Shown here piece by piece: positions 1 through 55,777 of a stretch of 55,777 nt of DNA. Position 1 is the first letter of the stretch. Every line of letters starts with the position of its first letter. The notes below the pieces were generated by a model, which saw only the letters and a list, made by a program, of their open reading frames with translations, searched no databases and had not been told where the DNA came from. Position numbers and translations under genes: made by a program. This DNA is from Prevotella sp. (lineage in GTDB: Bacteria > Bacteroidota > Bacteroidia > Bacteroidales > Bacteroidaceae). The stretch spans positions 1-55,777 of the forward strand of contig JAGCPC010000114.1 in the NCBI GenBank assembly GCA_017642485.1, read 5' to 3'.

Positions 1-225
1 TACGACCTCGTGTCATTCCAGAGTCTTAAACCCAAGATGATGGCCGAGGCAATAAAAAATGCACAGCAGACGGCACAGCAGTTCGCCGACAACTCCAGCT
101 CTGAGCTCAGCAAGATCGTCAGCGCCGACCAGGGACAGTTCTCTATCGACAATCGTGATGAGAACACATCATATATAAAGAAAGTACGCGTGGTGACCAC
201 CGTGACGTACGCACTAAAGGACTGA
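1..225 (+). CDS. SIMPL-domain (DUF541) protein, C-terminal fragment
   Basis: The reading frame is open from base 1 to the TGA at 223-225, so the gene begins outside the window and only about 74 residues are visible. The tail ends in a basic beta-strand-like segment (KKVRVVTTVTYALKD) preceded by a helix rich in Ala and Gln, which resembles the end of SIMPL/DUF541 proteins. These are usually periplasmic or envelope proteins of unclear function in Bacteroidetes. The stop codon overlaps the probable beginning of mfd. The family call rests on a short tail and is tentative. Confidence 0.5.
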   Translation, partial: YDLVSFQSLKPKMMAEAIKNAQQTAQQFADNSSSELSKIVSADQGQFSIDNRDENTSYIKKVRVVTTVTYALKD

Positions 226-380
226 TACATTATTTACAGGACATACTGCAGCGATATGCCAGCCATCCGCAAACTAAGGCGCTCGGCAAGCTGCTCAATG
301 ACACTAAACTGCGTAAAGCCACTCTCAACGGTTTTACGCAGTCGGCTATTGCTGTCAACGTCGCAGCCTCCAAGCCCCGT

Positions 381-3300
381 GTGCCCCTGCTGTTTATCAT
401 GAAGGATGCCGACGAGGCAGGATATCTCTATCAGGACCTAAAGACCCTGCTACATCCTGCTTCTGATAACTCCCCCAAGTCCCCCTTTAAGGGGGATTTA
501 GAGGGTCATCTCTTCTTCTTCCCCTCTTCCTACAAACGTGCGATAAAGTTCGGACAGCGCGATGCCGCCAGCGAGATTATGCGCACCGAGGTGCTGGTAA
601 ATCTCAAATCTCCGACCTCCACTCCCATAATCGTCACTTACCCCGCTGCCATCAGCGAGTTGGTGGCGCCACGCACTGAGATTGACAGCAACATGGTGGT
701 GCTCAGCAAGGGCGATATCATCACCATCGAGTCACTCGGCGAGCGCCTGCGCGAATTGGGTTTCGTGATGGTTGACTACGTTTACGAACCAGGACAGTTT
801 GCCATCCGCGGTAGCATAGTCGATATCTACTCCTTCTCCAGCGAGGAGCCGTACCGTCTGGACTTTTTTGACGACGAGATTGACACGTTGCGCACCTTCA
901 ATGTTGAGACCCAACTCTCCGATGCCATCCTCGACACCGTCACCATAGTGCCCGAGATGACGAGGCATGAAGCAGACAGAGTGCCATTCCTCGACCTCTT
1001 GCCACCTGACACCGTGATAATGGCGAGCGACATGCGCTACGTCATAGATGCCATAGACTATATCTATAAGGATGGCTTCTCCAAACAGGCACTTGCCGAC
1101 CGCCTCGCCGATGCCACCGAGATGGAGAAGGATGATATAGTACGCGAACTCACCGCCACACTCAACCTCTGCAAGGCGAGCGTCTTTCAAAATGCCATGC
1201 AGCGCTTCAAGCTCATTGAGATGACCCCGAGCAGTCAATCCAGCAGCCAGCTCGGTTCTTCATCCTGTCAACTGCCAGTTGACAGCCCCAACTCTCAGCT
1301 CAGCGCCACCACCACCCCCCAGCCCCTGTTTCATAAAAACTTCGACCTGCTGCGCGATACCCTCAGTGACTATGCACAGAAGGGGTATAGCATCTTCCTC
1401 TGTTCTGACTCCGACAAGCAGTTGGAGCGATTGAGGGAAATATTAAACAGTTCACAGTGCACTGTGCACTGTGAACTGCTCAAGGGCACCATCCACGAAG
1501 GCTTCATCGACGATGTCACCAAGACGGTGCTGTTCACCGACCACCAGATATTCGAGCGTTTCCACAAGTACCAGCTGAAGGGACAGGAGGCACGACGTGG
1601 TAAGATGGCACTCACCATGAAGGAACTGCAGGAGATGGAGCCTGGCGACTTCATCGTGCATGTCGATTTCGGCATAGGCAAGTTTGCCGGACTCGTGCGA
1701 GTACCCACCATCACCAAGCAGCCCGACGGCACCATGCTCAAGGGTTATCAGGAGGTCATACGCATAGTGTATCAGCGCAACGATATCGTCGATGTCAGCA
1801 TACACTCACTATACAAGATAAGCAAATACCGCCGCGCCGACAGTGGCGAACCACCAAAGCTGAGCACCCTCGGCACAGGGGCATGGGAGCGTATCAAGGA
1901 GCGTGCCAAGACCCGTATCAAGGATATAGCGCGCGACCTTATCAAACTATATGCCAAGCGCCGTCACGAGAAGGGCTTTGCCTTCTCACCCGATACCTAT
2001 ATGCAGGCACAGCTCGAGGGCTCCTTCCTCTATGAGGATACCCCCGACCAACTCAAGGCCACGCAGGAGGTGAAGCACGATATGGAGCTGGCACGCCCCA
2101 TGGACCGCCTGGTATGTGGCGACGTGGGATTTGGTAAGACGGAGGTGGCCATTCGTGCTGCCTTCAAGGCCGCCGTCGATGGCAAACAGGTCGCCGTACT
2201 CGTTCCCACCACGGTGCTCGCCTTCCAGCATTACCAGACCTTCACCAAGCGACTCAGCGGACTGCCCGTGAGGGTCGATTACCTCTCTCGCGCCCGCACC
2301 CCTAAGCAGGTCAAACTACTCACCGACGACCTCGCAGCAGGACGCATCGACATACTCGTCGGCACCCACCGCATGCTTACCAAGGGGGTGAAGTGGCACG
2401 ACTTAGGACTGCTCATCATCGACGAGGAACAGAAGTTTGGCGTTTCGACCAAAGAGAAACTTCGCCAGCTGAAGACCAATGTCGATACCCTCACTATGTC
2501 GGCTACACCCATACCGCGCACACTGCAGTTCTCGCTCATGGGAGCAAGGGATATGAGCATCATGCGCACTCCGCCACCCAATCGCCAACCCATCGACACG
2601 CAGGTCGCCACCTTCTCTGCCGAACTCGTTGCCGATGCCATCAACTTCGAGATGTCACGCGACGGACAGGTATATTTCGTGTGCAATCGTATCGCCACCC
2701 TCTCCAAGATGCAGGAGATCATAGCACGCCACGTGCCCGACTGCCGCGTCGCCATAGGCCACGGACAGATGAAGCCCGACGAGCTCGAGAATATCATCAT
2801 GGGCTTCATGAACCACGACTACGACGTGCTACTCTCCACCACCATAGTGGAGAATGGCATCGACATCCCCAATGCCAATACCATCATCATCAGCGATGCC
2901 AACCACTTCGGACTCTCCGACCTGCACCAGATGCGTGGTAGGGTAGGGCGTAGCAATCGCAAGGCGTTCTGCTACCTCCTCGCACCACCGCTGGCATACC
3001 TGCCTGCCGAGAGCCGACGCCGCTTGGAGGCACTCGAGACATTCTCCGACCTCGGCAGCGGTTTCTCGCTCGCCATGCAGGACCTCGACATACGTGGCGC
3101 TGGCAATCTGCTCGGCGCTGAGCAGTCGGGCTTCATGGAGGACCTGGGCTATGAGACCTATCAGAAGATACTCACCCAGGCGGTCAACGAACTCAAGAAT
3201 GACGAGTTTCAGGATCTCTTCGCCCAGCAACTCGCCGATGGCGAGACCCTCACGGGCAATGACTTCGTCGATGACTGCACCATAGAGTCCGACCTCCAGA

Positions 3301-3734
3301 TGTACTTCCCCGACTACTACGTGCCAGGCAGCAGTGAGAGGATGATGCTCTACCGCGAACTCGATGGCATAGAGACCGATGCCGACCTCGAGGCTTACCG
3401 TAAGCGTATGGAGGACCGTTTCGGTCCCGTACCGCCAGAGGGTGAGGACCTCATGCAGGTAGTGCTGCTGAGGCGTCTCGGCCGCACCCTCGGCTGCGAG
3501 CGTCTCATCCTCCGACAGCATCAGATGCAGATGCAGTTTGTATCCAACGAGGACAGCATCTTCTACAAGAGCCCCTTCTTCACCGCCATCCTCGGCTATG
3601 TCACCTCCCACCCCCGTCTGTGCGACTTCAAGGTCGTCGGAGGTAGCAACCGCCTCGTCATCAAGAGCATCCCCAATGTCACCGAAGCAGTCCGAGTACT
3701 GAAAAATATAATCGACAAAACATGCACCGCCTAA
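381..3734 (+). CDS. mfd: Transcription-repair coupling factor Mfd
   Basis: Mfd is an ATP-dependent translocase that pushes stalled RNA polymerase off DNA lesions and recruits UvrA. Counting from the GTG at 381, the order is an N-terminal UvrB-like region, the RNA-polymerase-interacting domain (EPGDFIVHVDFGIGKF near residue 420), Walker A GDVGFGKT near 580, DEEQ box near 680, QMRGRVGR near 850 and a C-terminal TRCF domain. The frame stays open upstream to about 222, and its translation (ILQRYASHPQTKALGKLL) matches the usual Mfd start, so the real protein is about 52 residues longer. No ATG, GTG or TTG lies there; an ATA at 225 overlaps the upstream stop. Three repeat-derived inserts interrupt the N-terminal half, at about residues 31-42, 283-315 and 356-366. 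Confidence 0.95.
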   Translation: MPLLFIMKDADEAGYLYQDLKTLLHPASDNSPKSPFKGDLEGHLFFFPSSYKRAIKFGQRDAASEIMRTEVLVNLKSPTSTPIIVTYPAAISELVAPRTEIDSNMVVLSKGDIITIESLGERLRELGFVMVDYVYEPGQFAIRGSIVDIYSFSSEEPYRLDFFDDEIDTLRTFNVETQLSDAILDTVTIVPEMTRHEADRVPFLDLLPPDTVIMASDMRYVIDAIDYIYKDGFSKQALADRLADATEMEKDDIVRELTATLNLCKASVFQNAMQRFKLIEMTPSSQSSSQLGSSSCQLPVDSPNSQLSATTTPQPLFHKNFDLLRDTLSDYAQKGYSIFLCSDSDKQLERLREILNSSQCTVHCELLKGTIHEGFIDDVTKTVLFTDHQIFERFHKYQLKGQEARRGKMALTMKELQEMEPGDFIVHVDFGIGKFAGLVRVPTITKQPDGTMLKGYQEVIRIVYQRNDIVDVSIHSLYKISKYRRADSGEPPKLSTLGTGAWERIKERAKTRIKDIARDLIKLYAKRRHEKGFAFSPDTYMQAQLEGSFLYEDTPDQLKATQEVKHDMELARPMDRLVCGDVGFGKTEVAIRAAFKAAVDGKQVAVLVPTTVLAFQHYQTFTKRLSGLPVRVDYLSRARTPKQVKLLTDDLAAGRIDILVGTHRMLTKGVKWHDLGLLIIDEEQKFGVSTKEKLRQLKTNVDTLTMSATPIPRTLQFSLMGARDMSIMRTPPPNRQPIDTQVATFSAELVADAINFEMSRDGQVYFVCNRIATLSKMQEIIARHVPDCRVAIGHGQMKPDELENIIMGFMNHDYDVLLSTTIVENGIDIPNANTIIISDANHFGLSDLHQMRGRVGRSNRKAFCYLLAPPLAYLPAESRRRLEALETFSDLGSGFSLAMQDLDIRGAGNLLGAEQSGFMEDLGYETYQKILTQAVNELKNDEFQDLFAQQLADGETLTGNDFVDDCTIESDLQMYFPDYYVPGSSERMMLYRELDGIETDADLEAYRKRMEDRFGPVPPEGEDLMQVVLLRRLGRTLGCERLILRQHQMQMQFVSNEDSIFYKSPFFTAILGYVTSHPRLCDFKVVGGSNRLVIKSIPNVTEAVRVLKNIIDKTCTA
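471..505 (+). repeat. GC-rich palindromic element inside mfd
   Basis: The pattern is AAGTCCCCC, a short TTTAA loop, then GGGGGATTTAGAGGG. It is translated in frame as SPKSPFKGDLEG, which does not look like Mfd sequence. The same element, with a different loop, occurs at 34368-34394 outside any recognisable gene. It resembles a mobile palindrome that can sit inside a coding region without shifting the frame. Confidence 0.7.
1265..1285 (+). repeat. Perfect palindrome inside mfd linker
   Basis: CTGTCAACT and AGTTGACAG are perfect reverse complements separated by GCC. The palindrome lies in a Ser/Gln-rich linker of Mfd (about residues 283-315) that also looks repeat-derived. Confidence 0.6.
1448..1478 (+). 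repeat. 31-nt perfect palindrome inside mfd
   Basis: The arm CAGTTCACAGTGCAC is followed by one T and its exact reverse complement, 15 + 1 + 15 bases. The unit is built from the same TGTGAAC heptamer found between many genes of this window, and it is translated in frame inside Mfd (SSQCTVHCELL). Confidence 0.8.
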
Positions 3735-5095
3735 TCCTCCGCTTAGCCATACCCTCCATCGTGTCCAACATCACCGTGCCCCTCCTGGGTTTGGTCGATG
3801 TCGCCATCACCGGCCATATGGGCGACACGCGCTATATGGCAGCCATAGCCGTAGGGTCGATGGTCTTCAATATCATCTATTGGCTCTTCTCCTTCCTCCG
3901 CTTCGGCACTGGCGGCATGACGGCACAGGCATACGGCAAGAGCGATACCACGGAGTGTCAGCATGTGCTCCTGCGAGCCCTCATCGTGTGCCTCTCGCTT
4001 GCCCTCCTCCTCACCACCTTACGCCGACCGCTCTTCGATGCCCTCATGTGGGTAGTGGCGCCAGGCGCTGCCCTCGAGCCCACCATACGCACCTATTACG
4101 ACATCTGCATCTGGGGCACCTTCCCCTCTCTCGCCCTCTATGCCCTCACAGGGTGGTTTGTGGGCATGCAGAATACCACCCTGCCCATGACCGTCTCCAT
4201 CCTGCAAAACATCATCAATATCCTCCTCTCGCTCCTCTTCGTCTATGCCCTCGGCATGAAGATAGAGGGTGTAGCCCTCGGCACCCTCCTCGCCCAGTGG
4301 TCAGGCATGCTGCTCGCCGTCATCATGCTCCTATGGCGCTATGGCGATGTGTGGAGGCGTGTCTGTCTGCGTAGCGCCGTACGGTTTGGCGAGCTGCGAC
4401 GCTTCCTCTCCGTCAATAGCAACCTCTTCCTGCGCACCCTCTTCCTCGTTGCCGTCAACCTCTACTTCATCGTCGTCGGCGCCCGTGGCGGTGAGGATAT
4501 ACTCTCCGTCAACTCCGTCATCATGCAGATGTTCATCCTCTACACCTATGTCATCGACGGCTTCGCCTATGCCGCTGAGGCGCTCTGTGGCAAGTACTAC
4601 GGAGCAGGCGACCGTCAGGGTTTCCGCCTCGCCCATCGTGGTATATGGCAGTGGTCGCTCCTGCTCACCGCAGCCTTCACCGTGGCCTACGCCTTCGGAG
4701 GCAATGTGCTCCTCCATATCCTCACCGATGACCAGCAGGTATATCTCGCAGCACAGCAGTATCTGCCCTGGGCTGTCCTCATCCCCATCTGTGGCGTCGC
4801 TGCCTTCGTCATCGACGGCATCTTCGTCGGCATCACCGAGACCCGCGGCATGCTCTGGGGCACCTTCATCGGAGCCCTCGGCTTCTTCCTCGTCTGCAAC
4901 CTCGACTATTTCCTTAACCTTAACCATAACCATAACCTTAACCTTAACTGTGAACTGTGCACTGTGAACTGTGAACTGTCAACCAACCATCTCCTCTGGC
5001 TCGCCTTCAACCTATACCTCCTCCTCCGCGGCGTCGTGCAGTACATCATCTGGCACAAAGTCTGGAAGAAAAAACTTTTACACGATTTTTCCTAA
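3722..5095 (+). CDS. MATE-family multidrug/Na+ exporter
   Basis: This 457-residue, strongly hydrophobic protein has about twelve membrane segments and the two-repeat layout of MatE proteins; the N-terminus (LAIPSIVSNITVPLLGLVD) is typical of the DinF/NorM type. MATE proteins export cationic drugs or metabolites using Na+ or H+ gradients across the inner membrane. The ATG overlaps the 3' end of mfd by 13 bases, so the two are probably translated together. A foreign stretch (LNLNHNHNLNLN followed by CELCTVNCELSTN, about residues 398-422) lies between the last two membrane segments. It is encoded by hexamer and heptamer repeats inserted in frame. The substrate cannot be told from sequence. Confidence 0.88.
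   Translation: MHRLILRLAIPSIVSNITVPLLGLVDVAITGHMGDTRYMAAIAVGSMVFNIIYWLFSFLRFGTGGMTAQAYGKSDTTECQHVLLRALIVCLSLALLLTTLRRPLFDALMWVVAPGAALEPTIRTYYDICIWGTFPSLALYALTGWFVGMQNTTLPMTVSILQNIINILLSLLFVYALGMKIEGVALGTLLAQWSGMLLAVIMLLWRYGDVWRRVCLRSAVRFGELRRFLSVNSNLFLRTLFLVAVNLYFIVVGARGGEDILSVNSVIMQMFILYTYVIDGFAYAAEALCGKYYGAGDRQGFRLAHRGIWQWSLLLTAAFTVAYAFGGNVLLHILTDDQQVYLAAQQYLPWAVLIPICGVAAFVIDGIFVGITETRGMLWGTFIGALGFFLVCNLDYFLNLNHNHNLNLNCELCTVNCELSTNHLLWLAFNLYLLLRGVVQYIIWHKVWKKKLLHDFS
4912..4984 (+). repeat. Hexamer plus heptamer repeat inside the MATE gene
   Basis: Six-base units of the CTTAAC/CATAAC type (4912-4948) run directly into seven-base units of the CTGTGAA type (to 4984). The whole stretch is translated in frame in the loop before the last membrane segment. 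Confidence 0.85.
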
Positions 5096-5197
5096 TTAAA
5101 TTTTAAATTCGTTATAATTCGTTTCTCTATTATCTACAATCTGATATCGCGCCAGCCCTTGGCGAGAAAAAATTATCCCCAGCAAAAAAAATAATTA

Positions 5198-5227
5198 CTA
5201 ATTTCTAATTTCTAATTCCTAATTTTT
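5198..5227 (+). repeat. Heptamer repeat (CTAATTT)
   Basis: Four imperfect seven-base units of CTAATTT lie just upstream of the promoter at 5231. Confidence 0.75.
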
Positions 5228-5230
5228 TAT

Positions 5231-5238
5231 TACCTTTG
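5231..5238 (+). promoter_or_regulatory. Promoter -7 element (TACCTTTG) for the ftsB-like gene
   Basis: TACCTTTG fits the Bacteroidetes TAnnTTTG element and lies 8 bases before the ATG at 5247, so the leader is very short. Confidence 0.55.
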
Positions 5239-5246
5239 CACACAGT

Positions 5247-5597
5247 ATGGGAAAGATAAATAACATCTGGGACTATCTCGCACGCCACAAGTACCTCATA
5301 ACTATTATTGTGGGGCTATTGCTCGTCGGCGTTGTCGATGAAAACAGTTTTCGTAAGTACGCCCTGCTCAAGATACACCAGGACGAAGTAGAGCAAGAAC
5401 TCAAGGCATATCAGGAGCAGTTCCTTCGCGACTCCATCCGTCTGCGTGCCCTCGAGGCAGGCCACAAGGGAGTGGAGCGCATAGCACGCGAGCGCTACTT
5501 CATGAAGCGCCCCAACGAGGACATCTTCGTCCTCAGCACCGACAGCCGTGAGGTGAGTGAACAATCCAAGGAACCCGCCCATGCGTCAGCTCAGTAA
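5247..5597 (+). CDS. FtsB/DivIC-like septum formation initiator
   Basis: This 116-residue bitopic protein has a short cytoplasmic N-terminus, one membrane segment (about 17-33, YLITIIVGLLLVGVV), then a periplasmic coiled coil (DEVEQELKAYQEQFLRDSI) and the family ending with an ERYFMK-like element. FtsB/DivIC proteins join FtsL and FtsQ in the divisome and help activate septal wall synthesis. The ATG follows a TACCTTTG promoter by 8 bases. The 3' end overlaps the next gene, which makes a two-gene unit. Distinguishing FtsB from DivIC is not possible here. Confidence 0.85.
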   Translation: MGKINNIWDYLARHKYLITIIVGLLLVGVVDENSFRKYALLKIHQDEVEQELKAYQEQFLRDSIRLRALEAGHKGVERIARERYFMKRPNEDIFVLSTDSREVSEQSKEPAHASAQ

Positions 5598-6009
5598 ACT
5601 ACAGTCCATCATCTTCGCCATCGGTGCCCTCCTCATGGTCATCGGCGTAGGGCAGGTCGTCTTTGGCCTTGCCACCAGTTGGCTACGTCAGTCAGGCGCA
5701 CTGTGCTACCTCGTCGGTGCCATTTGTTTCGCCGCCATGCAGCTCAGCCAGGTCTATACAGGCAGCAACTTCACCATCCGTCGCCTGCGTCGCATCATGA
5801 TCTTTGCCGACATCTGTTTCATCCTTGCCGGCTTGCTGCTCATCGAGCACGTCTTTCAGATTATCTTCCCCCTCTTTGCCACCACCATTGATGGTTACAA
5901 TGCCTACATCCATTACATCTACAACAACTGGGTAGTGGCACTCCTCATCGCCGCCATCCTCGAGATGTACTCCATGCACCGCATCAACCACGAGCTATCC
6001 AAAGAGTAA
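5581..6009 (+). CDS. Small four-helix membrane protein of unknown function
   Basis: About 142 residues from the ATG at 5581 (MRQLSKLQS). An in-frame upstream ATG at 5557 would add MNNPRNPP, but that part lies inside the ftsB-like gene. Four hydrophobic segments are visible (about 8-28, 40-57, 78-100 and 118-135), with a short basic loop (RRLRR) after the second. The gene overlaps the ftsB-like gene by 17 bases, so translational coupling is likely. I recognise no enzymatic motif. The context suggests an envelope or division-linked accessory protein, which is inference only. Confidence 0.75.
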   Translation: MRQLSKLQSIIFAIGALLMVIGVGQVVFGLATSWLRQSGALCYLVGAICFAAMQLSQVYTGSNFTIRRLRRIMIFADICFILAGLLLIEHVFQIIFPLFATTIDGYNAYIHYIYNNWVVALLIAAILEMYSMHRINHELSKE

Positions 6010-6042
6010 ACATCCGAATCCCCTTTGCTAAGCTTTTATCTC

Positions 6043-6102
6043 AAATTAACTGGTAAATTCTAAAAATTAACCGGTTAATTTGCGAAATTAACTAGTTAAT
6101 TT
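6043..6102. promoter_or_regulatory. Three phased 18-bp palindromes, candidate operator array
   Basis: AAATTAACCGGTTAATTT (6064-6081) and AAATTAACTAGTTAATTT (6085-6102) are perfect palindromes. A third, imperfect copy lies at 6043-6060. Their centres are exactly 21 bp apart, about two helical turns, so a dimeric regulator could bind all three on one face of the DNA. Confidence 0.6.
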
Positions 6103-6355
6103 TATGCAAAAGCATAGCAACTACACAACAGAAGCATAGCAACGACACCTGAATACTTAGCACTTGCAAGTGCAAAGGTGAAAGAAAACAGTGGAGGATA
6201 GTGGAGGATAAATATTTCACCTCCATCCATTTAACATTCTGAGCAACAGGAGAATAGCACCAAAAGATGGAGGTGGAGGTAACTTTTACAAATTTCCAGG
6301 GAGAGTTAGATTTTTTGTCTATCTTTTTATGGGAACGCACGTGCGTACCTTATAC

Positions 6356-6415
6356 TATTTCCGTAGTTTTTCCCTATTTTATTTTGCAAAAAGAAAAATA
6401 ATTGTTACTTTTGTA
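6356..6415 (+). repeat. Promoter-bearing direct repeat, copy 1
   Basis: A 60-bp segment, repeated at 7053-7112 with three mismatches by eye. It includes the complete promoter of the 145-aa gene. Confidence 0.85.
6383..6413 (+). promoter_or_regulatory. Promoter of the 145-aa gene
   Basis: TTTG at 6383-6386, a 19-base spacer and TACTTTTG at 6406-6413 match the Bacteroidetes promoter exactly. The ATG follows at 6440. Confidence 0.75.
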
Positions 6416-6439
6416 AACAGAAAATCTTAAATCACTCCA

Positions 6440-6877
6440 ATGACAAAGAGTACACAACGAAACTACTATATAGAAAACAAACGCATAAGGACTGAAGTAC
6501 TTAAAATTGCAGAACTTCTTAAAAGCAATCCCATTCATTTTACCATTACCAATGGAATAACAATGAATGTTGAAATTACGAAATCAGACCTCAAGACTAT
6601 TGTCAGTAAAAATGTGAATGATGACAAGTTTAATGCTATCAAGAATGCCCTGGCTAAAGACATCATGGGTTATTTGCAGAAAGCTGAATATCTTGGTTGG
6701 CGTCCTGTAGCAGAAGACAAGCATTACGAAAGTGCTTATTTCGCATATTTCAGTAGAGAATTGGGATGTAAGACTATCTTATGTATGCGCAAACTTGCAG
6801 ATAGCGGTATGTATAAACCGTATGCAATAATCAATGAACATACCTTTGAAAATTCTGTAGCAGCACTAAGAAAATAG
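6440..6877 (+). CDS. Unknown 145-aa protein in accessory island
   Basis: Soluble, basic, no signal peptide or membrane segment. I do not recognise it with confidence. The C-terminal half (HYESAYFAYFSRELGCKT, then LCMRKL and a Tyr/Lys-rich strand) recalls small RNase-like domains found in polymorphic toxins and phage proteins (the Barnase/ColicinE5/RelE-like fold). Conserved His and Arg candidates are visible in that stretch, but this is a weak resemblance. It has its own strong promoter, duplicated upstream of the methyltransferase gene. It is convergent with a candidate structured RNA on the minus strand (about 7014 down to 6870) whose end reaches its stop codon. An RNA-controlled toxin is one possibility, and an orphan phage gene is another. 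Confidence 0.65.
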   Translation: MTKSTQRNYYIENKRIRTEVLKIAELLKSNPIHFTITNGITMNVEITKSDLKTIVSKNVNDDKFNAIKNALAKDIMGYLQKAEYLGWRPVAEDKHYESAYFAYFSRELGCKTILCMRKLADSGMYKPYAIINEHTFENSVAALRK

Positions 6878-7014
6878 AAACTCCGTCTTGATAAGTCACT
6901 TGCCGATACAAACGGGGCTCTTATCCTAGACGGAGCTATTGAGTGTCAACATCTTGCAAGTCGCTTGCCGATACAAACGGGGCTCTTGCCCTATGCGATA
7001 CACTTTTTTATCTT
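6870..7014 (-). ncRNA. Candidate structured RNA with two tandem hairpin repeats
   Basis: A minus-strand promoter at 7021-7052 would start an RNA near 7014. It would carry two copies of a 34-nt hairpin, 6956-6989 and 6891-6924, 65 bases apart. They share a 27-base core with one change. The closing pairs differ but stay complementary: GCAAG/CTTGC in one, ATAAG/CTTAT in the other. An outer stem (CTCCGTCT at 6881-6888 with AGACGGAG at 6928-6935) encloses the second repeat, and is followed on the minus strand by a T-rich stretch that could end transcription. I know no RNA family with this sequence. Confidence 0.6.
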
Positions 7015-7020
7015 CTGCTG

Positions 7021-7052
7021 CAAAGGTAAGAAGTTTTTTTGTTACTTCCAAA
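7021..7052 (-). promoter_or_regulatory. Minus-strand promoter of the tandem-hairpin RNA
   Basis: Read on the minus strand: TTTG (7052-7049), a 20-base spacer, TACCTTTG (7028-7021). It lies back to back with the plus-strand promoter at 7080-7110. Confidence 0.65.
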
Positions 7053-7112
7053 TATTTCCGTAGTTTTTCTCTATTTTATTTTGCGAAAAGAAAAATAATT
7101 ATTACTTTTGTA
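7053..7112 (+). repeat. Promoter-bearing direct repeat, copy 2
   Basis: Second copy of the 60-bp segment at 6356-6415, with three mismatches and intact promoter elements. Confidence 0.85.
7080..7110 (+). promoter_or_regulatory. Promoter of the methyltransferase gene
   Basis: TTTG at 7080-7083, 19-base spacer, TACTTTTG at 7103-7110. Transcription would begin near 7117 and leave a leader of about 107 bases before the ATG at 7224. Confidence 0.75.
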
Positions 7113-7118
7113 CTCGAA

Positions 7119-7191
7119 CGCCAGAGAGAGGTGCTTGGAGCGGTGCTTATGCACCACCTTGCACATAGGGCTTGAGCGCAAGCCGCTGGTG
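7119..7191 (+). ncRNA. Structured 5' leader, candidate three-way junction
   Basis: An outer stem CGCCAG (7119-7124) with CTGGTG (7186-7191, one G-U pair) encloses two hairpins: GGTGC-TTAT-GCACC (7142-7155) and GGCTTG-AGCG-CAAGCC (7169-7184). It lies at the predicted 5' end of the methyltransferase mRNA. It may act as a regulatory leader or a protein-binding site. Confidence 0.5.
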
Positions 7192-7223
7192 TGATTATAT
7201 TTTAGAAAAACAAATGTGTACTA

Positions 7224-8351
7224 ATGGCAAATACTAACCTTGCTAATGCTAAGTCGGCGAAGAACGATGAGTTCTACACTCAATATACGGACATCCAGAA
7301 GGAGATGAATGCCTATCTGGAGTTTAATCCCGATGTGTTCAGAGGAAAGACGATATTGCTCCCCTGTGACGACCCCGAATGGAGTAACTTCACTAAGTTC
7401 TTTGCTCAGAACTTTGAATCTTTCGGTATTAAGAAACTTATTTCCACGAGCTATGCTGTAGAGGCAAAGAGAATAAAGGAATGGAAGCCCACGCTCTTTG
7501 AGACGGAGAGCCCATACTATGATGCTGACAAGAGCCGAACCAATGGCAAGATTTTTGTGCTGGATGAGGACATAAACGGCGATGGACGTTTCAATATCAA
7601 CGACCTTCAATGGAGCTATCTTGATGGCGATGGTGACTTCCGTAGCGATGAGGTGAAGGTTCTGCGTGATGAGGCTGACATCATCATCACCAATCCTCCT
7701 TTCTCTCTGTTTAGGGAGTTTATGGCTTGGTTGGTTGACTCAGGAAAGAAGTATACTGTTATTGGTAACGTAAATGCTATTTCTTATAAAGAGGTCTTTC
7801 CTTTAATTAAAAAAGATATGATGTGGATGGGTGCAAGTATCCACAGTGGAGATAGAGAATTTGGTGTTCCAGAAAGTTATCCACTTGAAGCTGCAGGTTG
7901 GCGAATTGATGAAAAAGGCAATAAATATATACGTGTCAAAGGTGTGCGTTGGTTTACCAACATTGAGCATGGTCGCCGTCATGAGCCACTTCCTTTGATG
8001 ACGATGGAGGACAATATACTATACTCCAAGCACAAAGAGGTTAAGGGAAAGGGGTATGTTCATTACGAGAATTACGATGCAATAGATGTACCTTACACAG
8101 ATGCTATTCCTGAAGATTATGATGGAATGATGGGTGTACCACTAACTTTCCTTGACAAATATTGTCCTGAGCAGTTTGAAATAATTGGTCAGACGCAAGG
8201 CGATTCGGGTAAGGAACTTGGGCTAAAACCATATCCTCGCGAGCTCAAGAAACTAAACAAGAGCCTTAGGGATGGTCAATTGTACTATATAGATGAGAAT
8301 GGCATTCCTCAAAAACCATACGCTAGAATACTAATCCGCAAAAAACAATAA
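7224..8351 (+). CDS. EcoRI-family adenine-specific DNA methyltransferase
   Basis: A 375-residue protein with catalytic motif IV NPPF at about residues 157-160, preceded by DIIIT, as in N6-adenine methyltransferases. The N-terminal part ([16 protein letters not shown] and [16 protein letters not shown]) and the segment [15 protein letters not shown] are characteristic of the M.EcoRI-like family, so it should transfer methyl groups from S-adenosylmethionine to adenine in a specific site. The site cannot be read from sequence. An insert with a dockerin-like Asp pattern ([16 protein letters not shown]) lies near residue 115. The gene has its own promoter and structured leader, and is followed after 4 bases by a DUF262-HNH nuclease gene, which suggests a restriction or defence pair. 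Confidence 0.88.
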
Positions 8352-8355
8352 GACT

Positions 8356-9531
8356 ATGAAGACGACACTGTTAACAGAAATCACCGTCAAGGAGATTTGC
8401 GAGGGCTTTGTCTATAACCAGTTGGAGGGCAAAGGACTGTTTGGATGGGCAGGCAAGCTGACCATTCAGCCTGAGTATCAGCGTAACTACCTGTATGCTG
8501 AGAATGACGGCAAGAAGGAGGTGGCTGTGATAGACAGTATGCTGAAGGACTATCCTATAGGATTGATATACTTCAACGAGCCCGAGCCTGGTAGATACGA
8601 GATACTCGACGGTCAGCAACGCATAACCAGCATAGGTCGCTTTGTGACGGAGAAGTTTGCCATAAAGGATAAATTCGGTATGGAGCAATACTTCACGGGT
8701 CTGACAGAAGAGGAAAAAGATAAGATACTGTCATATCGTTTGTTGATATACGTATGTAATGGCACGGAGAAGGAGATAAAGGAGTGGTTTGAGACTATCA
8801 ACATAGCTGGTGTGCCACTGAACAAACAGGAACTGCTCAATGCTACCTACTCAGGACCATTCGTGACACTCGTCAAAGCCACGTTCAGCAATTCGCGCAA
8901 TCCACAGTTGCAGAAGTGGGGATGCTACGTCAGCGGTAATGCCAACAGGCAGGACATACTGCATACTGCCCTCTCATGGGTGGCAAATGGTGAAGACAAT
9001 ATCGGAGGCTATATGAGCCTGCATCGTCAGGACAACAGCATCGATGAACTGAAGACTTATTTTGATACTGTGATAGAATGGGCGAAGACCTTGTTTGGTG
9101 AGCCTAAGAACGAGATGCGAGGACTGGAATGGGGAGAGTTTTATGAAAGGTATCATGCTAACTCATATAATCCCTCAGCCCTGCAACAACGGGTAAACGA
9201 ACTGTATGCCGATGAGTATGTCACTAACAAGCGTGGCATCTTTGAATATCTGCTTGGAGGCGAGATAGACCAGCGTCTGCTCAACATCCGTATATTTGAG
9301 GACAACGTGAAGAAGACCGTCTATGCCCGTCAAACCAACGAGGCACAGGCTATGGGCATCAGCAACTGCCCCGAATGCGCCAAGGGACATGAGAATGTTC
9401 GCACCAAGATATACAAGTTCAACGAAATGGATGCCGACCATGTGACTGCATGGAGCAAGGGCGGAGCTACGGACATAGCAAACTGCCAGATGCTATGCAA
9501 GACGCATAACAGGGCGAAAGGAAATAGATAA
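8356..9531 (+). CDS. DUF262 (GmrS-like) protein with C-terminal HNH nuclease
   Basis: 391 residues. The N-terminal DUF262/ParB-like domain carries the DGQQR motif (85-89, within [11 protein letters not shown]), which in GmrSD and relatives binds nucleotide and drives activity. The C-terminus is an HNH nuclease with zinc-type cysteines (C338, C341, C377, C381), DADH (H362) and a terminal THNR (H384, N385). It starts 4 bases after the methyltransferase stop, so the two are surely co-transcribed. Known DUF262 nucleases such as GmrSD, BrxU and SspE attack modified phage DNA or depend on a host mark. The linked methyltransferase suggests either a restriction-modification pair or a self/non-self system. 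The inferred role has not been tested. Confidence 0.85.
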
Positions 9532-9543
9532 AACAGAGAAAAT

Positions 9544-9648
9544 ATGGAATACGGAATAGTATATTTGCTGACCAATCCATACATGTCTGGACTTGAAGGC
9601 CATTTTCTGAGTGAAATATATGATGAGACATACCCTTTAGAAGAATAA
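9544..9648 (+). pseudogene. Truncated GIY-YIG nuclease remnant
   Basis: A 34-codon open frame starts MEYGIVYLLTNPYMSGL, the standard opening of GIY-YIG (T5orf172-type) nucleases. The rest of the domain is missing: the frame moves into unrelated residues and stops. It follows the DUF262-HNH gene by 12 bases and precedes a strong terminator, so it looks like the leftover head of a third gene of the cluster. Confidence 0.55.
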
Positions 9649-9652
9649 AAAG

Positions 9653-9690
9653 GATGCAGGACAAATAATTTAACTGTCCTGCATCTTTTT
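9653..9690 (+). terminator. Intrinsic terminator of the methyltransferase/HNH unit
   Basis: GATGCAGGACA (9653-9663) pairs perfectly with TGTCCTGCATC (9675-9685) and is followed by TTTTT. Confidence 0.9.
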
Positions 9691-10019
9691 CATTTTATGT
9701 CGAGAAATTACAAAACCATCTTTATTTAGAATGTTTTAGATCCGTAATCAAGAAACTTTGATTTATAAGGTTGTGATTTATTACTTACTTTATTTCTTTT
9801 CTGATCCTATTGTTTTGTCAACGTGTGTTTTGCACTGCCAATTAGATCGTTATATTGTTGGTTTGCATTAAGTTATAAGCTTATTTCAATTTCTTTTTGA
9901 TTTCCTTGTGGATTTCTTTGATTTACTTACTTAATTTAATCCTTTTGTTTTTGCGTTTAATTAATATATCGAATACGATAGTGTAGATTTTTTTTTCTGT
10001 GTAAAAAAACAAGAAAATA
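9691..10019. other. AT-rich intergenic region without visible gene
   Basis: About 330 bases of very AT-rich sequence with runs such as GATTTACTTACTT repeated loosely (near 9775 and 9920). No open frame, RNA structure or strong motif was found on either strand. Confidence 0.6.
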
Positions 10020-10051
10020 TTTGGTAGATACAATAAAAAGTCGTACATTTG
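10020..10051 (+). promoter_or_regulatory. Promoter of the 132-aa gene
   Basis: TTTG at 10020-10023, a 20-base spacer and TACATTTG at 10044-10051, 16 bases before the ATG. Confidence 0.7.
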
Positions 10052-10067
10052 CACAAAAATAATAGAT

Positions 10068-10466
10068 ATGGAAATAAGTATAATCAGCGCAAAGCAATTC
10101 GCAACAAAATTAAAAGTAACAATACAGGCATCCGGAAGACTTGGTTTTACGGATGAAACTGCTAAAACATTAGAACTTCAGTTGGGAAAATGTGCTAAAT
10201 TCGCACAAGACAAAGAAAAGGATATGCTTTATTTAATCATAGTAGGTAAGGATGATGATGATGCTTTTCAAATAAGAGAATCAAGTGGTTACTTCTACGT
10301 GCCAACTAAACAGATGTTTGATATGTTGGGGTACGATTACGAAAATAATAATATAATGTTTGATTTGGTACGTATGCCTTCTTTGGATACTGTTATTCAT
10401 GGGCAGGTGTATCAAATGAAGCCAAGAATACATAAAAGAAAGGAGAAGGAAATGAAAGGTCAGTAG
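10068..10466 (+). CDS. Hypothetical 132-aa protein
   Basis: Soluble protein with a central acidic stretch (VGKDDDDAFQI) and a very basic tail (KPRIHKRKEKEMKGQ). The middle (SGYFYVPTKQMFDMLGYDY) has no motif I recognise. It has its own promoter at 10020-10051. A candidate minus-strand sRNA ends just past its stop. It lies between the restriction-like pair and the DUF4417 group, so it belongs to the accessory island. No function can be assigned. Confidence 0.7.
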   Translation: MEISIISAKQFATKLKVTIQASGRLGFTDETAKTLELQLGKCAKFAQDKEKDMLYLIIVGKDDDDAFQIRESSGYFYVPTKQMFDMLGYDYENNNIMFDLVRMPSLDTVIHGQVYQMKPRIHKRKEKEMKGQ

Positions 10467-10474
10467 AAATAAAC

Positions 10475-10575
10475 ATAAAACCCTGTTCAGTGGAAGTGAA
10501 CAGGGCAGAAGGAAGTCTCTTTCTTTGGCGAGGAAGAGACTGCGTTACTTCAAATCCAGGGCAGGATGATGTTAC
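10475..10575 (-). ncRNA. Candidate minus-strand sRNA with three hairpins
   Basis: A minus-strand promoter at 10582-10613 would start an RNA of about 100 nt near 10575. In order it forms an open stem TGCGT/ACGCA, a perfect 8-bp hairpin (arms 10534-10541 and 10514-10521) and a perfect 9-bp hairpin (10497-10505 with 10481-10489) followed on the minus strand by TTTTAT, which is a good intrinsic terminator. No protein-coding frame of interest fits inside it. Confidence 0.6.
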
Positions 10576-10581
10576 GCATTG

Positions 10582-10613
10582 CAAAGGTACACATTTTTGT
10601 GAATATGTACAAG
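10582..10613 (-). promoter_or_regulatory. Minus-strand promoter of the 100-nt sRNA
   Basis: On the minus strand: CTTG (one mismatch to TTTG), a 20-base spacer, then TACCTTTG at 10589-10582. Confidence 0.55.
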
Positions 10614-10666
10614 CATTTCCTTAACTTTAACGCCATCATTAACAATTGTTTTTACATATTGAAAAT

Positions 10667-11440
10667 ATGAATAGAACAGATTATTTAAAAAAAATGATGT
10701 CAGATACAACTCCATCGTTGTTTCCAACTAAGGAAATGTATGCTATGTCAATAACTAAAGGAGGACATTCACCATTATACAACAAACTTTCAAATACGGA
10801 TAAACGAAAACTAACGTACAACAATCTTCATCTCTCACTTGACATGGATTGTTCTGGACCAAACTCTTTTCCTGTGCTACAACCTTACAATGGTACGTTA
10901 GAATATGAGTATTGTAGGTTCACAGAGCGTAATAAATGTAATGGAAAGGGGCAAGCATTGATGATTTTTGAAGACGACTATCTTTTCAATCATCTGCTAT
11001 GGGACAAATTGGAACAAACAACAGCTACCTTAACAAAGTTTGATTGTCTGTTTACTCCGGACTTTTCTATGTATGTAGATGTTCCTCTACACATAAATAG
11101 AGATAGTATTTACAAGACACGTTTTGTTGGAGCTTATTGGCAAAAATGTGGATTTAATGTTATACCTACTGCCAGTTGGGCTGATGCTAATTCTTTTACA
11201 TGGTGTTTTGAGGGATTGCCCATGCATAGTGTTATAGCGGTATGTGGTGTCGGTATTAGTTGGTCTCGTGCCGCTATGGAACTTTGGTTTTATGGGGTCA
11301 AACAAGTTGAAAAGCTTCTATCACCTACAACAATTATTGTTTATGGCAAGGAAACAGAAATACCCGGTATTTCTGTTCCTGTCATATTTATTGAGGATCA
11401 CATCACTAAATATTACAGAAATGAAACAGCCAGAAAATAA
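10667..11440 (+). CDS. DUF4417-family protein
   Basis: 257 residues from the ATG at 10667; an upstream in-frame TTG at 10646 would add seven residues without a better ribosome site. The core is recognisable as DUF4417: a FEDDY turn, the LFTPDFSMYVD stretch, a shared RFVGAYWQKCGFNVIPTASW block and a Gly-rich end (VIAVCGVGISW). DUF4417 proteins occur in phages and mobile islands; their activity is not established. It overlaps the next gene by 20 bases, so they are translated together. Confidence 0.75.
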   Translation: MNRTDYLKKMMSDTTPSLFPTKEMYAMSITKGGHSPLYNKLSNTDKRKLTYNNLHLSLDMDCSGPNSFPVLQPYNGTLEYEYCRFTERNKCNGKGQALMIFEDDYLFNHLLWDKLEQTTATLTKFDCLFTPDFSMYVDVPLHINRDSIYKTRFVGAYWQKCGFNVIPTASWADANSFTWCFEGLPMHSVIAVCGVGISWSRAAMELWFYGVKQVEKLLSPTTIIVYGKETEIPGISVPVIFIEDHITKYYRNETARK

Positions 11441-11813
11441 GCTTTGGAAAGAAGATGAAGAACTCCTTGACTTTATGAAAGGACACTATGTTTCTGAAAA
11501 CGAGAAGGCGTTTTTCGAGAAGATAAGGTACAAGATGGAATATGAGGATGCTCCGTCTAATGACCTAATCATGTTTGAAAAAGATAATGATGACCACATT
11601 TATATTGTGCGCTGTTATTATGATGAGTTTATTGTAGGTCATGGACTAAATGGCAACTACGACGAGGAGTACCATGTCATGAAACTATCTGAAGCTCTTA
11701 ATGCAAATCTCAAACAACTGGGCTTTCTTGACCGCAACATCACACTTCTTGATTGGTTACGCGAGCGCGACTACGAAGGGATAAGATACAATTACAATTA
11801 TGCACTTATGTAA
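11421..11813 (+). CDS. Hypothetical acidic 130-aa protein
   Basis: Starts at the ATG overlapping the DUF4417 gene by 20 bases (MKQPENKLWKEDEELL). Acidic, soluble, no signal peptide. It has helices at both ends and a central strand region (HIYIVRCYYDEFIVGHGL). Nothing in it identifies an enzyme. Small acidic proteins beside possible toxins are often immunity proteins, but no direct evidence exists here. It sits 1 base before the start of the next gene. Confidence 0.65.
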   Translation: MKQPENKLWKEDEELLDFMKGHYVSENEKAFFEKIRYKMEYEDAPSNDLIMFEKDNDDHIYIVRCYYDEFIVGHGLNGNYDEEYHVMKLSEALNANLKQLGFLDRNITLLDWLRERDYEGIRYNYNYALM

Positions 11814-11814
11814 T

Positions 11815-12252
11815 ATGGGAAATCAAAGACAATATTTACCAAGTGGCGGATTCAGTGAGTATTTGTACAAGGATGAAAGTGAGAAGGTAACCATAAATGG
11901 AGTTACAGGAAAAATGATAAGTATGGTTGCTGACCCTACAGGAAACCAAGCAGGTTTGCCTACTTATTCAAACACATCGGACATTTATTTTAAGAAGGGT
12001 GTAGACGGATTGGCATCACAAGCTAAGGTTTACAAGGACAGACAGACGATTCTTGACTTTGACTGGAATCATGACCACAAGAATAGTGATGGTCGAGTAT
12101 TCCGTAAAGGAACTATTCATGTTCAGGTATATAGAATGAATTCAGACGGAAGCCTTACCAGACTGAAGGATGCCAGGTTTATGAACAACCATGAGATGAA
12201 GAAATATGGTCCTATTATTAAGTATTTTAATCCTAACGTAAAGTTTAGATAG
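11815..12252 (+). CDS. Small protein resembling a polymorphic-toxin or phage C-terminal domain
   Basis: 145 residues from ATG 11815 (MGNQRQYLPSGGF). The centre has a Lys/Tyr-rich helix (KVYKDRQTILDFDWNHDH) followed by KGTIHVQVY. A His-x-His motif followed by a Gly-Thr-Ile-His strand is what small toxin domains carried at the C-terminus of MuF-like or contact-dependent toxins often show. The call is a resemblance by eye only. The next open frame continues in the same phase right after its TAG, and an immunity partner would fit there. Confidence 0.5.
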   Translation: MGNQRQYLPSGGFSEYLYKDESEKVTINGVTGKMISMVADPTGNQAGLPTYSNTSDIYFKKGVDGLASQAKVYKDRQTILDFDWNHDHKNSDGRVFRKGTIHVQVYRMNSDGSLTRLKDARFMNNHEMKKYGPIIKYFNPNVKFR

Positions 12253-12285
12253 AGTACTATAGCATGCGATTATATAAAAGATGAC

Positions 12286-12603
12286 TTGGCAGGATATCCA
12301 TTTAATGCGAAGTGTCCTCCTAACTATGAGCAGAACGGTGGATTGTATCATGGCTATAAGAACAACTCTGAAGAAACTTTCTTCTACGACTTTGCTGTTC
12401 AGAAGTACGATTTACGCTTCTGCTACAAAGGTATTGATTATTACTTCCTTTCAGAGCGGGATTATGCTGCACAATGTGATGAGCATTTTACAAATGAGAT
12501 TCGTAGGTTTAAGGACGGCAATGCTGTATTAGAGGAATTTGAAATTGAAAGCAAGAAATTAATCGACCTTATACCTTTTATCGAAGATTGCGAATTGTAC
12601 TAA
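12286..12603 (+). CDS. Hypothetical 105-aa acidic protein, possible immunity partner
   Basis: The open frame begins in the same phase right after the TAG of the previous gene, but no ATG or GTG is in frame at its head. The first usable start is TTG 12286 (MAGYPFNAKCPP), with the segment YIKDDLAGYPF readable just upstream. The protein is acidic (QNGGLYHGYKNN, then repeated Glu/Asp) and soluble. It ends the accessory group, 65 bases before the convergent pyrC. Position and charge suggest an immunity protein for the toxin-like gene before it; this is inference. Confidence 0.55.
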   Translation: MAGYPFNAKCPPNYEQNGGLYHGYKNNSEETFFYDFAVQKYDLRFCYKGIDYYFLSERDYAAQCDEHFTNEIRRFKDGNAVLEEFEIESKKLIDLIPFIEDCELY

Positions 12604-12627
12604 ACTTTCACATTCCTTTAGAGTAGT

Positions 12628-12664
12628 CACCGCCTCACTCATCATTGCATGGGTGGGGCGGTGA
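12628..12664. terminator. Long hairpin between convergent genes
   Basis: CACCGCC and GGCGGTG close a long hairpin with further inner pairs (CAC/GTG). It lies between the end of the accessory group and the end of pyrC. No clear T-run follows, so terminator activity is uncertain. Confidence 0.4.
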
Positions 12665-12668
12665 AGTG

Positions 12669-14009
12669 TTATGCATTGAACTCGACGGGCTCGCCGAAGA
12701 TGGTGTCGTGGAAGGTGCCGTTGTCGTAGATGAGGTGGCCACTGACGAGGGTCTGGGTGATGCGCCAGTTGAAGGTCTTGCCCTCTACGGGGCTCCACTG
12801 GCACTGGCTCTGGATGGTGTCGCGGCTGACGGTCCATGGCTCGCCCTTGCGCACGATGGTGATGTCGGCCTTGTAGCCTGGACGCAGGAAACCGCGCTCC
12901 TTGACGTGAAAGAGGCGTGCAGGGTTGTGTGCCATGAGTTCTACCATACGCTCGATGGTGAGCACCTCCTTATCGACAAGGCTGAGCATGGCGGGGAGGG
13001 AGTATTGTACCATAGGCATGCCTGACATGGCTTTTTGACAGCCTCCCTGCTTCTCCTCAATGGTGTGGGGAGCGTGGTCGGTGGCGATAGTTGAAAGTTG
13101 GGACCCTTGCAGTGCGAGGCGCAGGGCGTCGCGGTCGTTGAGGGTCTTGATGGAGGGGTTGCACTTGATGAGTGAGCCCTTAGTATCGTAGTCCTCCTTA
13201 GAGAAGAGGAGGTGGGCAACGGTGGCCTCGCCGGTGACGTTGTCACCTAAGAGGGAAAGCTCCCGAGCGGTGGTGACGTGGGCTATATGGAAGTGGGTGC
13301 CGTGCTTGTGGGCAAGGCGTGCTCCCAAGGCGGAACTGCGGTAGCAGGCCTCCTCGCTGCGTATGTAGGGATGATACTGTATGGGTGGGTCGTCGGTGAG
13401 GAGTTCCTCCTTGACGCGCTGCATGTTGTGATTGATGATGGTGGTGTCCTCGCAGTGAGCCATGAGGGTGAGTCCTTTCTCGGCGGCGAGGGCGAAGATG
13501 CTGTCGAGGGCCTCCTCGTGATCGACGAGCATATTGCCTGTGGAGGAACCCATGAAGAGTTTGATGCCTGGCACCTGATGGGGGTCGAGCTGGCGCAGGA
13601 AGTCGAGATTGTCATTGGTGGCGCCAGGGAAGAAGGCGTAGTTGACGTGCATACGGCTCGGTGCCATGCGCTGCTTGTCGAGGAGTGCCTCGGGGGTGGT
13701 GGTCTGCGGAAGGGTGTTGGGCATGTCGAAGACGGTGGTGACACCGCCATAGGCAGCGGCACGGCTCTCGCTCTGCATAGAGGCCTTGTGGGTGAGGCCT
13801 GGCTCGCGGAAGTGTACGTGGCTGTCGATGATGCCTGGCAGGATGTAGGCTCCCTCGGCGTCGATGATATTACTAAAAGAACCGACGTCGTAGCGTGCGT
13901 CGATTCCTTCGGGTATGATGTCCTTTATGTGGTCGCCCTCGATGATGACGTCGGCCCTGTACTGCTGGCCTTCGTTGACGATGGTGCCGTTTTTTATTAG
14001 TATGGTCAT
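12669..14009 (-). CDS. pyrC: Dihydroorotase
   Basis: Dihydroorotase interconverts carbamoyl aspartate and dihydroorotate in pyrimidine synthesis. The 446-residue protein has the binuclear zinc signature DSHVHFREPG (H64, H66), the lysine expected to be carboxylated in GIKLFMG (K150), later zinc ligands at H185 and in THFHIAHV (H241 region), and the catalytic Asp in ATDHAPHT (D311). This is the class I (allantoinase-like) layout. The gene is transcribed leftward with purU upstream; the gap between them is almost entirely CTTAAC-type hexamer repeat, which ends at the ATG region. Confidence 0.96.
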   Translation of the reverse strand: MTILIKNGTIVNEGQQYRADVIIEGDHIKDIIPEGIDARYDVGSFSNIIDAEGAYILPGIIDSHVHFREPGLTHKASMQSESRAAAYGGVTTVFDMPNTLPQTTTPEALLDKQRMAPSRMHVNYAFFPGATNDNLDFLRQLDPHQVPGIKLFMGSSTGNMLVDHEEALDSIFALAAEKGLTLMAHCEDTTIINHNMQRVKEELLTDDPPIQYHPYIRSEEACYRSSALGARLAHKHGTHFHIAHVTTARELSLLGDNVTGEATVAHLLFSKEDYDTKGSLIKCNPSIKTLNDRDALRLALQGSQLSTIATDHAPHTIEEKQGGCQKAMSGMPMVQYSLPAMLSLVDKEVLTIERMVELMAHNPARLFHVKERGFLRPGYKADITIVRKGEPWTVSRDTIQSQCQWSPVEGKTFNWRITQTLVSGHLIYDNGTFHDTIFGEPVEFNA

Positions 14010-14011
14010 AA

Positions 14012-14060
14012 ACTTAACCTTAACGTTAACCTTAACCCTAACCTTAACCTTAACCTTAAC
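14012..14060. repeat. CTTAAC hexamer repeat between pyrC and purU
   Basis: About eight six-base units (CTTAAC, with CCTAAC and GTTAAC variants) fill the gap. The purU stop codon (TAA, complement of 14056-14058) lies inside the repeat. Confidence 0.85.
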
Positions 14061-14919
14061 TAAAGATTATCGTCTTGTTGTGGTATGAGAGTACCTTGTG
14101 CTCGATGTGCTTCTTTACGGCACGTGAGAGGACTATCTTCTCGAGGTCCTTGCCCTTGAGGACGAGGGTCTCGGGGGTGTCCTTGTGGGTGATGCGTACT
14201 ACGTCCTGCTCGATGATGGGTCCGGCATCGAGTTCGGTGGTGACATAGTGGCTGGTGGCTCCGATGATCTTGACACCTCGCTGGTATGCCTGGTGATAGG
14301 GCTTGGCTCCGATGAAGGCGGGGAGGAAGGAGTGGTGAATGTTGATGATGCGGTTGGGGAAACTCTTGATCATCTCCTCGGAGATAATCTGCATGTAGCG
14401 TGCGAGGACGATGAAGCTGATATTCTCCTTCTTCATGAGTTCCATCTCGGCCTGCTCTACCTCCTGCTTGTTGGACCAGTCCTTATTGATAGACCATACG
14501 TAGTAGGGTATGCCAAACTGATCTGCTACGTAGCGCAGGTTGTCGTGATTGCTCACGATGCAGGGTATCTCGCAGTCGAGTTCGCCAGCCTTGTAGCGTG
14601 CCAGGAGGTCATAGAGGCAGTGGCTCATCTTGCTGACGAAGATGGCCATGCGTGGGCGCTTGTCGCTGAAGTATAGTTTGAACTCCATATCGTAGCGCTG
14701 ACCGTAGAGGGTCTCGATATACTCCTCGAGTTTGTCATCGGGTATGGCAAAACTCTCCGTTGACCACTCCACCCTCATAAAGAAGCGGTGGTCCACGGTG
14801 TCAACATACTGGTCGAGATAGACGATGTTACCATTATTATCGGTGATAAACTTTGTCATCTCGGCGATGATGCCTGCCTTGTCAGGACAGTGTAGCAATA
14901 GTATAGCCGTCTTTTGCAT
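14056..14919 (-). CDS. purU: Formyltetrahydrofolate deformylase
   Basis: PurU hydrolyses 10-formyltetrahydrofolate to formate and tetrahydrofolate, balancing one-carbon pools and feeding formate to purine synthesis. The 287-residue protein starts at MQKTAILLLHCPDKAGII, an ACT-type regulatory domain; the frame extends upstream to 14979, but a promoter (TACCTTTG, complement of 14928-14935) lies there, so the inner start is right. The formyltransferase-type domain follows with INIHHSFLPAF (catalytic His) and ELDAGPIIEQD (catalytic Asp). The promoter is only 8 bases from the ATG, so the mRNA would be nearly leaderless. Confidence 0.93.
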   Translation of the reverse strand: MQKTAILLLHCPDKAGIIAEMTKFITDNNGNIVYLDQYVDTVDHRFFMRVEWSTESFAIPDDKLEEYIETLYGQRYDMEFKLYFSDKRPRMAIFVSKMSHCLYDLLARYKAGELDCEIPCIVSNHDNLRYVADQFGIPYYVWSINKDWSNKQEVEQAEMELMKKENISFIVLARYMQIISEEMIKSFPNRIINIHHSFLPAFIGAKPYHQAYQRGVKIIGATSHYVTTELDAGPIIEQDVVRITHKDTPETLVLKGKDLEKIVLSRAVKKHIEHKVLSYHNKTIIFS

Positions 14920-14927
14920 AATGTGGG

Positions 14928-14935
14928 CAAAGGTA
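14928..14935 (-). promoter_or_regulatory. purU promoter -7 element
   Basis: TACCTTTG on the minus strand, 8 bases upstream of the ATG at 14919. Confidence 0.55.
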
Positions 14936-15020
14936 CAAAAAATAAATGTAAAAAAAAGATAAACGGGGCACTTTTTCATTAAATACCTTGAAATTCTTTT
15001 TCATTGTCAATAATTCTCTC

Positions 15021-15028
15021 TACTTTTG
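15021..15028 (+). promoter_or_regulatory. Promoter -7 element of the DUF4369 lipoprotein gene
   Basis: TACTTTTG, about 52 bases before the ATG at 15080. Confidence 0.5.
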
Positions 15029-15079
15029 CATGGCATTCGGGGCACAGCGCCCTGTGACAAGTGATATAAGATACTGCAA

Positions 15080-15859
15080 ATGCGCTATACGTTATACACC
15101 ATACTAAGTGTTACGATGCTGTCACTGCTGACGGCATGTACGAAGTACGATATCCATGGGGCTTCGGACCTTCAGAATGTCGATGGAAGGAAGCTGTACC
15201 TCAAGGACATGGTGGATGACAAGATAGTGAACATCGACTCGTGCGACATAGTGCATGGGAAGTTTGCCTTCTCGGGTGCCCTGGACTCCACGCGCATAGT
15301 GACGCTCTGCATGGATGACCAACCGGTGATGCCTGTGGTGCTCGAGACGGGTACCATCAACATCACGCTCAACCTGCAGGGACAGACGTGTACGGGAACG
15401 CCGATGAACGATACTCTCAGCGTATTCAGCCAGCGATATGGCAAGATAAGCGAACAGCTGGAGGACCTCATGCACCAGCAGAGTCAGGCGATAATGAATG
15501 GTGAGGATGTGGATGCCGTAAACCGTCGCCTCGTGGTGAAGGAGGAGAAGCTACTGGGCGAGGAGGAACGACTTGTCACCTCTTTTATAACGGACAACTT
15601 CGACAACTGCCTCGGGCCATACGTTTTTCAGGTGGCGACGAGTACTTATGAGTACCCCATACTGACGACATGGATAGAGGTGCTGATGACAAAGGCTACG
15701 GCACGCTTCAAGAATGACCCATACGTGAAGGAGTATATCGATGCTGCCAATCATAATCGTGACATCATGACAGGCGTGGCGGAGCCACAGCCTAAGATGC
15801 CGCCGATGCCGCTACCGCAGCCTAAGACGCCTAACGAGTTGGCGCAGCCAGTGGAGTAG
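15080..15859 (+). CDS. DUF4369-domain lipoprotein
   Basis: A 259-residue protein with a lipoprotein signal (hydrophobic stretch ending LLTAC, Cys at about 20). The N-terminal beta-rich domain has the DUF4369 pattern: GRKLYLKDM, then DSCDIVHGKFAFSG and a Leu-Glu-Thr-Gly stretch. A helical part with many Gln and Glu follows, and a Pro-rich tail ends the protein. In Bacteroidetes this domain often precedes thioredoxin folds; here the thioredoxin part is missing. It is presumably anchored in the envelope facing the periplasm. The role is unknown. It converges on the HSDR_N gene with 7 bases between. Confidence 0.8.
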   Translation: MRYTLYTILSVTMLSLLTACTKYDIHGASDLQNVDGRKLYLKDMVDDKIVNIDSCDIVHGKFAFSGALDSTRIVTLCMDDQPVMPVVLETGTINITLNLQGQTCTGTPMNDTLSVFSQRYGKISEQLEDLMHQQSQAIMNGEDVDAVNRRLVVKEEKLLGEEERLVTSFITDNFDNCLGPYVFQVATSTYEYPILTTWIEVLMTKATARFKNDPYVKEYIDAANHNRDIMTGVAEPQPKMPPMPLPQPKTPNELAQPVE

Positions 15860-15866
15860 TTTTAAG

Positions 15867-16316
15867 TTAAATTAAGTCCTTATAATCGGGAATATCGGGC
15901 AGATATTCCCATTTTTCTTCCCCCTTATCAAAATGCAGACATAGATGCTGATTGCCATTGCTCACCATGAGGTAGGGCACGTGGAGCAGCATATTGTAGG
16001 TGGCGACCTGGGTGATGACCTTGTGGGTGAGGGGTATGCTCTCTGCCTTGTACTCCATGATGGCGAGAGGCTGACGGTCTTTGCCGTAGAGGACGGAGTC
16101 GCAGCGCAGCTTCTTGGAGCCTACGCACAGCTCCACCTCATTGCCCATGAGGGCGGGGGGATAGCCCTTGTGGTGTATGAGATAGTTGACAAAATGCTGG
16201 CGCACCCACTCCTCGGGGGTGAGGGCCACATAACGTTGACGCAGCACGTCGAGCACTTCTGGCTTTCGGTCCTGCGTCTGTCGTATCTTTATGTCGGTAT
16301 ATTCGGGAAGGAGCAC
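15867..16316 (-). CDS. Stand-alone HSDR_N-type nuclease-fold protein
   Basis: 149 residues, starting at a GTG (complement of 16314-16316). It matches the N-terminal domain of type I restriction R subunits (HSDR_N_2): an EEWVRQHFVNYL helix, then RCDSVLYG (Asp) and IMEYKAE (Glu-x-Lys), the PD-(D/E)xK catalytic layout. No helicase domain follows and no HsdM/HsdS lies nearby, so it is a single-domain form that is common in Bacteroidetes. Whether it cuts DNA is not known. It lies 19 bases after corA on the same strand. Confidence 0.75.
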   Translation of the reverse strand: MLLPEYTDIKIRQTQDRKPEVLDVLRQRYVALTPEEWVRQHFVNYLIHHKGYPPALMGNEVELCVGSKKLRCDSVLYGKDRQPLAIMEYKAESIPLTHKVITQVATYNMLLHVPYLMVSNGNQHLCLHFDKGEEKWEYLPDIPDYKDLI

Positions 16317-16335
16317 TGTCGAATTGACGAATTGA

Positions 16336-17262
16336 CTATAATAGGTTCTTCACCCTTAGTATCCACCACGAACCGAGGCTCACCACGAGCGAGATGACGA
16401 TGGCAACGGGGAAGCCCCATGAGTTTGCCTCCATGCCGTTGATGAGGTTCATACCAAAGAGTGATGATATGAGGGTGGGGAACATGAGTATGATGGAGAA
16501 TGAGGTGAGGGTACGCATCACGGTGTTCATATTGTTGTTGATGATCGACGTGTAGGTATCCATCGTTGACTCCAGAATCTCGGAGTATATGCTCGCCGTC
16601 TCGCGTGCCTGTGATATCTCGATATTGACATCCTCGATGAGGTCGGCATCGAGTTCGTCAACGGGTAGCTTGAACTTCAGTTTCTGTAGGAGTGTCTCAT
16701 TGCCCCTTATGGAGGTGATGAAGTAGGTGAGTGAGTCCTGCAGACGTGAGAGGTTCATGAGCGAGGTGTTGTTGACGGTGTGGTCCATAGAGCGCTTGGC
16801 ACGGTCGAGCAAGAGGCTGATCTGCTTCAGTCGCTTGAGGTACCAAACCGATGTGCTGAGAAACAGTCGGAAGATCATATCGACATAGTCGGTAAAGCCC
16901 TCGCCGCGTCGCTGCTGATAGCTCACGAAGTCGATCATCATGTCGGTCTCGAAGTAGCATACCGTGATGGTGATGTCGCCCTTGTGGATGATACCGAGCG
17001 GTACTGTGGTGTAGGGGGTACGTGAGCGTACCTCCTTCATATAGGGTATGCGGAGGATGATGAGTTGCCACCCTTCGTCAAACTCATAACGCGCTCTCTC
17101 ATCGGTATCGCTGATATCGCTGAAGAAGTAGTCGGGTATCTGATACTCGTCCTCCAGCTGCAGGCGCTCTTCTTCTGTAGGACACGTCACCTGTATCCAG
17201 CAGTTAGGTTCCCACTCCTCTATGGAGCGAATACCATAGTTGGTGTTCCAAAACTTTTTCAT
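16336..17262 (-). CDS. corA: CorA-family Mg2+/divalent cation channel
   Basis: CorA is a pentameric inner-membrane channel for Mg2+ (also Co2+ and Ni2+). The 308-residue protein has a long cytoplasmic alpha/beta domain with a helical stalk, two C-terminal membrane segments, and the GMN signature (FGMNLING) between them. It ends with the basic RVKNLL tail. It has a minus-strand promoter at 17432-17439 and a leader of about 165 bases that contains a short upstream open frame beginning with three Asp codons. Confidence 0.88.
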   Translation of the reverse strand: MKKFWNTNYGIRSIEEWEPNCWIQVTCPTEEERLQLEDEYQIPDYFFSDISDTDERARYEFDEGWQLIILRIPYMKEVRSRTPYTTVPLGIIHKGDITITVCYFETDMMIDFVSYQQRRGEGFTDYVDMIFRLFLSTSVWYLKRLKQISLLLDRAKRSMDHTVNNTSLMNLSRLQDSLTYFITSIRGNETLLQKLKFKLPVDELDADLIEDVNIEISQARETASIYSEILESTMDTYTSIINNNMNTVMRTLTSFSIILMFPTLISSLFGMNLINGMEANSWGFPVAIVISLVVSLGSWWILRVKNLL

Positions 17263-17348
17263 TTGGCTGTTTTCCTCTTGTGTGTGAATGAGACAATGAC
17301 TTAATCTCTCTGTAGCGAGGAAAACAACCTATCGTGTGTGTGAGGCTG

Positions 17349-17402
17349 TTATTCCACGCTATGCAAAAAATTAGGGCATGTCGCGTAATAATCGTCGTCC
17401 AT
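17349..17402 (-). CDS. Possible 17-aa leader peptide upstream of corA
   Basis: In the corA leader, an ATG (complement of 17400-17402) opens a 17-codon frame, MDDDYYATCPNFLHSVE, ending in TAA. Acidic codons at the start of a peptide are known to destabilise ribosomes at low Mg2+, and short leader peptides control Mg2+ transporter genes in enterobacteria. No clear ribosome site is visible, so this is speculative. Confidence 0.3.
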   Translation of the reverse strand: MDDDYYATCPNFLHSVE

Positions 17403-17431
17403 TTTTCTGTTTATTTTTGTTTTAGCGGGTG

Positions 17432-17439
17432 CAAAGGTA
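17432..17439 (-). promoter_or_regulatory. corA promoter -7 element
   Basis: TACCTTTG on the minus strand, about 170 bases upstream of the corA start. Confidence 0.55.
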
Positions 17440-17443
17440 CGAA

Positions 17444-17478
<35 letters not shown>

Positions 17479-17493
17479 TTTACCTTTTACTCT

Positions 17494-18369
17494 TTATTTT
17501 TTCTTTTTTGCTGTGGTTTTGGTAGTTTTCTTGCTTGCTGGGGTGGTGGTGACCTGCTGCTGTGGCTTGTAGTACTGCAGTGCCTCGGGCATCCATCCCT
17601 GTATGTTGGCTATGCGCTTCTCGTCAGAGGGGTGATCGCTCAGCAGTTCGCTCTGCTTGGTAGTGGATGATGCTGCCATACGTTGCCAGAAGGTGACGGC
17701 CTCGCGTGGGTCGTAGCCTGCCATAGCGGCAAAGATGAGTCCCATGTGGTCAGCCTCGTGCTCGTGGTCGCGTGAGTACTTGAGGTTTTGCAGCTGCAGT
17801 CCCTGCTGTCCCACCCATGTGGCGAGGTTTGCAGCATTGGTACCGATGACGGCGCCGAGCACGCTGCCTGCTATCTGTTGTCCCATCTGCTGCTTGTACT
17901 GCTGGGAGAGTTGCTCGGCAGAGTGCTTTGCTACGGCATGGGCTATCTCGTGACCCAGTACGACGGCGAGTGCCCCCTCGGTCTGGGTGACGGGCAGGAG
18001 TCCCTCAAAGACGGCAATCTTGCCTCCTGGCATACACCATGCGTTGATATTTTTGTCCTGTATGAGGTTAAACTCCCACTTGTAACCGCTGAGTTCGCTG
18101 GCGAGTCCGTTATTCTTGAGATAAGCCTCTACGGCGCTGGCGAGTCGTGTGCCCACGCGCTGTACCATAGCTGTATTCTGGGTGTTGGTAGATTTCTTTG
18201 CCGTCTTCATATACTCGGCATACTGCTGAGTGCTGAGTGAGAGCATCTGTTCGTCGCTTACCATGAGTGACTGTTTGCGTCCAGTCACTGGCACCGTTCT
18301 GGATGTGCCGCATGATGCCAAGAGTACTACGAGGGCAAAGAGGAGGATTTTTACGTTTGTTAGTTTCAT
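17494..18369 (-). CDS. M48-family metalloprotease lipoprotein
   Basis: 291 residues from MKLTNVKILLF; the frame continues upstream for 37 codons, but that part reads through heptamer repeats and lacks a signal peptide. The signal ends at LLASC, so the protein is lipid-anchored in the envelope. The zinc protease motif HEIAH lies near residue 150, and the third ligand lies in EHEADHMG. The pattern is that of LoiP/BepA-like M48 proteases that act in outer-membrane protein quality control. The C-terminus is Lys/Thr rich (KKTTKTTAKKKK). Substrates are unknown. Confidence 0.9.
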   Translation of the reverse strand: MKLTNVKILLFALVVLLASCGTSRTVPVTGRKQSLMVSDEQMLSLSTQQYAEYMKTAKKSTNTQNTAMVQRVGTRLASAVEAYLKNNGLASELSGYKWEFNLIQDKNINAWCMPGGKIAVFEGLLPVTQTEGALAVVLGHEIAHAVAKHSAEQLSQQYKQQMGQQIAGSVLGAVIGTNAANLATWVGQQGLQLQNLKYSRDHEHEADHMGLIFAAMAGYDPREAVTFWQRMAASSTTKQSELLSDHPSDEKRIANIQGWMPEALQYYKPQQQVTTTPASKKTTKTTAKKKK

Positions 18370-18428
18370 ATTGTTTGTTTCTTTTGGGGAGTTATAGGGG
18401 AGTGATAAGGGAGTTATAATTAATTGAC

Positions 18429-18461
18429 AAATTGAAAATTGAGAATTGAAAATTATGATTA
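18429..18461. repeat. Heptamer repeat (GAAAATT)
   Basis: Four to five imperfect seven-base units ending in AAAATTATGATT. The same block recurs at 19446-19480 and, inverted, at 27138-27177. Confidence 0.75.
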
Positions 18462-18485
18462 CAACGAAGCTAATTGTCAACTAAC

Positions 18486-18575
18486 TGTGAATTGTGAATT
18501 GTGAACTGTGAACTGATTTAACTGTGAACTGATTTAATTGTGAATTATGAATTGTGAATTGTGAATTGTGAATAC
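18486..18575. repeat. Heptamer repeat (CTGTGAA/TTGTGAA), long tract
   Basis: About twelve seven-base units of TGTGAAC and TGTGAAT with two ATTTAA interruptions. The tract forms the 3' end of the pectinesterase reading frame, which reads through it as TIHNSQFIIHN. Confidence 0.85.
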
Positions 18576-19511
18576 CGTCTCTGGTGTTATCTGCTGTGCC
18601 TCTTTCTTGGTGAGTTGGCGTGTCCACTCTGCTCGTTGTGAGGTGGAGGCGCCAGCGCCGTGGTTGTTGTACTCCATGTAGCGTATAGAGGCATGGTCTT
18701 TCTTCCAGTCGTGCCACCCTACGGGTAGGATGTGTGCACCCAGATTGCAGTCGATGAAGAGGGTGTAGGCATACTGTCGCCAGGGGCGTCCGAGGTAGCA
18801 CTTTGTCACCCCAGGTGCAGCGGTGAGTGTGCAATCGTGGAATATGTAACCGTACTTCTGCTCCTGCGGTGTGGATGCTGCTGTGACGTATGAGTCGGCC
18901 TTGCTGAGTATGGTGCACTTCTCAAACCATGCTGTGGAGGGTCCGAAGATAAAGTCGGTGGTGCCCTCGATATAGCAGTCATAGAAGTACAGGCGCGTGC
19001 CCGCCATACCGGTATATACGGTATCTTGGTTGCCGAGCAGTCGGCATCCTATAAATTTTATGCGGTCGCCCTCGGTATGCAGTGCTACGGCCTGTCCGAG
19101 TTTGGCGGCATTATTTTCGATGGTGATATTCTTGACGGTGATATCGCAACCCTCTATCTTGAGGGTATAGGTGCGGAAGGTGCCCATCTTATTGATATTG
19201 GCATGGTCGTCGTAGGTGATGATGGTGCCGTCGGCGCTCTCGCCACAGAGCTCGATATTGGTGAGCCAGGAGGGGATGATGAGTTTCTCCTTGTACACAC
19301 CGTTTTTCACGTATATCACCTTGTGATACTCCATAAATGCGCGACAAACCTCTATCGCCTCGTCGATGGTGCGAAAGTCGCCCGTGCCGTCACGTGACAC
19401 TACTATGGTGTCGGGATTGTCGTACTTGCTCTGCGCGCTTATCGTATTGAAAATTGAAAATTGAAAATAGAAAATTATGATTAGCGCTGCTATCAGTCTG
19501 TTATTTCTCAT
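18534..19511 (-). CDS. Pectinesterase (CE8)
   Basis: Pectin methylesterase removes methyl groups from pectin and so prepares it for lyases. The 325-residue right-handed beta-helix protein has the family motifs GQAVALH (about 149), GNQDTVYTG (near 168), GTTDFIFG with the catalytic Asp (near 193), and LGRPWRQY (near 250). A signal peptide ends at ISAQ, so it is exported. Oddly, the hydrophobic core of the signal (IIIFYFQFSIFN) is encoded by the GAAAATT heptamer repeat and the last 12 or so residues by the TGTGAAT repeat. It lies before the relA/spoT gene and has no other pectin genes in view. Confidence 0.9.
   Translation of the reverse strand: MRNNRLIAALIIIFYFQFSIFNTISAQSKYDNPDTIVVSRDGTGDFRTIDEAIEVCRAFMEYHKVIYVKNGVYKEKLIIPSWLTNIELCGESADGTIITYDDHANINKMGTFRTYTLKIEGCDITVKNITIENNAAKLGQAVALHTEGDRIKFIGCRLLGNQDTVYTGMAGTRLYFYDCYIEGTTDFIFGPSTAWFEKCTILSKADSYVTAASTPQEQKYGYIFHDCTLTAAPGVTKCYLGRPWRQYAYTLFIDCNLGAHILPVGWHDWKKDHASIRYMEYNNHGAGASTSQRAEWTRQLTKKEAQQITPETVFTIHNSQFIIHN
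19446..19480. repeat. Heptamer repeat encoding the pectinesterase signal peptide
   Basis: GAAAATT-type units on the plus strand; read on the minus strand they encode the hydrophobic core FYFQFSIFN. Confidence 0.8.
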
Positions 19512-19517
19512 CTTTTA

Positions 19518-19597
19518 TCTTTTATCTTTATACTTTACACTTTATACTTTATACTTTACACTATAAACTGTGAACTGTGAACTATGAACTGTGAACT
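19518..19597. repeat. Two adjoining heptamer repeats between relA/spoT and pectinesterase
   Basis: Units of TATACTT/TTACACT (19518-19563) join units of CTGTGAA (19565-19597). The second tract begins directly at the stop codon of the relA/spoT gene. Confidence 0.8.
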
Positions 19598-21839
19598 AAA
19601 TCCGGTGCACGCTCTGCATGCCATCGACCTGCTGTATCTGCGCTTCCACTTCGCGCAGAGATGTGGCGTCCTTGACCTTGAGCTCTATCTCGGCCTTGAA
19701 TATGCCGTCGTCGGATATGGTGGAGAGTCGGTAGATGTCGATGTCGAAGGTGCCAGCAAGGATCTGTGTGACATCGCGTATGATGCCCTTGCGGTCTATG
19801 CCTCGCAGTTCGAGTGTGGCACTAAACTCCATCGTGCCGTGCATGTCCCACTTGGCCATGAGCATGTCAGAGCCGAATGATGACTGCAGTCGTGCTGCCT
19901 CGCTGCATGAGCGACGGTGTATCTCGATCTGCTTCTTGTTGTTGATATATCCGATGATGTCGTCGCCAGGTATGGGCTGACAGCATTTTGGGAATAGGTA
20001 CTGCGTGATGTTGTCCTCGGTGATGGTGACGGCCTGGCTCTTGTCAAAGTCCTTGCCTACGATGAGCAGCTTCTGTCCCTTGGTGATGGCGGCAGTCTTC
20101 ACGCCCCTCATGAGTGAGAGGTACTTGCGCCATCCCTTGCGTGCCTTGTTTTTCTCCTCGCTCTTCTTACCATAATATATATAGTTGAGGTCTTTCTGGT
20201 CGAGGAGGATATCGCCCTTTGCTATGGCTACGAAGAGTTGGTCGTGGTGCTTCGTCTGGTGCAGCTCTGTCAGTTTGTCGAGGTTTGACGTGGTGATGGT
20301 GAGTCCGTTTTGCTCCAACCATGCCTGCAGCATCTCTTCGCCCTTCTTGGCAAGTTCCCTGTTTTGTTTGCGTAGGAGGGTCTGTAGCTTAGTCCTTGCC
20401 TTTGCCGTAGTGACAAAGTTGATCCATGTGGGCTGTACGTGTTGTGAGGTGTTGGTGATGATCTCCACCTGGTCGCCGCTCTTCAGCTTGTGTGACAGTG
20501 GTACCAGTTTGTGGTTTACCTTAGCCCCTATGCAGTGTGACCCGAGGAAGGTGTGTATCTGAAAGGCGTAGTCGAGCGCTGTACAGTTTGCCGGCATGGT
20601 GATGATGTCGCCCTTCGGTGAGAAGACGAATATCTCGCTGGCAAAGAGGTTGAGCTTGATGGCATCGAGGAAGTCCATAGCATCGGGCTGTGGGTCGTCG
20701 AGTATCTCCTTGATGGTTTGGAGCCATCCGTTGAGTTCGTCCTCGGCTACTTTCTCTGTATCGCTGTCGCTCTTGTACTTCCAGTGTGCGGCAAATCCCT
20801 GTTCGGCTATGTCGTCCATTCTGTCCGAACGTATCTGCACCTCTATCCACTGTCCCATGTTGCTCATGAGGGTGACGTGCAGAGCCTGGTATCCGTTAGC
20901 CTTAGGGTGGGCCAACCAGTCGCGCATGCGGTCGGGGTGTGACTCGTAGAGTTTGCATAGTGCCACGTATATGTTGAAGCACTCATTGACCTCGTCGGTC
21001 GCCTCGCGTGGTGTGAAGATGATGCGTACTGCGAGTATGTCGTATATCTCGTCAAACGACACATGTTTTCGCTGCATCTTGCTCCATATGGAGTAGGGGC
21101 TTTTGATGCGTGCCTTGATGGTGTATGTTATGCCCATCGTGTCGAGTGCCTCCCTTATGGGTCGTGTGAAGTTTTCGAAGAGCTCGTTGCGTTTCTCCTT
21201 GGTGTGTGCCAGGTTTTTCTCTATGGCGGCATACTCCTCAGGGTGTTCGTATTTGAATGACAGGTCTTCGAGTTCGGTTTTTATGGTATTGAGTCCCAAG
21301 CGGTTGGCGAGTGGTGCGTAGATATATAGTGTCTCGCCAGCTATCTTATAGCGTTTTGCCTCGGGCTGTAAGTCGAGGTGTCGCATATTGTCGAGGCGGT
21401 CGCATATCTTGATGAGTATCACTCGTATGTCCTCGCTCATGGTGAGGAGCAGCTTCTTAAAGTTTTCTGCCTGTGCCGATGCCTTATCGCCAAATATGCC
21501 TCCAGCTATCTTTGTCAGTCCATCGACGATGAGTGCTATCTTCTTGCCGAATATATTTTCGATATCGTCGATGGTGTAGTCAGTACCCTCGAGCACGTCG
21601 TGAAGCAGTGCTGCACATATGCTGGTGCTGCCGAGTCCCATCTCCTTGGATATGATGGTGGCTACCGACAGTGGGTGCATGATATATGGCTCGCCAGAAG
21701 GCCGGCACTCCCCCTCGTGGGCACGCAGGGCGAAGTGGTACGCCTTTTGTATGATGTCCACCTTCTTGCGATGATTGGAGTTCATGTAGCTCTCCAGCAG
21801 CCTGTTGTAGGCTTCATCTATCATCTGTTTGTCATTCAT
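19596..21839 (-). CDS. RelA/SpoT-family (p)ppGpp synthetase/hydrolase
   Basis: Bifunctional Rel proteins make and degrade (p)ppGpp, the alarmone of amino-acid and nutrient stress. The 747-residue protein has an HD hydrolase domain (LLHDVLEGTDY near 77 and ICDRLDNMRHL near 145), a synthetase domain with ARIKSPYSIWSKM (near 240) and EVQIRSDRMDDIAEQ (near 335), a TGS domain and a C-terminal ACT domain. The hydrolase residues look intact. The ATG is followed by MNDKQMIDEAYNRLLE, the usual start. The gene ends at the edge of a heptamer repeat. It precedes the pectinesterase and follows the transglycosylase gene on the same strand. Confidence 0.94.
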   Translation of the reverse strand: MNDKQMIDEAYNRLLESYMNSNHRKKVDIIQKAYHFALRAHEGECRPSGEPYIMHPLSVATIISKEMGLGSTSICAALLHDVLEGTDYTIDDIENIFGKKIALIVDGLTKIAGGIFGDKASAQAENFKKLLLTMSEDIRVILIKICDRLDNMRHLDLQPEAKRYKIAGETLYIYAPLANRLGLNTIKTELEDLSFKYEHPEEYAAIEKNLAHTKEKRNELFENFTRPIREALDTMGITYTIKARIKSPYSIWSKMQRKHVSFDEIYDILAVRIIFTPREATDEVNECFNIYVALCKLYESHPDRMRDWLAHPKANGYQALHVTLMSNMGQWIEVQIRSDRMDDIAEQGFAAHWKYKSDSDTEKVAEDELNGWLQTIKEILDDPQPDAMDFLDAIKLNLFASEIFVFSPKGDIITMPANCTALDYAFQIHTFLGSHCIGAKVNHKLVPLSHKLKSGDQVEIITNTSQHVQPTWINFVTTAKARTKLQTLLRKQNRELAKKGEEMLQAWLEQNGLTITTSNLDKLTELHQTKHHDQLFVAIAKGDILLDQKDLNYIYYGKKSEEKNKARKGWRKYLSLMRGVKTAAITKGQKLLIVGKDFDKSQAVTITEDNITQYLFPKCCQPIPGDDIIGYINNKKQIEIHRRSCSEAARLQSSFGSDMLMAKWDMHGTMEFSATLELRGIDRKGIIRDVTQILAGTFDIDIYRLSTISDDGIFKAEIELKVKDATSLREVEAQIQQVDGMQSVHRI

Positions 21840-21890
21840 AGTTAGAGTTGGTTATAGTTAGGTATAGTTAGCATTGTGAATATAGTGTTA

Positions 21891-23375
21891 TTAACGTCTT
21901 CTTTTCTTCTTTGAGCCTTTCTTCTTCTTTGACTTCTTGCTCTTCTTGGAAGACTTCTTTGAAGAGCCTCTCTTAGACTTCTTTTTCTTTAAGAGGCGGT
22001 TATTCTTGCTACGCACATTCTTCTTGCTTCGATACGAACGTTTTGACGGTTTGTATGCGTATTTTGCCTCATTGACCTCCACCACGTCACGCTTCATGAT
22101 GTCGCTCACGTCGTAGGCGAAGATCTCGTCCTGCTTCTCGATAAACTTTGCGATATACTCCTTTGGCAACCTCAGGTCGGTGGGTTCGGAGTAGCCCGTC
22201 ACCACGTCTCTGCGGTACTGTGGGTTGAGGGCGCGCAGCTCGTCCATCTCCATTCCGAGCACCTCAGCTACCTGTTTGAAGTGCAGGTTTTGGTACAGCA
22301 TGATGGTGTCGGTCTCCTCGGGCAGTTTTGCTGTAGCAGGTGTGATATTGTGCTCGCAGTAGTACGTCATGATGTAGTTGGCTGCGATAAATGCCGGCAC
22401 GTATCCTCGTGTCTCAGCAGGCAGGTATGGGTATATCTCCCAATAGTCCTTCTTGCCTCCGGAGCGCTGTATGGCCTTCATGATGTTGCCTGGTCCGCAG
22501 TTGTATGCAGCTATGACGAGAGCCCAGTCGCCGAATATCTGGTACATGTCGCTGAGGTAGTGAGCAGCAGCGTACGATGCCTTTACAGGGTCACGGCGCT
22601 CGTCTATCATGGAGTTGACCTTCAGCGAGTAACGCTTTCCTGTAGCCACCATAAACTGCCACAGTCCCGTTGCTCCCACTCGGCTTACGGCATTAGGTTT
22701 CAGTGCCGACTCTATGACGGGCAGGTACTTCAGTTCGAGTGGCAGGTCATACACCTCCAGTGCCTGTTCGAATATAGGCATGTAGAAGTTTTGTGCTCCC
22801 AGCATGATGCTGACCGAGCGGCGCAGTCTGCCGCTGTATCGGTCTATAAACTTCTGTACTATGGGGTTCCATGGCATCTCTATCGCCGTAGGCATACGTT
22901 TCAGTCTGTCCATATATACCTGTTGGTCATATACAGGTATCACGTTTTGCATCACGGCCGAGGTGTCGGGAGTGAGGTATTTCTGTTCCAGGAAGTCGGT
23001 ATTCTCGCCTGTCTCGTCGATGATGAGTCCTTCAGGCACCTCGATGATTTCCTCGTTGCCGTCTTTTCCCGTCACCACGATTTCCTCTTCCTCGTACACA
23101 CCTTGCTCTTCTTCACCTTCCTCGTCGTCTTCGCCTGCTTCTTCGCTCTCTACGTCGATTACCTCGTTGCCGTTTTCGTCGAGCACGGGAGTGCCATCCT
23201 CATCGCCATCTTCTCCGTCATCTTCTCCTTCAGCTTCCTCAGCCCCCTTATCAGGTGCTGTGACAGGAGTGGTGGGGTTGAGTCCTTCGGCATATACCTT
23301 AGGTGCTATGAGTGATGTCATGCCCACCGTGATGAGCAGTGCCAGGATGTAGTATTTCAGTTTGTTTATATTCAT
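21891..23375 (-). CDS. MltD-like lytic transglycosylase with extreme charged tails
   Basis: This enzyme cleaves peptidoglycan glycan strands. A signal peptide (ending VYA) is followed by a long Asp/Glu-rich tract (about residues 43-120), then the SLT domain with the catalytic Glu in VIESALKPNAVSRVGATGLW (near 228) and AAYNCGPGN (near 300). A LysM-like segment (VAEVLGMEMDELRALNP) lies near 395. The last 50 residues are almost all Lys, Arg and Ser. Oppositely charged ends could bind each other or the wall polymers. The neighbours DUF5683 and parB are typical Bacteroidetes context. Confidence 0.87.
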   Translation of the reverse strand: MNINKLKYYILALLITVGMTSLIAPKVYAEGLNPTTPVTAPDKGAEEAEGEDDGEDGDEDGTPVLDENGNEVIDVESEEAGEDDEEGEEEQGVYEEEEIVVTGKDGNEEIIEVPEGLIIDETGENTDFLEQKYLTPDTSAVMQNVIPVYDQQVYMDRLKRMPTAIEMPWNPIVQKFIDRYSGRLRRSVSIMLGAQNFYMPIFEQALEVYDLPLELKYLPVIESALKPNAVSRVGATGLWQFMVATGKRYSLKVNSMIDERRDPVKASYAAAHYLSDMYQIFGDWALVIAAYNCGPGNIMKAIQRSGGKKDYWEIYPYLPAETRGYVPAFIAANYIMTYYCEHNITPATAKLPEETDTIMLYQNLHFKQVAEVLGMEMDELRALNPQYRRDVVTGYSEPTDLRLPKEYIAKFIEKQDEIFAYDVSDIMKRDVVEVNEAKYAYKPSKRSYRSKKNVRSKNNRLLKKKKSKRGSSKKSSKKSKKSKKKKGSKKKRRR

Positions 23376-23396
23376 TATGATGTTGTTTTTATTTCT

Positions 23397-24098
23397 TTAG
23401 AATGTCAGTGCTCCGTGCACCCCTATGGCTGAGTTTTCCAGTCGTTTGTTGGCGCCCTCTATCACTGCGGGTTCTATCTCGAGGCTGAGGTCGTCCGATA
23501 TATCAAATTTTGACAGTGAGGCATCGACATACGCATCGATTATCGATAGTGCGTACACTCCAATGGTCACGAATATGCTGAGGTCTCGCCATCGGCGGTA
23601 TTTGTCCTTACGGTTTTTAAACACGTTGGTGTAATGTTCCTTGTCCGTGTCGCTATCTATCGTCACTCCCAGATGCATGAAGTTGTTGTAACTCTCTGTC
23701 GAGGGATCATCATCAGTCAGGTCTTTCAGCGCCTGTTTGTAGTCTTGATACATCTGGTTGTTCCACCTTATGGCGTATGCACAGCCCAGAAATCCTCCAT
23801 AGACTATTGGCAGTTTCCAGAATTTACGGTTGTATATCTGTCCACCTCCAGGTATCAGTGCCCACCACACCGCCTTCTTGGGGTCGGGTGTCCACGTTGT
23901 CCAGTCACGTTTCTGCTTGGTCACCTTTTTCGTCACTGTTTTCTCTACCTTTGCTATGGTGAGTGAGTCAGCCTTTGTCAGCGGTGCTGTGTCGTGAGTG
24001 CTGCTGAGCAGTGCCGTGCTGTCCTGCTGTGCTTCTGCGCCGATGGTGGCGAGTAGCATCATGGTGGTGAGCAGTATGTGTCGCAGAGTGTCTTTCAC
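23397..24098 (-). CDS. DUF5683-domain protein
   Basis: 233 residues with a signal peptide ending AEAQ. The conserved centre reads KKAVWWALIPGGGQIYNRKFWKLP, quoted in part here: WWALIPGGGQIYNRKFW. Two membrane segments follow (about 98-112 and 180-197). The family is widespread in Bacteroidetes beside parB and lytic transglycosylase genes, as here. Its function is not established; the position suggests an envelope role. It lies 8 bases after the parB stop, so the genes are co-transcribed. Confidence 0.82.
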   Translation of the reverse strand: MKDTLRHILLTTMMLLATIGAEAQQDSTALLSSTHDTAPLTKADSLTIAKVEKTVTKKVTKQKRDWTTWTPDPKKAVWWALIPGGGQIYNRKFWKLPIVYGGFLGCAYAIRWNNQMYQDYKQALKDLTDDDPSTESYNNFMHLGVTIDSDTDKEHYTNVFKNRKDKYRRWRDLSIFVTIGVYALSIIDAYVDASLSKFDISDDLSLEIEPAVIEGANKRLENSAIGVHGALTF

Positions 24099-24106
24099 CT
24101 TGCCGC

Positions 24107-25015
24107 CTACTTCATCTTGTCAAAGAGTATCATGAGTCGCTCCAACTCCTCTTCGTTGGCAAAAGGTATGGTGATTTTTCCGTTTCCCTTTGCCGAACAC
24201 GTCATCTGCACCTTGGTGCCCATGAGTGTTGCCATACGCTGTTTGAGTACCTCGTACTCTTGTGGCAGCCGTGATGTGCCGCCCTTTACGGTCTTTCCGC
24301 CTATCTTGACGTCATCGCCGTTTTTCAGGGTGTTGACGATATCCTCCACCTTGCGTACGGAGTAGTTGTTCTTCATTATCTCCTTGAATACCTTTATCTG
24401 CTGCGATGGTGAGTCGAGGGCGAGCAGAGCTCGGGCATGTCCCATGTCGATATCCTTTTTCTGCAGTGACAGCTGTATCTGTGCTGGCAGTCGGAGCAGT
24501 CTGAGGTAGTTGGCTATTGCCGCACGGCTTTTTCCCACGCGTTCTGAGACCTTCTCCTGTGTCATGCCGTTGCTCTCCAATAGGTGTTGGTATCCCAGTG
24601 CTATCTCTATGGCGTTGAGGTCTTCGCGCTGTATGTTTTCCACCAGCGCCATCTCCATCACGTTTTCGTCGGTTATGGTGCGTATGTAAGCCGGTATGGC
24701 GGTCAGTCCCACCATCTGTGATGCTCTCCATCGTCTCTCGCCGGCTATTATCATATACTTGCCGTCAGCCTCTTGTCGGAGAGTGATAGGCTGTATGATG
24801 CCTATTTCCTTTATTGATGCTGCCAGTTCCTGTAGCGCCTGTTCGTCAAAGTCGCGACGTGGCTGGTTGGGATTAGCTACGATGAGGTCTATGGGCACCT
24901 CGTTGATGGTCGATGAGCCCTGCGTGCTCACCTCCTCTGTTGATATCAAGGCATCGAGGCCGCGTCCCAGTGCGCTGCCTTTGCTTCCAGTGTTATATTT
25001 CTTGTGTACTGCCAT
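24107..25015 (-). CDS. parB: Chromosome-partition protein ParB
   Basis: ParB binds parS sites near the origin, spreads as a CTP-dependent clamp and works with ParA to separate chromosomes. The 302-residue protein has the N-terminal signature VANPNQPR, the CTP-binding GERRWRAS box (near 107), the helix-turn-helix QEKVSERVGKSRAAIANYL (near 153), and a C-terminal dimerisation domain. The gene is separated from parA by 99 bases of inserted repeats, although the two are usually almost contiguous. No obvious parS site was seen in the window. Confidence 0.93.
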   Translation of the reverse strand: MAVHKKYNTGSKGSALGRGLDALISTEEVSTQGSSTINEVPIDLIVANPNQPRRDFDEQALQELAASIKEIGIIQPITLRQEADGKYMIIAGERRWRASQMVGLTAIPAYIRTITDENVMEMALVENIQREDLNAIEIALGYQHLLESNGMTQEKVSERVGKSRAAIANYLRLLRLPAQIQLSLQKKDIDMGHARALLALDSPSQQIKVFKEIMKNNYSVRKVEDIVNTLKNGDDVKIGGKTVKGGTSRLPQEYEVLKQRMATLMGTKVQMTCSAKGNGKITIPFANEEELERLMILFDKMK

Positions 25016-25038
25016 GTAATTATTAACTCACTTTGTTC

Positions 25039-25082
25039 GTACGATACGCTTCGCTACGATACGGGGCAATGCCCCTACGATA
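25039..25082. repeat. Linker-hairpin array between parA and parB
   Basis: TACGATAC (25039-25046), mini-hairpin GCTTCGC (25047-25053), TACGATAC (25054-25061), hairpin GGGGC-AAT-GCCCC (25062-25074), TACGATAA (25075-25082). Same architecture as 26216-26314. It is followed by a CTGTGAA heptamer repeat to 25114. Confidence 0.85.
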
Positions 25083-25114
25083 ACTGTGAACTGTGAATTG
25101 TGAATTGTGAATTA
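25083..25114. repeat. Heptamer repeat (CTGTGAA) between parA and parB
   Basis: Four units of CTGTGAA/TTGTGAA that directly adjoin the linker-hairpin array and end at the parA stop codon. Confidence 0.8.
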
Positions 25115-25891
25115 TTACTTCTCCCTACTTACTATTTCCTTTGCCAACTGCAAATAGTTCTTCGAACCCGTAGCATCAGCGTCGTAGAGTATCACGGGTA
25201 GTCCGTGACTTGGGCTCTCAGATAGTTTTACGTTACGCTGTATCACCGTCTTGAACACCAGTTCCTGGAAGTGTCTCTTCACCTCGTCATATATCTGGTT
25301 GGCGAGTCTCAGACGGTTGTCGTACATGGTGAGGAGGAATCCCTCTATCTCCAGTTTTGTATTAAGTTTCGTCTTGATGATTTTTATCGTGTGGAGCAGT
25401 TTGCCTATGCCCTCCAGTGCGAAGTACTCACACTGTACGGGTATAATTACCGATGTAGCAGCTGTCAGAGCATTGACGGTAATGAGTCCCAGTGATGGCG
25501 AACAGTCTATGAGTATGTAGTCATAGTCGCTGCGTATGGGTTCCAGAAGTTCGCGGAGCACCTTCTCACGGTTTGGCACCTTGAGCATCTCTATCTCCGC
25601 TCCCACGAGGTTTATGTGACTTGGTATGATGTCGAGTCCGTTGATGTCGGTGGTGTATATGGCATCGCGCACGTCGGCGTGGTTTACCAGACACTCATAT
25701 ATCGAGCAGTCCACCTCTTGTATGTTTACTCCCAGTCCGCTCGATGCGTTGGCCTGTGGGTCAGCATCGATGAGCAGTACCGATTTTTCCAATGTGGCGA
25801 GTGATGCTGCCAGATTGATGGCTGTTGTTGTTTTGCCTACTCCGCCTTTCTGATTTGCCAGTGCTATTATTTTTCCGACTTTCTTTTTCAT
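25115..25891 (-). CDS. parA: Chromosome-partition ATPase ParA (Soj)
   Basis: The 258-residue Walker-type ATPase begins with the deviant Walker A KGGVGKTTTAINLA (near 15), then LLIDADPQANAS, and a DCSPSLG Walker B segment (near 128). ParA forms dynamic DNA-bound gradients that move ParB-parS complexes. Its promoter (TAACTTTG on the minus strand, complement of 25954-25961) lies about 65 bases upstream of the ATG. It heads the leftward run parA-parB-DUF5683-transglycosylase-relA. Confidence 0.94.
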   Translation of the reverse strand: MKKKVGKIIALANQKGGVGKTTTAINLAASLATLEKSVLLIDADPQANASSGLGVNIQEVDCSIYECLVNHADVRDAIYTTDINGLDIIPSHINLVGAEIEMLKVPNREKVLRELLEPIRSDYDYILIDCSPSLGLITVNALTAATSVIIPVQCEYFALEGIGKLLHTIKIIKTKLNTKLEIEGFLLTMYDNRLRLANQIYDEVKRHFQELVFKTVIQRNVKLSESPSHGLPVILYDADATGSKNYLQLAKEIVSREK

Positions 25892-25953
25892 TGTGTCGTA
25901 TATTCAGTTTGTTCTCACTTGTGTTGCAGGGCAGTTTACCCCATAATACATTG

Positions 25954-25961
25954 CAAAGTTA
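25954..25961 (-). promoter_or_regulatory. parA promoter -7 element
   Basis: TAACTTTG on the minus strand, 63 bases upstream of the parA start. Confidence 0.5.
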
Positions 25962-26076
25962 CAATTTTTTTCTGAGAAAAAGAGCCTTTCTCATTATTTA
26001 TATACATTTTTTATCATTTTTCTCAACTTTTTCGCTAACTTTTGTTCCTCTCCTTTCATCTTTCGACTTTTATTTG

Positions 26077-26084
26077 TATCTTTG
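26077..26084 (+). promoter_or_regulatory. Promoter -7 element of tRNA-Arg
   Basis: TATCTTTG, 17 bases before the first base of the tRNA. Confidence 0.5.
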
Positions 26085-26101
26085 CAATTTGAAAATATCA
26101 T

Positions 26102-26174
26102 GCGCCTGTAGTTCAACGGATCAGAATAGGAGATTCCGGTTCTCCAGATCAGGGTTCGATTCCCTGTGGGCGTA
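26102..26174 (+). tRNA. tRNA-Arg (anticodon CCG)
   Basis: 73 bases that fold as a cloverleaf: acceptor GCGCCTG/TGGGCGT (with G-U pairs), D arm GTTC/GAAT, anticodon stem GGAGA/TCTCC with loop TTCCGGT (anticodon CCG, codon CGG), T arm CAGGG-TTCGATT-CCCTG and discriminator A. CCA is not encoded. Confidence 0.93.
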
Positions 26175-26178
26175 CTGA

Positions 26179-26214
26179 CAGTTCACAGTGCACAATTCAC
26201 AATTCACAGTTTAC
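26179..26214 (+). repeat. Heptamer repeat (CAATTCA/CAGTTCA)
   Basis: Five seven-base units between the tRNA and the linker-hairpin array. Confidence 0.8.
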
Positions 26215-26215
26215 G

Positions 26216-26314
26216 TTATCGTAGCGAAGCGTATCGTAGCAACGAAGTTGCGTATCGTAGGGGCATAGCCCCGTATCGTAGGGCAGAAAGCCCGTATCGT
26301 AGGAGCAAAGCGTG
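26216..26314 (+). repeat. Linker-hairpin array of five units
   Basis: Linkers (T/G)TATCGTA alternate with hairpins: GCGAAGC (26224-26230), GCAACGAAGTTGC (26239-26251), GGGGCATAGCCCC (26260-26272), GGGCAGAAAGCCC (26281-26293) and a decayed GGAGCAAAGCGTG (26302-26314). From the second unit on, the period is exactly 21. Stem sequences differ from unit to unit but remain complementary. The last unit supplies the ribosome site (AGGAG) and GTG start of the next gene. Confidence 0.9.
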
Positions 26315-27088
26315 AAAACAAAGACATTTATAGTGACCATTGTATCGCTGTTGGCAGTAATAGCCGCCAGCGCCTGCATCTTCTTGGGTACCGACAGCAA
26401 GGAGAACGATAGAGAACTGCTTATGCAGCGAGGTAAGCAGGAGGGGCAGATACTGCATCGCTATGCCTATGTCACGTCATACAATAAAGATACCCGACTG
26501 CCCAACTGGGTAGCATGGTACCTCACCAAAGACCACACCTACGGTCCTCACAAACGCCAGGGGTTGCGCTTCGAGGAGGACACCGATGTGCCTACACCCC
26601 GAACTACATATCTCGACTATATGCAGAGCGGTTACAGCCGTGGACACATGTGCCCCTCAGGCGATAACAAATGGAGTCAGCGAGCCCAACAGGAGTCATT
26701 CCTCTACACCAACTGCTGTCCACAGCTCTACAGTCTCAATGCAGGCGACTGGAACGACCTCGAGATACGCTGCCGCGAATGGGCAAAGGCATACGGCAAG
26801 ATATACATCGTCTGCGGTCCCGTGCTCTTTAATAAGAAACATCGCACCATAGGCAAGAATAAGGTGGTGGTGCCCGAGGCATTCTTCAAGGTGGTGCTCT
26901 GCCTTACTGGCAAACCCAAGGCGATAGGCTTCATCTACCGCAATGAGGAGACTAAGAAACCCATCAAGTCGTATGTCAACAGCATCGACCAGGTGGAGCG
27001 TATCACTGGCATCGACTTCTTTCCCTCCCTGCCCGACGATATCGAGAAACAGGTGGAAGCACAAGCCGACATCAGTGAGTGGAAGTGA
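26312..27088 (+). CDS. Secreted DNA/RNA non-specific endonuclease
   Basis: 258 residues of the NUC1/Serratia nuclease type. The catalytic motif appears as SRGHMCPSGD (near 110; the family consensus is DRGH), followed by FLYTNCCPQ with the metal-binding Asn. An N-terminal hydrophobic segment (about 5-25) is a signal peptide or anchor, so the enzyme works outside the cytoplasm, probably on extracellular DNA or RNA. The start is GTG 26312, 6 bases after AGGAG; both are supplied by the last unit of a linker-hairpin array. A repeat follows the stop codon. Confidence 0.88.
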   Translation: MKTKTFIVTIVSLLAVIAASACIFLGTDSKENDRELLMQRGKQEGQILHRYAYVTSYNKDTRLPNWVAWYLTKDHTYGPHKRQGLRFEEDTDVPTPRTTYLDYMQSGYSRGHMCPSGDNKWSQRAQQESFLYTNCCPQLYSLNAGDWNDLEIRCREWAKAYGKIYIVCGPVLFNKKHRTIGKNKVVVPEAFFKVVLCLTGKPKAIGFIYRNEETKKPIKSYVNSIDQVERITGIDFFPSLPDDIEKQVEAQADISEWK

Positions 27089-27089
27089 A

Positions 27090-27177
27090 AACGGTTTACA
27101 GTTTACAGTTTACGGTTTACAGCTAGCTTCGCAGTAATCATAATTTTCAATTCTCAATTTTCAATTTTCAATTATCA
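27090..27177 (+). repeat. Two heptamer repeats between the nuclease gene and frr
   Basis: Units of GTTTACA (27090-27122) and of AATTTTC (27138-27177). The frr ATG follows 12 bases after the second. Confidence 0.8.
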
Positions 27178-27189
27178 ACATAGTGTAAC

Positions 27190-27750
27190 ATGATCGACGT
27201 AAAACAAACACTCAGCGACGCAGAAGAGCGCATGGAGATGGCAGCCATGTTCCTTGAGGATCAGCTCTCACACATCCGCGCAGGTCGCGCCAACGTAGCC
27301 ATCCTCGATGGCATCAAGGTAGAGTCATACGGCATGATGGTGCCACTCAACCAAGTAGCTAACGTGAGCACACCCGATGCGCGTACCATAGCCATAAAGC
27401 CATGGGACAAGAAGGCTATACGCGACATCGAGAAAGCTATCATCAACTCCGAGGTGGGTATCACTCCTGACAACAATGGTGAGGTGATACGTCTTGCCAT
27501 ACCACAACCCACTGAGGAGCGCCGTCGCGAACTCTCCAAGCAGTGCTCCAAGATAGCCGAGAAAGCCAAGGTGGAGGTGCGCAACGTGCGTGGCGACATC
27601 AAGGACAAACTCAAGAAAGCCATCAAGGACGGACTCTCCGAAGACCTCGAAAAGGATGCTGAGGGCGACCTCCAGAAGCTTCATGATAAGTTCATCGCCA
27701 AACTCGATGCCCTTCTCGAAGAGAAGAACAAGGAAATCATGACGGTGTAA
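27190..27750 (+). CDS. frr: Ribosome recycling factor
   Basis: Frr splits post-termination ribosomes together with EF-G. The 186-residue protein has the standard length and sequence: [19 protein letters not shown] near residues 31-49, then [14 protein letters not shown] near 102, and two long helices forming the stalk. It is followed by a heptamer repeat and the rsgA gene, another ribosome factor. Confidence 0.96.
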
Positions 27751-27751
27751 G

Positions 27752-27785
27752 TCACAATTCACAATTCACAGTTCACAGTTGAAAG
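27752..27785 (+). repeat. Heptamer repeat overlapping the rsgA start
   Basis: Four CAATTCA/CAGTTCA units. The rsgA start codon TTG (27779) sits inside the final unit. Confidence 0.8.
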
Positions 27786-28816
27786 GACTGGTAATAAAAA
27801 ATACGGGTTACTGGTACACAGTACTCACCGACGATGGTGCTACGGTTGACTGCAAGGTGAAGGGCAACTTTCGCCTCAAGGGCATCCGTAGCACTAATCC
27901 CGTTGCTGTTGGCGATAGGGTGGTGGTTAACGTTAACCGTAACCATAACGATAACCATAACCTTAACCATAACGAAAACGAAAACGAAAAAGTTAAGGTT
28001 AACGTTAAGGTTAGCGACAGCTACTGGATTACTGGCATCGAGGACCGCAAGAACTACATCATCCGCAAGGCATCCAACCTCTCCAAGCAGAGCAGCATCC
28101 TTGCTGCCAACGTAGATCAGGCGATGCTCATCGTCACCATCAAGCAGCCCGAGACCTCCACCACCTTCATCGACCGTTTCCTTGCCTCGGCCGAGGCATA
28201 CCGCGTGCCCGTCATCCTCGTCTTCAACAAGGTCGATATCCTCGACGACGACGAGCGCCGCTACCTCTCCATGATGCAGCAACTCTATGATACCGTAGGC
28301 TATCAGAGCATCGCCGTCTCAGCCACCGAGGGTACAGGCATCAGCGAGTTTCAGTCGCTCCTTCAGGGCAAGATAACACTCCTCTCAGGCAACAGCGGCG
28401 TAGGCAAATCCACCCTCATCAACACTATCGTCCCTGGTGCCAACCTCCGCACCGCCGACATCAGCGATGCCCATGGTCAAGGTATGCATACCACCACCTT
28501 CTCCGAGATGATTCCATTACCTCCCCTCTCTCATAGAGAGGGGTCGGGGGTGAGTCTTGGTGGCTGGCTCATCGACACCCCAGGCATTCGTGGCTTCGGC
28601 ACATTCGACATCGAGCCCCACGAACTCACCTCCTACTTCCGCGAGATATTCCAGTTCTCCAAGGACTGTCGCTTCTCCGACTGCACCCACACCCACGAAC
28701 CTGGTTGTGCAGTGCTCAAGGCCGTAGAAGAACACTATATCGCCCTCTCTCGCTACCAGAGCTACCTCTCCATGCTCGAGGACAAAGATGAAGGTAAGTA
28801 TCGCAAGCCAGAGTAA
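27779..28816 (+). CDS. rsgA: Ribosome small-subunit GTPase RsgA
   Basis: RsgA is a circularly permuted GTPase that helps finish the 30S subunit. The order is OB fold, then FNKVDIL (G4), [12 protein letters not shown] (G1, near 210), DTPGI (G3), and a C-terminal zinc site ([14 protein letters not shown]). The start is TTG 27779 ([15 protein letters not shown]), which matches the usual RsgA opening and lies in a heptamer repeat. Two inserts are unusual. Residues 51-78 (mostly N-x and K-V pairs) come from a hexamer repeat in the OB fold, and about 247-260 ([17 protein letters not shown]) come from a GC-rich palindrome. Both keep the frame. Confidence 0.93.
27930..28013 (+). repeat. Hexamer repeat inside rsgA
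   Basis: Units such as GTTAAC, CATAAC and CTTAAC, later GAAAAC and then the reverse strand GGTTAA. Each six-base unit adds two residues and never shifts the frame. Confidence 0.9.
28521..28556 (+). repeat. GC-rich palindromic element inside rsgA
   Basis: CTCCCCTCTCT, a short loop, AGAGAGGGG, then GGGGGTGAGTCT. The same element occurs in frame in the next gene, mnmA, at 28974-29020. Confidence 0.8.
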
Positions 28817-30056
28817 TCCGCTAATTCGTCAATTTGTGAAAATAGCTCTCCTTCTTTCAGGCGGCGTCGATTCCGCCGTAGCAGCCTATCAGCTTGTGTC
28901 CGAGGGACATAGGCCCGACTGCTTCTACATACGCATAGCACCCCAGGAGGATGCTGCTCCCCTCTCGGATAATTCTCCCCTCTCTAACGAAGTGGCAAGA
29001 GAGGGGCTGGGGGTGAGTCTGGACTGCACCGCTGAGGAAGACATCGAGATGGCAAGTGCAGTGGCACGTCGTTACGGTTTGAATTTTGAGATCGTTGACT
29101 GCCACAAGGAGTACTGGGACCGCGTGGCACGCTACACTATGGAGAAAGTCAAGGCAGGCTACACCCCCAACCCCGATGTCATGTGCAACCGCCTTGTTAA
29201 GTTTGGTGCCTTCCACGAGAAGCGCGGCAAGGACTATGACCTCATCGCCACTGGCCACTATGCCCAGACCGAGGTTGACGATGAGGGCCGCAAATGGCTC
29301 TGCACCTCCCCCGACCCCGTCAAGGATCAGACTGACTTCCTCGCCCAACTCTACGACTGGCAGCTGCAGAAAGCTATCTTTCCCATCGGCCACATGATGA
29401 AAGAAGAGGTACGCCGCATAGCCGAGCGCGAGCACCTCATCAATGCCCACCGCAAGGATTCGCAGGGCATCTGTTTCCTTGGCAAGATAAACTACAACGA
29501 CTATATAAAGAAGTACCTCGGTGAGACCCCCGGCCTTGTCATTGACATCGAGACAGGCAAGAAACTCGGCATGCACAAGGGACTGTGGTTTCACACCATC
29601 GGTCAGCGTCACGGTCTCGGCTTCGGCGGTGGTCCTTGGTTTGCTGTCAAGAAGAACATCAAGAAAAACATCCTCTTCGTCTCTCGCGGCTACGACCCCC
29701 AGAGTGCCTACAAACAGGAGTTTAAAATCCACGACATCAATTGGCTCACCGCCCCTATTAACGTTAACGATAACCTTAACCTTAACCTTAACCTTAACGG
29801 TTCCTCCCCTCGGAGTCGTCGTGGTGACGGTAGTCATGAATCATACGAGGTCTGCATCAAGATTCGCCACACATCCGACTATATCCCTGCCACCATATCT
29901 TTTCTCCACCTCTCGGGGGGAGATGCCCTCTACGAGGGCAGAGAGGGGGTCGTTCGCACCTCCAAACCCCTCCACGGTGTCGCCCCTGGTCAGTTCTGTA
30001 CCATCTACGATGCCCAGCATCATCGTTGCTATGGTTCGGCCGAAATCACCCTATAA
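28788..30056 (+). CDS. mnmA: tRNA 2-thiouridylase MnmA
   Basis: MnmA adds sulfur to U34 of tRNAs for Lys, Glu and Gln. The PP-loop motif SGGVDSA lies at about 24-30 and the catalytic cysteines at C133 (NPDVMCN) and C229 (GICFLG). The ATG overlaps the rsgA stop by 29 bases, so the two are coupled. Three inserts keep the frame: a GC-rich palindrome at about 62-77 (REGLGVSL, shared with rsgA), hexamer repeats at about 323-337 (NLNLNLN), and a second palindrome near 372-389. All lie in surface-loop-like positions; the motifs are intact, so the enzyme is probably active. Confidence 0.93.
28974..29020 (+). repeat. GC-rich palindromic element inside mnmA
   Basis: CTCCCCTCTCT and AGAGAGGGG arms around a longer loop, then GGGGGTGAGTCT. 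It is a second copy of the rsgA element at 28521-28556. Confidence 0.8.
29757..29799 (+). repeat. CTTAAC hexamer repeat inside mnmA
   Basis: About seven six-base units (GTTAAC, GATAAC, CTTAAC) translated as Asn-x pairs. Confidence 0.88.
29905..29957 (+). repeat. Nested GC-rich palindrome inside mnmA
   Basis: Inner perfect stem TGCCCTC/GAGGGCA around TAC, flanked by CCTCTC and GAGAGGG. It is translated in frame. Confidence 0.65.
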
Positions 30057-30205
30057 TCATAAAACTCAAAGAAAACTTTGTGAAGTTAATGGCTGAGAGT
30101 GAAGAATCTGTCCGCGCGTTGGCAAATATCGTCAAACTTAAAGCCTTAAACATTCAACTTTTGAAGATCCTGATTTCTACATGCAAAGGTACTATTTTAA
30201 CTTAA

Positions 30206-30530
30206 TATATGCAAGCCTTTCTCTGTTTTTAACTTTTTCATAGGGCACGTTTTAGAGAGGCATAGAGTTAGGGGTGCAAACCCTATGCTTTAAGGCTGCA
30301 AACCCTATGCTTTAGCAGTGCAAACTCTATGCTTTGACAGTGCAAAAGATATACACCACTAAATGTAAAAATTTATAACGTGTAACTAATTGTATTATAG
30401 CACGTTACAAGGGTGTAAATGATTTCTTTTGATTTCGTTGATTTTTGATTCAAAAACTACATTTTTTGCCCAAAATGCATCTCCGTTTTTAACATTTGAG
30501 GTGGTCGTCAAAGTCTTATAGAAAAGAATT
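30206..30530. other. AT-rich intergenic region with 22-nt tandem repeats
   Basis: No gene seen. It contains the 22-nt tandem repeat at 30275-30346 and a T-rich stretch (30418-30470). A possible minus-strand -7 element (TACCTTTG, complement of 30183-30190) lies at its left edge. Confidence 0.6.
30275..30346 (+). repeat. 22-nt tandem repeat, three units and a partial fourth
   Basis: Units at 30275-30296, 30297-30318 and 30319-30340 begin TGCAAAC(C/T)CTATGCTTT and differ in the last five or six bases. A partial fourth begins TGCAAAA. Immediately upstream, GCATAGAGTTAGGG can pair with the first unit. Confidence 0.85.
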
Positions 30531-30570
30531 AATGGATTTATTTTGTCATTTGCTCTGTTTATTACCTTTG
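30531..30570 (+). promoter_or_regulatory. Duplicated promoter, copy 1
   Basis: AATGGATTTATTTTGTCATT and the next six bases (30531-30556) are identical to 30658-30683. A TACCTTTG follows at 30563-30570, at a non-ideal 17-base spacing from TTTG. Confidence 0.5.
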
Positions 30571-30600
30571 AATAAGGTTTTATGCTTCAATAGTCTTTAT

Positions 30601-30636
30601 ACCCCCTCCTAGCTCCCCCGTTTGGCGGGGGAGAGC
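30601..30636. repeat. GC-rich palindrome in intergenic region
   Basis: CTCCCCCG and CGGGGGAG around TTTGG, between the two duplicated promoters. Confidence 0.75.
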
Positions 30637-30657
30637 AACGGCAAAAGAAAAAAAATA

Positions 30658-30699
30658 AATGGATTTATTTTGTCATTTGCTCTCGTTTTTGTACCTTTG
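30658..30699 (+). promoter_or_regulatory. Duplicated promoter, copy 2
   Basis: TTTG at 30669-30672, a 19-base spacer and TACCTTTG at 30692-30699, the ideal layout. It drives the leader and the Cys-rich gene downstream. Confidence 0.65.
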
Positions 30700-30719
30700 C
30701 AAGGAGATAGTTAAGGACT

Positions 30720-30818
30720 ATGAAGACCAGGCTATTATATGACATAACCGCTACGCTCTGCGCTGCCACTGGTAGGCGCACGGCTATCCTTGGTCTTACC
30801 CCCCCTATAACCATTTAA
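30720..30818 (+). CDS. Possible 32-aa leader peptide
   Basis: ATG 30720 is preceded by AAGGA and opens a 32-codon frame (MKTRLLYDITATLCAATGRR and so on). The same bases can form a closing stem GACCA/TGGTC (30724-30793), so the stretch could be a structured leader rather than a gene. Both readings are weak. Confidence 0.3.
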   Translation: MKTRLLYDITATLCAATGRRTAILGLTPPITI

Positions 30819-30890
30819 CAATCAACAAGTTAGCACTATGTTTTAGGCTTTCCTCACAAGGGAAGGCCTTAAGGCGTTGTGCGTAAATAC

Positions 30891-30923
30891 AATTCACAGT
30901 TCACAATTCACAATTCATAATTA
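30891..30923 (+). repeat. Heptamer repeat before the Cys-rich gene
   Basis: Four CAATTCA/CAGTTCA units ending at the ATG region. Confidence 0.75.
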
Positions 30924-31115
30924 ATGAAGAAACTTATTACACTCTCGCTATTAGCTATTGCCGTAGGCATGACGGCAAGCATATCAGCAGACGAGAAGCC
31001 CTGCTGCATGGAAGCAAAGCCCTGCTGTCAGGACACTGCGAGCTGCTGCTCCGATGCCGACACCCTCGATGTACCTCTCCACATGGAGACGAATGGCAAC
31101 CCACAGCTATTATGA
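30924..31115 (+). CDS. Small secreted Cys-rich protein
   Basis: 63 residues: a signal peptide (about 1-22, MKKLITLSLLAIAVGMTASI, cut after SA) and a mature part of about 41 residues with three Cys-Cys pairs spaced CC-x5-CC-x5-CC. No family is recognised. The Cys-Cys pairs could bind metal or form disulfides in the periplasm. The gene has an ideal promoter and a 220-base leader, and is closed by a strong terminator at 31177-31214. A heptamer repeat adjoins the ATG. Confidence 0.65.
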   Translation: MKKLITLSLLAIAVGMTASISADEKPCCMEAKPCCQDTASCCSDADTLDVPLHMETNGNPQLL

Positions 31116-31176
31116 TATATATATATATATGAGCTGATGTATATACACTATAGGAAGAAGAATTTCTCTATGTCTT

Positions 31177-31214
31177 ATCCTCGCTATGCGTGACGCATGG
31201 CGGGGATATTTTTT
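31177..31214 (+). terminator. Intrinsic terminator
   Basis: ATCCTCGCTATGCG (31177-31190) pairs with CGCATGGCGGGGAT (31194-31207) around TGA, then a T-run. Confidence 0.9.
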
Positions 31215-31260
31215 TGCAATAAAAAATCTTAACAATCAGGTGTAGTTAGATTTTTTTTCG

Positions 31261-31268
31261 TACCTTTG
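31261..31268 (+). promoter_or_regulatory. Promoter -7 element
   Basis: TACCTTTG, 29 bases upstream of the ATG at 31297. Confidence 0.55.
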
Positions 31269-31296
31269 TGGAGTAAATAACTAAAGCACGAAACTG

Positions 31297-31527
31297 ATGA
31301 GCATAAACGTAAATAAAGAAAGGGCTATCCGAATAGAAGTCACAATGCCTAATGGTAAAATCGTGAGGTTTAGCATTGATGATTTTGATGATTACGGAGA
31401 TTGTCTGGAACATAAAACTGAGAATATAATATTGGATAAAGAAAATCCATGTGACTCCTGTGTTTATGAGACAGATTATAATGGTGAGATAACATACAAA
31501 GACTACATTACTTGGCAGATACTATGA
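31297..31527 (+). CDS. Hypothetical 76-aa protein
   Basis: Small acidic soluble protein. The first half (VTMPNGKIVRFSIDDFDDYGD) looks like a beta-hairpin plus acidic helix and the end is Tyr-rich (DYITWQIL). A single CDSC pair lies near the middle. No family recognised. It has its own promoter and stands ahead of the AlbA_2 gene, 79 bases apart. The gap holds a 20-codon open frame (MMDWHDTVMRKNE) of no recognised meaning. Confidence 0.55.
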   Translation: MSINVNKERAIRIEVTMPNGKIVRFSIDDFDDYGDCLEHKTENIILDKENPCDSCVYETDYNGEITYKDYITWQIL

Positions 31528-31606
31528 CAACATGATGGATTGGCATGACACCGTCATGCGCAAGAATGAGATAGAGACGAGATTGTTTGGATAAAAACAG
31601 GAAAAC

Positions 31607-32962
31607 ATGAGCAAGATACAGGCTAAGGAAAGCCAGAATATAGAGTTTAAGCATAGTTGGGACGATAAATACCTGAAATGGATTTGTGGTTTTGCCAATG
31701 CACAGGGGGCTGTGATGTATTTCGGTGTTGATGACGACATGGAGATATGTGGTCTGAAAGATACTGAACGCCTGTTGGAGGATATTCCCAACAAAATTGT
31801 CACCACAATGGGTATAGTGGCAGACGTAAACCTTCATGAAGCAGATGGCAAGGAATATATCGAGGTATGTGTAGAGCCGAGTAACATTCCAATAAACTAC
31901 AAGGGCAAGTACTACTATCGCTCTGGGAGTACAATGCAGGAATTACGTGGGCCTGCCCTTCAGCAATTTATTTTGAAAAAGATGGGACGTTCGTGGGATG
32001 ATATTATCAATGAACGCGCCACAATAGACGATTTAGATCAGCAGGCTATAGACTATTTCATAAGAAAAGGCTATGAGAATGGTCGTATTAGTGACCAAGA
32101 GCGTAATCTGCCTACGGAAATTCTCCTTCAGAACCTGAATCTAATAGATGATGATGGCAAACTAAAGAATGCTGCATTGCTGCTATTTGCCAAGAGACCA
32201 CAGAAGTATTTCACGTGCGTACAGTTTAAGATAGGACGCTTTGGCGTAGACGAAGCAGACCTTATGTTTCAGGATATCATAGAGGGCAATATTATTCAGA
32301 TGGCCGACAGAGTAGTTGATATATTGAAAGCGAAATACCTCGTTATGCCCATTACTTTTAAGGGAATGAACCGTATAGAGAAACTTGAGATACCAGAAGA
32401 AGCATTACGAGAAATTCTCTACAACGCCATCATACATAAAGACTACACTGGTGTTCATATACAAATGCGTGTGTGGGATGATCATGTGGAGATTTGGAAC
32501 GATGGAGAACTGCCTGTAGGCTATACACCTGCCACACTCATGCAACAACACTCATCAAAGCCACGCAATAGGAATATTGCTAATGCGTTCTTTAAGGCAG
32601 GCTTTATAGATGCGTGGGGACGTGGCTACAAGAAAATCTGTGAAGGTTTTAAGGAGGCAGGACTGCCTATGCCCGATATAGAAGCAGTTGATGGTGGTGT
32701 GAGAATTACGTTTAAGAGGAGAAATGGTATAGATAATGCCACAGAAACGCAACAGAAAACGCAACAGAAAACGCAACAGAAAACGCAACAGAAAATAGTA
32801 GAGTTAATAAAAGAGAACTCATATATAACTACACAAGAGATAGCTGACGTTATAGGTATAAACAGAAGTAATGTATGGAGGCATACCAAGAAACTTCAAG
32901 AGCAAGGCATCATTCGTCATGTAGGCAGCGATAAGGGGGGGCATTGGGAAGTATTAACTTAG
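31607..32962 (+). CDS. AlbA_2/Schlafen-type putative DNA-binding protein with ATPase-like domain
   Basis: 451 residues. The N-terminal AlbA_2 (Schlafen AAA-4-like) domain has ESQNIEFKHSWDD with the conserved Glu and Lys, then GFANAQGAVMYFGVDDD. A central GHKL-like domain (EALREILYNAIIHKDY, near 265) is followed by a winged helix at the C-terminus (TTQEIADVIGINRSNVWRH). Proteins of this layout are often annotated as RecG-related or transcriptional regulators and are common in Bacteroidetes islands. Between the domains is a KTQQ repeat made of four perfect 12-nt units (32745-32792), which could gain or lose units without a frameshift. Function unproven; a nucleic-acid-binding regulator or defence protein is likely. 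Confidence 0.82.
   Translation: MSKIQAKESQNIEFKHSWDDKYLKWICGFANAQGAVMYFGVDDDMEICGLKDTERLLEDIPNKIVTTMGIVADVNLHEADGKEYIEVCVEPSNIPINYKGKYYYRSGSTMQELRGPALQQFILKKMGRSWDDIINERATIDDLDQQAIDYFIRKGYENGRISDQERNLPTEILLQNLNLIDDDGKLKNAALLLFAKRPQKYFTCVQFKIGRFGVDEADLMFQDIIEGNIIQMADRVVDILKAKYLVMPITFKGMNRIEKLEIPEEALREILYNAIIHKDYTGVHIQMRVWDDHVEIWNDGELPVGYTPATLMQQHSSKPRNRNIANAFFKAGFIDAWGRGYKKICEGFKEAGLPMPDIEAVDGGVRITFKRRNGIDNATETQQKTQQKTQQKTQQKIVELIKENSYITTQEIADVIGINRSNVWRHTKKLQEQGIIRHVGSDKGGHWEVLT
32745..32792 (+). repeat. Four perfect 12-nt units encoding KTQQ
   Basis: AAACGCAACAGA repeated four times in tandem without change, in frame. Confidence 0.95.
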
Positions 32963-33065
32963 ACAAAATAAAACAATCCAACCATCCGTTGTTTGGCTCA
33001 TTTCTCGATATAGAGGTGCAATATCAGAGCAAGACCAGCATCCCAAGGATAGAAAATGGACAGAG

Positions 33066-33251
33066 ATGCATCACTACATTCCTCTGACAGGCGATGGTTT
33101 TGAGTCAATATACTTTGGTGTAAACATTGAGCCTGAGATGAAAGAGAAAATGATGCGATACGCACTCCAAAAGCTAAACCCTCAAATAAACCTCTACCAG
33201 ATGAGAGTGGATGCTGATGCTTTTCGACTGCAAGCGGAAAAGACAAACTAA
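33066..33251 (+). CDS. Hypothetical 61-aa protein, probably 5' truncated
   Basis: The first ATG is 33066 (MHHYIPLTGDGFESIYFGVN). The same frame is open further upstream without a good start and reads plausible sequence (EQDQHPKDRKWTE), so this is likely the tail of a larger, decayed gene. No family recognised. It ends 4 bases before the head of the LexA-like gene. Confidence 0.4.
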   Translation: MHHYIPLTGDGFESIYFGVNIEPEMKEKMMRYALQKLNPQINLYQMRVDADAFRLQAEKTN

Positions 33252-33255
33252 AAAC

Positions 33256-34086
33256 ATGAACGAACAAGAGATAAGAGAACTGATTGCCCTGTTTAAGAAA
33301 CATGGGTGAGAACCTGCGCTGTGCGATACACCTGTGTTGCTTGAAAACAATGCCATAAGAGCTGGGGTGCCTGAGGAACTGGGCAGGTTGGCGAGGGAAT
33401 ATGTGATGATACCTCGTGATATGTTGCCAGGAGAGCCTGCTATGTTCGTAAAGGTTGTAGGTGATAGTATGCAGGATGTGGGCATCATGGAGGGTGACAA
33501 GGTGCTACTGGCTGTGGGCAGAAAACCTTATACTGGTGATATAGTAGCAGCATTGATTGATGGTATGCCTACGCTGAAATCGTACTATGAGGCTGATGAT
33601 GGCACTTGCTGGCTTATATCGCAGAACAAGGAGAAAGAGGATGTGTATCGTCCTATATTGCTTGACGAGAGGAATAATGCCATGATACAGGGTGTGGTGA
33701 CTGAGATGACGAAGAGCGCACCAAGGGTAAGCCAGGCTATGCTGAGTAAGCGACTTGGTGATGCTGAGAAACGTATGCCATCGAAGAAGAAACTACTAAA
33801 AGCTATCAGCCAGACGTATGATGAAGGCTTGTGGTGGGGTTCTACAGCATGGGCTACTGTATATAGGGCACTGAAATATGATGGCAGCATGAGTGCCTTT
33901 GCACGTGAAATGCAGGATTTGCTCTGGGGAATGGACTTTGTATATGAACCTACTGCTGACTCTATAAGCAAGCCGCTAAGAGATGGAAGAATGATGGCTG
34001 AAATAGGAGAATGGGAGGCAAACGGAGTGGCACAGAGAAATATAAAGCTCGCAAAACGTTTGCGAAAACTACTGAACATCAAGTAA
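33256..34086 (+). pseudogene. LexA/UmuD-like (S24) gene interrupted by an in-frame TGA
   Basis: ATG 33256 opens MNEQEIRELIALFKKHG, then a TGA at 33307-33309, and the same frame continues as EPALCDTPVLLENNAIRAG and a full S24 domain. The domain has the catalytic Ser in VVGDSMQDVGIMEGD and the Lys in MPTLKSYYEAD. About 120 residues of unknown helical sequence follow. The part after the stop can be expressed only from an internal start such as TTG 33334. S24 proteins self-cleave in the SOS response. A single-base change to TGA is the simplest explanation; a second, reinitiated product is possible. No parallel gene remains in the window. Confidence 0.7.
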
Positions 34087-34096
34087 TTGCGAAACA

Positions 34097-34215
34097 AACT
34101 ATCCGAAAGTTATTTTCAAACTATCCGAAAATCGGATAGTTTTTTTTGTTTTCGGACACTTATTTTTCTTTTTTCTTCATAAACTATCGGAACTATCCGA
34201 AAAACTATCCGAAAA
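34097..34215 (+). repeat. Repeated AACTATCCGAA motif
   Basis: Copies at 34097-34108, 34119-34130, 34191-34202 and 34203-34214, and a variant at 34182. The second is half of the terminator at 34119-34148. Confidence 0.75.
34119..34148 (+). terminator. Intrinsic terminator of the S24 gene
   Basis: AACTATCCGA (34119-34128) pairs with TCGGATAGTT (34132-34141), followed by seven T residues. Confidence 0.88.
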
Positions 34216-34222
34216 TGATATG

Positions 34223-34256
34223 GGGGTGCGAACAAACTTCGCATCCCTATTTTTTG
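34223..34256 (+). terminator. Second intrinsic terminator
   Basis: GGGGTGCGAA (34223-34232) pairs with TTCGCATCCC (34238-34247, one G-U) and is followed by TATTTTTTG. Confidence 0.75.
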
Positions 34257-34260
34257 TCCG

Positions 34261-34268
34261 TAACTTTG
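34261..34268 (+). promoter_or_regulatory. Promoter -7 element
   Basis: TAACTTTG right after the second terminator; it would start transcription into the linker-hairpin array. Confidence 0.5.
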
Positions 34269-34278
34269 CAAGCGGAAA

Positions 34279-34338
34279 GGGGAAACCCTGTACGAAACGG
34301 AACAAGTTCCTACGAAACGGTGCAAGCACCTACGAAAA
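34279..34338 (+). repeat. Linker-hairpin array, TACGAAAC type
   Basis: GGGGAAACCC, linker TACGAAAC (34291-34298), hairpin GGAAC-AA-GTTCC (34299-34310), linker TACGAAAC (34311-34318), hairpin GGTGC-AA-GCACC (34319-34330), linker TACGAAAA. Period 20. Same plan as 25039 and 26216 with another linker base. Confidence 0.85.
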
Positions 34339-34341
34339 CGA

Positions 34342-34367
34342 AAACCCTAACCCTAACCCTAACAAGA
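34342..34367 (+). repeat. AACCCT hexamer repeat
   Basis: Three to four six-base units of the AACCCT type, related to the CTTAAC repeats. Confidence 0.8.
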
Positions 34368-34394
34368 AGTCCCCCTGCAGGGGGGATTTAGAGG
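34368..34394 (+). repeat. GC-rich palindromic element
   Basis: AAGTCCCCC-TGCA-GGGGGATTTAGAGGG, the same element as at 471-505 in mfd but with another loop. Confidence 0.75.
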
Positions 34395-34396
34395 GA

Positions 34397-34591
34397 CTCG
34401 AGTATTGCGCTCGTACGCAGATAAACCTCAGAGACCGTGAAGAGGTTGTCAACCTACTCCTTGCAATGACCCGAGTGGAGATGGGTGCCAATGCTGCACA
34501 GCTACACGAGTTGAAAACAAGTGCCTACATAGGCTATGACCTTGCAGCAACCACTCCAGGATTCTTTAAGGAGATAAAAGATAACAGATGA
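34397..34591 (+). CDS. Hypothetical fragment of unknown function
   Basis: The frame is open from 34220, but its first part reads through a terminator, a promoter and repeats and cannot be protein-coding by design. The believable part begins after the repeats (EYCARTQINLRDREEVVNLL, then AQLHELKTSAYIGYDLAATTP). No ATG stands at its head; an internal ATG at about 34466 would give 41 residues. It is probably the remnant of a gene whose start has been replaced by repeats. Confidence 0.35.
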   Translation, partial: LEYCARTQINLRDREEVVNLLLAMTRVEMGANAAQLHELKTSAYIGYDLAATTPGFFKEIKDNR

Positions 34592-34735
34592 GAGATGATA
34601 GATAAAAGATAATAGATAATAGATAAAAGATAATAGATAAAAGATAATAGATAAAAGATGATAGATGATAGATAATAGATAAAAGATGATAGATGAAAGA
34701 TAATCTGTAAACTGTAATCTATAATCTATAATCTA
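34592..34735. repeat. Heptamer repeat (AGATAAT/AGATAAA), long tract
   Basis: About fifteen seven-base units, then units of CTATAAT. Nothing else is in this gap. Confidence 0.9.
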
Positions 34736-34772
34736 AAAAATACGCTGGGCTGTGAAGCTCGGCGTATTTTTT
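34735..34772. terminator. Bidirectional terminator between converging genes
   Basis: TACGCTGGGCT and AGCTCGGCGTA (with a mismatch) around GTGA, with A-run before and T-run after, so it works in both directions. Confidence 0.82.
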
Positions 34773-34778
34773 GTATAG

Positions 34779-34811
34779 TCAACAAAGTCAACAAAGTCAA
34801 CAAAGTCAACA
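34779..34811. repeat. Nine-base repeat (GTCAACAAA)
   Basis: Four nearly perfect units of GTCAACAAA just before the end of cdsA. Confidence 0.85.
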
Positions 34812-34820
34812 ACCCACACC

Positions 34821-35684
34821 TCACACTGCGGTGAGGGTGTAGATATAGACTACTGAGGCGGGAATGGCCATGAGGGAGGAGTCGAAACGGTCGAGGATGC
34901 CTCCGTGGCCTGGGAGGATATTGCCACTGTCCTTGATGCCGAGGGTGCGCTTGAAGAGCGACTCGACAAGGTCACCGAGGGTGCCGAAGATGACAACGAC
35001 AAGGCCTAAGCCTACCCACTCGAGGAGTGACAGACCTGTCTCCGTAGCGCCGAAGGGGGCAAGGAGATGGCTCGTATCGACCCACGACATGAGGAGCGAC
35101 ACGAGGACGACGATGAGGGCACCGCCGATGCTGCCCTCCCACGACTTGCCTGGGCTGACACGGGGGAAGAGCTTGTGACGGCCGAGGAGCGAGCCTGTGC
35201 AGTAGGCACCGGTATCGTTCATCCATAGGAACACGAAGATGCTGAGGGGCAAGAGGAGGTTGTACTGCACACCATCGATGGTATAACGGAAGGCGAGGAC
35301 GCTGAGACAGCTCAGGGGAAGGGCGATATACATCTGCGACAGCATGGAGTACGCCCAGTCGCTGATGGGGTCGGCACTGCGGGTGAAGAGTCCTGCACAG
35401 AAGAGATATACCACGGTGAGCAGGTAGGGGATGAAGACTGATGAGGGGGTGAGGTCGCTGCAGAAGCCTGCTACGGCGATGAAGAAGAACACTCCCGCTG
35501 CAGTGCAGATAAAGCGATTGACAGCGACACGACCGCTGTCATTGACAAGGCCGGTAAACTCCCATATCGCCATGCCGGTGACTAAGGCAAAGAACAGCGT
35601 CATCGCCATGGGACGCAAGAAACATATCACTACGGCGGCTACGAAGAGCACACCGGTTATCGTACGGACTATAAAGTTGTTCAT
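34821..35684 (-). CDS. cdsA: Phosphatidate cytidylyltransferase
   Basis: CdsA makes CDP-diacylglycerol from phosphatidic acid and CTP, the precursor of all phospholipids. The 287-residue membrane protein has about eight membrane segments, the SPGKSWEGSIGG motif (near 185), and the C-terminal signature KDSGNILPGHGGILDRFDS (near 246). It follows ftsH and rsfS on the same strand (rsfS-ftsH-cdsA), a common Bacteroidetes order. Confidence 0.94.
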   Translation of the reverse strand: MNNFIVRTITGVLFVAAVVICFLRPMAMTLFFALVTGMAIWEFTGLVNDSGRVAVNRFICTAAGVFFFIAVAGFCSDLTPSSVFIPYLLTVVYLFCAGLFTRSADPISDWAYSMLSQMYIALPLSCLSVLAFRYTIDGVQYNLLLPLSIFVFLWMNDTGAYCTGSLLGRHKLFPRVSPGKSWEGSIGGALIVVLVSLLMSWVDTSHLLAPFGATETGLSLLEWVGLGLVVVIFGTLGDLVESLFKRTLGIKDSGNILPGHGGILDRFDSSLMAIPASVVYIYTLTAV

Positions 35685-35729
35685 TTCTTTTTAAAAGCTA
35701 TCAGGAGTTAAAGGAGTTAAAGACTCTAC

Positions 35730-37694
35730 TTAAGACTCATTCCCGTTATCGTTAATTATCTCCTCTGCCCTACTAGCCCAGGGGCGCTTGCCGAAAATCT
35801 TCTCTACATCGTCGGCAAAGATGACCTCACGCTGGAGGAGGAGCAGGGCGAGGGCATTGTGACCCTCCTTGTGCTCGAGGAGTATGTCCTTGGCACGGTC
35901 GTACTGCTCATTGACCATCTTGAGAACCTCATCGTCGATGATACGTGCCGTCTCGGCTGAGTAGGGTTTGGTGAAGGCATACTCATTATTGTCATAGTAG
36001 CATACGTTGGGCAGTTTATCGCTCATGCCATAGTAGGCTATCATGCTCTGCGACATCTTGGTGGCACGCTCGAGGTCATTCATGGCGCCTGTGGAGATAT
36101 GGCCTGTGAAGAGTTCCTCGGCGGCACGACCGCCCATGAGCGAGCACATCTCGTCGAGGAGCTGCTCCTTGGTGGTGAGCTGTCGCTCCTCTGGCATATA
36201 CCATGCTGCGCCGAGTGCCCTGCCTCGTGGCACTATGCTGACCTTGACGAGGGGGTTGGCATGCTGACAGAACCACGACACGGTGGCATGGCCTGCCTCA
36301 TGGAGTGCTATGGCGCGCTTCTCCTCATCGGTCATAATCTTGGTCTTCTTCTCGAGACCGCCGATGATGCGATCGACAGCATCGAGGAAGTCCTGTTTGC
36401 CCACCTCCTTGCTGCCATGACGTGCTGCGATGAGGGCTGCCTCATTGCATACATTGGCAATGTCGGCACCTGAGAAACCTGGTGTCTGACGTGCGAGGAG
36501 ATCGACATCGAGCTGGGGATCGACCTTGAGGGGACGGAGGTGTACTCCGAAGATGGCCTTGCGCTCGGGCAGGTCGGGGAGGTCAACGTGTATCTGACGG
36601 TCGAAGCGTCCTGCACGAAGGAGTGCCTTGTCGAGCATATCGACGCGGTTGGTGGCGGCGAGGATGATGACACCGGAGTTGGTGCCGAAGCCGTCCATCT
36701 CGGTGAGGAGGGCATTGAGGGTGTTCTCACGCTCATCATTGCCTCCCATGCCAGGGTTCTTGCTACGTGCACGTCCTATGGCGTCAATCTCATCGATGAA
36801 GATGATGGAGGGCGACTTCTCCTTGGCACGGGCGAAGGTATCGCGCACTCGTGATGCTCCCACGCCGACAAACATCTCGACGAAGTCGGAGCCTGACATA
36901 GAGTAGAAGGGCACCTCTGCCTCGCCTGCTACAGCCTTGGCAAGGAGGGTCTTACCAGTGCCTGGAGGACCTATGAGGAGGGCTCCCTTGGGTATCTTAC
37001 CACCGAGGTCGGTATAGCGCTTGGGGTTCTTGAGAAAATCGACTATCTCCTGCACCTCCTGCTTGGCACCCTCCTGTCCTGCTACGTCCTTGAAGGTGAT
37101 GCCAGGGGTGTTGCCCTTGTCAAACATCTGTGCCTTGCTCCTGCCCACGCTGAAGATGCCCATGCCGCCAGAGCCTGAGCCACCGCCCATGCGGTTCATG
37201 ATGAGGAACCACAGGAAGATGAAGAATGCTACTGGTGCGAGGGAGATGAGGAAATCAACAAGACCGTTGCGGGTGTTGACCTCGTAGGAAAGTTCGCCCT
37301 TGAACTTGCCATCGGCACGCTCAGCATTGACAAACTGCTCCACCTGGTCGGTGCTGCCATAGAGCACGTCGAGGTAGGGATTGGGACCCGTCTGCTTGAG
37401 CGACATGTGGAAGACATCGCGTACGTGCTCCGACTTGACATACATACGGAGTTTGGACTCGCTCTTGTTGACTACTATGCGTGAGGCGTAGCCACGCTCT
37501 ACGTAGGTCTTGAAACTACTGTAGGACGCAGTACGTGCTGGTGCCTGACCTATCTTCTGACCATCGCCCAGGAAATAGACTGCTGCGAGGGTGGCAAGAA
37601 TGATGATATATACCCAGCTCATATTGAACTTGGGCATCTTGGGGGTGCGGTTGCCTCCTGCTGGGGAGGGTATATTAGGTGTTGTGCTTGGCAT
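35730..37694 (-). CDS. ftsH: ATP-dependent membrane zinc protease FtsH
   Basis: FtsH is a hexameric membrane protease of the AAA+ class that removes damaged membrane proteins and short-lived regulators. The 654-residue protein has two N-terminal membrane segments (about 26-44 and 145-163), Walker [19 protein letters not shown] (near 230), Walker [12 protein letters not shown] and the SRH ([19 protein letters not shown]). The zinc site HEAGH is near 455. It stands between rsfS and cdsA, with a gap of 9 bases to rsfS. Confidence 0.96.
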
Positions 37695-37703
37695 AGTTGT
37701 TTA

Positions 37704-38066
37704 TCAATCTAAATCTGGTACTTCGGTGGTAGGGGCATCCTGCCACAGCTCTTCGAGGTTGTAGAAGTCACGTGCCTCGGGGAGGAAGATATGGACCATA
37801 AGGTCAACATAGTCCATGGCGACCCAGATACAGTTCTCGGTGCCTGCAGTGCGGATGGGTTTCTCACCGAGGTCCTTGCGCATGGTCTCCTCGACAGAGT
37901 CCATGATGGCCGACACCTGGGACGGCGAACCGCCCTCACAGATGACGAAAGCCTGGGTGACGACACCCTCCATGCCCTCGAGGTCTATTATGTTGACGCT
38001 GCGTCCCTTCTTCTCCTGTATGCCCTTGACAGCGGCAGAGACGAGTTTGTTTACGTTTTCTTTCAT
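37704..38066 (-). CDS. rsfS: Ribosome silencing factor
   Basis: RsfS binds L14 and blocks joining of ribosomal subunits when nutrients are short. The 120-residue protein has the family pattern (VISEGGSPSQVSAIMDSVEET-like, here CEGGSPSQVSAIMDSVEE, and TENCIWVAMDYVDLMVHIF near 82). Its promoter TACCTTTG (complement of 38096-38103) lies 30 bases upstream of the ATG. It heads a leftward unit with ftsH and cdsA. Confidence 0.93.
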   Translation of the reverse strand: MKENVNKLVSAAVKGIQEKKGRSVNIIDLEGMEGVVTQAFVICEGGSPSQVSAIMDSVEETMRKDLGEKPIRTAGTENCIWVAMDYVDLMVHIFLPEARDFYNLEELWQDAPTTEVPDLD

Positions 38067-38095
38067 GTATATATGTGTGTATAAAAAATTTTGTG

Positions 38096-38103
38096 CAAAG
38101 GTA
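38096..38103 (-). promoter_or_regulatory. rsfS promoter -7 element
   Basis: TACCTTTG on the minus strand, 30 bases upstream of the rsfS ATG. Confidence 0.55.
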
Positions 38104-38181
38104 GTAAAAAAAGTTCATAGTACATAGTTCGGTGTAGATAGTTCGCGAAACATAGAGTTAAAAAATATTAAAGACAAATAG

Positions 38182-38214
38182 ACTTTCAACTGTCAACTTT
38201 CAACTTTCAACTTT
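38182..38214. repeat. Heptamer repeat (TTTCAAC)
   Basis: Four seven-base units that end 7 bases before the promoter element at 38221; the same repeat sits just before the mdh promoter at 53978-54008. Confidence 0.8.
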
Positions 38215-38220
38215 TCTTAG

Positions 38221-38228
38221 TACCTTTG
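38221..38228 (+). promoter_or_regulatory. Promoter -7 element of the DUF177 gene
   Basis: TACCTTTG, 9 bases before the ATG at 38237; the leader would be only a few bases. Confidence 0.55.
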
Positions 38229-38236
38229 CACCCAAA

Positions 38237-38770
38237 ATGCCGAAAACCAAGACTTACGACATAGATATTAAGAGGGTGGCGGAGAGTTCAGGTGAAGTTT
38301 CCTACACGCTCGATGACAGCTATTTCGCAGGTCTGGAAGATGCCGAGATACAGCATGGCGAGGTAAGCGCCCAGATGCTTATACGCAAGGTGTCTGAGGG
38401 AGAGTTTACCCTTACCATCAGTATCGCAGGCAGCGTAACGGTACAATGCGACCGATGCCTCGACGACATGCAACAGCCAGTAAGCGGCGAGTGCTGCTAC
38501 ATGGTGCGATTCGGAGAGACACCCAGCATAACCGATGATGTCATCATAGTAAGCGAGACCACTGGAGTGCTCGATACGGCATGGCTCATCTATGAGGCTA
38601 TAGCATTGGCAATACCCATTAAGCACGTTCATGCACCTGGAAAATGCAATGATGCGATGACACAAAAGCTCGAAGAGCTGTCAGCCACCCGAAGTGGTGA
38701 TGAGATTGCAGAAGATGCTATGCCTGACCCTCGTTGGGCAGCGCTCGGCAAACTGAACTTAAAAAACTGA
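38237..38770 (+). CDS. DUF177 (YceD-like) protein
   Basis: 177 residues. The conserved Cys-rich centre (QCDRCLDDM near 75) is typical of DUF177/YceD, a family usually encoded next to rpmF and linked to ribosome assembly or rRNA metabolism. No catalytic site is visible. The two Cys of the centre could bind metal. It is the first gene of the rpmF-fabH-era-der run, under the promoter at 38221. Confidence 0.88.
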   Translation: MPKTKTYDIDIKRVAESSGEVSYTLDDSYFAGLEDAEIQHGEVSAQMLIRKVSEGEFTLTISIAGSVTVQCDRCLDDMQQPVSGECCYMVRFGETPSITDDVIIVSETTGVLDTAWLIYEAIALAIPIKHVHAPGKCNDAMTQKLEELSATRSGDEIAEDAMPDPRWAALGKLNLKN

Positions 38771-38794
38771 ACAAAAAAAATTATTTAAAGAAAA

Positions 38795-38977
38795 ATGGCA
38801 CATCCTAAAAGAAGACAGTCAAAGACACGTACCCTTAAGCGTCGTACCCATGACAAGGCAGTAGCTCCAACACTTGCTGTATGTCCTAACTGCGGTGCAT
38901 ACTACGTATATCACACAGTATGTCCTACATGCGGACAGTACCGCGGCAAGCAGGCTATCGCTCAGGACGAGGCATAA
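38795..38977 (+). CDS. rpmF: Ribosomal protein L32
   Basis: The 60-residue large-subunit protein starts MAHPKRRQSKTRTLKRR and has the zinc ribbon CPNCGAYYVYHTVCPTCG, the zinc-type (C+) form. It lies between DUF177 and fabH, the usual order. Confidence 0.97.
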   Translation: MAHPKRRQSKTRTLKRRTHDKAVAPTLAVCPNCGAYYVYHTVCPTCGQYRGKQAIAQDEA

Positions 38978-39018
38978 GGGAAAGAGCACTTGCGAAACTA
39001 ATACATTATATATAAATA

Positions 39019-40029
39019 ATGGGTAAAGTAAACGCTGTAATCACCGGCATAGGCGGATACGTGCCAGAGTATATCCTCACCAACGAGGAGCTCTCGCGCA
39101 TGGTGGAAACCAATGACGAGTGGATACTGACACGAGTAGGAATCAAGGAGCGCCGCATACTCAACGAGGAAGGACTGGGCTCAGCATACATGGCACGCAA
39201 GGCATGCCGACAGCTGATAGCCAAGACCGGAGTGGATCCACAGACGGTGGATTGCGTGATATGCGCCACGACGACTCCTGACTACCGATTCCCCTCCAAC
39301 GCCTCAATAGTGATAGGCAAACTGGGCATGCAGAATGCACACGGTTTTGACGTGTCATGCGCCTGCTGCGGTTTCCTCTATATGCTCGACCTCGCATCAG
39401 CAATGATACAGAGCGGCAGATACAAGAGAATCATAGCAGTGGCTGCCGAGAAGATGTCATCAATGGTGGACTACCAGGACAGACAGACCTGTGTGCTCTT
39501 TGGTGACGGCGCTGCAGCAGCAATGCTCGAGGCAACGGAGGAAGAGGGAGTAGGATTCCAAGACTCATTCCTCAGAACAGACGGCAAGGGACTACCATTC
39601 CTGCACATGAAGGCGGGAGGCTCTGTATGTCCTGCATCACACTATACGGTGGATCACCGCATGCACTACATCTATCAGGAAGGCAGAACGGTATATAAGT
39701 ACGCCGTGACCTCAATGTCGGACGACATAAAGGAGATAATGCGACGTAACAACCTGCAGCCCGAGGATGTCAACTGGGTGATACCTCACGAAGCCAATAT
39801 GCGCATCATCGAGGCAGTGACAAGCCGACTCGACGTGCCGATGGAAAAGGTGATGGTCAACATAGAGCACTACGGCAATACCAGTGCTGCCAGCATAGCC
39901 CTCGCCATGTGGGACTTTGAAAAGAAACTCAAGAAAGGCGACAACGTACTGCTCACGGCATTCGGAGCCGGATTTGTACATGGAGCAAGTTTCTACAAAT
40001 GGGGATATGACGGCGACAAGGTAAAATAA
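39019..40029 (+). CDS. fabH: 3-oxoacyl-ACP synthase III
   Basis: FabH condenses acetyl-CoA (or branched acyl-CoA) with malonyl-ACP to start fatty-acid synthesis. The 336-residue protein has the catalytic Cys in DVSCACCGFLYML (near 115), the His in PHEAN (near 255), and the Asn in NTSAAS (near 290). The start is MGKVNAVITGIGGYVP. It lies 41 bases after rpmF and 5 before era. Confidence 0.95.
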   Translation: MGKVNAVITGIGGYVPEYILTNEELSRMVETNDEWILTRVGIKERRILNEEGLGSAYMARKACRQLIAKTGVDPQTVDCVICATTTPDYRFPSNASIVIGKLGMQNAHGFDVSCACCGFLYMLDLASAMIQSGRYKRIIAVAAEKMSSMVDYQDRQTCVLFGDGAAAAMLEATEEEGVGFQDSFLRTDGKGLPFLHMKAGGSVCPASHYTVDHRMHYIYQEGRTVYKYAVTSMSDDIKEIMRRNNLQPEDVNWVIPHEANMRIIEAVTSRLDVPMEKVMVNIEHYGNTSAASIALAMWDFEKKLKKGDNVLLTAFGAGFVHGASFYKWGYDGDKVK

Positions 40030-40034
40030 TTCTG

Positions 40035-40949
40035 ATGAATAAGGAACATAAAGCAGGATTTGTAAATATCGTTGGCAATCCCAACGTGGGTAAAAGTACG
40101 CTCATGAACCAATTGGTTGGTGAGCGTATTTCTATTGCGACATTCAAGGCGCAGACCACACGACACCGTATCATGGGAATAGTCAACACGGAGGATATGC
40201 AGATAGTATTCTCCGATACGCCTGGAGTGCTGAAGCCCAACTACAAACTACAGGAGTCGATGCTCGCCTTCTCAGAGTCGGCGCTGACGGATGCCGACGT
40301 GCTGCTCTACGTCACCGACGTGGTGGAGAAGCCCGAGAAAAACATGGAATTTCTGGAGAAGGTAGCCAAGATGTCAACACCCGTGATACTGCTCATCAAC
40401 AAGATAGACATGCTGGAGCAGGGCAAGGGCAAGGCATCATCGACACAGCAGCTGTCGGACATAGTGGAGAAATGGCACACCCTGCTGCCCAATGCCGAGA
40501 TACTGCCACTGTCGGCAAAAAACAAGTTCGGAGTGGATATGCTGCTCAAGAGGATAAAGGAACTATTGCCCGAGTCACCAGCATACTTCGACAAAGAACA
40601 ACTGACGGACAAGCCTGCCCGATTCTTCGTGACGGAGATAATACGCGAGAAGATACTGCTGTACTACGACAAGGAGATACCGTACAGCGTAGAGGTGAGA
40701 TGTGATGAGTTTAAGGAAAAGGATAATGCCATACACATCTCAGCAACGATATTCGTAGAACGAGACTCGCAGAAAGGCATCATAATAGGCCATCAGGGCA
40801 TAGCGATAAAGAAAATGAGCACAGAGGCACGGAAGGCACTGGAGAAATTCTTTGACAAGAGAATATATCTCGAGACCTTCGTCAAAGTAGATAAAGACTG
40901 GCGCTCAAACGAAAAAGAACTTAACTCCTTCGGATATAATCCACAGTAG
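40035..40949 (+). CDS. era: GTPase Era
   Basis: Era binds the 3' end of 16S rRNA and checks 30S maturation. The 304-residue protein has GNPNVGKST (G1), DTPG (G3), NKIDML (G4), and a C-terminal KH domain ([18 protein letters not shown] near 255). Within the fabH-era-der run. Confidence 0.96.
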
Positions 40950-40956
40950 AATACAA

Positions 40957-42270
40957 ATGGGAAATTTAGTAGCGATAGTAGGAAGACCTAATGTAGGCAA
41001 ATCTACACTATTCAACAGACTGACAAAGACACGCCACGCCATAGTAAGTGACGTGGCAGGTACCACGCGCGACAGACAGTACGGCAAGGTAGAATGGAAC
41101 GGCAAGGAATTTTCCATTGTCGATACTGGTGGCTGGGTGGTCAACAGCGATGACATATTTGAGGATGCCATAAGGGAGCAGGTGAAGATAGCTACTGAGG
41201 AGGCTGACCTCATAATGTTTCTGGTGGACGTGCAGACAGGAGTGACAGACCTCGACAGCGACGTGGCACTGATACTGCGCAAGACAAAGTTGCCAGTGAT
41301 ACTCGTATGCAACAAAACCGACAATAATGACCAACAGTACTATGCAGCAGACTTTTACCGTCTGGGACTGGGCGAGCCATACTGCGTGAGTGCTGCAAGC
41401 GGATTTGGCACTGGCGACCTGCTCGACATGATACTCGAGAAGCTACCATCAGAGGAGGATAACGACATAGAGGAGTCACTGCCACGCTTTGCCGTTGTGG
41501 GAAGACCTAATGCAGGCAAGTCGAGCATCATCAACGCCTTTATAGGCGAGGAGCGCAACATAGTGACCGATATAGCCGGCACGACACGCGACTCGATATA
41601 TACGAGGTACAACAAGTTTGGCTTTGACTTCTACCTAGTGGATACAGCAGGAATACGACGCAAGAACAAAGTGAGCGAAGACCTGGAGTTTTACAGCGTC
41701 ATGCGCTCTATACGTGCCATAGAAAACTCCGATGTGTGCATACTCATGATAGATGCCACGAGAGGTATAGAGGCGCAGGATATGAACATATTCCAGCTCA
41801 TACAGAGAAACAACAAGTCACTCGTGGTAGTGGTAAACAAGTGGGACCTGGTGGAGGACAAGTCGCAAGTGGCAGTAAAACACTTTGAAAACACCATACG
41901 CGACAGGATGGCACCATTTACGGACTTCCCCATCATCTTCGCTTCAGCAACGACGAAGCAGCGTATATTCAAGGTGCTCGAGACAGCAAAGCAGGTATAT
42001 GTAAACCGTAAGGCGAAGATAGGCACCAGCAAACTCAACGAGGTGATGCTGCCTATCATAGAGGCTACACCACCACAGAGCGTAAAGGGCAAATACATCA
42101 AGATAAAATACTGCACACAGGTGCCTGATACGCAGATTCCGACATTCGTATTTTATGCCAACCTGCCACAGTATGTCAAGGAGCCATATCGACGTTTCCT
42201 CGAAAACCAGATACGCAGCCACTGGACACTGACGGGGTCGCCGATAAACATTTTTATCAGACAGAAGTAA
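40957..42270 (+). CDS. der: GTPase Der (EngA)
   Basis: Der has two GTPase domains in tandem and acts in 50S assembly. The G1 motifs are GRPNVGKST (near 7) and GRPNAGKSS (near 185); the matching DTGG/DTAG and NKxD motifs follow each. The last part is the KH-like domain. 437 residues, the usual length. It lies 7 bases after era. Confidence 0.96.
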
Positions 42271-42309
42271 CTCATACACACACACCACATCATAAACACC
42301 ATAGAAGCC

Positions 42310-42720
42310 TTGAAACATCTGCCTATAATAGTAATAATGTGCCTCGTCACTATCGCCTGCTCAAAAGAGGTGAATCAGGAGGAGTATGCCCTGCAGGCTG
42401 CAAAGGCATACTACGATCAGCTCGTACAGGGCAACTATGACGCTATGGTAGAAGGCACATGGCGCAATGACTCACTGCCACAGGACTACAAGGAGCAGCT
42501 GAGCCTCAACATACAACAATACCTGGAAAACATACAGAAAGAGCACAAAGGGATAAACCACGTGGAGGCACTGAGGGCAAAGTGTGACACGCTGAAGACG
42601 GCCAACGACTCGAGCATCGTGACAGCAGAGGCATTTCTCGCCTTGTGCTTCAACGACAGCACACGTGAGGAAATAGTAGTCCCAATGGTGCATAATGCAG
42701 ATATCTGGTACCTGAGATAG
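42310..42720 (+). CDS. Hypothetical lipoprotein (NTF2-like)
   Basis: The gene may start at the TTG at 42310 (MKHLPIIVIM). The signal ends at TIACS, giving a lipid-anchored protein of about 119 residues. The mature part (EEYALQAAKAYYDQLVQGNYDAM) recalls DUF4878-like, NTF2-fold lipoproteins found in Bacteroidetes. No catalytic residues seen. It follows der by 39 bases and precedes the clpP promoter. Confidence 0.7.
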   Translation: MKHLPIIVIMCLVTIACSKEVNQEEYALQAAKAYYDQLVQGNYDAMVEGTWRNDSLPQDYKEQLSLNIQQYLENIQKEHKGINHVEALRAKCDTLKTANDSSIVTAEAFLALCFNDSTREEIVVPMVHNADIWYLR

Positions 42721-42740
42721 TAAAAAAAAATCTTAAAAAA

Positions 42741-42771
42741 TTTGTTATTACCATTTTTTTTATTAACTTTG
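42741..42771 (+). promoter_or_regulatory. clpP promoter
   Basis: TTTG (42741-42744), 19-base spacer, TAACTTTG (42764-42771); the ATG is at 42819. Confidence 0.75.
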
Positions 42772-42818
42772 TGTACGCAATACGAAGTTAACAGACTATT
42801 CATTCACTTTTTATACCT

Positions 42819-43499
42819 ATGAATATTACAAGCGATTTCAGAAATTTTGCCACCAGCAAGGTAGGCATGAGCGGTATGGTGCTCGATGACATAATGAAGG
42901 CACAGAACCAATACCTCAACCCATACATACTCGAGGAGCGCCAGCTCAACGTGACACAGATGGACGTATTCTCACGCCTCATGATGGAGCGCATAATATT
43001 CCTCGGCACGGAAATCAACGACTATACATCAAACACGATACAGGCACAGTTGCTCTACCTCGACTCAACAGACCCTGAGAAGGACATCTCAATATACATC
43101 AACAGCCCTGGCGGCAGCGTGACAGCAGGACTGGGCATATATGACACCATGCAGTTTGTCACCAGCGACGTGTCAACAATATGCACTGGCATGGCAGCCT
43201 CAATGGGTGCAGTACTGCTGGTAGCCGGCAGCGAAGGCAAGCGTCAGGCCCTACCCCACTCCCGCGTGATGATACACCAGCCACTGGGAGGCGTACAGGG
43301 ACAGGCAAGCGACATCGAGATAGAGGCAAAGGAGATACAGAAGTTCAAGAAGGAACTCTACACCATCATCAGCAACCACTCACACACGCCATACGACAAG
43401 GTGTGGGCAGACTCAGACCGCAACTACTGGATGACTGCCGAAGAGGCAAAGGAATATGGCATGATAGACCAGGTGCTGACAAAGAAAAGCAAAGCATAA
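42819..43499 (+). CDS. clpP: ATP-dependent Clp protease proteolytic subunit
   Basis: ClpP is the 14-mer serine protease of the ClpXP machine. The 226-residue protein has the catalytic Ser in GMAASMGAV (S128) and His in LPHSRVMIHQP (H153), with the Asp later. It lies just before clpX, its unfoldase partner. Confidence 0.95.
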   Translation: MNITSDFRNFATSKVGMSGMVLDDIMKAQNQYLNPYILEERQLNVTQMDVFSRLMMERIIFLGTEINDYTSNTIQAQLLYLDSTDPEKDISIYINSPGGSVTAGLGIYDTMQFVTSDVSTICTGMAASMGAVLLVAGSEGKRQALPHSRVMIHQPLGGVQGQASDIEIEAKEIQKFKKELYTIISNHSHTPYDKVWADSDRNYWMTAEEAKEYGMIDQVLTKKSKA

Positions 43500-43544
43500 A
43501 AAAGAAAGTAAAGAAAAAAAAATCGTATCGCAAGATAATCATTA

Positions 43545-44807
43545 ATGGCAAAGAAAAAGAACTACTGTAGCTTCTGCGGACGTTCGGAAGATGAGGTGTC
43601 GATACTCATAACGGGTATGAACGGCTTCATATGCGACCAGTGCGTGGGACAGGCATACGAGATAACACAGAGCATAGCCGAAAACAATGCACTTGGTGAC
43701 GAGAAAGCTGCAAAGAAAGAAGCTGCACAGGGTAAATTTAAAGGCACGAAGGATATACCTAAACCACAGGAGATAAAGGAGTATCTGGACCAATACGTCA
43801 TAGGACAGGAGGATGCCAAGAAATATCTCTCGGTAGCCGTATATAACCACTACAAACGACTGTCACAGCCCGATACCGATGACGGCATAGAGATAGAGAA
43901 GAGCAACATCATAATGGTGGGCTCAACAGGTACTGGTAAGACACTCCTCGCCAGGACGATAGCAAAACTGCTCAACGTGCCTTTCACCATAGTAGATGCC
44001 ACAGTATTTACTGAGGCAGGCTACGTAGGAGAAGATGTAGAGAGCATACTCACACGACTGCTGCAGGTGGCCGACTATGACCTGGAGGCTACTCAGAGAG
44101 GCATAGTATTTATCGATGAGATAGACAAGATAGCACGAAAGAGCGACAACCCAAGCATCACACGCGACGTGAGCGGAGAGGGTGTGCAGCAGGGTATGCT
44201 GAAACTCCTCGAGGGCACCATAGTCAATGTGCCACCAAAGGGAGGACGAAAGCATCCTGACCAGGAGTATATACACGTGGATACGAGGAACATACTCTTT
44301 ATATGCGGTGGTGCCTTTGACGGCATAGAACGCAAGATAGCACAGCGACTGAACACCCACACCATAGGTTACAACAGTGTGCAGAACACCCGCAAGATAG
44401 ACAAGAAGGACATGATGCAGTACATAGCACCACAGGACCTCAAGGCATTCGGACTGATACCTGAGATAATAGGTCGCCTGCCAGTGCTCACACACCTCAA
44501 CCCTCTTGACCACGATGCACTGCGACGCATACTCGTAGAACCGAAGAACAGCATAGTGAGACAGTACATCAAACTCTTCAAGATGGACAACATAGAACTC
44601 ACATTCACGACCGAGGCGCTGGACTACATCGTGGACAAAGCAGTAGAGTACAAACTCGGAGCACGTGGACTGCGCTCCATCGTGGAGACTATCATGACCG
44701 ACATCATGTTTACTGCTCCATCGCAGAAGATATCAAAATTTGAACTGACCAAACAATATGCTGAAGAACAACTTGAAAAGAACGGAGGCATAAGTCTGGC
44801 AAACTAA
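43545..44807 (+). CDS. clpX: Clp protease ATP-binding subunit ClpX
   Basis: ClpX unfolds tagged substrates and feeds them to ClpP. The 420-residue protein begins with a zinc-binding domain ([11 protein letters not shown], then CDQC), followed by the AAA+ domain with [11 protein letters not shown] (near 126) and [11 protein letters not shown] (near 187). The gap to clpP is 45 bases. Confidence 0.96.
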
Positions 44808-44866
44808 AAACAGAATAACGGACCACCCACCCTAAAAAAAGAAAATCCGTTACACCTTTGTAATAC

Positions 44867-47035
44867 ATGAACGCTAACCTAAATGATGAACTAAAACGTC
44901 ACTTCGGCTTTGACAAGTTTAAGGGCAAACAGGAAGAGGTGATAAAAAATCTGCTTGACGGCAACGATGGCTTTGTGCTGATGCCGACAGGCGGAGGTAA
45001 GTCATTATGCTACCAACTGCCATCACTCATCATGGAGGGTACGGCGATAGTCATATCACCACTCATAGCACTGATGAAAAACCAGGTGGACGTCATCAAT
45101 GGCATCAGCGAACAGGATGGCGTGGCACACTGCCTCAACTCGTCAATGAACAAAGCTGCCATAGACCAGGTGAAGAGCGATGTGACAAGCGGCATCACGA
45201 AACTGCTCTATATGGCACCCGAATCACTCACCAAGGACGAGTACATCAATTTCCTAAAGGGAGTGAAGGTGTCATTCTATGCTGTTGACGAGGCACACTG
45301 TATATCAGAATGGGGACATGACTTCAGACCTGAGTACCGCAGGATACGTCCTATCATAGACAACATAGGCAGAGCACCCATCATAGCACTTACAGCAACA
45401 GCAACAGAGAAGGTGCGCTCGGATATAAAAAAGAGCCTGGGCATATCGGATGCGAAAGACTTTATGAGTTCGTTCAACAGACCGAGCCTGTACTATGAGG
45501 TACGACAGAAAGACAACTCCATAGACAAGCAGATCATAAAGTTTATAAAGCAGAACGCCGGCAAGAGCGGTATAGTATATTGTCTGTCACGCAAAAAGGT
45601 GGAGGAACTCGCTGAGGTACTGAAAACCAATGACATAAAGGCTGAGGCATACCACGCAGGACTGGACAATGCCGTAAGAAATACGACACAGGACGACTTC
45701 CTCATGGAGCGCATAGACGTCATCGTGGCAACGATAGCATTCGGCATGGGAATAGACAAACCCGACGTACGCTTCGTGATACACTACGACATACCCAAAT
45801 CGCTCGAAGGATACTACCAGGAGACAGGACGTGCCGGACGTGACGGAGGAGAGGGCAAATGCATAGCCTTCTATTCGCATAAGGACCTACAGAAACTTGA
45901 GAAATTCATGGACTCCAAGCAGGTCACCGAACAGGAGATAGGACGACACCTGCTACAGGAGACGGCGGCATATGCCGAGTCATCAATATGCCGACGCAAG
46001 ATGCTGCTCAAATACTTCGGAGAGGTATATCCCAAGGACAACTGCGGAAACTGTGACAACTGCCTGCACCCAAAGACAAAGATACCAGCAAAGAAGGAAC
46101 TGGAGCTGGCACTGCAGTCGATCCTTGCCCTCAACGAGAGTTATAAGACATCGTACATCATAGACTTTATCAAGGGAAGAAAGACTGACGACATAGAGTC
46201 GCATAAGCACCACGTACTCAAGGAGTTTGCCTGCGGCAAGGCATACAACGACAAGATATGGACACCCCTCATCAGGAGAGCCATAATCGATGGATATATA
46301 AAGAAAGACATCGAGAGCTTCGGTAATCTGAAAGTGACACCAGAGGGACATGAATGGCTAAAGAAACCATCGGACTTCTATATCACCGAAGACAACAACT
46401 ATAATGACGACACAAGCGAGAGCATGGGCAATGGAGCCAGCGCACTCGACCCCACCCTGTACGCCATGCTGAAAGACCTGCGCAAGTCACAGGCTGCAAA
46501 GCATAATGTACAGCCGTACATAGTCTTCATGGAGAGTTCGCTGGAACAGATGGCAACGGTATATCCCGTCACCCTACAGGAGCTGCAAAACATACAGGGA
46601 GTCGGACAGGGTAAGGCAAAACGCTACGGACAGCCATTCTGTGACCTCATACAGAAATACTGCGAGGAGAACGAGATAGAACGACCAGAGGACATGCGAG
46701 TACGCAGCGTGGCAAAAAACTCCATGCAGAAGCTTAAAATAGTACAGTGCGTGGACCGTAAAATGCCACTCGATGACATAGCAAAGTCGCTCGGAATAAA
46801 ATTTACCGAACTGCTCGATGAGATGGAGGCAATAGTGTATAGCGGCACAAGGCTGAACCTCGACTACTACATCGAGGACACCATGGATGAAGAACAGATT
46901 GACGACATCTATGAATACTTCAAAGAAGCTGATACCGACAGCCTGAAAGAGGCCTTCAAGGAATTTGGCGGAGACTACTCAGATGAGGACGTCAGACTGA
47001 TACGTCTGAAATATATATCAGAAAACGCGAATTAA
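44867..47035 (+). CDS. recQ: ATP-dependent DNA helicase RecQ
   Basis: RecQ unwinds DNA 3'-5' in recombination and fork repair. The 722-residue protein has Walker A PTGGGKSLCYQLP (near 42), DEAHCISEWGHDFRP (near 140) and the ARGC motif GRAGRDG (near 330). A zinc-binding domain (C-x-C-C-C pattern near 385-405), a winged helix and an HRDC domain (near 535) follow. The domain set is complete. It follows clpX by 59 bases. Confidence 0.95.
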   Translation: MNANLNDELKRHFGFDKFKGKQEEVIKNLLDGNDGFVLMPTGGGKSLCYQLPSLIMEGTAIVISPLIALMKNQVDVINGISEQDGVAHCLNSSMNKAAIDQVKSDVTSGITKLLYMAPESLTKDEYINFLKGVKVSFYAVDEAHCISEWGHDFRPEYRRIRPIIDNIGRAPIIALTATATEKVRSDIKKSLGISDAKDFMSSFNRPSLYYEVRQKDNSIDKQIIKFIKQNAGKSGIVYCLSRKKVEELAEVLKTNDIKAEAYHAGLDNAVRNTTQDDFLMERIDVIVATIAFGMGIDKPDVRFVIHYDIPKSLEGYYQETGRAGRDGGEGKCIAFYSHKDLQKLEKFMDSKQVTEQEIGRHLLQETAAYAESSICRRKMLLKYFGEVYPKDNCGNCDNCLHPKTKIPAKKELELALQSILALNESYKTSYIIDFIKGRKTDDIESHKHHVLKEFACGKAYNDKIWTPLIRRAIIDGYIKKDIESFGNLKVTPEGHEWLKKPSDFYITEDNNYNDDTSESMGNGASALDPTLYAMLKDLRKSQAAKHNVQPYIVFMESSLEQMATVYPVTLQELQNIQGVGQGKAKRYGQPFCDLIQKYCEENEIERPEDMRVRSVAKNSMQKLKIVQCVDRKMPLDDIAKSLGIKFTELLDEMEAIVYSGTRLNLDYYIEDTMDEEQIDDIYEYFKEADTDSLKEAFKEFGGDYSDEDVRLIRLKYISENAN

Positions 47036-47041
47036 CAAAGT

Positions 47042-47080
47042 TAAAAAGTACGAAAACAACCGCTTTTTCGTACTTTTTTT
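47042..47080 (+). terminator. Intrinsic terminator of recQ
   Basis: AAGTACGAAAA and TTTTTCGTACTT form a long stem, followed by a T-run. It overlaps the glyS promoter region. Confidence 0.82.
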
Positions 47081-47081
47081 G

Positions 47082-47089
47082 TATCTTTG
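47082..47089 (+). promoter_or_regulatory. glyS promoter -7 element
   Basis: TATCTTTG, 40 bases upstream of the ATG. Confidence 0.55.
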
Positions 47090-47128
47090 CATCTCAATCG
47101 TATATTAACAGAAAACATTTAAACTATA

Positions 47129-48673
47129 ATGGCACAGCAAGAAGACGTATTTAAGAAGATAGTAAGCCACTGCAAGGAGTATGGCTTCGTATTTCCATCA
47201 AGCGACATATATGACGGTCTGGGAGCCGTATATGACTACGGACAGAATGGCGTGGAGATGAAAAATAACATCAAGCAGTATTGGTGGCAGTCAATGGTGC
47301 TCCTGCACGACAACATCGTGGGCATCGACTCATCTATCTTCATGCACCCTACGATATGGAAGGCTTCTGGTCACGTCGATGCTTTCAATGACCCACTCAT
47401 AGACAACCGCGATTCCAAAAAGCGCTACCGTGCTGACGTGCTCATAGAGGAGCAGATGGCAAAGTACGAGGAAAAGATTGCCAAAGAGATAGCAAAGGCT
47501 CAGAAGAAATTCGGCGACAGCTTCAACGAGCAGCAGTTCAGAGAGACCAACCCACGCGTCATAGAGAATCAGAAGAAGTTTGACGAGCTTCATGCACGCT
47601 ATGCTGACGCCATGAACAAGATGGACCTCGAAGCGCTCAAGCAGATAATCCTCGACGAGGAGATAGTATGCCCTATCTCAGGCACTCGCAACTGGACTGA
47701 CGTACGCCAGTTTAACCTGATGTTCTCAACAGAGATGGGTGCATCGGCTGACAACTCTATGAAGATATACCTGCGACCAGAGACAGCACAGGGTATTTTC
47801 GTAAACTACCTCAACGTGCAAAAGACGGGACGTATGAAGATACCTTTCGGCATAGCACAGATAGGCAAGGCATTCCGCAATGAGATAGTAGCACGACAGT
47901 TTATCTTCCGCATGCGTGAGTTTGAACAGATGGAGATGCAGTTCTTCATCAAGCCAGGCACCGAACTTGACTGGTTTGCTAAGTGGAAGGAAACTCGTAT
48001 GAAGTGGCATCAGAATCTCGGATTCGGTGCAGAGAACTACCGTTTCCATGACCATGACAAACTCGCTCACTATGCTAATGCCGCTACAGACATCGAGTTC
48101 CACATGCCATTTGGCTTCAAGGAGGTGGAGGGTATCCACTCACGTACCAACTTCGACCTGTCACAGCATGAGAAGTTCTCAGGCAAGCAGATAAAGTACT
48201 TCGACCCAGAGATTAACGAGTCATACACTCCATACGTCATCGAGACATCAATAGGTGTTGACCGCATGTTCCTCTCTATCATGTGCCACTCTTATGAGGA
48301 GGAGAAACTTGAAAATGGCGAGACACGTACAGTGCTGCACCTGCCAGCTGCCATAGCACCAGTAAAACTTGCTATCTTCCCTCTCACCAAGAAGGACGGA
48401 CTGCCAGAAAAGGCTATGGAGATAATGAACGACCTGAAGTTCCACTTCAACTGTAAGTACGAGGAGAAAGACCAGATCGGCAAGCGCTATCGCCGTCAAG
48501 ATGCTATCGGCACTCCTTTCTGTGTCACCGTTGACCATCAGACTCTGGAGGACAACACTGTGACACTGCGTTATCGTGACTCTATGGAGCAGAAACGTGT
48601 TGCCATAGCCGACCTTCGCGGAATAATAGAGGATCAGGTTACCATCACCTCTTTGCTTAAGAAATTGCAATAA
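47129..48673 (+). CDS. glyS: Glycyl-tRNA synthetase (class II, single chain)
   Basis: The 514-residue protein charges tRNA-Gly. It is the dimeric, eukaryote-like type rather than the two-gene alpha/beta type. Visible features: the N-terminal helix, motif 1 region, motif 2 (KAFRNEIVARQFIFRMREF near 250), YRFHDH and motif 3 (SIGVDRM near 375), and an anticodon-binding domain at the C-terminus. The next gene starts 3 bases after its stop. Confidence 0.94.
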   Translation: MAQQEDVFKKIVSHCKEYGFVFPSSDIYDGLGAVYDYGQNGVEMKNNIKQYWWQSMVLLHDNIVGIDSSIFMHPTIWKASGHVDAFNDPLIDNRDSKKRYRADVLIEEQMAKYEEKIAKEIAKAQKKFGDSFNEQQFRETNPRVIENQKKFDELHARYADAMNKMDLEALKQIILDEEIVCPISGTRNWTDVRQFNLMFSTEMGASADNSMKIYLRPETAQGIFVNYLNVQKTGRMKIPFGIAQIGKAFRNEIVARQFIFRMREFEQMEMQFFIKPGTELDWFAKWKETRMKWHQNLGFGAENYRFHDHDKLAHYANAATDIEFHMPFGFKEVEGIHSRTNFDLSQHEKFSGKQIKYFDPEINESYTPYVIETSIGVDRMFLSIMCHSYEEEKLENGETRTVLHLPAAIAPVKLAIFPLTKKDGLPEKAMEIMNDLKFHFNCKYEEKDQIGKRYRRQDAIGTPFCVTVDHQTLEDNTVTLRYRDSMEQKRVAIADLRGIIEDQVTITSLLKKLQ

Positions 48674-48676
48674 CTC

Positions 48677-49357
48677 ATGAAACTCAACGTTATAACAGCA
48701 TTGCTTCTGACAAGTATGGTCTTCGTCGCATGTTCTAATGATGACGATGACACCTCGGCAGAATACTACAACTGGCAAGCTCGCAACGACGCTTATTTTG
48801 AACAAAAGTTTCAAGAGGCAAGCGAGTACATCGCTGCTGGCAGAGAAGACTGGTATCAGATACTGTCATACTCCAAGAACAATGCTGACAAACATACCAA
48901 CTACATCATTGTCAATGTATTGGAGCAAGGCAAAGAATCCCACAAAGAGGTGATTGACGGTACGAAGAATACCACCAACGGACTGCGCTGTCCTATCGTG
49001 GGCGACACCTGTACCATCACCTATCGTGGCAATCTGATACCATCAAAGTCATACTCCACCATAGCATCACCTGACGACATCGAAGTAGGCTATCAGTTTG
49101 ATACCAAGTGGTACGGATCTTCTCTGATACTCAGCGAGGCACTCTACTCACCACTTACGCCAAATGCTGTCGTAGATGGCTTTTCTACAGCATTGCAGTA
49201 CATGCACCCTGGTGACCGATGGAGAGTGTATATACCCTACGACTTAGGTTATGGCTCTTCATCAAAGGATAAAGTACAGGCATACAGTACCTTGATATTC
49301 GATATCTATATGAAGAGTTTCAAGACTAAGCAGAAAAGTTCTGAGGAAAAGCAGTAA
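48677..49357 (+). CDS. FKBP-type peptidyl-prolyl isomerase lipoprotein
   Basis: 226 residues. A lipoprotein signal (hydrophobic stretch to VFVACS) precedes an Asp-rich spacer, a helical dimerisation part, and an FKBP domain at the end (DRWRVYIPYDLGYGSS near 180). The family catalyses cis-trans proline isomerisation and aids folding of exported proteins. The start overlaps the glyS end region by 4-base spacing. Divergent FKBP sites can lack activity; the catalytic aromatic residues were not fully checked. Confidence 0.85.
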   Translation: MKLNVITALLLTSMVFVACSNDDDDTSAEYYNWQARNDAYFEQKFQEASEYIAAGREDWYQILSYSKNNADKHTNYIIVNVLEQGKESHKEVIDGTKNTTNGLRCPIVGDTCTITYRGNLIPSKSYSTIASPDDIEVGYQFDTKWYGSSLILSEALYSPLTPNAVVDGFSTALQYMHPGDRWRVYIPYDLGYGSSSKDKVQAYSTLIFDIYMKSFKTKQKSSEEKQ

Positions 49358-49411
49358 CAACAGCCTTTACCACACAGAGCAAATAAAGCAAAGCACCTAA
49401 TAACACATTTC

Positions 49412-52084
49412 ATGGACGAAGAAACAAACATGAACTATACAGAGGTTAACGAGACGGAATCAACGGATTACCGTCCCGTTAATCGTTTTGACGCATCGGC
49501 AGTACACCACCTCTCCGGCATGTACCAAAACTGGTTTCTCGACTATGCCTCATCAGTGATACTTGATCGTGCCGTACCTCACATAGAGGATGGCCTGAAA
49601 CCCGTACAGCGTCGCATCCTGCACTCTATGAAGCGTATGGATGACGGAAGGTTCAATAAGGTTGCCAACATCGTAGGCCACACCATGCAGTTTCACCCAC
49701 ATGGTGATGCCTCCATCGGCGATGCGCTGGTGCAGCTCGGCCAGAAGGACTTGCTTGTTGACACACAGGGCAACTGGGGCAACATTCTGACAGGCTCCTC
49801 TGCTGCAGCACCACGATACATCGAGGCACGACTCAGCAAGTTTGCCCTTGAGACGGTGTTCAATCCCAAGACTACCGAATGGCAGATGTCTTACGATGGT
49901 CGTAACAAGGAACCCGTGATGCTGCCTGCAAAATATCCGCTACTGCTGGCACAGGGAGCAGAGGGTATCGCTGTAGGACTGAACTGCAAAATCATGCCCC
50001 ACAACTTTTGTGAGATATGTGATGCTGCCATAGCATACCTGCGTGGTGAGGAGTTTCATCTCTATCCCGACTTCCCCACTGGTGGATCAGTGGATGTAAG
50101 CAAGTACAATGATGGCAAGCGCGGAGGCTCCATAAAGGTTCGTGCAAAGATTGAAAAGATTGACCAGAAAACGCTGGTAATACGCGACATACCATTCTCC
50201 AAGACATCAGAGACACTTATCGAATCAATCACCAAGGCCGTTGACAAGAACAAGATAAAGGTACGCAAAATCGAAGACCTCACAGCAGCCAATGTTGAGA
50301 TACTTATACATCTCATGCCTGGTGTCTCATCCGACAAAACCATCGATGCTCTGTACGCCTTTACCGACTGCGAGATAAGCATTTCGCCAAACTGCTGTGT
50401 CATCAAGGATAAGAAACCGCAGTTCCTCACCGTCAGCGACGTTTTGGAGAGCAGCGCTCAGCAGACCATGTCGCTCCTCAAGCAGGAACTAGAGATACGA
50501 CGTCAGGAGTTGCTCGAACAACTTTTCTTCTGTTCCCTCGAGAAGATATTTATCGAGGAGCGCATCTATAAGGACAAGAAGTACGAGAATGCTACCTCCA
50601 TGGATGCTGCCTGCGAGCATATCGACGATCGCCTCACACCATACTATCCACATCTGGTGAGAGAGGTCACCAAGGATGACATACTGCGCCTCATGGAGAT
50701 AAAGATGAAGCGAATACTGAAATTCTCCAAGGACCAGGCAGAGGACCTCATAAAGAGGATAGAGGGCGAGATAGCTGAGATAGAGCGTGACCTCGGCCGC
50801 ATAGTCGATGTGACATGCGAGTGGTTTGAACACCTAAAGGAAAAGTATGGCGCTGAGCATCCACGTCTCACTGAGATACGCAACTTTGACACCATCGAGG
50901 CAACAAAAGTTGCTGAAGCCAACAAAAAACTCTATATCGACCGCCATGAGGGTTTCATCGGCACGGGACTCAAGAAAGCAGAGTATGTATGCAACTGTTC
51001 CGACATCGATGATATCATCATCTTCTATCGCGATGGCAAGTACAAGATCACACGAGTAGCAGAGAAGATTGACGTAGGAAAAAATGTCATGCACCTCCAG
51101 GTATGGAAAAAGGGCGACAAGCGCACCATATACAACTGTGTATATCGTGACGGCCGTCAGGGACGATACTACGTCAAGCGCTTCTTCGTTGATGCCAGCA
51201 CACGTGACCGTGAGTATGACATCACCCAGGGCACACCTGGTTCGAGAGTCATCTATTTCACCGCCAACCCCAACGGTGAGGCAGAGGTGATAAAGGTCAC
51301 CATGGAGCCTGGACCCAAGATTAAGCGTATATTCTTCGACTACGACTTCTCCGTACTCGATATCAAGGGACGCTCCTCTAAGGGCAACATACTGTCCAAG
51401 AGTCCTATACACAAGATAGGTCTAAAGTCACATGGACGCTCCACCCTCGGAGGCAGGGAGATATGGTGGGATGCTGATGTCAACCGCCTCAACTACGACC
51501 AGCACGGTGTGTCACTCGGCAAGTTCGGAGAGGGCGACCAACTCCTTGTGGTGCTCAGCAATGGCGACTTCTATATCACCACCGCTGATACCGCCAACCA
51601 TTTCGAGAACAATATCCTCAGAATAGAGAAGTGGGATGCCCAGAAACCATGGACAGCAGTAGTCATCGATGCTGACAACAATCGCCATGCTTACATCAAG
51701 CGATTTGAGATGGATGCCATAAAGAATCACCGCAACTTTGTGGGCGAAAATCCTGATAGCCAACTGCTTATACTTAGCGATGTAGCTTTCCCACGCATTC
51801 AGGTTACATTCGGCGGTGCCGACTCTTTCCGCGAACCACTTGAGATAGACTGCGAGGAGTTTGTTGCCGTCAAGGGCTTCAAGGCAAAGGGCAAACGCAT
51901 CTCAACATTCGCCATTGACTCCGTCACCGAACTGGAACCACTACGATTCCCTGAAGTAAGCGAAAATACGGACGAGGATGATGGTTCTTCTTCTGAAGAA
52001 GAGGAGAATCTCGACCCTGATGCAGGAAAGTCACAGCAGGATGTACTCGATGAGTTGACAGGTCAGCTCAACCTATTCGATTAA
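49412..52084 (+). CDS. parC: DNA topoisomerase IV subunit A-like (type IIA, subunit A)
   Basis: 890 residues. The N-terminal winged helix and tower domain carry the catalytic Tyr in PRYIEARLSKFA (about 133). The C-terminal beta-pinwheel has a GyrA-type repeat set but no clear GyrA box. This matches ParC, which decatenates chromosomes; parE is not in this window, so assignment to ParC rather than GyrA rests on the missing GyrA box. The tail is acidic (SSEEEENLDPDAG). The start is GTG or ATG 49412 (MDEETNMNYTEVNE). Confidence 0.85.
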   Translation: MDEETNMNYTEVNETESTDYRPVNRFDASAVHHLSGMYQNWFLDYASSVILDRAVPHIEDGLKPVQRRILHSMKRMDDGRFNKVANIVGHTMQFHPHGDASIGDALVQLGQKDLLVDTQGNWGNILTGSSAAAPRYIEARLSKFALETVFNPKTTEWQMSYDGRNKEPVMLPAKYPLLLAQGAEGIAVGLNCKIMPHNFCEICDAAIAYLRGEEFHLYPDFPTGGSVDVSKYNDGKRGGSIKVRAKIEKIDQKTLVIRDIPFSKTSETLIESITKAVDKNKIKVRKIEDLTAANVEILIHLMPGVSSDKTIDALYAFTDCEISISPNCCVIKDKKPQFLTVSDVLESSAQQTMSLLKQELEIRRQELLEQLFFCSLEKIFIEERIYKDKKYENATSMDAACEHIDDRLTPYYPHLVREVTKDDILRLMEIKMKRILKFSKDQAEDLIKRIEGEIAEIERDLGRIVDVTCEWFEHLKEKYGAEHPRLTEIRNFDTIEATKVAEANKKLYIDRHEGFIGTGLKKAEYVCNCSDIDDIIIFYRDGKYKITRVAEKIDVGKNVMHLQVWKKGDKRTIYNCVYRDGRQGRYYVKRFFVDASTRDREYDITQGTPGSRVIYFTANPNGEAEVIKVTMEPGPKIKRIFFDYDFSVLDIKGRSSKGNILSKSPIHKIGLKSHGRSTLGGREIWWDADVNRLNYDQHGVSLGKFGEGDQLLVVLSNGDFYITTADTANHFENNILRIEKWDAQKPWTAVVIDADNNRHAYIKRFEMDAIKNHRNFVGENPDSQLLILSDVAFPRIQVTFGGADSFREPLEIDCEEFVAVKGFKAKGKRISTFAIDSVTELEPLRFPEVSENTDEDDGSSSEEEENLDPDAGKSQQDVLDELTGQLNLFD

Positions 52085-52106
52085 CCCACTCCCACCCTTT
52101 CTGCTC

Positions 52107-52880
52107 ATGAGGTCGTTCGCTACATTATTTATCCTGTGCATAATACAGATATGTTATGCACAGGATAAATTTGTTTCCACACAACTCTCTGTAGGACACC
52201 TCAACCAACTTGACACATACCTCTCCCATGAGAAGTACTATGGCACAGAGTGGCGCTTCATCTCCGACGTAGTGCGCGACAGCAGGAAGCATCCCCTCAC
52301 CTACTCCCTTACCCACGAAGGAGCATTCGCCAATACCCACAACCGTGCTGACAATGCCAACGCGCTCAGCGGCCACTACGACTTCGCCTATGCTGTCATG
52401 CGACACTTTGATGTCACACATCACGAAGTCTCCCATCTCCGTCTCTATGCCGGACTGTTCGCTGGTGCTGACATAGGATTTTGCTACAACACCCGCAATT
52501 CATCCAACAACCCTGCCCAGGGCTATGCCTCTGTCAATATCGGAGCCAACCTCATGGCACGTTACAACTTCACCTTATGGCACAAAGCAGTAGCCATCAC
52601 CTACCAGGCACGCATCCCATTTGTGGGACTTGCCTTCTCACCCAACTACGGACAGTCCTACTATGAGATGTTCAGCGAGGGCGTGTATGACCACAACATC
52701 GTGTTCACCTCTATCGCCACCTTCCAACTACGACAGCAACTGTCATTCGACATCAGCATAGCACCACGTACTGCTCTGCGTATAGGTTACCTCGGTGATA
52801 TACGTCAGGCAGAGCCAAACAATCTCAAACAACATCAGTGGTATAATGCTGTTGTTCTGGGAGTTACACTACGTAAATAA
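52107..52880 (+). CDS. DUF3316-family outer-membrane-like protein
   Basis: 257 residues, signal peptide at 1-18 (MRSFATLFILCIIQICYA) and a beta-rich mature part (STQLSVGHLNQLDTYLSHE) that matches DUF3316. The family is thought to form outer-membrane barrels; its role is unknown. The codons for the signal peptide form a perfect 17-bp inverted repeat (52127-52143 with 52154-52170). The gene lies 22 bases after the topoisomerase gene and 9 before the protease gene. Confidence 0.78.
   Translation: MRSFATLFILCIIQICYAQDKFVSTQLSVGHLNQLDTYLSHEKYYGTEWRFISDVVRDSRKHPLTYSLTHEGAFANTHNRADNANALSGHYDFAYAVMRHFDVTHHEVSHLRLYAGLFAGADIGFCYNTRNSSNNPAQGYASVNIGANLMARYNFTLWHKAVAITYQARIPFVGLAFSPNYGQSYYEMFSEGVYDHNIVFTSIATFQLRQQLSFDISIAPRTALRIGYLGDIRQAEPNNLKQHQWYNAVVLGVTLRK
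52127..52170 (+). repeat. Perfect 17-bp inverted repeat in the DUF3316 signal codons
   Basis: ATTTATCCTGTGCATAA (52127-52143), ten-base loop, and its exact reverse complement (52154-52170). It will form a strong hairpin in the mRNA close to the start codon. Confidence 0.92.
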
Positions 52881-52889
52881 AACTATTAC

Positions 52890-53933
52890 ATGAACAAAGT
52901 ATCCTCACTCTTTTCCCTATTGCTATCGATGCTGCTTTTAGCAAGTTGTGTCGATGTGGAGGAGTATGACAACTCCGCCCAGGGCAATCTCGAGGCACTG
53001 TGGCACATCATGGATGAGCACTATTGTTTCTTCGAGGAGAAGGGTGTCGATTGGGATGCTATACACACAGAATACTCAAAGCAGGCCACAGGCGACATGT
53101 CACGCAGCCAGCTCTTTGAGTTGCTCGCCAATATGCTGGGCACCCTCCAGGATGGCCACGTCAACCTCTCCGCATCCTTTGACTATTCACGCAGTTGGTC
53201 ATGGAAGGAGGACTATCCTGATAATTTCTCACACACCATCCAGCGCAAGTACCTGGGCACCAGCAGCGAGTACAAGGTTTCCTCTGGCATCAGTTACAAG
53301 ATACTCGACGACAATATCGGCTACATGTATATTGGCAGTTTTGAAGACGAGATAGGCACAGGCAATCTTGACGAGATCCTCACATATCTCGCCCCCTGCA
53401 ACGGACTCATAATCGACGTACGAAGCAATGGCGGCGGCAAACTCACCGAGGCACAGAAGGTGGCATCACGCTTCATCAGTCAGGAGTGTCTCGTAGGATA
53501 CATGCGCCACAAGGTTGGCAGTGGACACAACGAACTCGGCGACTGGGAGCCTACCCGTCTCCTACCATCTTCAGGCATACGCTGGACCGCCAACCCCGTC
53601 TGCATACTCACCAACCGCAGTGTCTATAGCGCTGCCAACGAGTTTGTCAAGTATATGAAAGCGATAGCCCTCAATACCATCTCACGTACCCCCTCCACTA
53701 TAATCATCATCGGTGACACCACGGGAGGTGGCTCAGGCATGCCATACTCCGACGAACTACCCAACGGATGGGCAGTGAGAATGTCTGCTTGCCCCATGTA
53801 CGACGTCAACAAGCAGTGCACCGAGTTTGGCATCGTCCCCGATGTCAGCATCGATATGAGCGAGGCATCCATGCAGCAGGGTATCGACGATATCATCGAA
53901 ACAGCACGTCGCGAATTGACAGTTAACAATTAA
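52890..53933 (+). CDS. S41-family peptidase lipoprotein
   Basis: 347 residues with a lipoprotein signal (LLLASC, Cys about 20). The tail-specific protease (C-terminal processing) fold has the catalytic Ser in NRSVYSAANEFV (near 250), the GDTTGGGSG loop and a Lys-containing helix. The family cuts C-terminal tails of exported proteins. The N-terminal part binds substrate. It forms a short group with DUF3316. Confidence 0.88.
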   Translation: MNKVSSLFSLLLSMLLLASCVDVEEYDNSAQGNLEALWHIMDEHYCFFEEKGVDWDAIHTEYSKQATGDMSRSQLFELLANMLGTLQDGHVNLSASFDYSRSWSWKEDYPDNFSHTIQRKYLGTSSEYKVSSGISYKILDDNIGYMYIGSFEDEIGTGNLDEILTYLAPCNGLIIDVRSNGGGKLTEAQKVASRFISQECLVGYMRHKVGSGHNELGDWEPTRLLPSSGIRWTANPVCILTNRSVYSAANEFVKYMKAIALNTISRTPSTIIIIGDTTGGGSGMPYSDELPNGWAVRMSACPMYDVNKQCTEFGIVPDVSIDMSEASMQQGIDDIIETARRELTVNN

Positions 53934-53977
53934 CAGCTGAAATAGACAAAAGTCAAAAAAACTTAAACGACAGCAAA

Positions 53978-54008
53978 ACTTTCAACTTTCAACTTTCAAC
54001 TTTCAACT
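53978..54008. repeat. Heptamer repeat (TTTCAAC) before mdh
   Basis: Four or five seven-base units, directly upstream of the promoter element at 54017. Confidence 0.85.
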
Positions 54009-54016
54009 ATTATTTG

Positions 54017-54024
54017 TACCTTTG
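54017..54024 (+). promoter_or_regulatory. mdh promoter -7 element
   Basis: TACCTTTG, 57 bases upstream of the ATG at 54081; a good ribosome site AAGGAG precedes the start. Confidence 0.6.
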
Positions 54025-54080
54025 CTATCCCAATAGAACAATAGAACAAAATCATAAAACAAAAAAGGAGAAAACAAACT

Positions 54081-55073
54081 ATGAAGTACCTTACAGACGA
54101 AAAACTCGTTATTGTCGGAGCAGCAGGCATGATAGGCTCCAATATGGCTCAGACAGCCTTGATGCTGGGTTTGACCAGCAATCTGTGCCTCTACGATGTA
54201 TTCTCACCCGAAGGTGTGGCAGAGGAGATGCGCCAGAGCGGTTTCGATGATGCTAATATCACTGCCACAACTGACGTTGCCGAGGCATTCAAGGATGCCA
54301 AGTATATCATCTCGTCAGGTGGTGCGCCACGTAAGGACGGCATGACACGTGAGGACCTGCTCCGTGGCAACTGCGAGATAGCTGCCGACCTCGGTCGCAA
54401 TATCAAGCAGTACTGCCCTGATGTGAAGCACGTTGTCATCATCTTCAACCCTGCCGACATGACAGGCCTCGTTACCCTTATATGGTCAGGACTGAAGCCA
54501 TCACAGGTTTCTACCCTCGCAGGTCTCGACACCACACGTCTGCGCACAGCACTGGCTCACAAGTTCGGCGTAATGCAGACAGAGATATCCAACTGCGCTA
54601 CCTACGGTGGTCACGGCGAGCAGATGGCAGTATTCGGCAGCAGTGCCGTAGTGGCAGGTCGCAAGCTCATGGACATAGTGGGCACCGATGAGTTCCCTGA
54701 GGAGGAATGGGAGCAGATGCAGCAGGATGTCACCAAGGGTGGCTCACGCATCATCAAGCTTCGCGGTCGCTCTTCTTTCCAGAGCCCTTCTATCCTCTCT
54801 GTTCAGATGATCGAGGCGGTAATGGGCGGTCGTCCTTTCCCATGGCCAGCAGGTGTATATTGCAATGACAAGCGTTTCAACCACATCGTAATGGGTATGG
54901 ATACCACGTTCACCACTGAGGGCGTAACATATAAGATTCCAGAGGGTACGAAGGATGAGATGGCACGTCTGCACTCCAGCTACATACACCTCACCGCTAT
55001 GCGCGATGAACTCGTTGAGATGGGTGTTATCCCAGCAGTAGAAAACTGGCATGAGGTAAATCCTAACCTTTAA
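54081..55073 (+). CDS. mdh: Malate dehydrogenase
   Basis: The 330-residue enzyme converts malate and oxaloacetate with NAD+. It has the Rossmann GAAGMIGSN (near 14), the substrate-site Arg stretch (GGAPRKDGMTREDLL) near 79-95, and the catalytic His near residue 180 (TYGGHGEQ). It is the bacterial NAD-dependent form. The promoter has a TTTCAAC repeat just upstream, and the stop codon touches a hexamer repeat that leads to nadD. Confidence 0.9.
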   Translation: MKYLTDEKLVIVGAAGMIGSNMAQTALMLGLTSNLCLYDVFSPEGVAEEMRQSGFDDANITATTDVAEAFKDAKYIISSGGAPRKDGMTREDLLRGNCEIAADLGRNIKQYCPDVKHVVIIFNPADMTGLVTLIWSGLKPSQVSTLAGLDTTRLRTALAHKFGVMQTEISNCATYGGHGEQMAVFGSSAVVAGRKLMDIVGTDEFPEEEWEQMQQDVTKGGSRIIKLRGRSSFQSPSILSVQMIEAVMGGRPFPWPAGVYCNDKRFNHIVMGMDTTFTTEGVTYKIPEGTKDEMARLHSSYIHLTAMRDELVEMGVIPAVENWHEVNPNL

Positions 55074-55100
55074 AGGTTAAGGTTAACGTTAAGGTTAAAC
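55074..55100. repeat. GGTTAA hexamer repeat between mdh and nadD
   Basis: Four six-base units (GGTTAA, CGTTAA) fill nearly the whole gap between the mdh stop and the nadD ATG. Confidence 0.85.
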
Positions 55101-55104
55101 CCCC

Positions 55105-55683
55105 ATGCGCATCGGTATATTCGGAGGGTCATTCAACCCTATACATAATGGACACATAGCACTCGGCACCACCATGTTGGGTGCTATGTCGTTAAATGAG
55201 GTGTGGTATCTCGTTTCGCCTCAGAACCCGCTCAAGCAGTCATCCACCGATCTCCTCGATGAGAATCTGCGCTATCATTTGGTGGAGGTAGCCCTTACCG
55301 ACCACCCCCACCTCGTAGCCTCAGATTATGAGTTTTATCTGCAGCGTCCCTCCTACACCTGGAACACTCTTCAACATCTCAAGGTTGACTACCCTCAGCA
55401 CGACTTCGTACTCATCATAGGTGGCGACAATCTTGCCAAATTTCATAAGTGGGCACACCATGATAATATTCTCCAGAACTACGAGATAGCCGTCTATCCG
55501 CGTAGTGACAGCGGCATTCCTGAGTGGACCACCCACTACCCCAACATTCACATCATCGACGTGCCCAAGGTCGATATATCGTCCACCCAGCTGCGCCAGA
55601 TGATAAAACATGGCGACGATATCACCCCTTTCGTACCCCCACAGGTAGCCCTCGAGGTGGAGAAATCATCCCTTTATAGGTGA
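55105..55683 (+). CDS. nadD: Nicotinate-nucleotide adenylyltransferase
   Basis: NadD makes deamido-NAD from nicotinate mononucleotide and ATP. The 192-residue protein has the nucleotidyltransferase signature GIFGGSFNPIHNGH (near 4-17), IGGDNLAKFHKW (near 108), and SSTQLRQ near the end (family ISST/SR box). Its start is 31 bases after mdh, across a hexamer repeat. Confidence 0.94.
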   Translation: MRIGIFGGSFNPIHNGHIALGTTMLGAMSLNEVWYLVSPQNPLKQSSTDLLDENLRYHLVEVALTDHPHLVASDYEFYLQRPSYTWNTLQHLKVDYPQHDFVLIIGGDNLAKFHKWAHHDNILQNYEIAVYPRSDSGIPEWTTHYPNIHIIDVPKVDISSTQLRQMIKHGDDITPFVPPQVALEVEKSSLYR

Positions 55684-55743
55684 AAAATTGTTTCAAACCC
55701 CACTTTTCTATCAAAAACACACCCTTGAATCAAAAAAAAGCAC

Positions 55744-55777
55744 TAACTTTGTGACAATTCACAATTCACAGTTCACA
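55744..55777 (+). promoter_or_regulatory. Promoter -7 element and heptamer repeat at the right edge
   Basis: TAACTTTG (55744-55751) is followed at once by CAATTCA/CAGTTCA heptamers to the window end. The gene it serves lies outside. Confidence 0.5.

What the first reader, a model, noticed from the sequence alone, without database searches (positions are those of the whole stretch)
6870..7052. Minus-strand RNA with two tandem hairpins that show compensatory base changes
Two 34-nt hairpins 65 bases apart share 27 identical core bases apart from one change. Their closing pairs differ by coordinated changes (AT/AT in one, GC/GC in the other), a sign that structure is kept. A promoter with ideal 20-base spacing on the minus strand (7021-7052) and an outer stem with T-rich end suit a short RNA of about 140 nt, convergent with the unknown 145-aa gene. 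The repeat count and position recall RNA antitoxins of type III systems, but here the RNA is not in the same operon as its neighbour, so it would be a new arrangement.
Basis: partly seen in the sequence, partly recalled or inferred. Interest (0 to 1): 0.72.

Follow-up and report, generated by a model that had tools for sequence, protein, structure and literature searches.

The report
Convergent structured RNA paired with toxin-like gene
A short RNA with two kept hairpins is read towards the end of a small unknown gene, and the two travel together through Prevotella genomes, most likely as a poison-and-antidote (toxin-antitoxin) pair in which a folded RNA is the antidote, in an unusual gene order.

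Summary
Two hairpins (6881-6935, 6943-7003, minus strand) lie in a predicted ~140-nt RNA with its own Bacteroidales-type promoter (7021-7052), read convergently into the stop codon of a 145-aa gene (6440-6877). In the searches made, homologues of the gene turned up in Prevotella-like genomes and one viral contig. In 51 of 51 intact copies with room downstream the RNA sits at the same place; 15 of 17 broken copies keep it. Stems covary: 14 of 17 pairs change on both sides in 28 picked hairpins. The RNA has two forms, A (two hairpins) and B (one), sharing an AGCN-[CCG..CGG]-..AGCRA core; form changes once on the protein tree. No Rfam match; the protein is distantly LPD3-like, with no ToxN or Abi_2 match. 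Best reading: an RNA-neutralised toxin that works like AbiF or type III systems but is no member of type III, whose defining operon layout is absent. Transcription, toxicity and RNA binding are untested. In passing: strong direct repeats of local flank bracket 7 of 60 cassettes (control 1 of 139), and a DUF3800 gene has a similar convergent RNA.

The parts
6416..7052 (.). the cassette: leader and gene of the 145-aa protein plus the convergent RNA gene and its promoter, about 640 bp
   Evidence: blastn homology between loci rarely goes further: 8 of 601 pairs more than 100 nt before the gene, 5 of 601 at least 250 nt beyond it; bounded here by direct repeats 6356-6415 and 7053-7112
6440..6877 (+). 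145-aa LPD3-like protein, proposed toxin
   Evidence: 47 aligned sequences with 21 invariant columns; median dN/dS 0.08 over the 22 unsaturated pairs; LPD3 weak match in 45 of 47 members
6383..6413 (+). promoter-like TTTG-N19-TACTTTTG of the 145-aa gene
   Evidence: sequence; lies in a 60-nt near-copy of the stretch before the next gene
7021..7052 (-). RNA promoter TTTG-N20-TACCTTTG
   Evidence: a promoter of this kind is found in the stretch holding the RNA in 50 of 51 intact loci by a loose pattern; single sites and distances
6873..7016 (-). predicted RNA of about 140 nt (ends estimated), proposed antitoxin RNA, form A
   Evidence: no transcript data
6943..7003 (-). hairpin 1 (first of the RNA)
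6881..6935 (-). hairpin 2 (next to the gene); its apical stem class follows the protein tree most closely
6870..6880 (-). T-rich tail of the RNA, overlapping the stop codon (6875-6877) of the convergent gene
7224..8351 (+). neighbour: EcoRI-type adenine methyltransferase
   Evidence: PF13651 E 2e-130; this family is matched by 4 of 76 scanned neighbour proteins, this one included
8356..9531 (+). neighbour: GmrSD_N + HNH nuclease-like protein
   Evidence: PF03235, PF01844

Best explanation
The cassette is a toxin-antitoxin-like pair with an RNA antidote. The 145-aa protein, a distant relative of the LPD3 domain, would be a growth-inhibiting enzyme, probably a ribonuclease by analogy. The convergent RNA folds into one or two copies of a hairpin whose kept inner core (AGCN, a CCG..CGG apical stem-loop, AGCRA) would bind the protein directly and keep it silent. 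Each partner has its own promoter; the RNA ends in a T-run laid over the stop codon of the toxin gene. Shown by sequence comparison: kept structured RNA, its strand, the fixed convergent layout, joint inheritance, the loss pattern. Inferred: transcription, toxicity, RNA-protein binding, nuclease activity, a role in phage defence.
For: RNA beside 51 of 51 intact genes with at least 150 nt beyond the gene; 15 of 17 broken genes with that room keep it. Covariation: form A 14 of 17 pairs changed on both sides in 28 picked hairpins, form B 6 of 16 in 8 picked sequences. G-U cells 40 against A-C cells 14, which fits the minus strand as the RNA. On a tree of 47 proteins RNA form changes once, hairpin 2 class twice; the apical stem class of hairpin 2 changes 5 times for 6 states (100 shuffles: 10-16), of hairpin 1 7 times for 5 states (10-13). 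Protein under purifying selection. The core is repeated within one RNA with unlike outer stems. Of 76 neighbour proteins, 4 match EcoRI-type methylases, 3 N6 methylases, 1 FokI, 1 AlwI, 1 ZorA. Analogue with a tested mechanism: AbiF, whose RNA RCd22 has two hairpin motifs and neutralises the toxin by direct interaction (PMC12373285: abstract, one section, passages).
Against: No experiment, no RNA-seq and no structure model (prediction switched off). The LPD3 match is below the curated cut-off in the window protein (18.4 of 27 bits) and hhalign gives 57% probability; 17 of 47 members also match UPF0223 weakly (best 0.0015). LPD3 itself has no known function (PMC5512222, passages). Joint inheritance and the loss pattern would also fit a regulator or a two-part RNA-protein machine. 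Neighbours also include 4 VapE-like proteins, a transposase and housekeeping genes, and no background rate of defence genes was measured.
Confidence: 0.66

Rival explanations
1. Two-part RNA-protein effector: the RNA is not an antidote but a working part (scaffold or specificity RNA) of a complex with the protein, perhaps for defence.
For: 51 of 51 linkage, core inherited with the protein, some restriction-modification neighbours.
Against: Broken protein genes often keep the RNA (15 of 17); the aligned hairpins show no guide-like variable stretch; form B has one hairpin and form A two.
Confidence: 0.15
2. Type I-like antisense control: the convergent RNA pairs with the 3' end of the toxin mRNA and lowers its amount or translation, as in txpA/RatA.
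For: Convergent layout with 3' complementarity is known in type I systems (PMC8167048, passages); a toxin mRNA that runs past its stop codon would be complementary to the RNA.
Against: By my estimate the RNA overlaps the reading frame only from the stop codon to about 25-30 nt; structure with G-U pairs and an invariant core is kept; the protein is a conserved 145-aa family, not a small hydrophobic peptide.
Confidence: 0.1
3. The RNA regulates expression of the gene or of neighbours, with no toxin at all.
For: No toxicity data; function of LPD3 unknown.
Against: The cassette sits beside unlike genes in both orientations, so neighbours are hardly the target; the RNA is often kept where the protein is broken.
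Confidence: 0.06
4. The hairpins are DNA elements (transposon end, REP-like repeat, attachment site).
For: Hairpins in tandem; direct repeats around some cassettes.
Against: Few copies: four model matches in the own genome, two at each of two loci, and at most four in any of the 29 genomes with matches; more G-U than A-C cells, promoter and T-run; the direct repeats are local flank, not the hairpins.
Confidence: 0.03

Closest known systems
AbiF / RCd22 RNA-neutralised abortive infection system
   Same: Short RNA of about 100-130 nt with two copies of a hairpin motif next to one gene; the RNA neutralises the protein by direct binding (PMC12373285; tested there, inferred here).
   Different: RCd22 lies upstream on the same strand and is co-transcribed; the protein is of the Abi_2/AbiD/F family. 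Here no Abi_2 match, no RF03085 match, convergent layout.
Type III toxin-antitoxin systems (ToxIN, CptIN, TenpIN)
   Same: Structured, partly repeated RNA tied to a small protein gene; known ones act in phage defence.
   Different: Known ones are single-promoter operons with repeats upstream of the toxin and a terminator between (PMC5086642, passages). Here two promoters, convergent, nested hairpins (pseudoknots not searched for), no ToxN match.
Convergent type I systems (txpA/RatA, par/Fst)
   Same: Convergent genes meeting at the 3' ends (PMC8167048, passages).
   Different: Small peptide toxins and antisense RNAs there; here a conserved 145-aa protein and a covarying RNA core.
LPD3 (PF18798), large polyvalent protein-associated domain 3
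   Same: Weak but consistent profile match in 45 of 47 members.
   Different: Described as a domain of large multi-domain proteins (PMC5512222, passages); one search finds it in frames from 126 to 4977 aa. Here a stand-alone protein below the curated cut-off; no function known for LPD3.
DUF3800-associated RNA motifs (recalled; the source paper is not held)
   Same: Structured RNA beside a protein gene; a Prevotella DUF3800 gene with a convergent RNA was seen here.
   Different: Different protein and RNA; no Rfam match in the stretch searched.

Membership tests
Type III toxin-antitoxin | single-promoter operon, RNA repeats upstream of the toxin, terminator between | tested here: not met
   RNA on the opposite strand at the 3' side in 51 of 51 intact loci with room; layout of known systems from PMC5086642
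Type III toxin-antitoxin | toxin of ToxN/CptN/TenpN kind | tested here: not met
   no such model among the 13 Pfam families matched at E up to 0.1 by 47 members; no PDB sequence match with the profile. Fold likeness could not be tested
Type III toxin-antitoxin | antitoxin made of tandem repeats | tested here: inconclusive
   two copies in form A, one in form B
Type III toxin-antitoxin | pseudoknotted antitoxin RNA | not tested
   no pseudoknot search was made
Type III toxin-antitoxin | RNA neutralises an endoribonuclease by binding | not testable with these tools
   needs bench work
AbiF system | Abi_2/AbiD/F protein | tested here: not met
   no such Pfam match
AbiF system | abiF RNA motif RF03085 | tested here: not met
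   not among Rfam matches
Type I toxin-antitoxin | antisense pairing with the toxin mRNA | not testable with these tools
   beyond the short overlap, complementarity exists only if the toxin mRNA runs past its stop codon
Type I toxin-antitoxin | small hydrophobic peptide toxin | tested here: not met
   145 aa, rich in charged residues, conserved
LPD3 domain (PF18798) | match above the curated cut-off of 27 bits | tested here: not met
   window protein 18.4 bits, second copy in the own genome 24.2 bits; best of 47 members E 5.8e-6 (bits not shown)

The most novel reading that the evidence does not exclude
A class of cassettes in which a folded RNA, read head-on into the gene it guards, is the antidote of a toxin; the RNA modules can be joined or swapped between unrelated toxins (LPD3-like and DUF3800), and the cassette spreads by inserting just after a promoter with duplication of about 40-150 bp of local DNA, so that the incoming toxin gene is given a copy of its neighbour's promoter.
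Probability: 0.2. Interest if true: 0.88.

Novelty: new variant of a known kind. Interest (0 to 1): 0.74.

Why it matters
RNA antidotes that bind and silence a protein are known in few families; the type III and AbiF examples in the papers seen are encoded upstream of the toxin on the same strand. A convergent, separately promoted RNA antidote with another toxin family would widen that class, offers a clear covarying core to test, and adds a candidate defence-linked module to rumen Prevotella. It also suggests looking for such pairs by structured RNA at the 3' side of orphan genes.

Tried and rejected
Rejected: Rfam membership (low matches such as snoR127, Hovlinc, MIR4380 and RMST_1 lie far below their cut-offs and are taken as chance). 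Ordinary repeat or transposon end: too few copies. Plasmid or phage home: tblastn against 72,556 plasmid and 50,697 phage records gave no match; exact core patterns in viral contigs gave none or only L116. L116 carries a copy lacking the first part of the gene, with a form B RNA. Wider spread: the A2 profile in 296 genomes of the phylum found only the own genome; the form B core in 247 genomes of the order found one place outside the family (G726), in 345 of the phylum none. Of the matches of the first loose pattern L004, L005, L008-L011 and L015 do not look like the RNA and were dropped. The R1 match in G104 (L159) spans 102 nt for a 63-position model and is taken as chance. Weak protein matches taken as chance: Cas8a in 2 of 15 members at best 0.0028, PHROGs of unknown function at 0.024 or worse, two PDB chains at 0.45 and 1.3. 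Anticodon-loop mimicry by the apical loops was thought of and not tested. Promoter capture by direct repeats was found late and only partly followed. One structure string for form B was mis-indexed (no support at all); the corrected one is.

Limits: genome samples, metagenome fragments and contig ends; the genome-contig scan used two short peptide patterns, so distant relatives may be missed. The hairpins (28 of 69), the form B rows (7 of 17 distinct plus one from G726) and the proteins of A2 (45 of 54 full-length ones, plus the window and L116) were chosen by hand. Three loci (L071, L091, L112) have under 150 nt beyond the gene; L071 is intact and shows an RNA, L091 and L112 are broken and show none.

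Full report
Observation. The 36-nt repeat, the coordinated changes in the inner stem, the promoter with 20-nt spacing and the T-rich end are in the sequence at the stated place. The minus strand of 6870-7020 folds better than all 200 shuffles (z -4.17); the plus strand less so (z -2.58). The predicted RNA runs from about 7016 to about 6873 and ends over the stop codon of the 145-aa gene; both ends are estimates.

Relatives. A pattern search of 100 relatives found the same tandem hairpins in a second genome of the genus (G008), 65 nt apart, beside an 83% identical protein, and other copies in G018, G025 and G050. A protein search of 200 genomes of the genus found homologues in 23, the own genome included. 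In 25 of 27 places printed, an RNA of this kind lies just beyond the gene on the opposite strand; the two without are a contig end (L033) and a broken copy (L040). A scan of the genome collection gave 68 loci whose titles read Prevotella, Prevotellaceae, Bacteroidaceae, Bacteroidales or Xylanibacter, many with rumen or deer names, among them the cultured ruminicola strains D31d and KHT3. One viral contig, L116, holds a copy lacking its first part.

Tally. Over 71 loci (68, L116, the window, and L044, the second copy of the own genome) a script judged gene integrity by profile coverage and looked for the RNA core within about 330 nt. With at least 150 nt beyond the gene: 51 intact genes, 51 with RNA; 17 broken genes, 15 with RNA and 2 without (L110, L114). 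With less room: 1 intact with RNA (L071), 2 broken without (L091, L112). So no intact gene was seen without the RNA. A promoter of the Bacteroidales kind is found in the RNA stretch in 50 of the 51 by a loose pattern. Broken here means incomplete against the profile, so a few may be assembly errors.

RNA without gene. The covariance model R1 matched 29 of 249 genomes of the genus, the own one included. I fetched 13 places. Three have a full or nearly full gene beside the RNA (L149, L151, L152) and two a remnant (L155, L157); for eight the profile finds none. Of these eight only L150 is a complete two-hairpin RNA with promoter; L161 has two hairpins but no clear promoter; L159 is taken as chance; the rest are single, hybrid or cut hairpins, which I read as decay.

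Structure. In 28 picked form A hairpins 14 of 17 pairs change on both sides; 89.1% of cells pair against 70.8% in shuffles and 27-46% when slid. The outer stem differs between hairpin 1 and hairpin 2 while the core AGCC-[CCG..CGG]-CAAGYRA is kept. G-U cells outnumber A-C cells 40 to 14, which fits the minus strand. Form B (one hairpin, core UAGCACCGUAAUCGGGUUAGCAAA) covaries in 6 of 16 pairs in 8 picked sequences, one of them from another family of the order; 0 of 500 shuffles reach this. Rfam has no match for the stretches searched.

Joint inheritance. On a tree of 47 proteins RNA form changes once and the hairpin 2 class twice; the apical sequence of the last hairpin changes 11 times. Among 29 loci with two readable hairpins the apical stem class of hairpin 2 needs 5 changes for 6 states (100 shuffles: 10-16), of hairpin 1 7 for 5 states (10-13); the two hairpins agree in 22 of 29. 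Linked inheritance alone could give this; the tighter fit of hairpin 2 hints that it is the one matched to the protein.

Protein. Forty-seven aligned members have 21 invariant columns, among them W87, R88, K94, H95, E97, R117, K126, P127, Y128. Median dN/dS is 0.08 in the 22 pairs not saturated, maximum 0.24. Pfam LPD3 matches 45 of 47 members weakly (best 5.8e-6), UPF0223 17 of 47 (best 0.0015); profile comparison with nine LPD3 sequences gives 57% probability. [quoted passage not shown] that our protein has this layout is my reading of the sequence, not a result. PADLOC, PDB and PHROG matches are weak and taken as chance.

Surroundings. In 601 pairs among 39 loci, blastn homology goes more than 100 nt before the gene in 8 and at least 250 nt beyond it in 5; divergence can also end such matches. 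Nearest frames differ in size and strand. I scanned 76 of 95 neighbour proteins (the longer ones): 4 match EcoRI-type methylases, 4 VapE-like proteins, 3 N6 methylases, and one each FokI, AlwI, ZorA and a transposase, besides housekeeping families; only the first 25 families of each table are shown. No background rate was measured.

Mechanism. Best reading: RNA antidote, direct binding, toxin kept silent; release on loss of the RNA, for instance after phage takeover. The first part rests on anatomy and on the loss pattern, the rest on analogy with AbiF and type III systems. In one subclass the protein ends in KGTPL or the like, whose codons are the complement of the RNA's last stem, so gene and RNA are interlocked there.

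Known or not. Type III systems are described as single-promoter operons with the RNA upstream (PMC5086642, passages); the AbiF RNA is upstream and co-transcribed (PMC12373285: abstract, one section, passages); convergent RNA antidotes occur in type I systems (PMC8167048, passages). Text searches for LPD3/BECR proteins, type III systems with RNA antitoxins, convergent layouts and Prevotella listed nothing that describes this pair by title or abstract start; the library holds open-licence papers only and I read few of them. A survey of human microbiome RNAs (PMC8040213, passages) reports ToxI-like candidates and Prevotella candidates near uvrC; I did not compare its several thousand motifs.

Side finding. 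The window's cassette is bracketed by 60-nt direct repeats, 95% identical, ending at promoter boxes (6356-6415, 7053-7112). Direct repeats flank 18 of 60 cassettes against 4 of 139 other genes of the same loci; with at least 40 nt and 85% identity 7 of 60 against 1 of 139. In 9 of 18 the left copy ends within 2 nt after a TAnnTTTG box. A few loci show inverted repeats instead (L069, L070). The control genes' downstream stretch may more often be coding, so weak repeats may be mere promoter likeness; the strong ones are harder to explain so. Whether this is target duplication at insertion is not settled.

Noticed in passing
window 6356-6415 and 7053-7112; also L073, L049, L107, L075, L082, L098: Cassettes bracketed by direct repeats of local flank, often ending at a promoter box, as if insertion duplicated the neighbour's promoter and gave a copy to the toxin gene (7 of 60 strong, control 1 of 139).
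   Followed up: partly
L176, L177, L179 (near 1501-1541), L180, own genome C181 (L044, L178), L052, L157: Another kept RNA element stands convergent to a DUF3800 gene in L177 (Pfam) and to a like frame in L179 and, shorter, in L176; in L180 no long frame faces it; in L044, L052 and L157 it is fused in front of the form A RNA, as if antidote modules were joined.
   Followed up: partly
L054, L058 (same loci as L023, L043 of G112): A different long leader of roughly 100 nt lies between promoter and first hairpin in both copies of this genome.
   Followed up: no
L174 7302, minus strand (G726, another family of the order): Form B core with a different outer stem, downstream of a frame that looks HicB-like to me and about 3.4 kb from frames that resemble the window's EcoRI-type methylase and GmrSD-like pair (by eye, no family search); no toxin homologue in the 3-kb locus L173.
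   Followed up: partly
L160 (G257) and L018 (G050 C11): Promoter and first half of hairpin 1 stand alone in front of other genes, remnants that may now serve as their promoters.
   Followed up: no
window 7224-9531: EcoRI-type methyltransferase followed by a GmrSD_N-HNH protein: a restriction-modification-like pair whose second member matches no EcoRI nuclease model.
   Followed up: no
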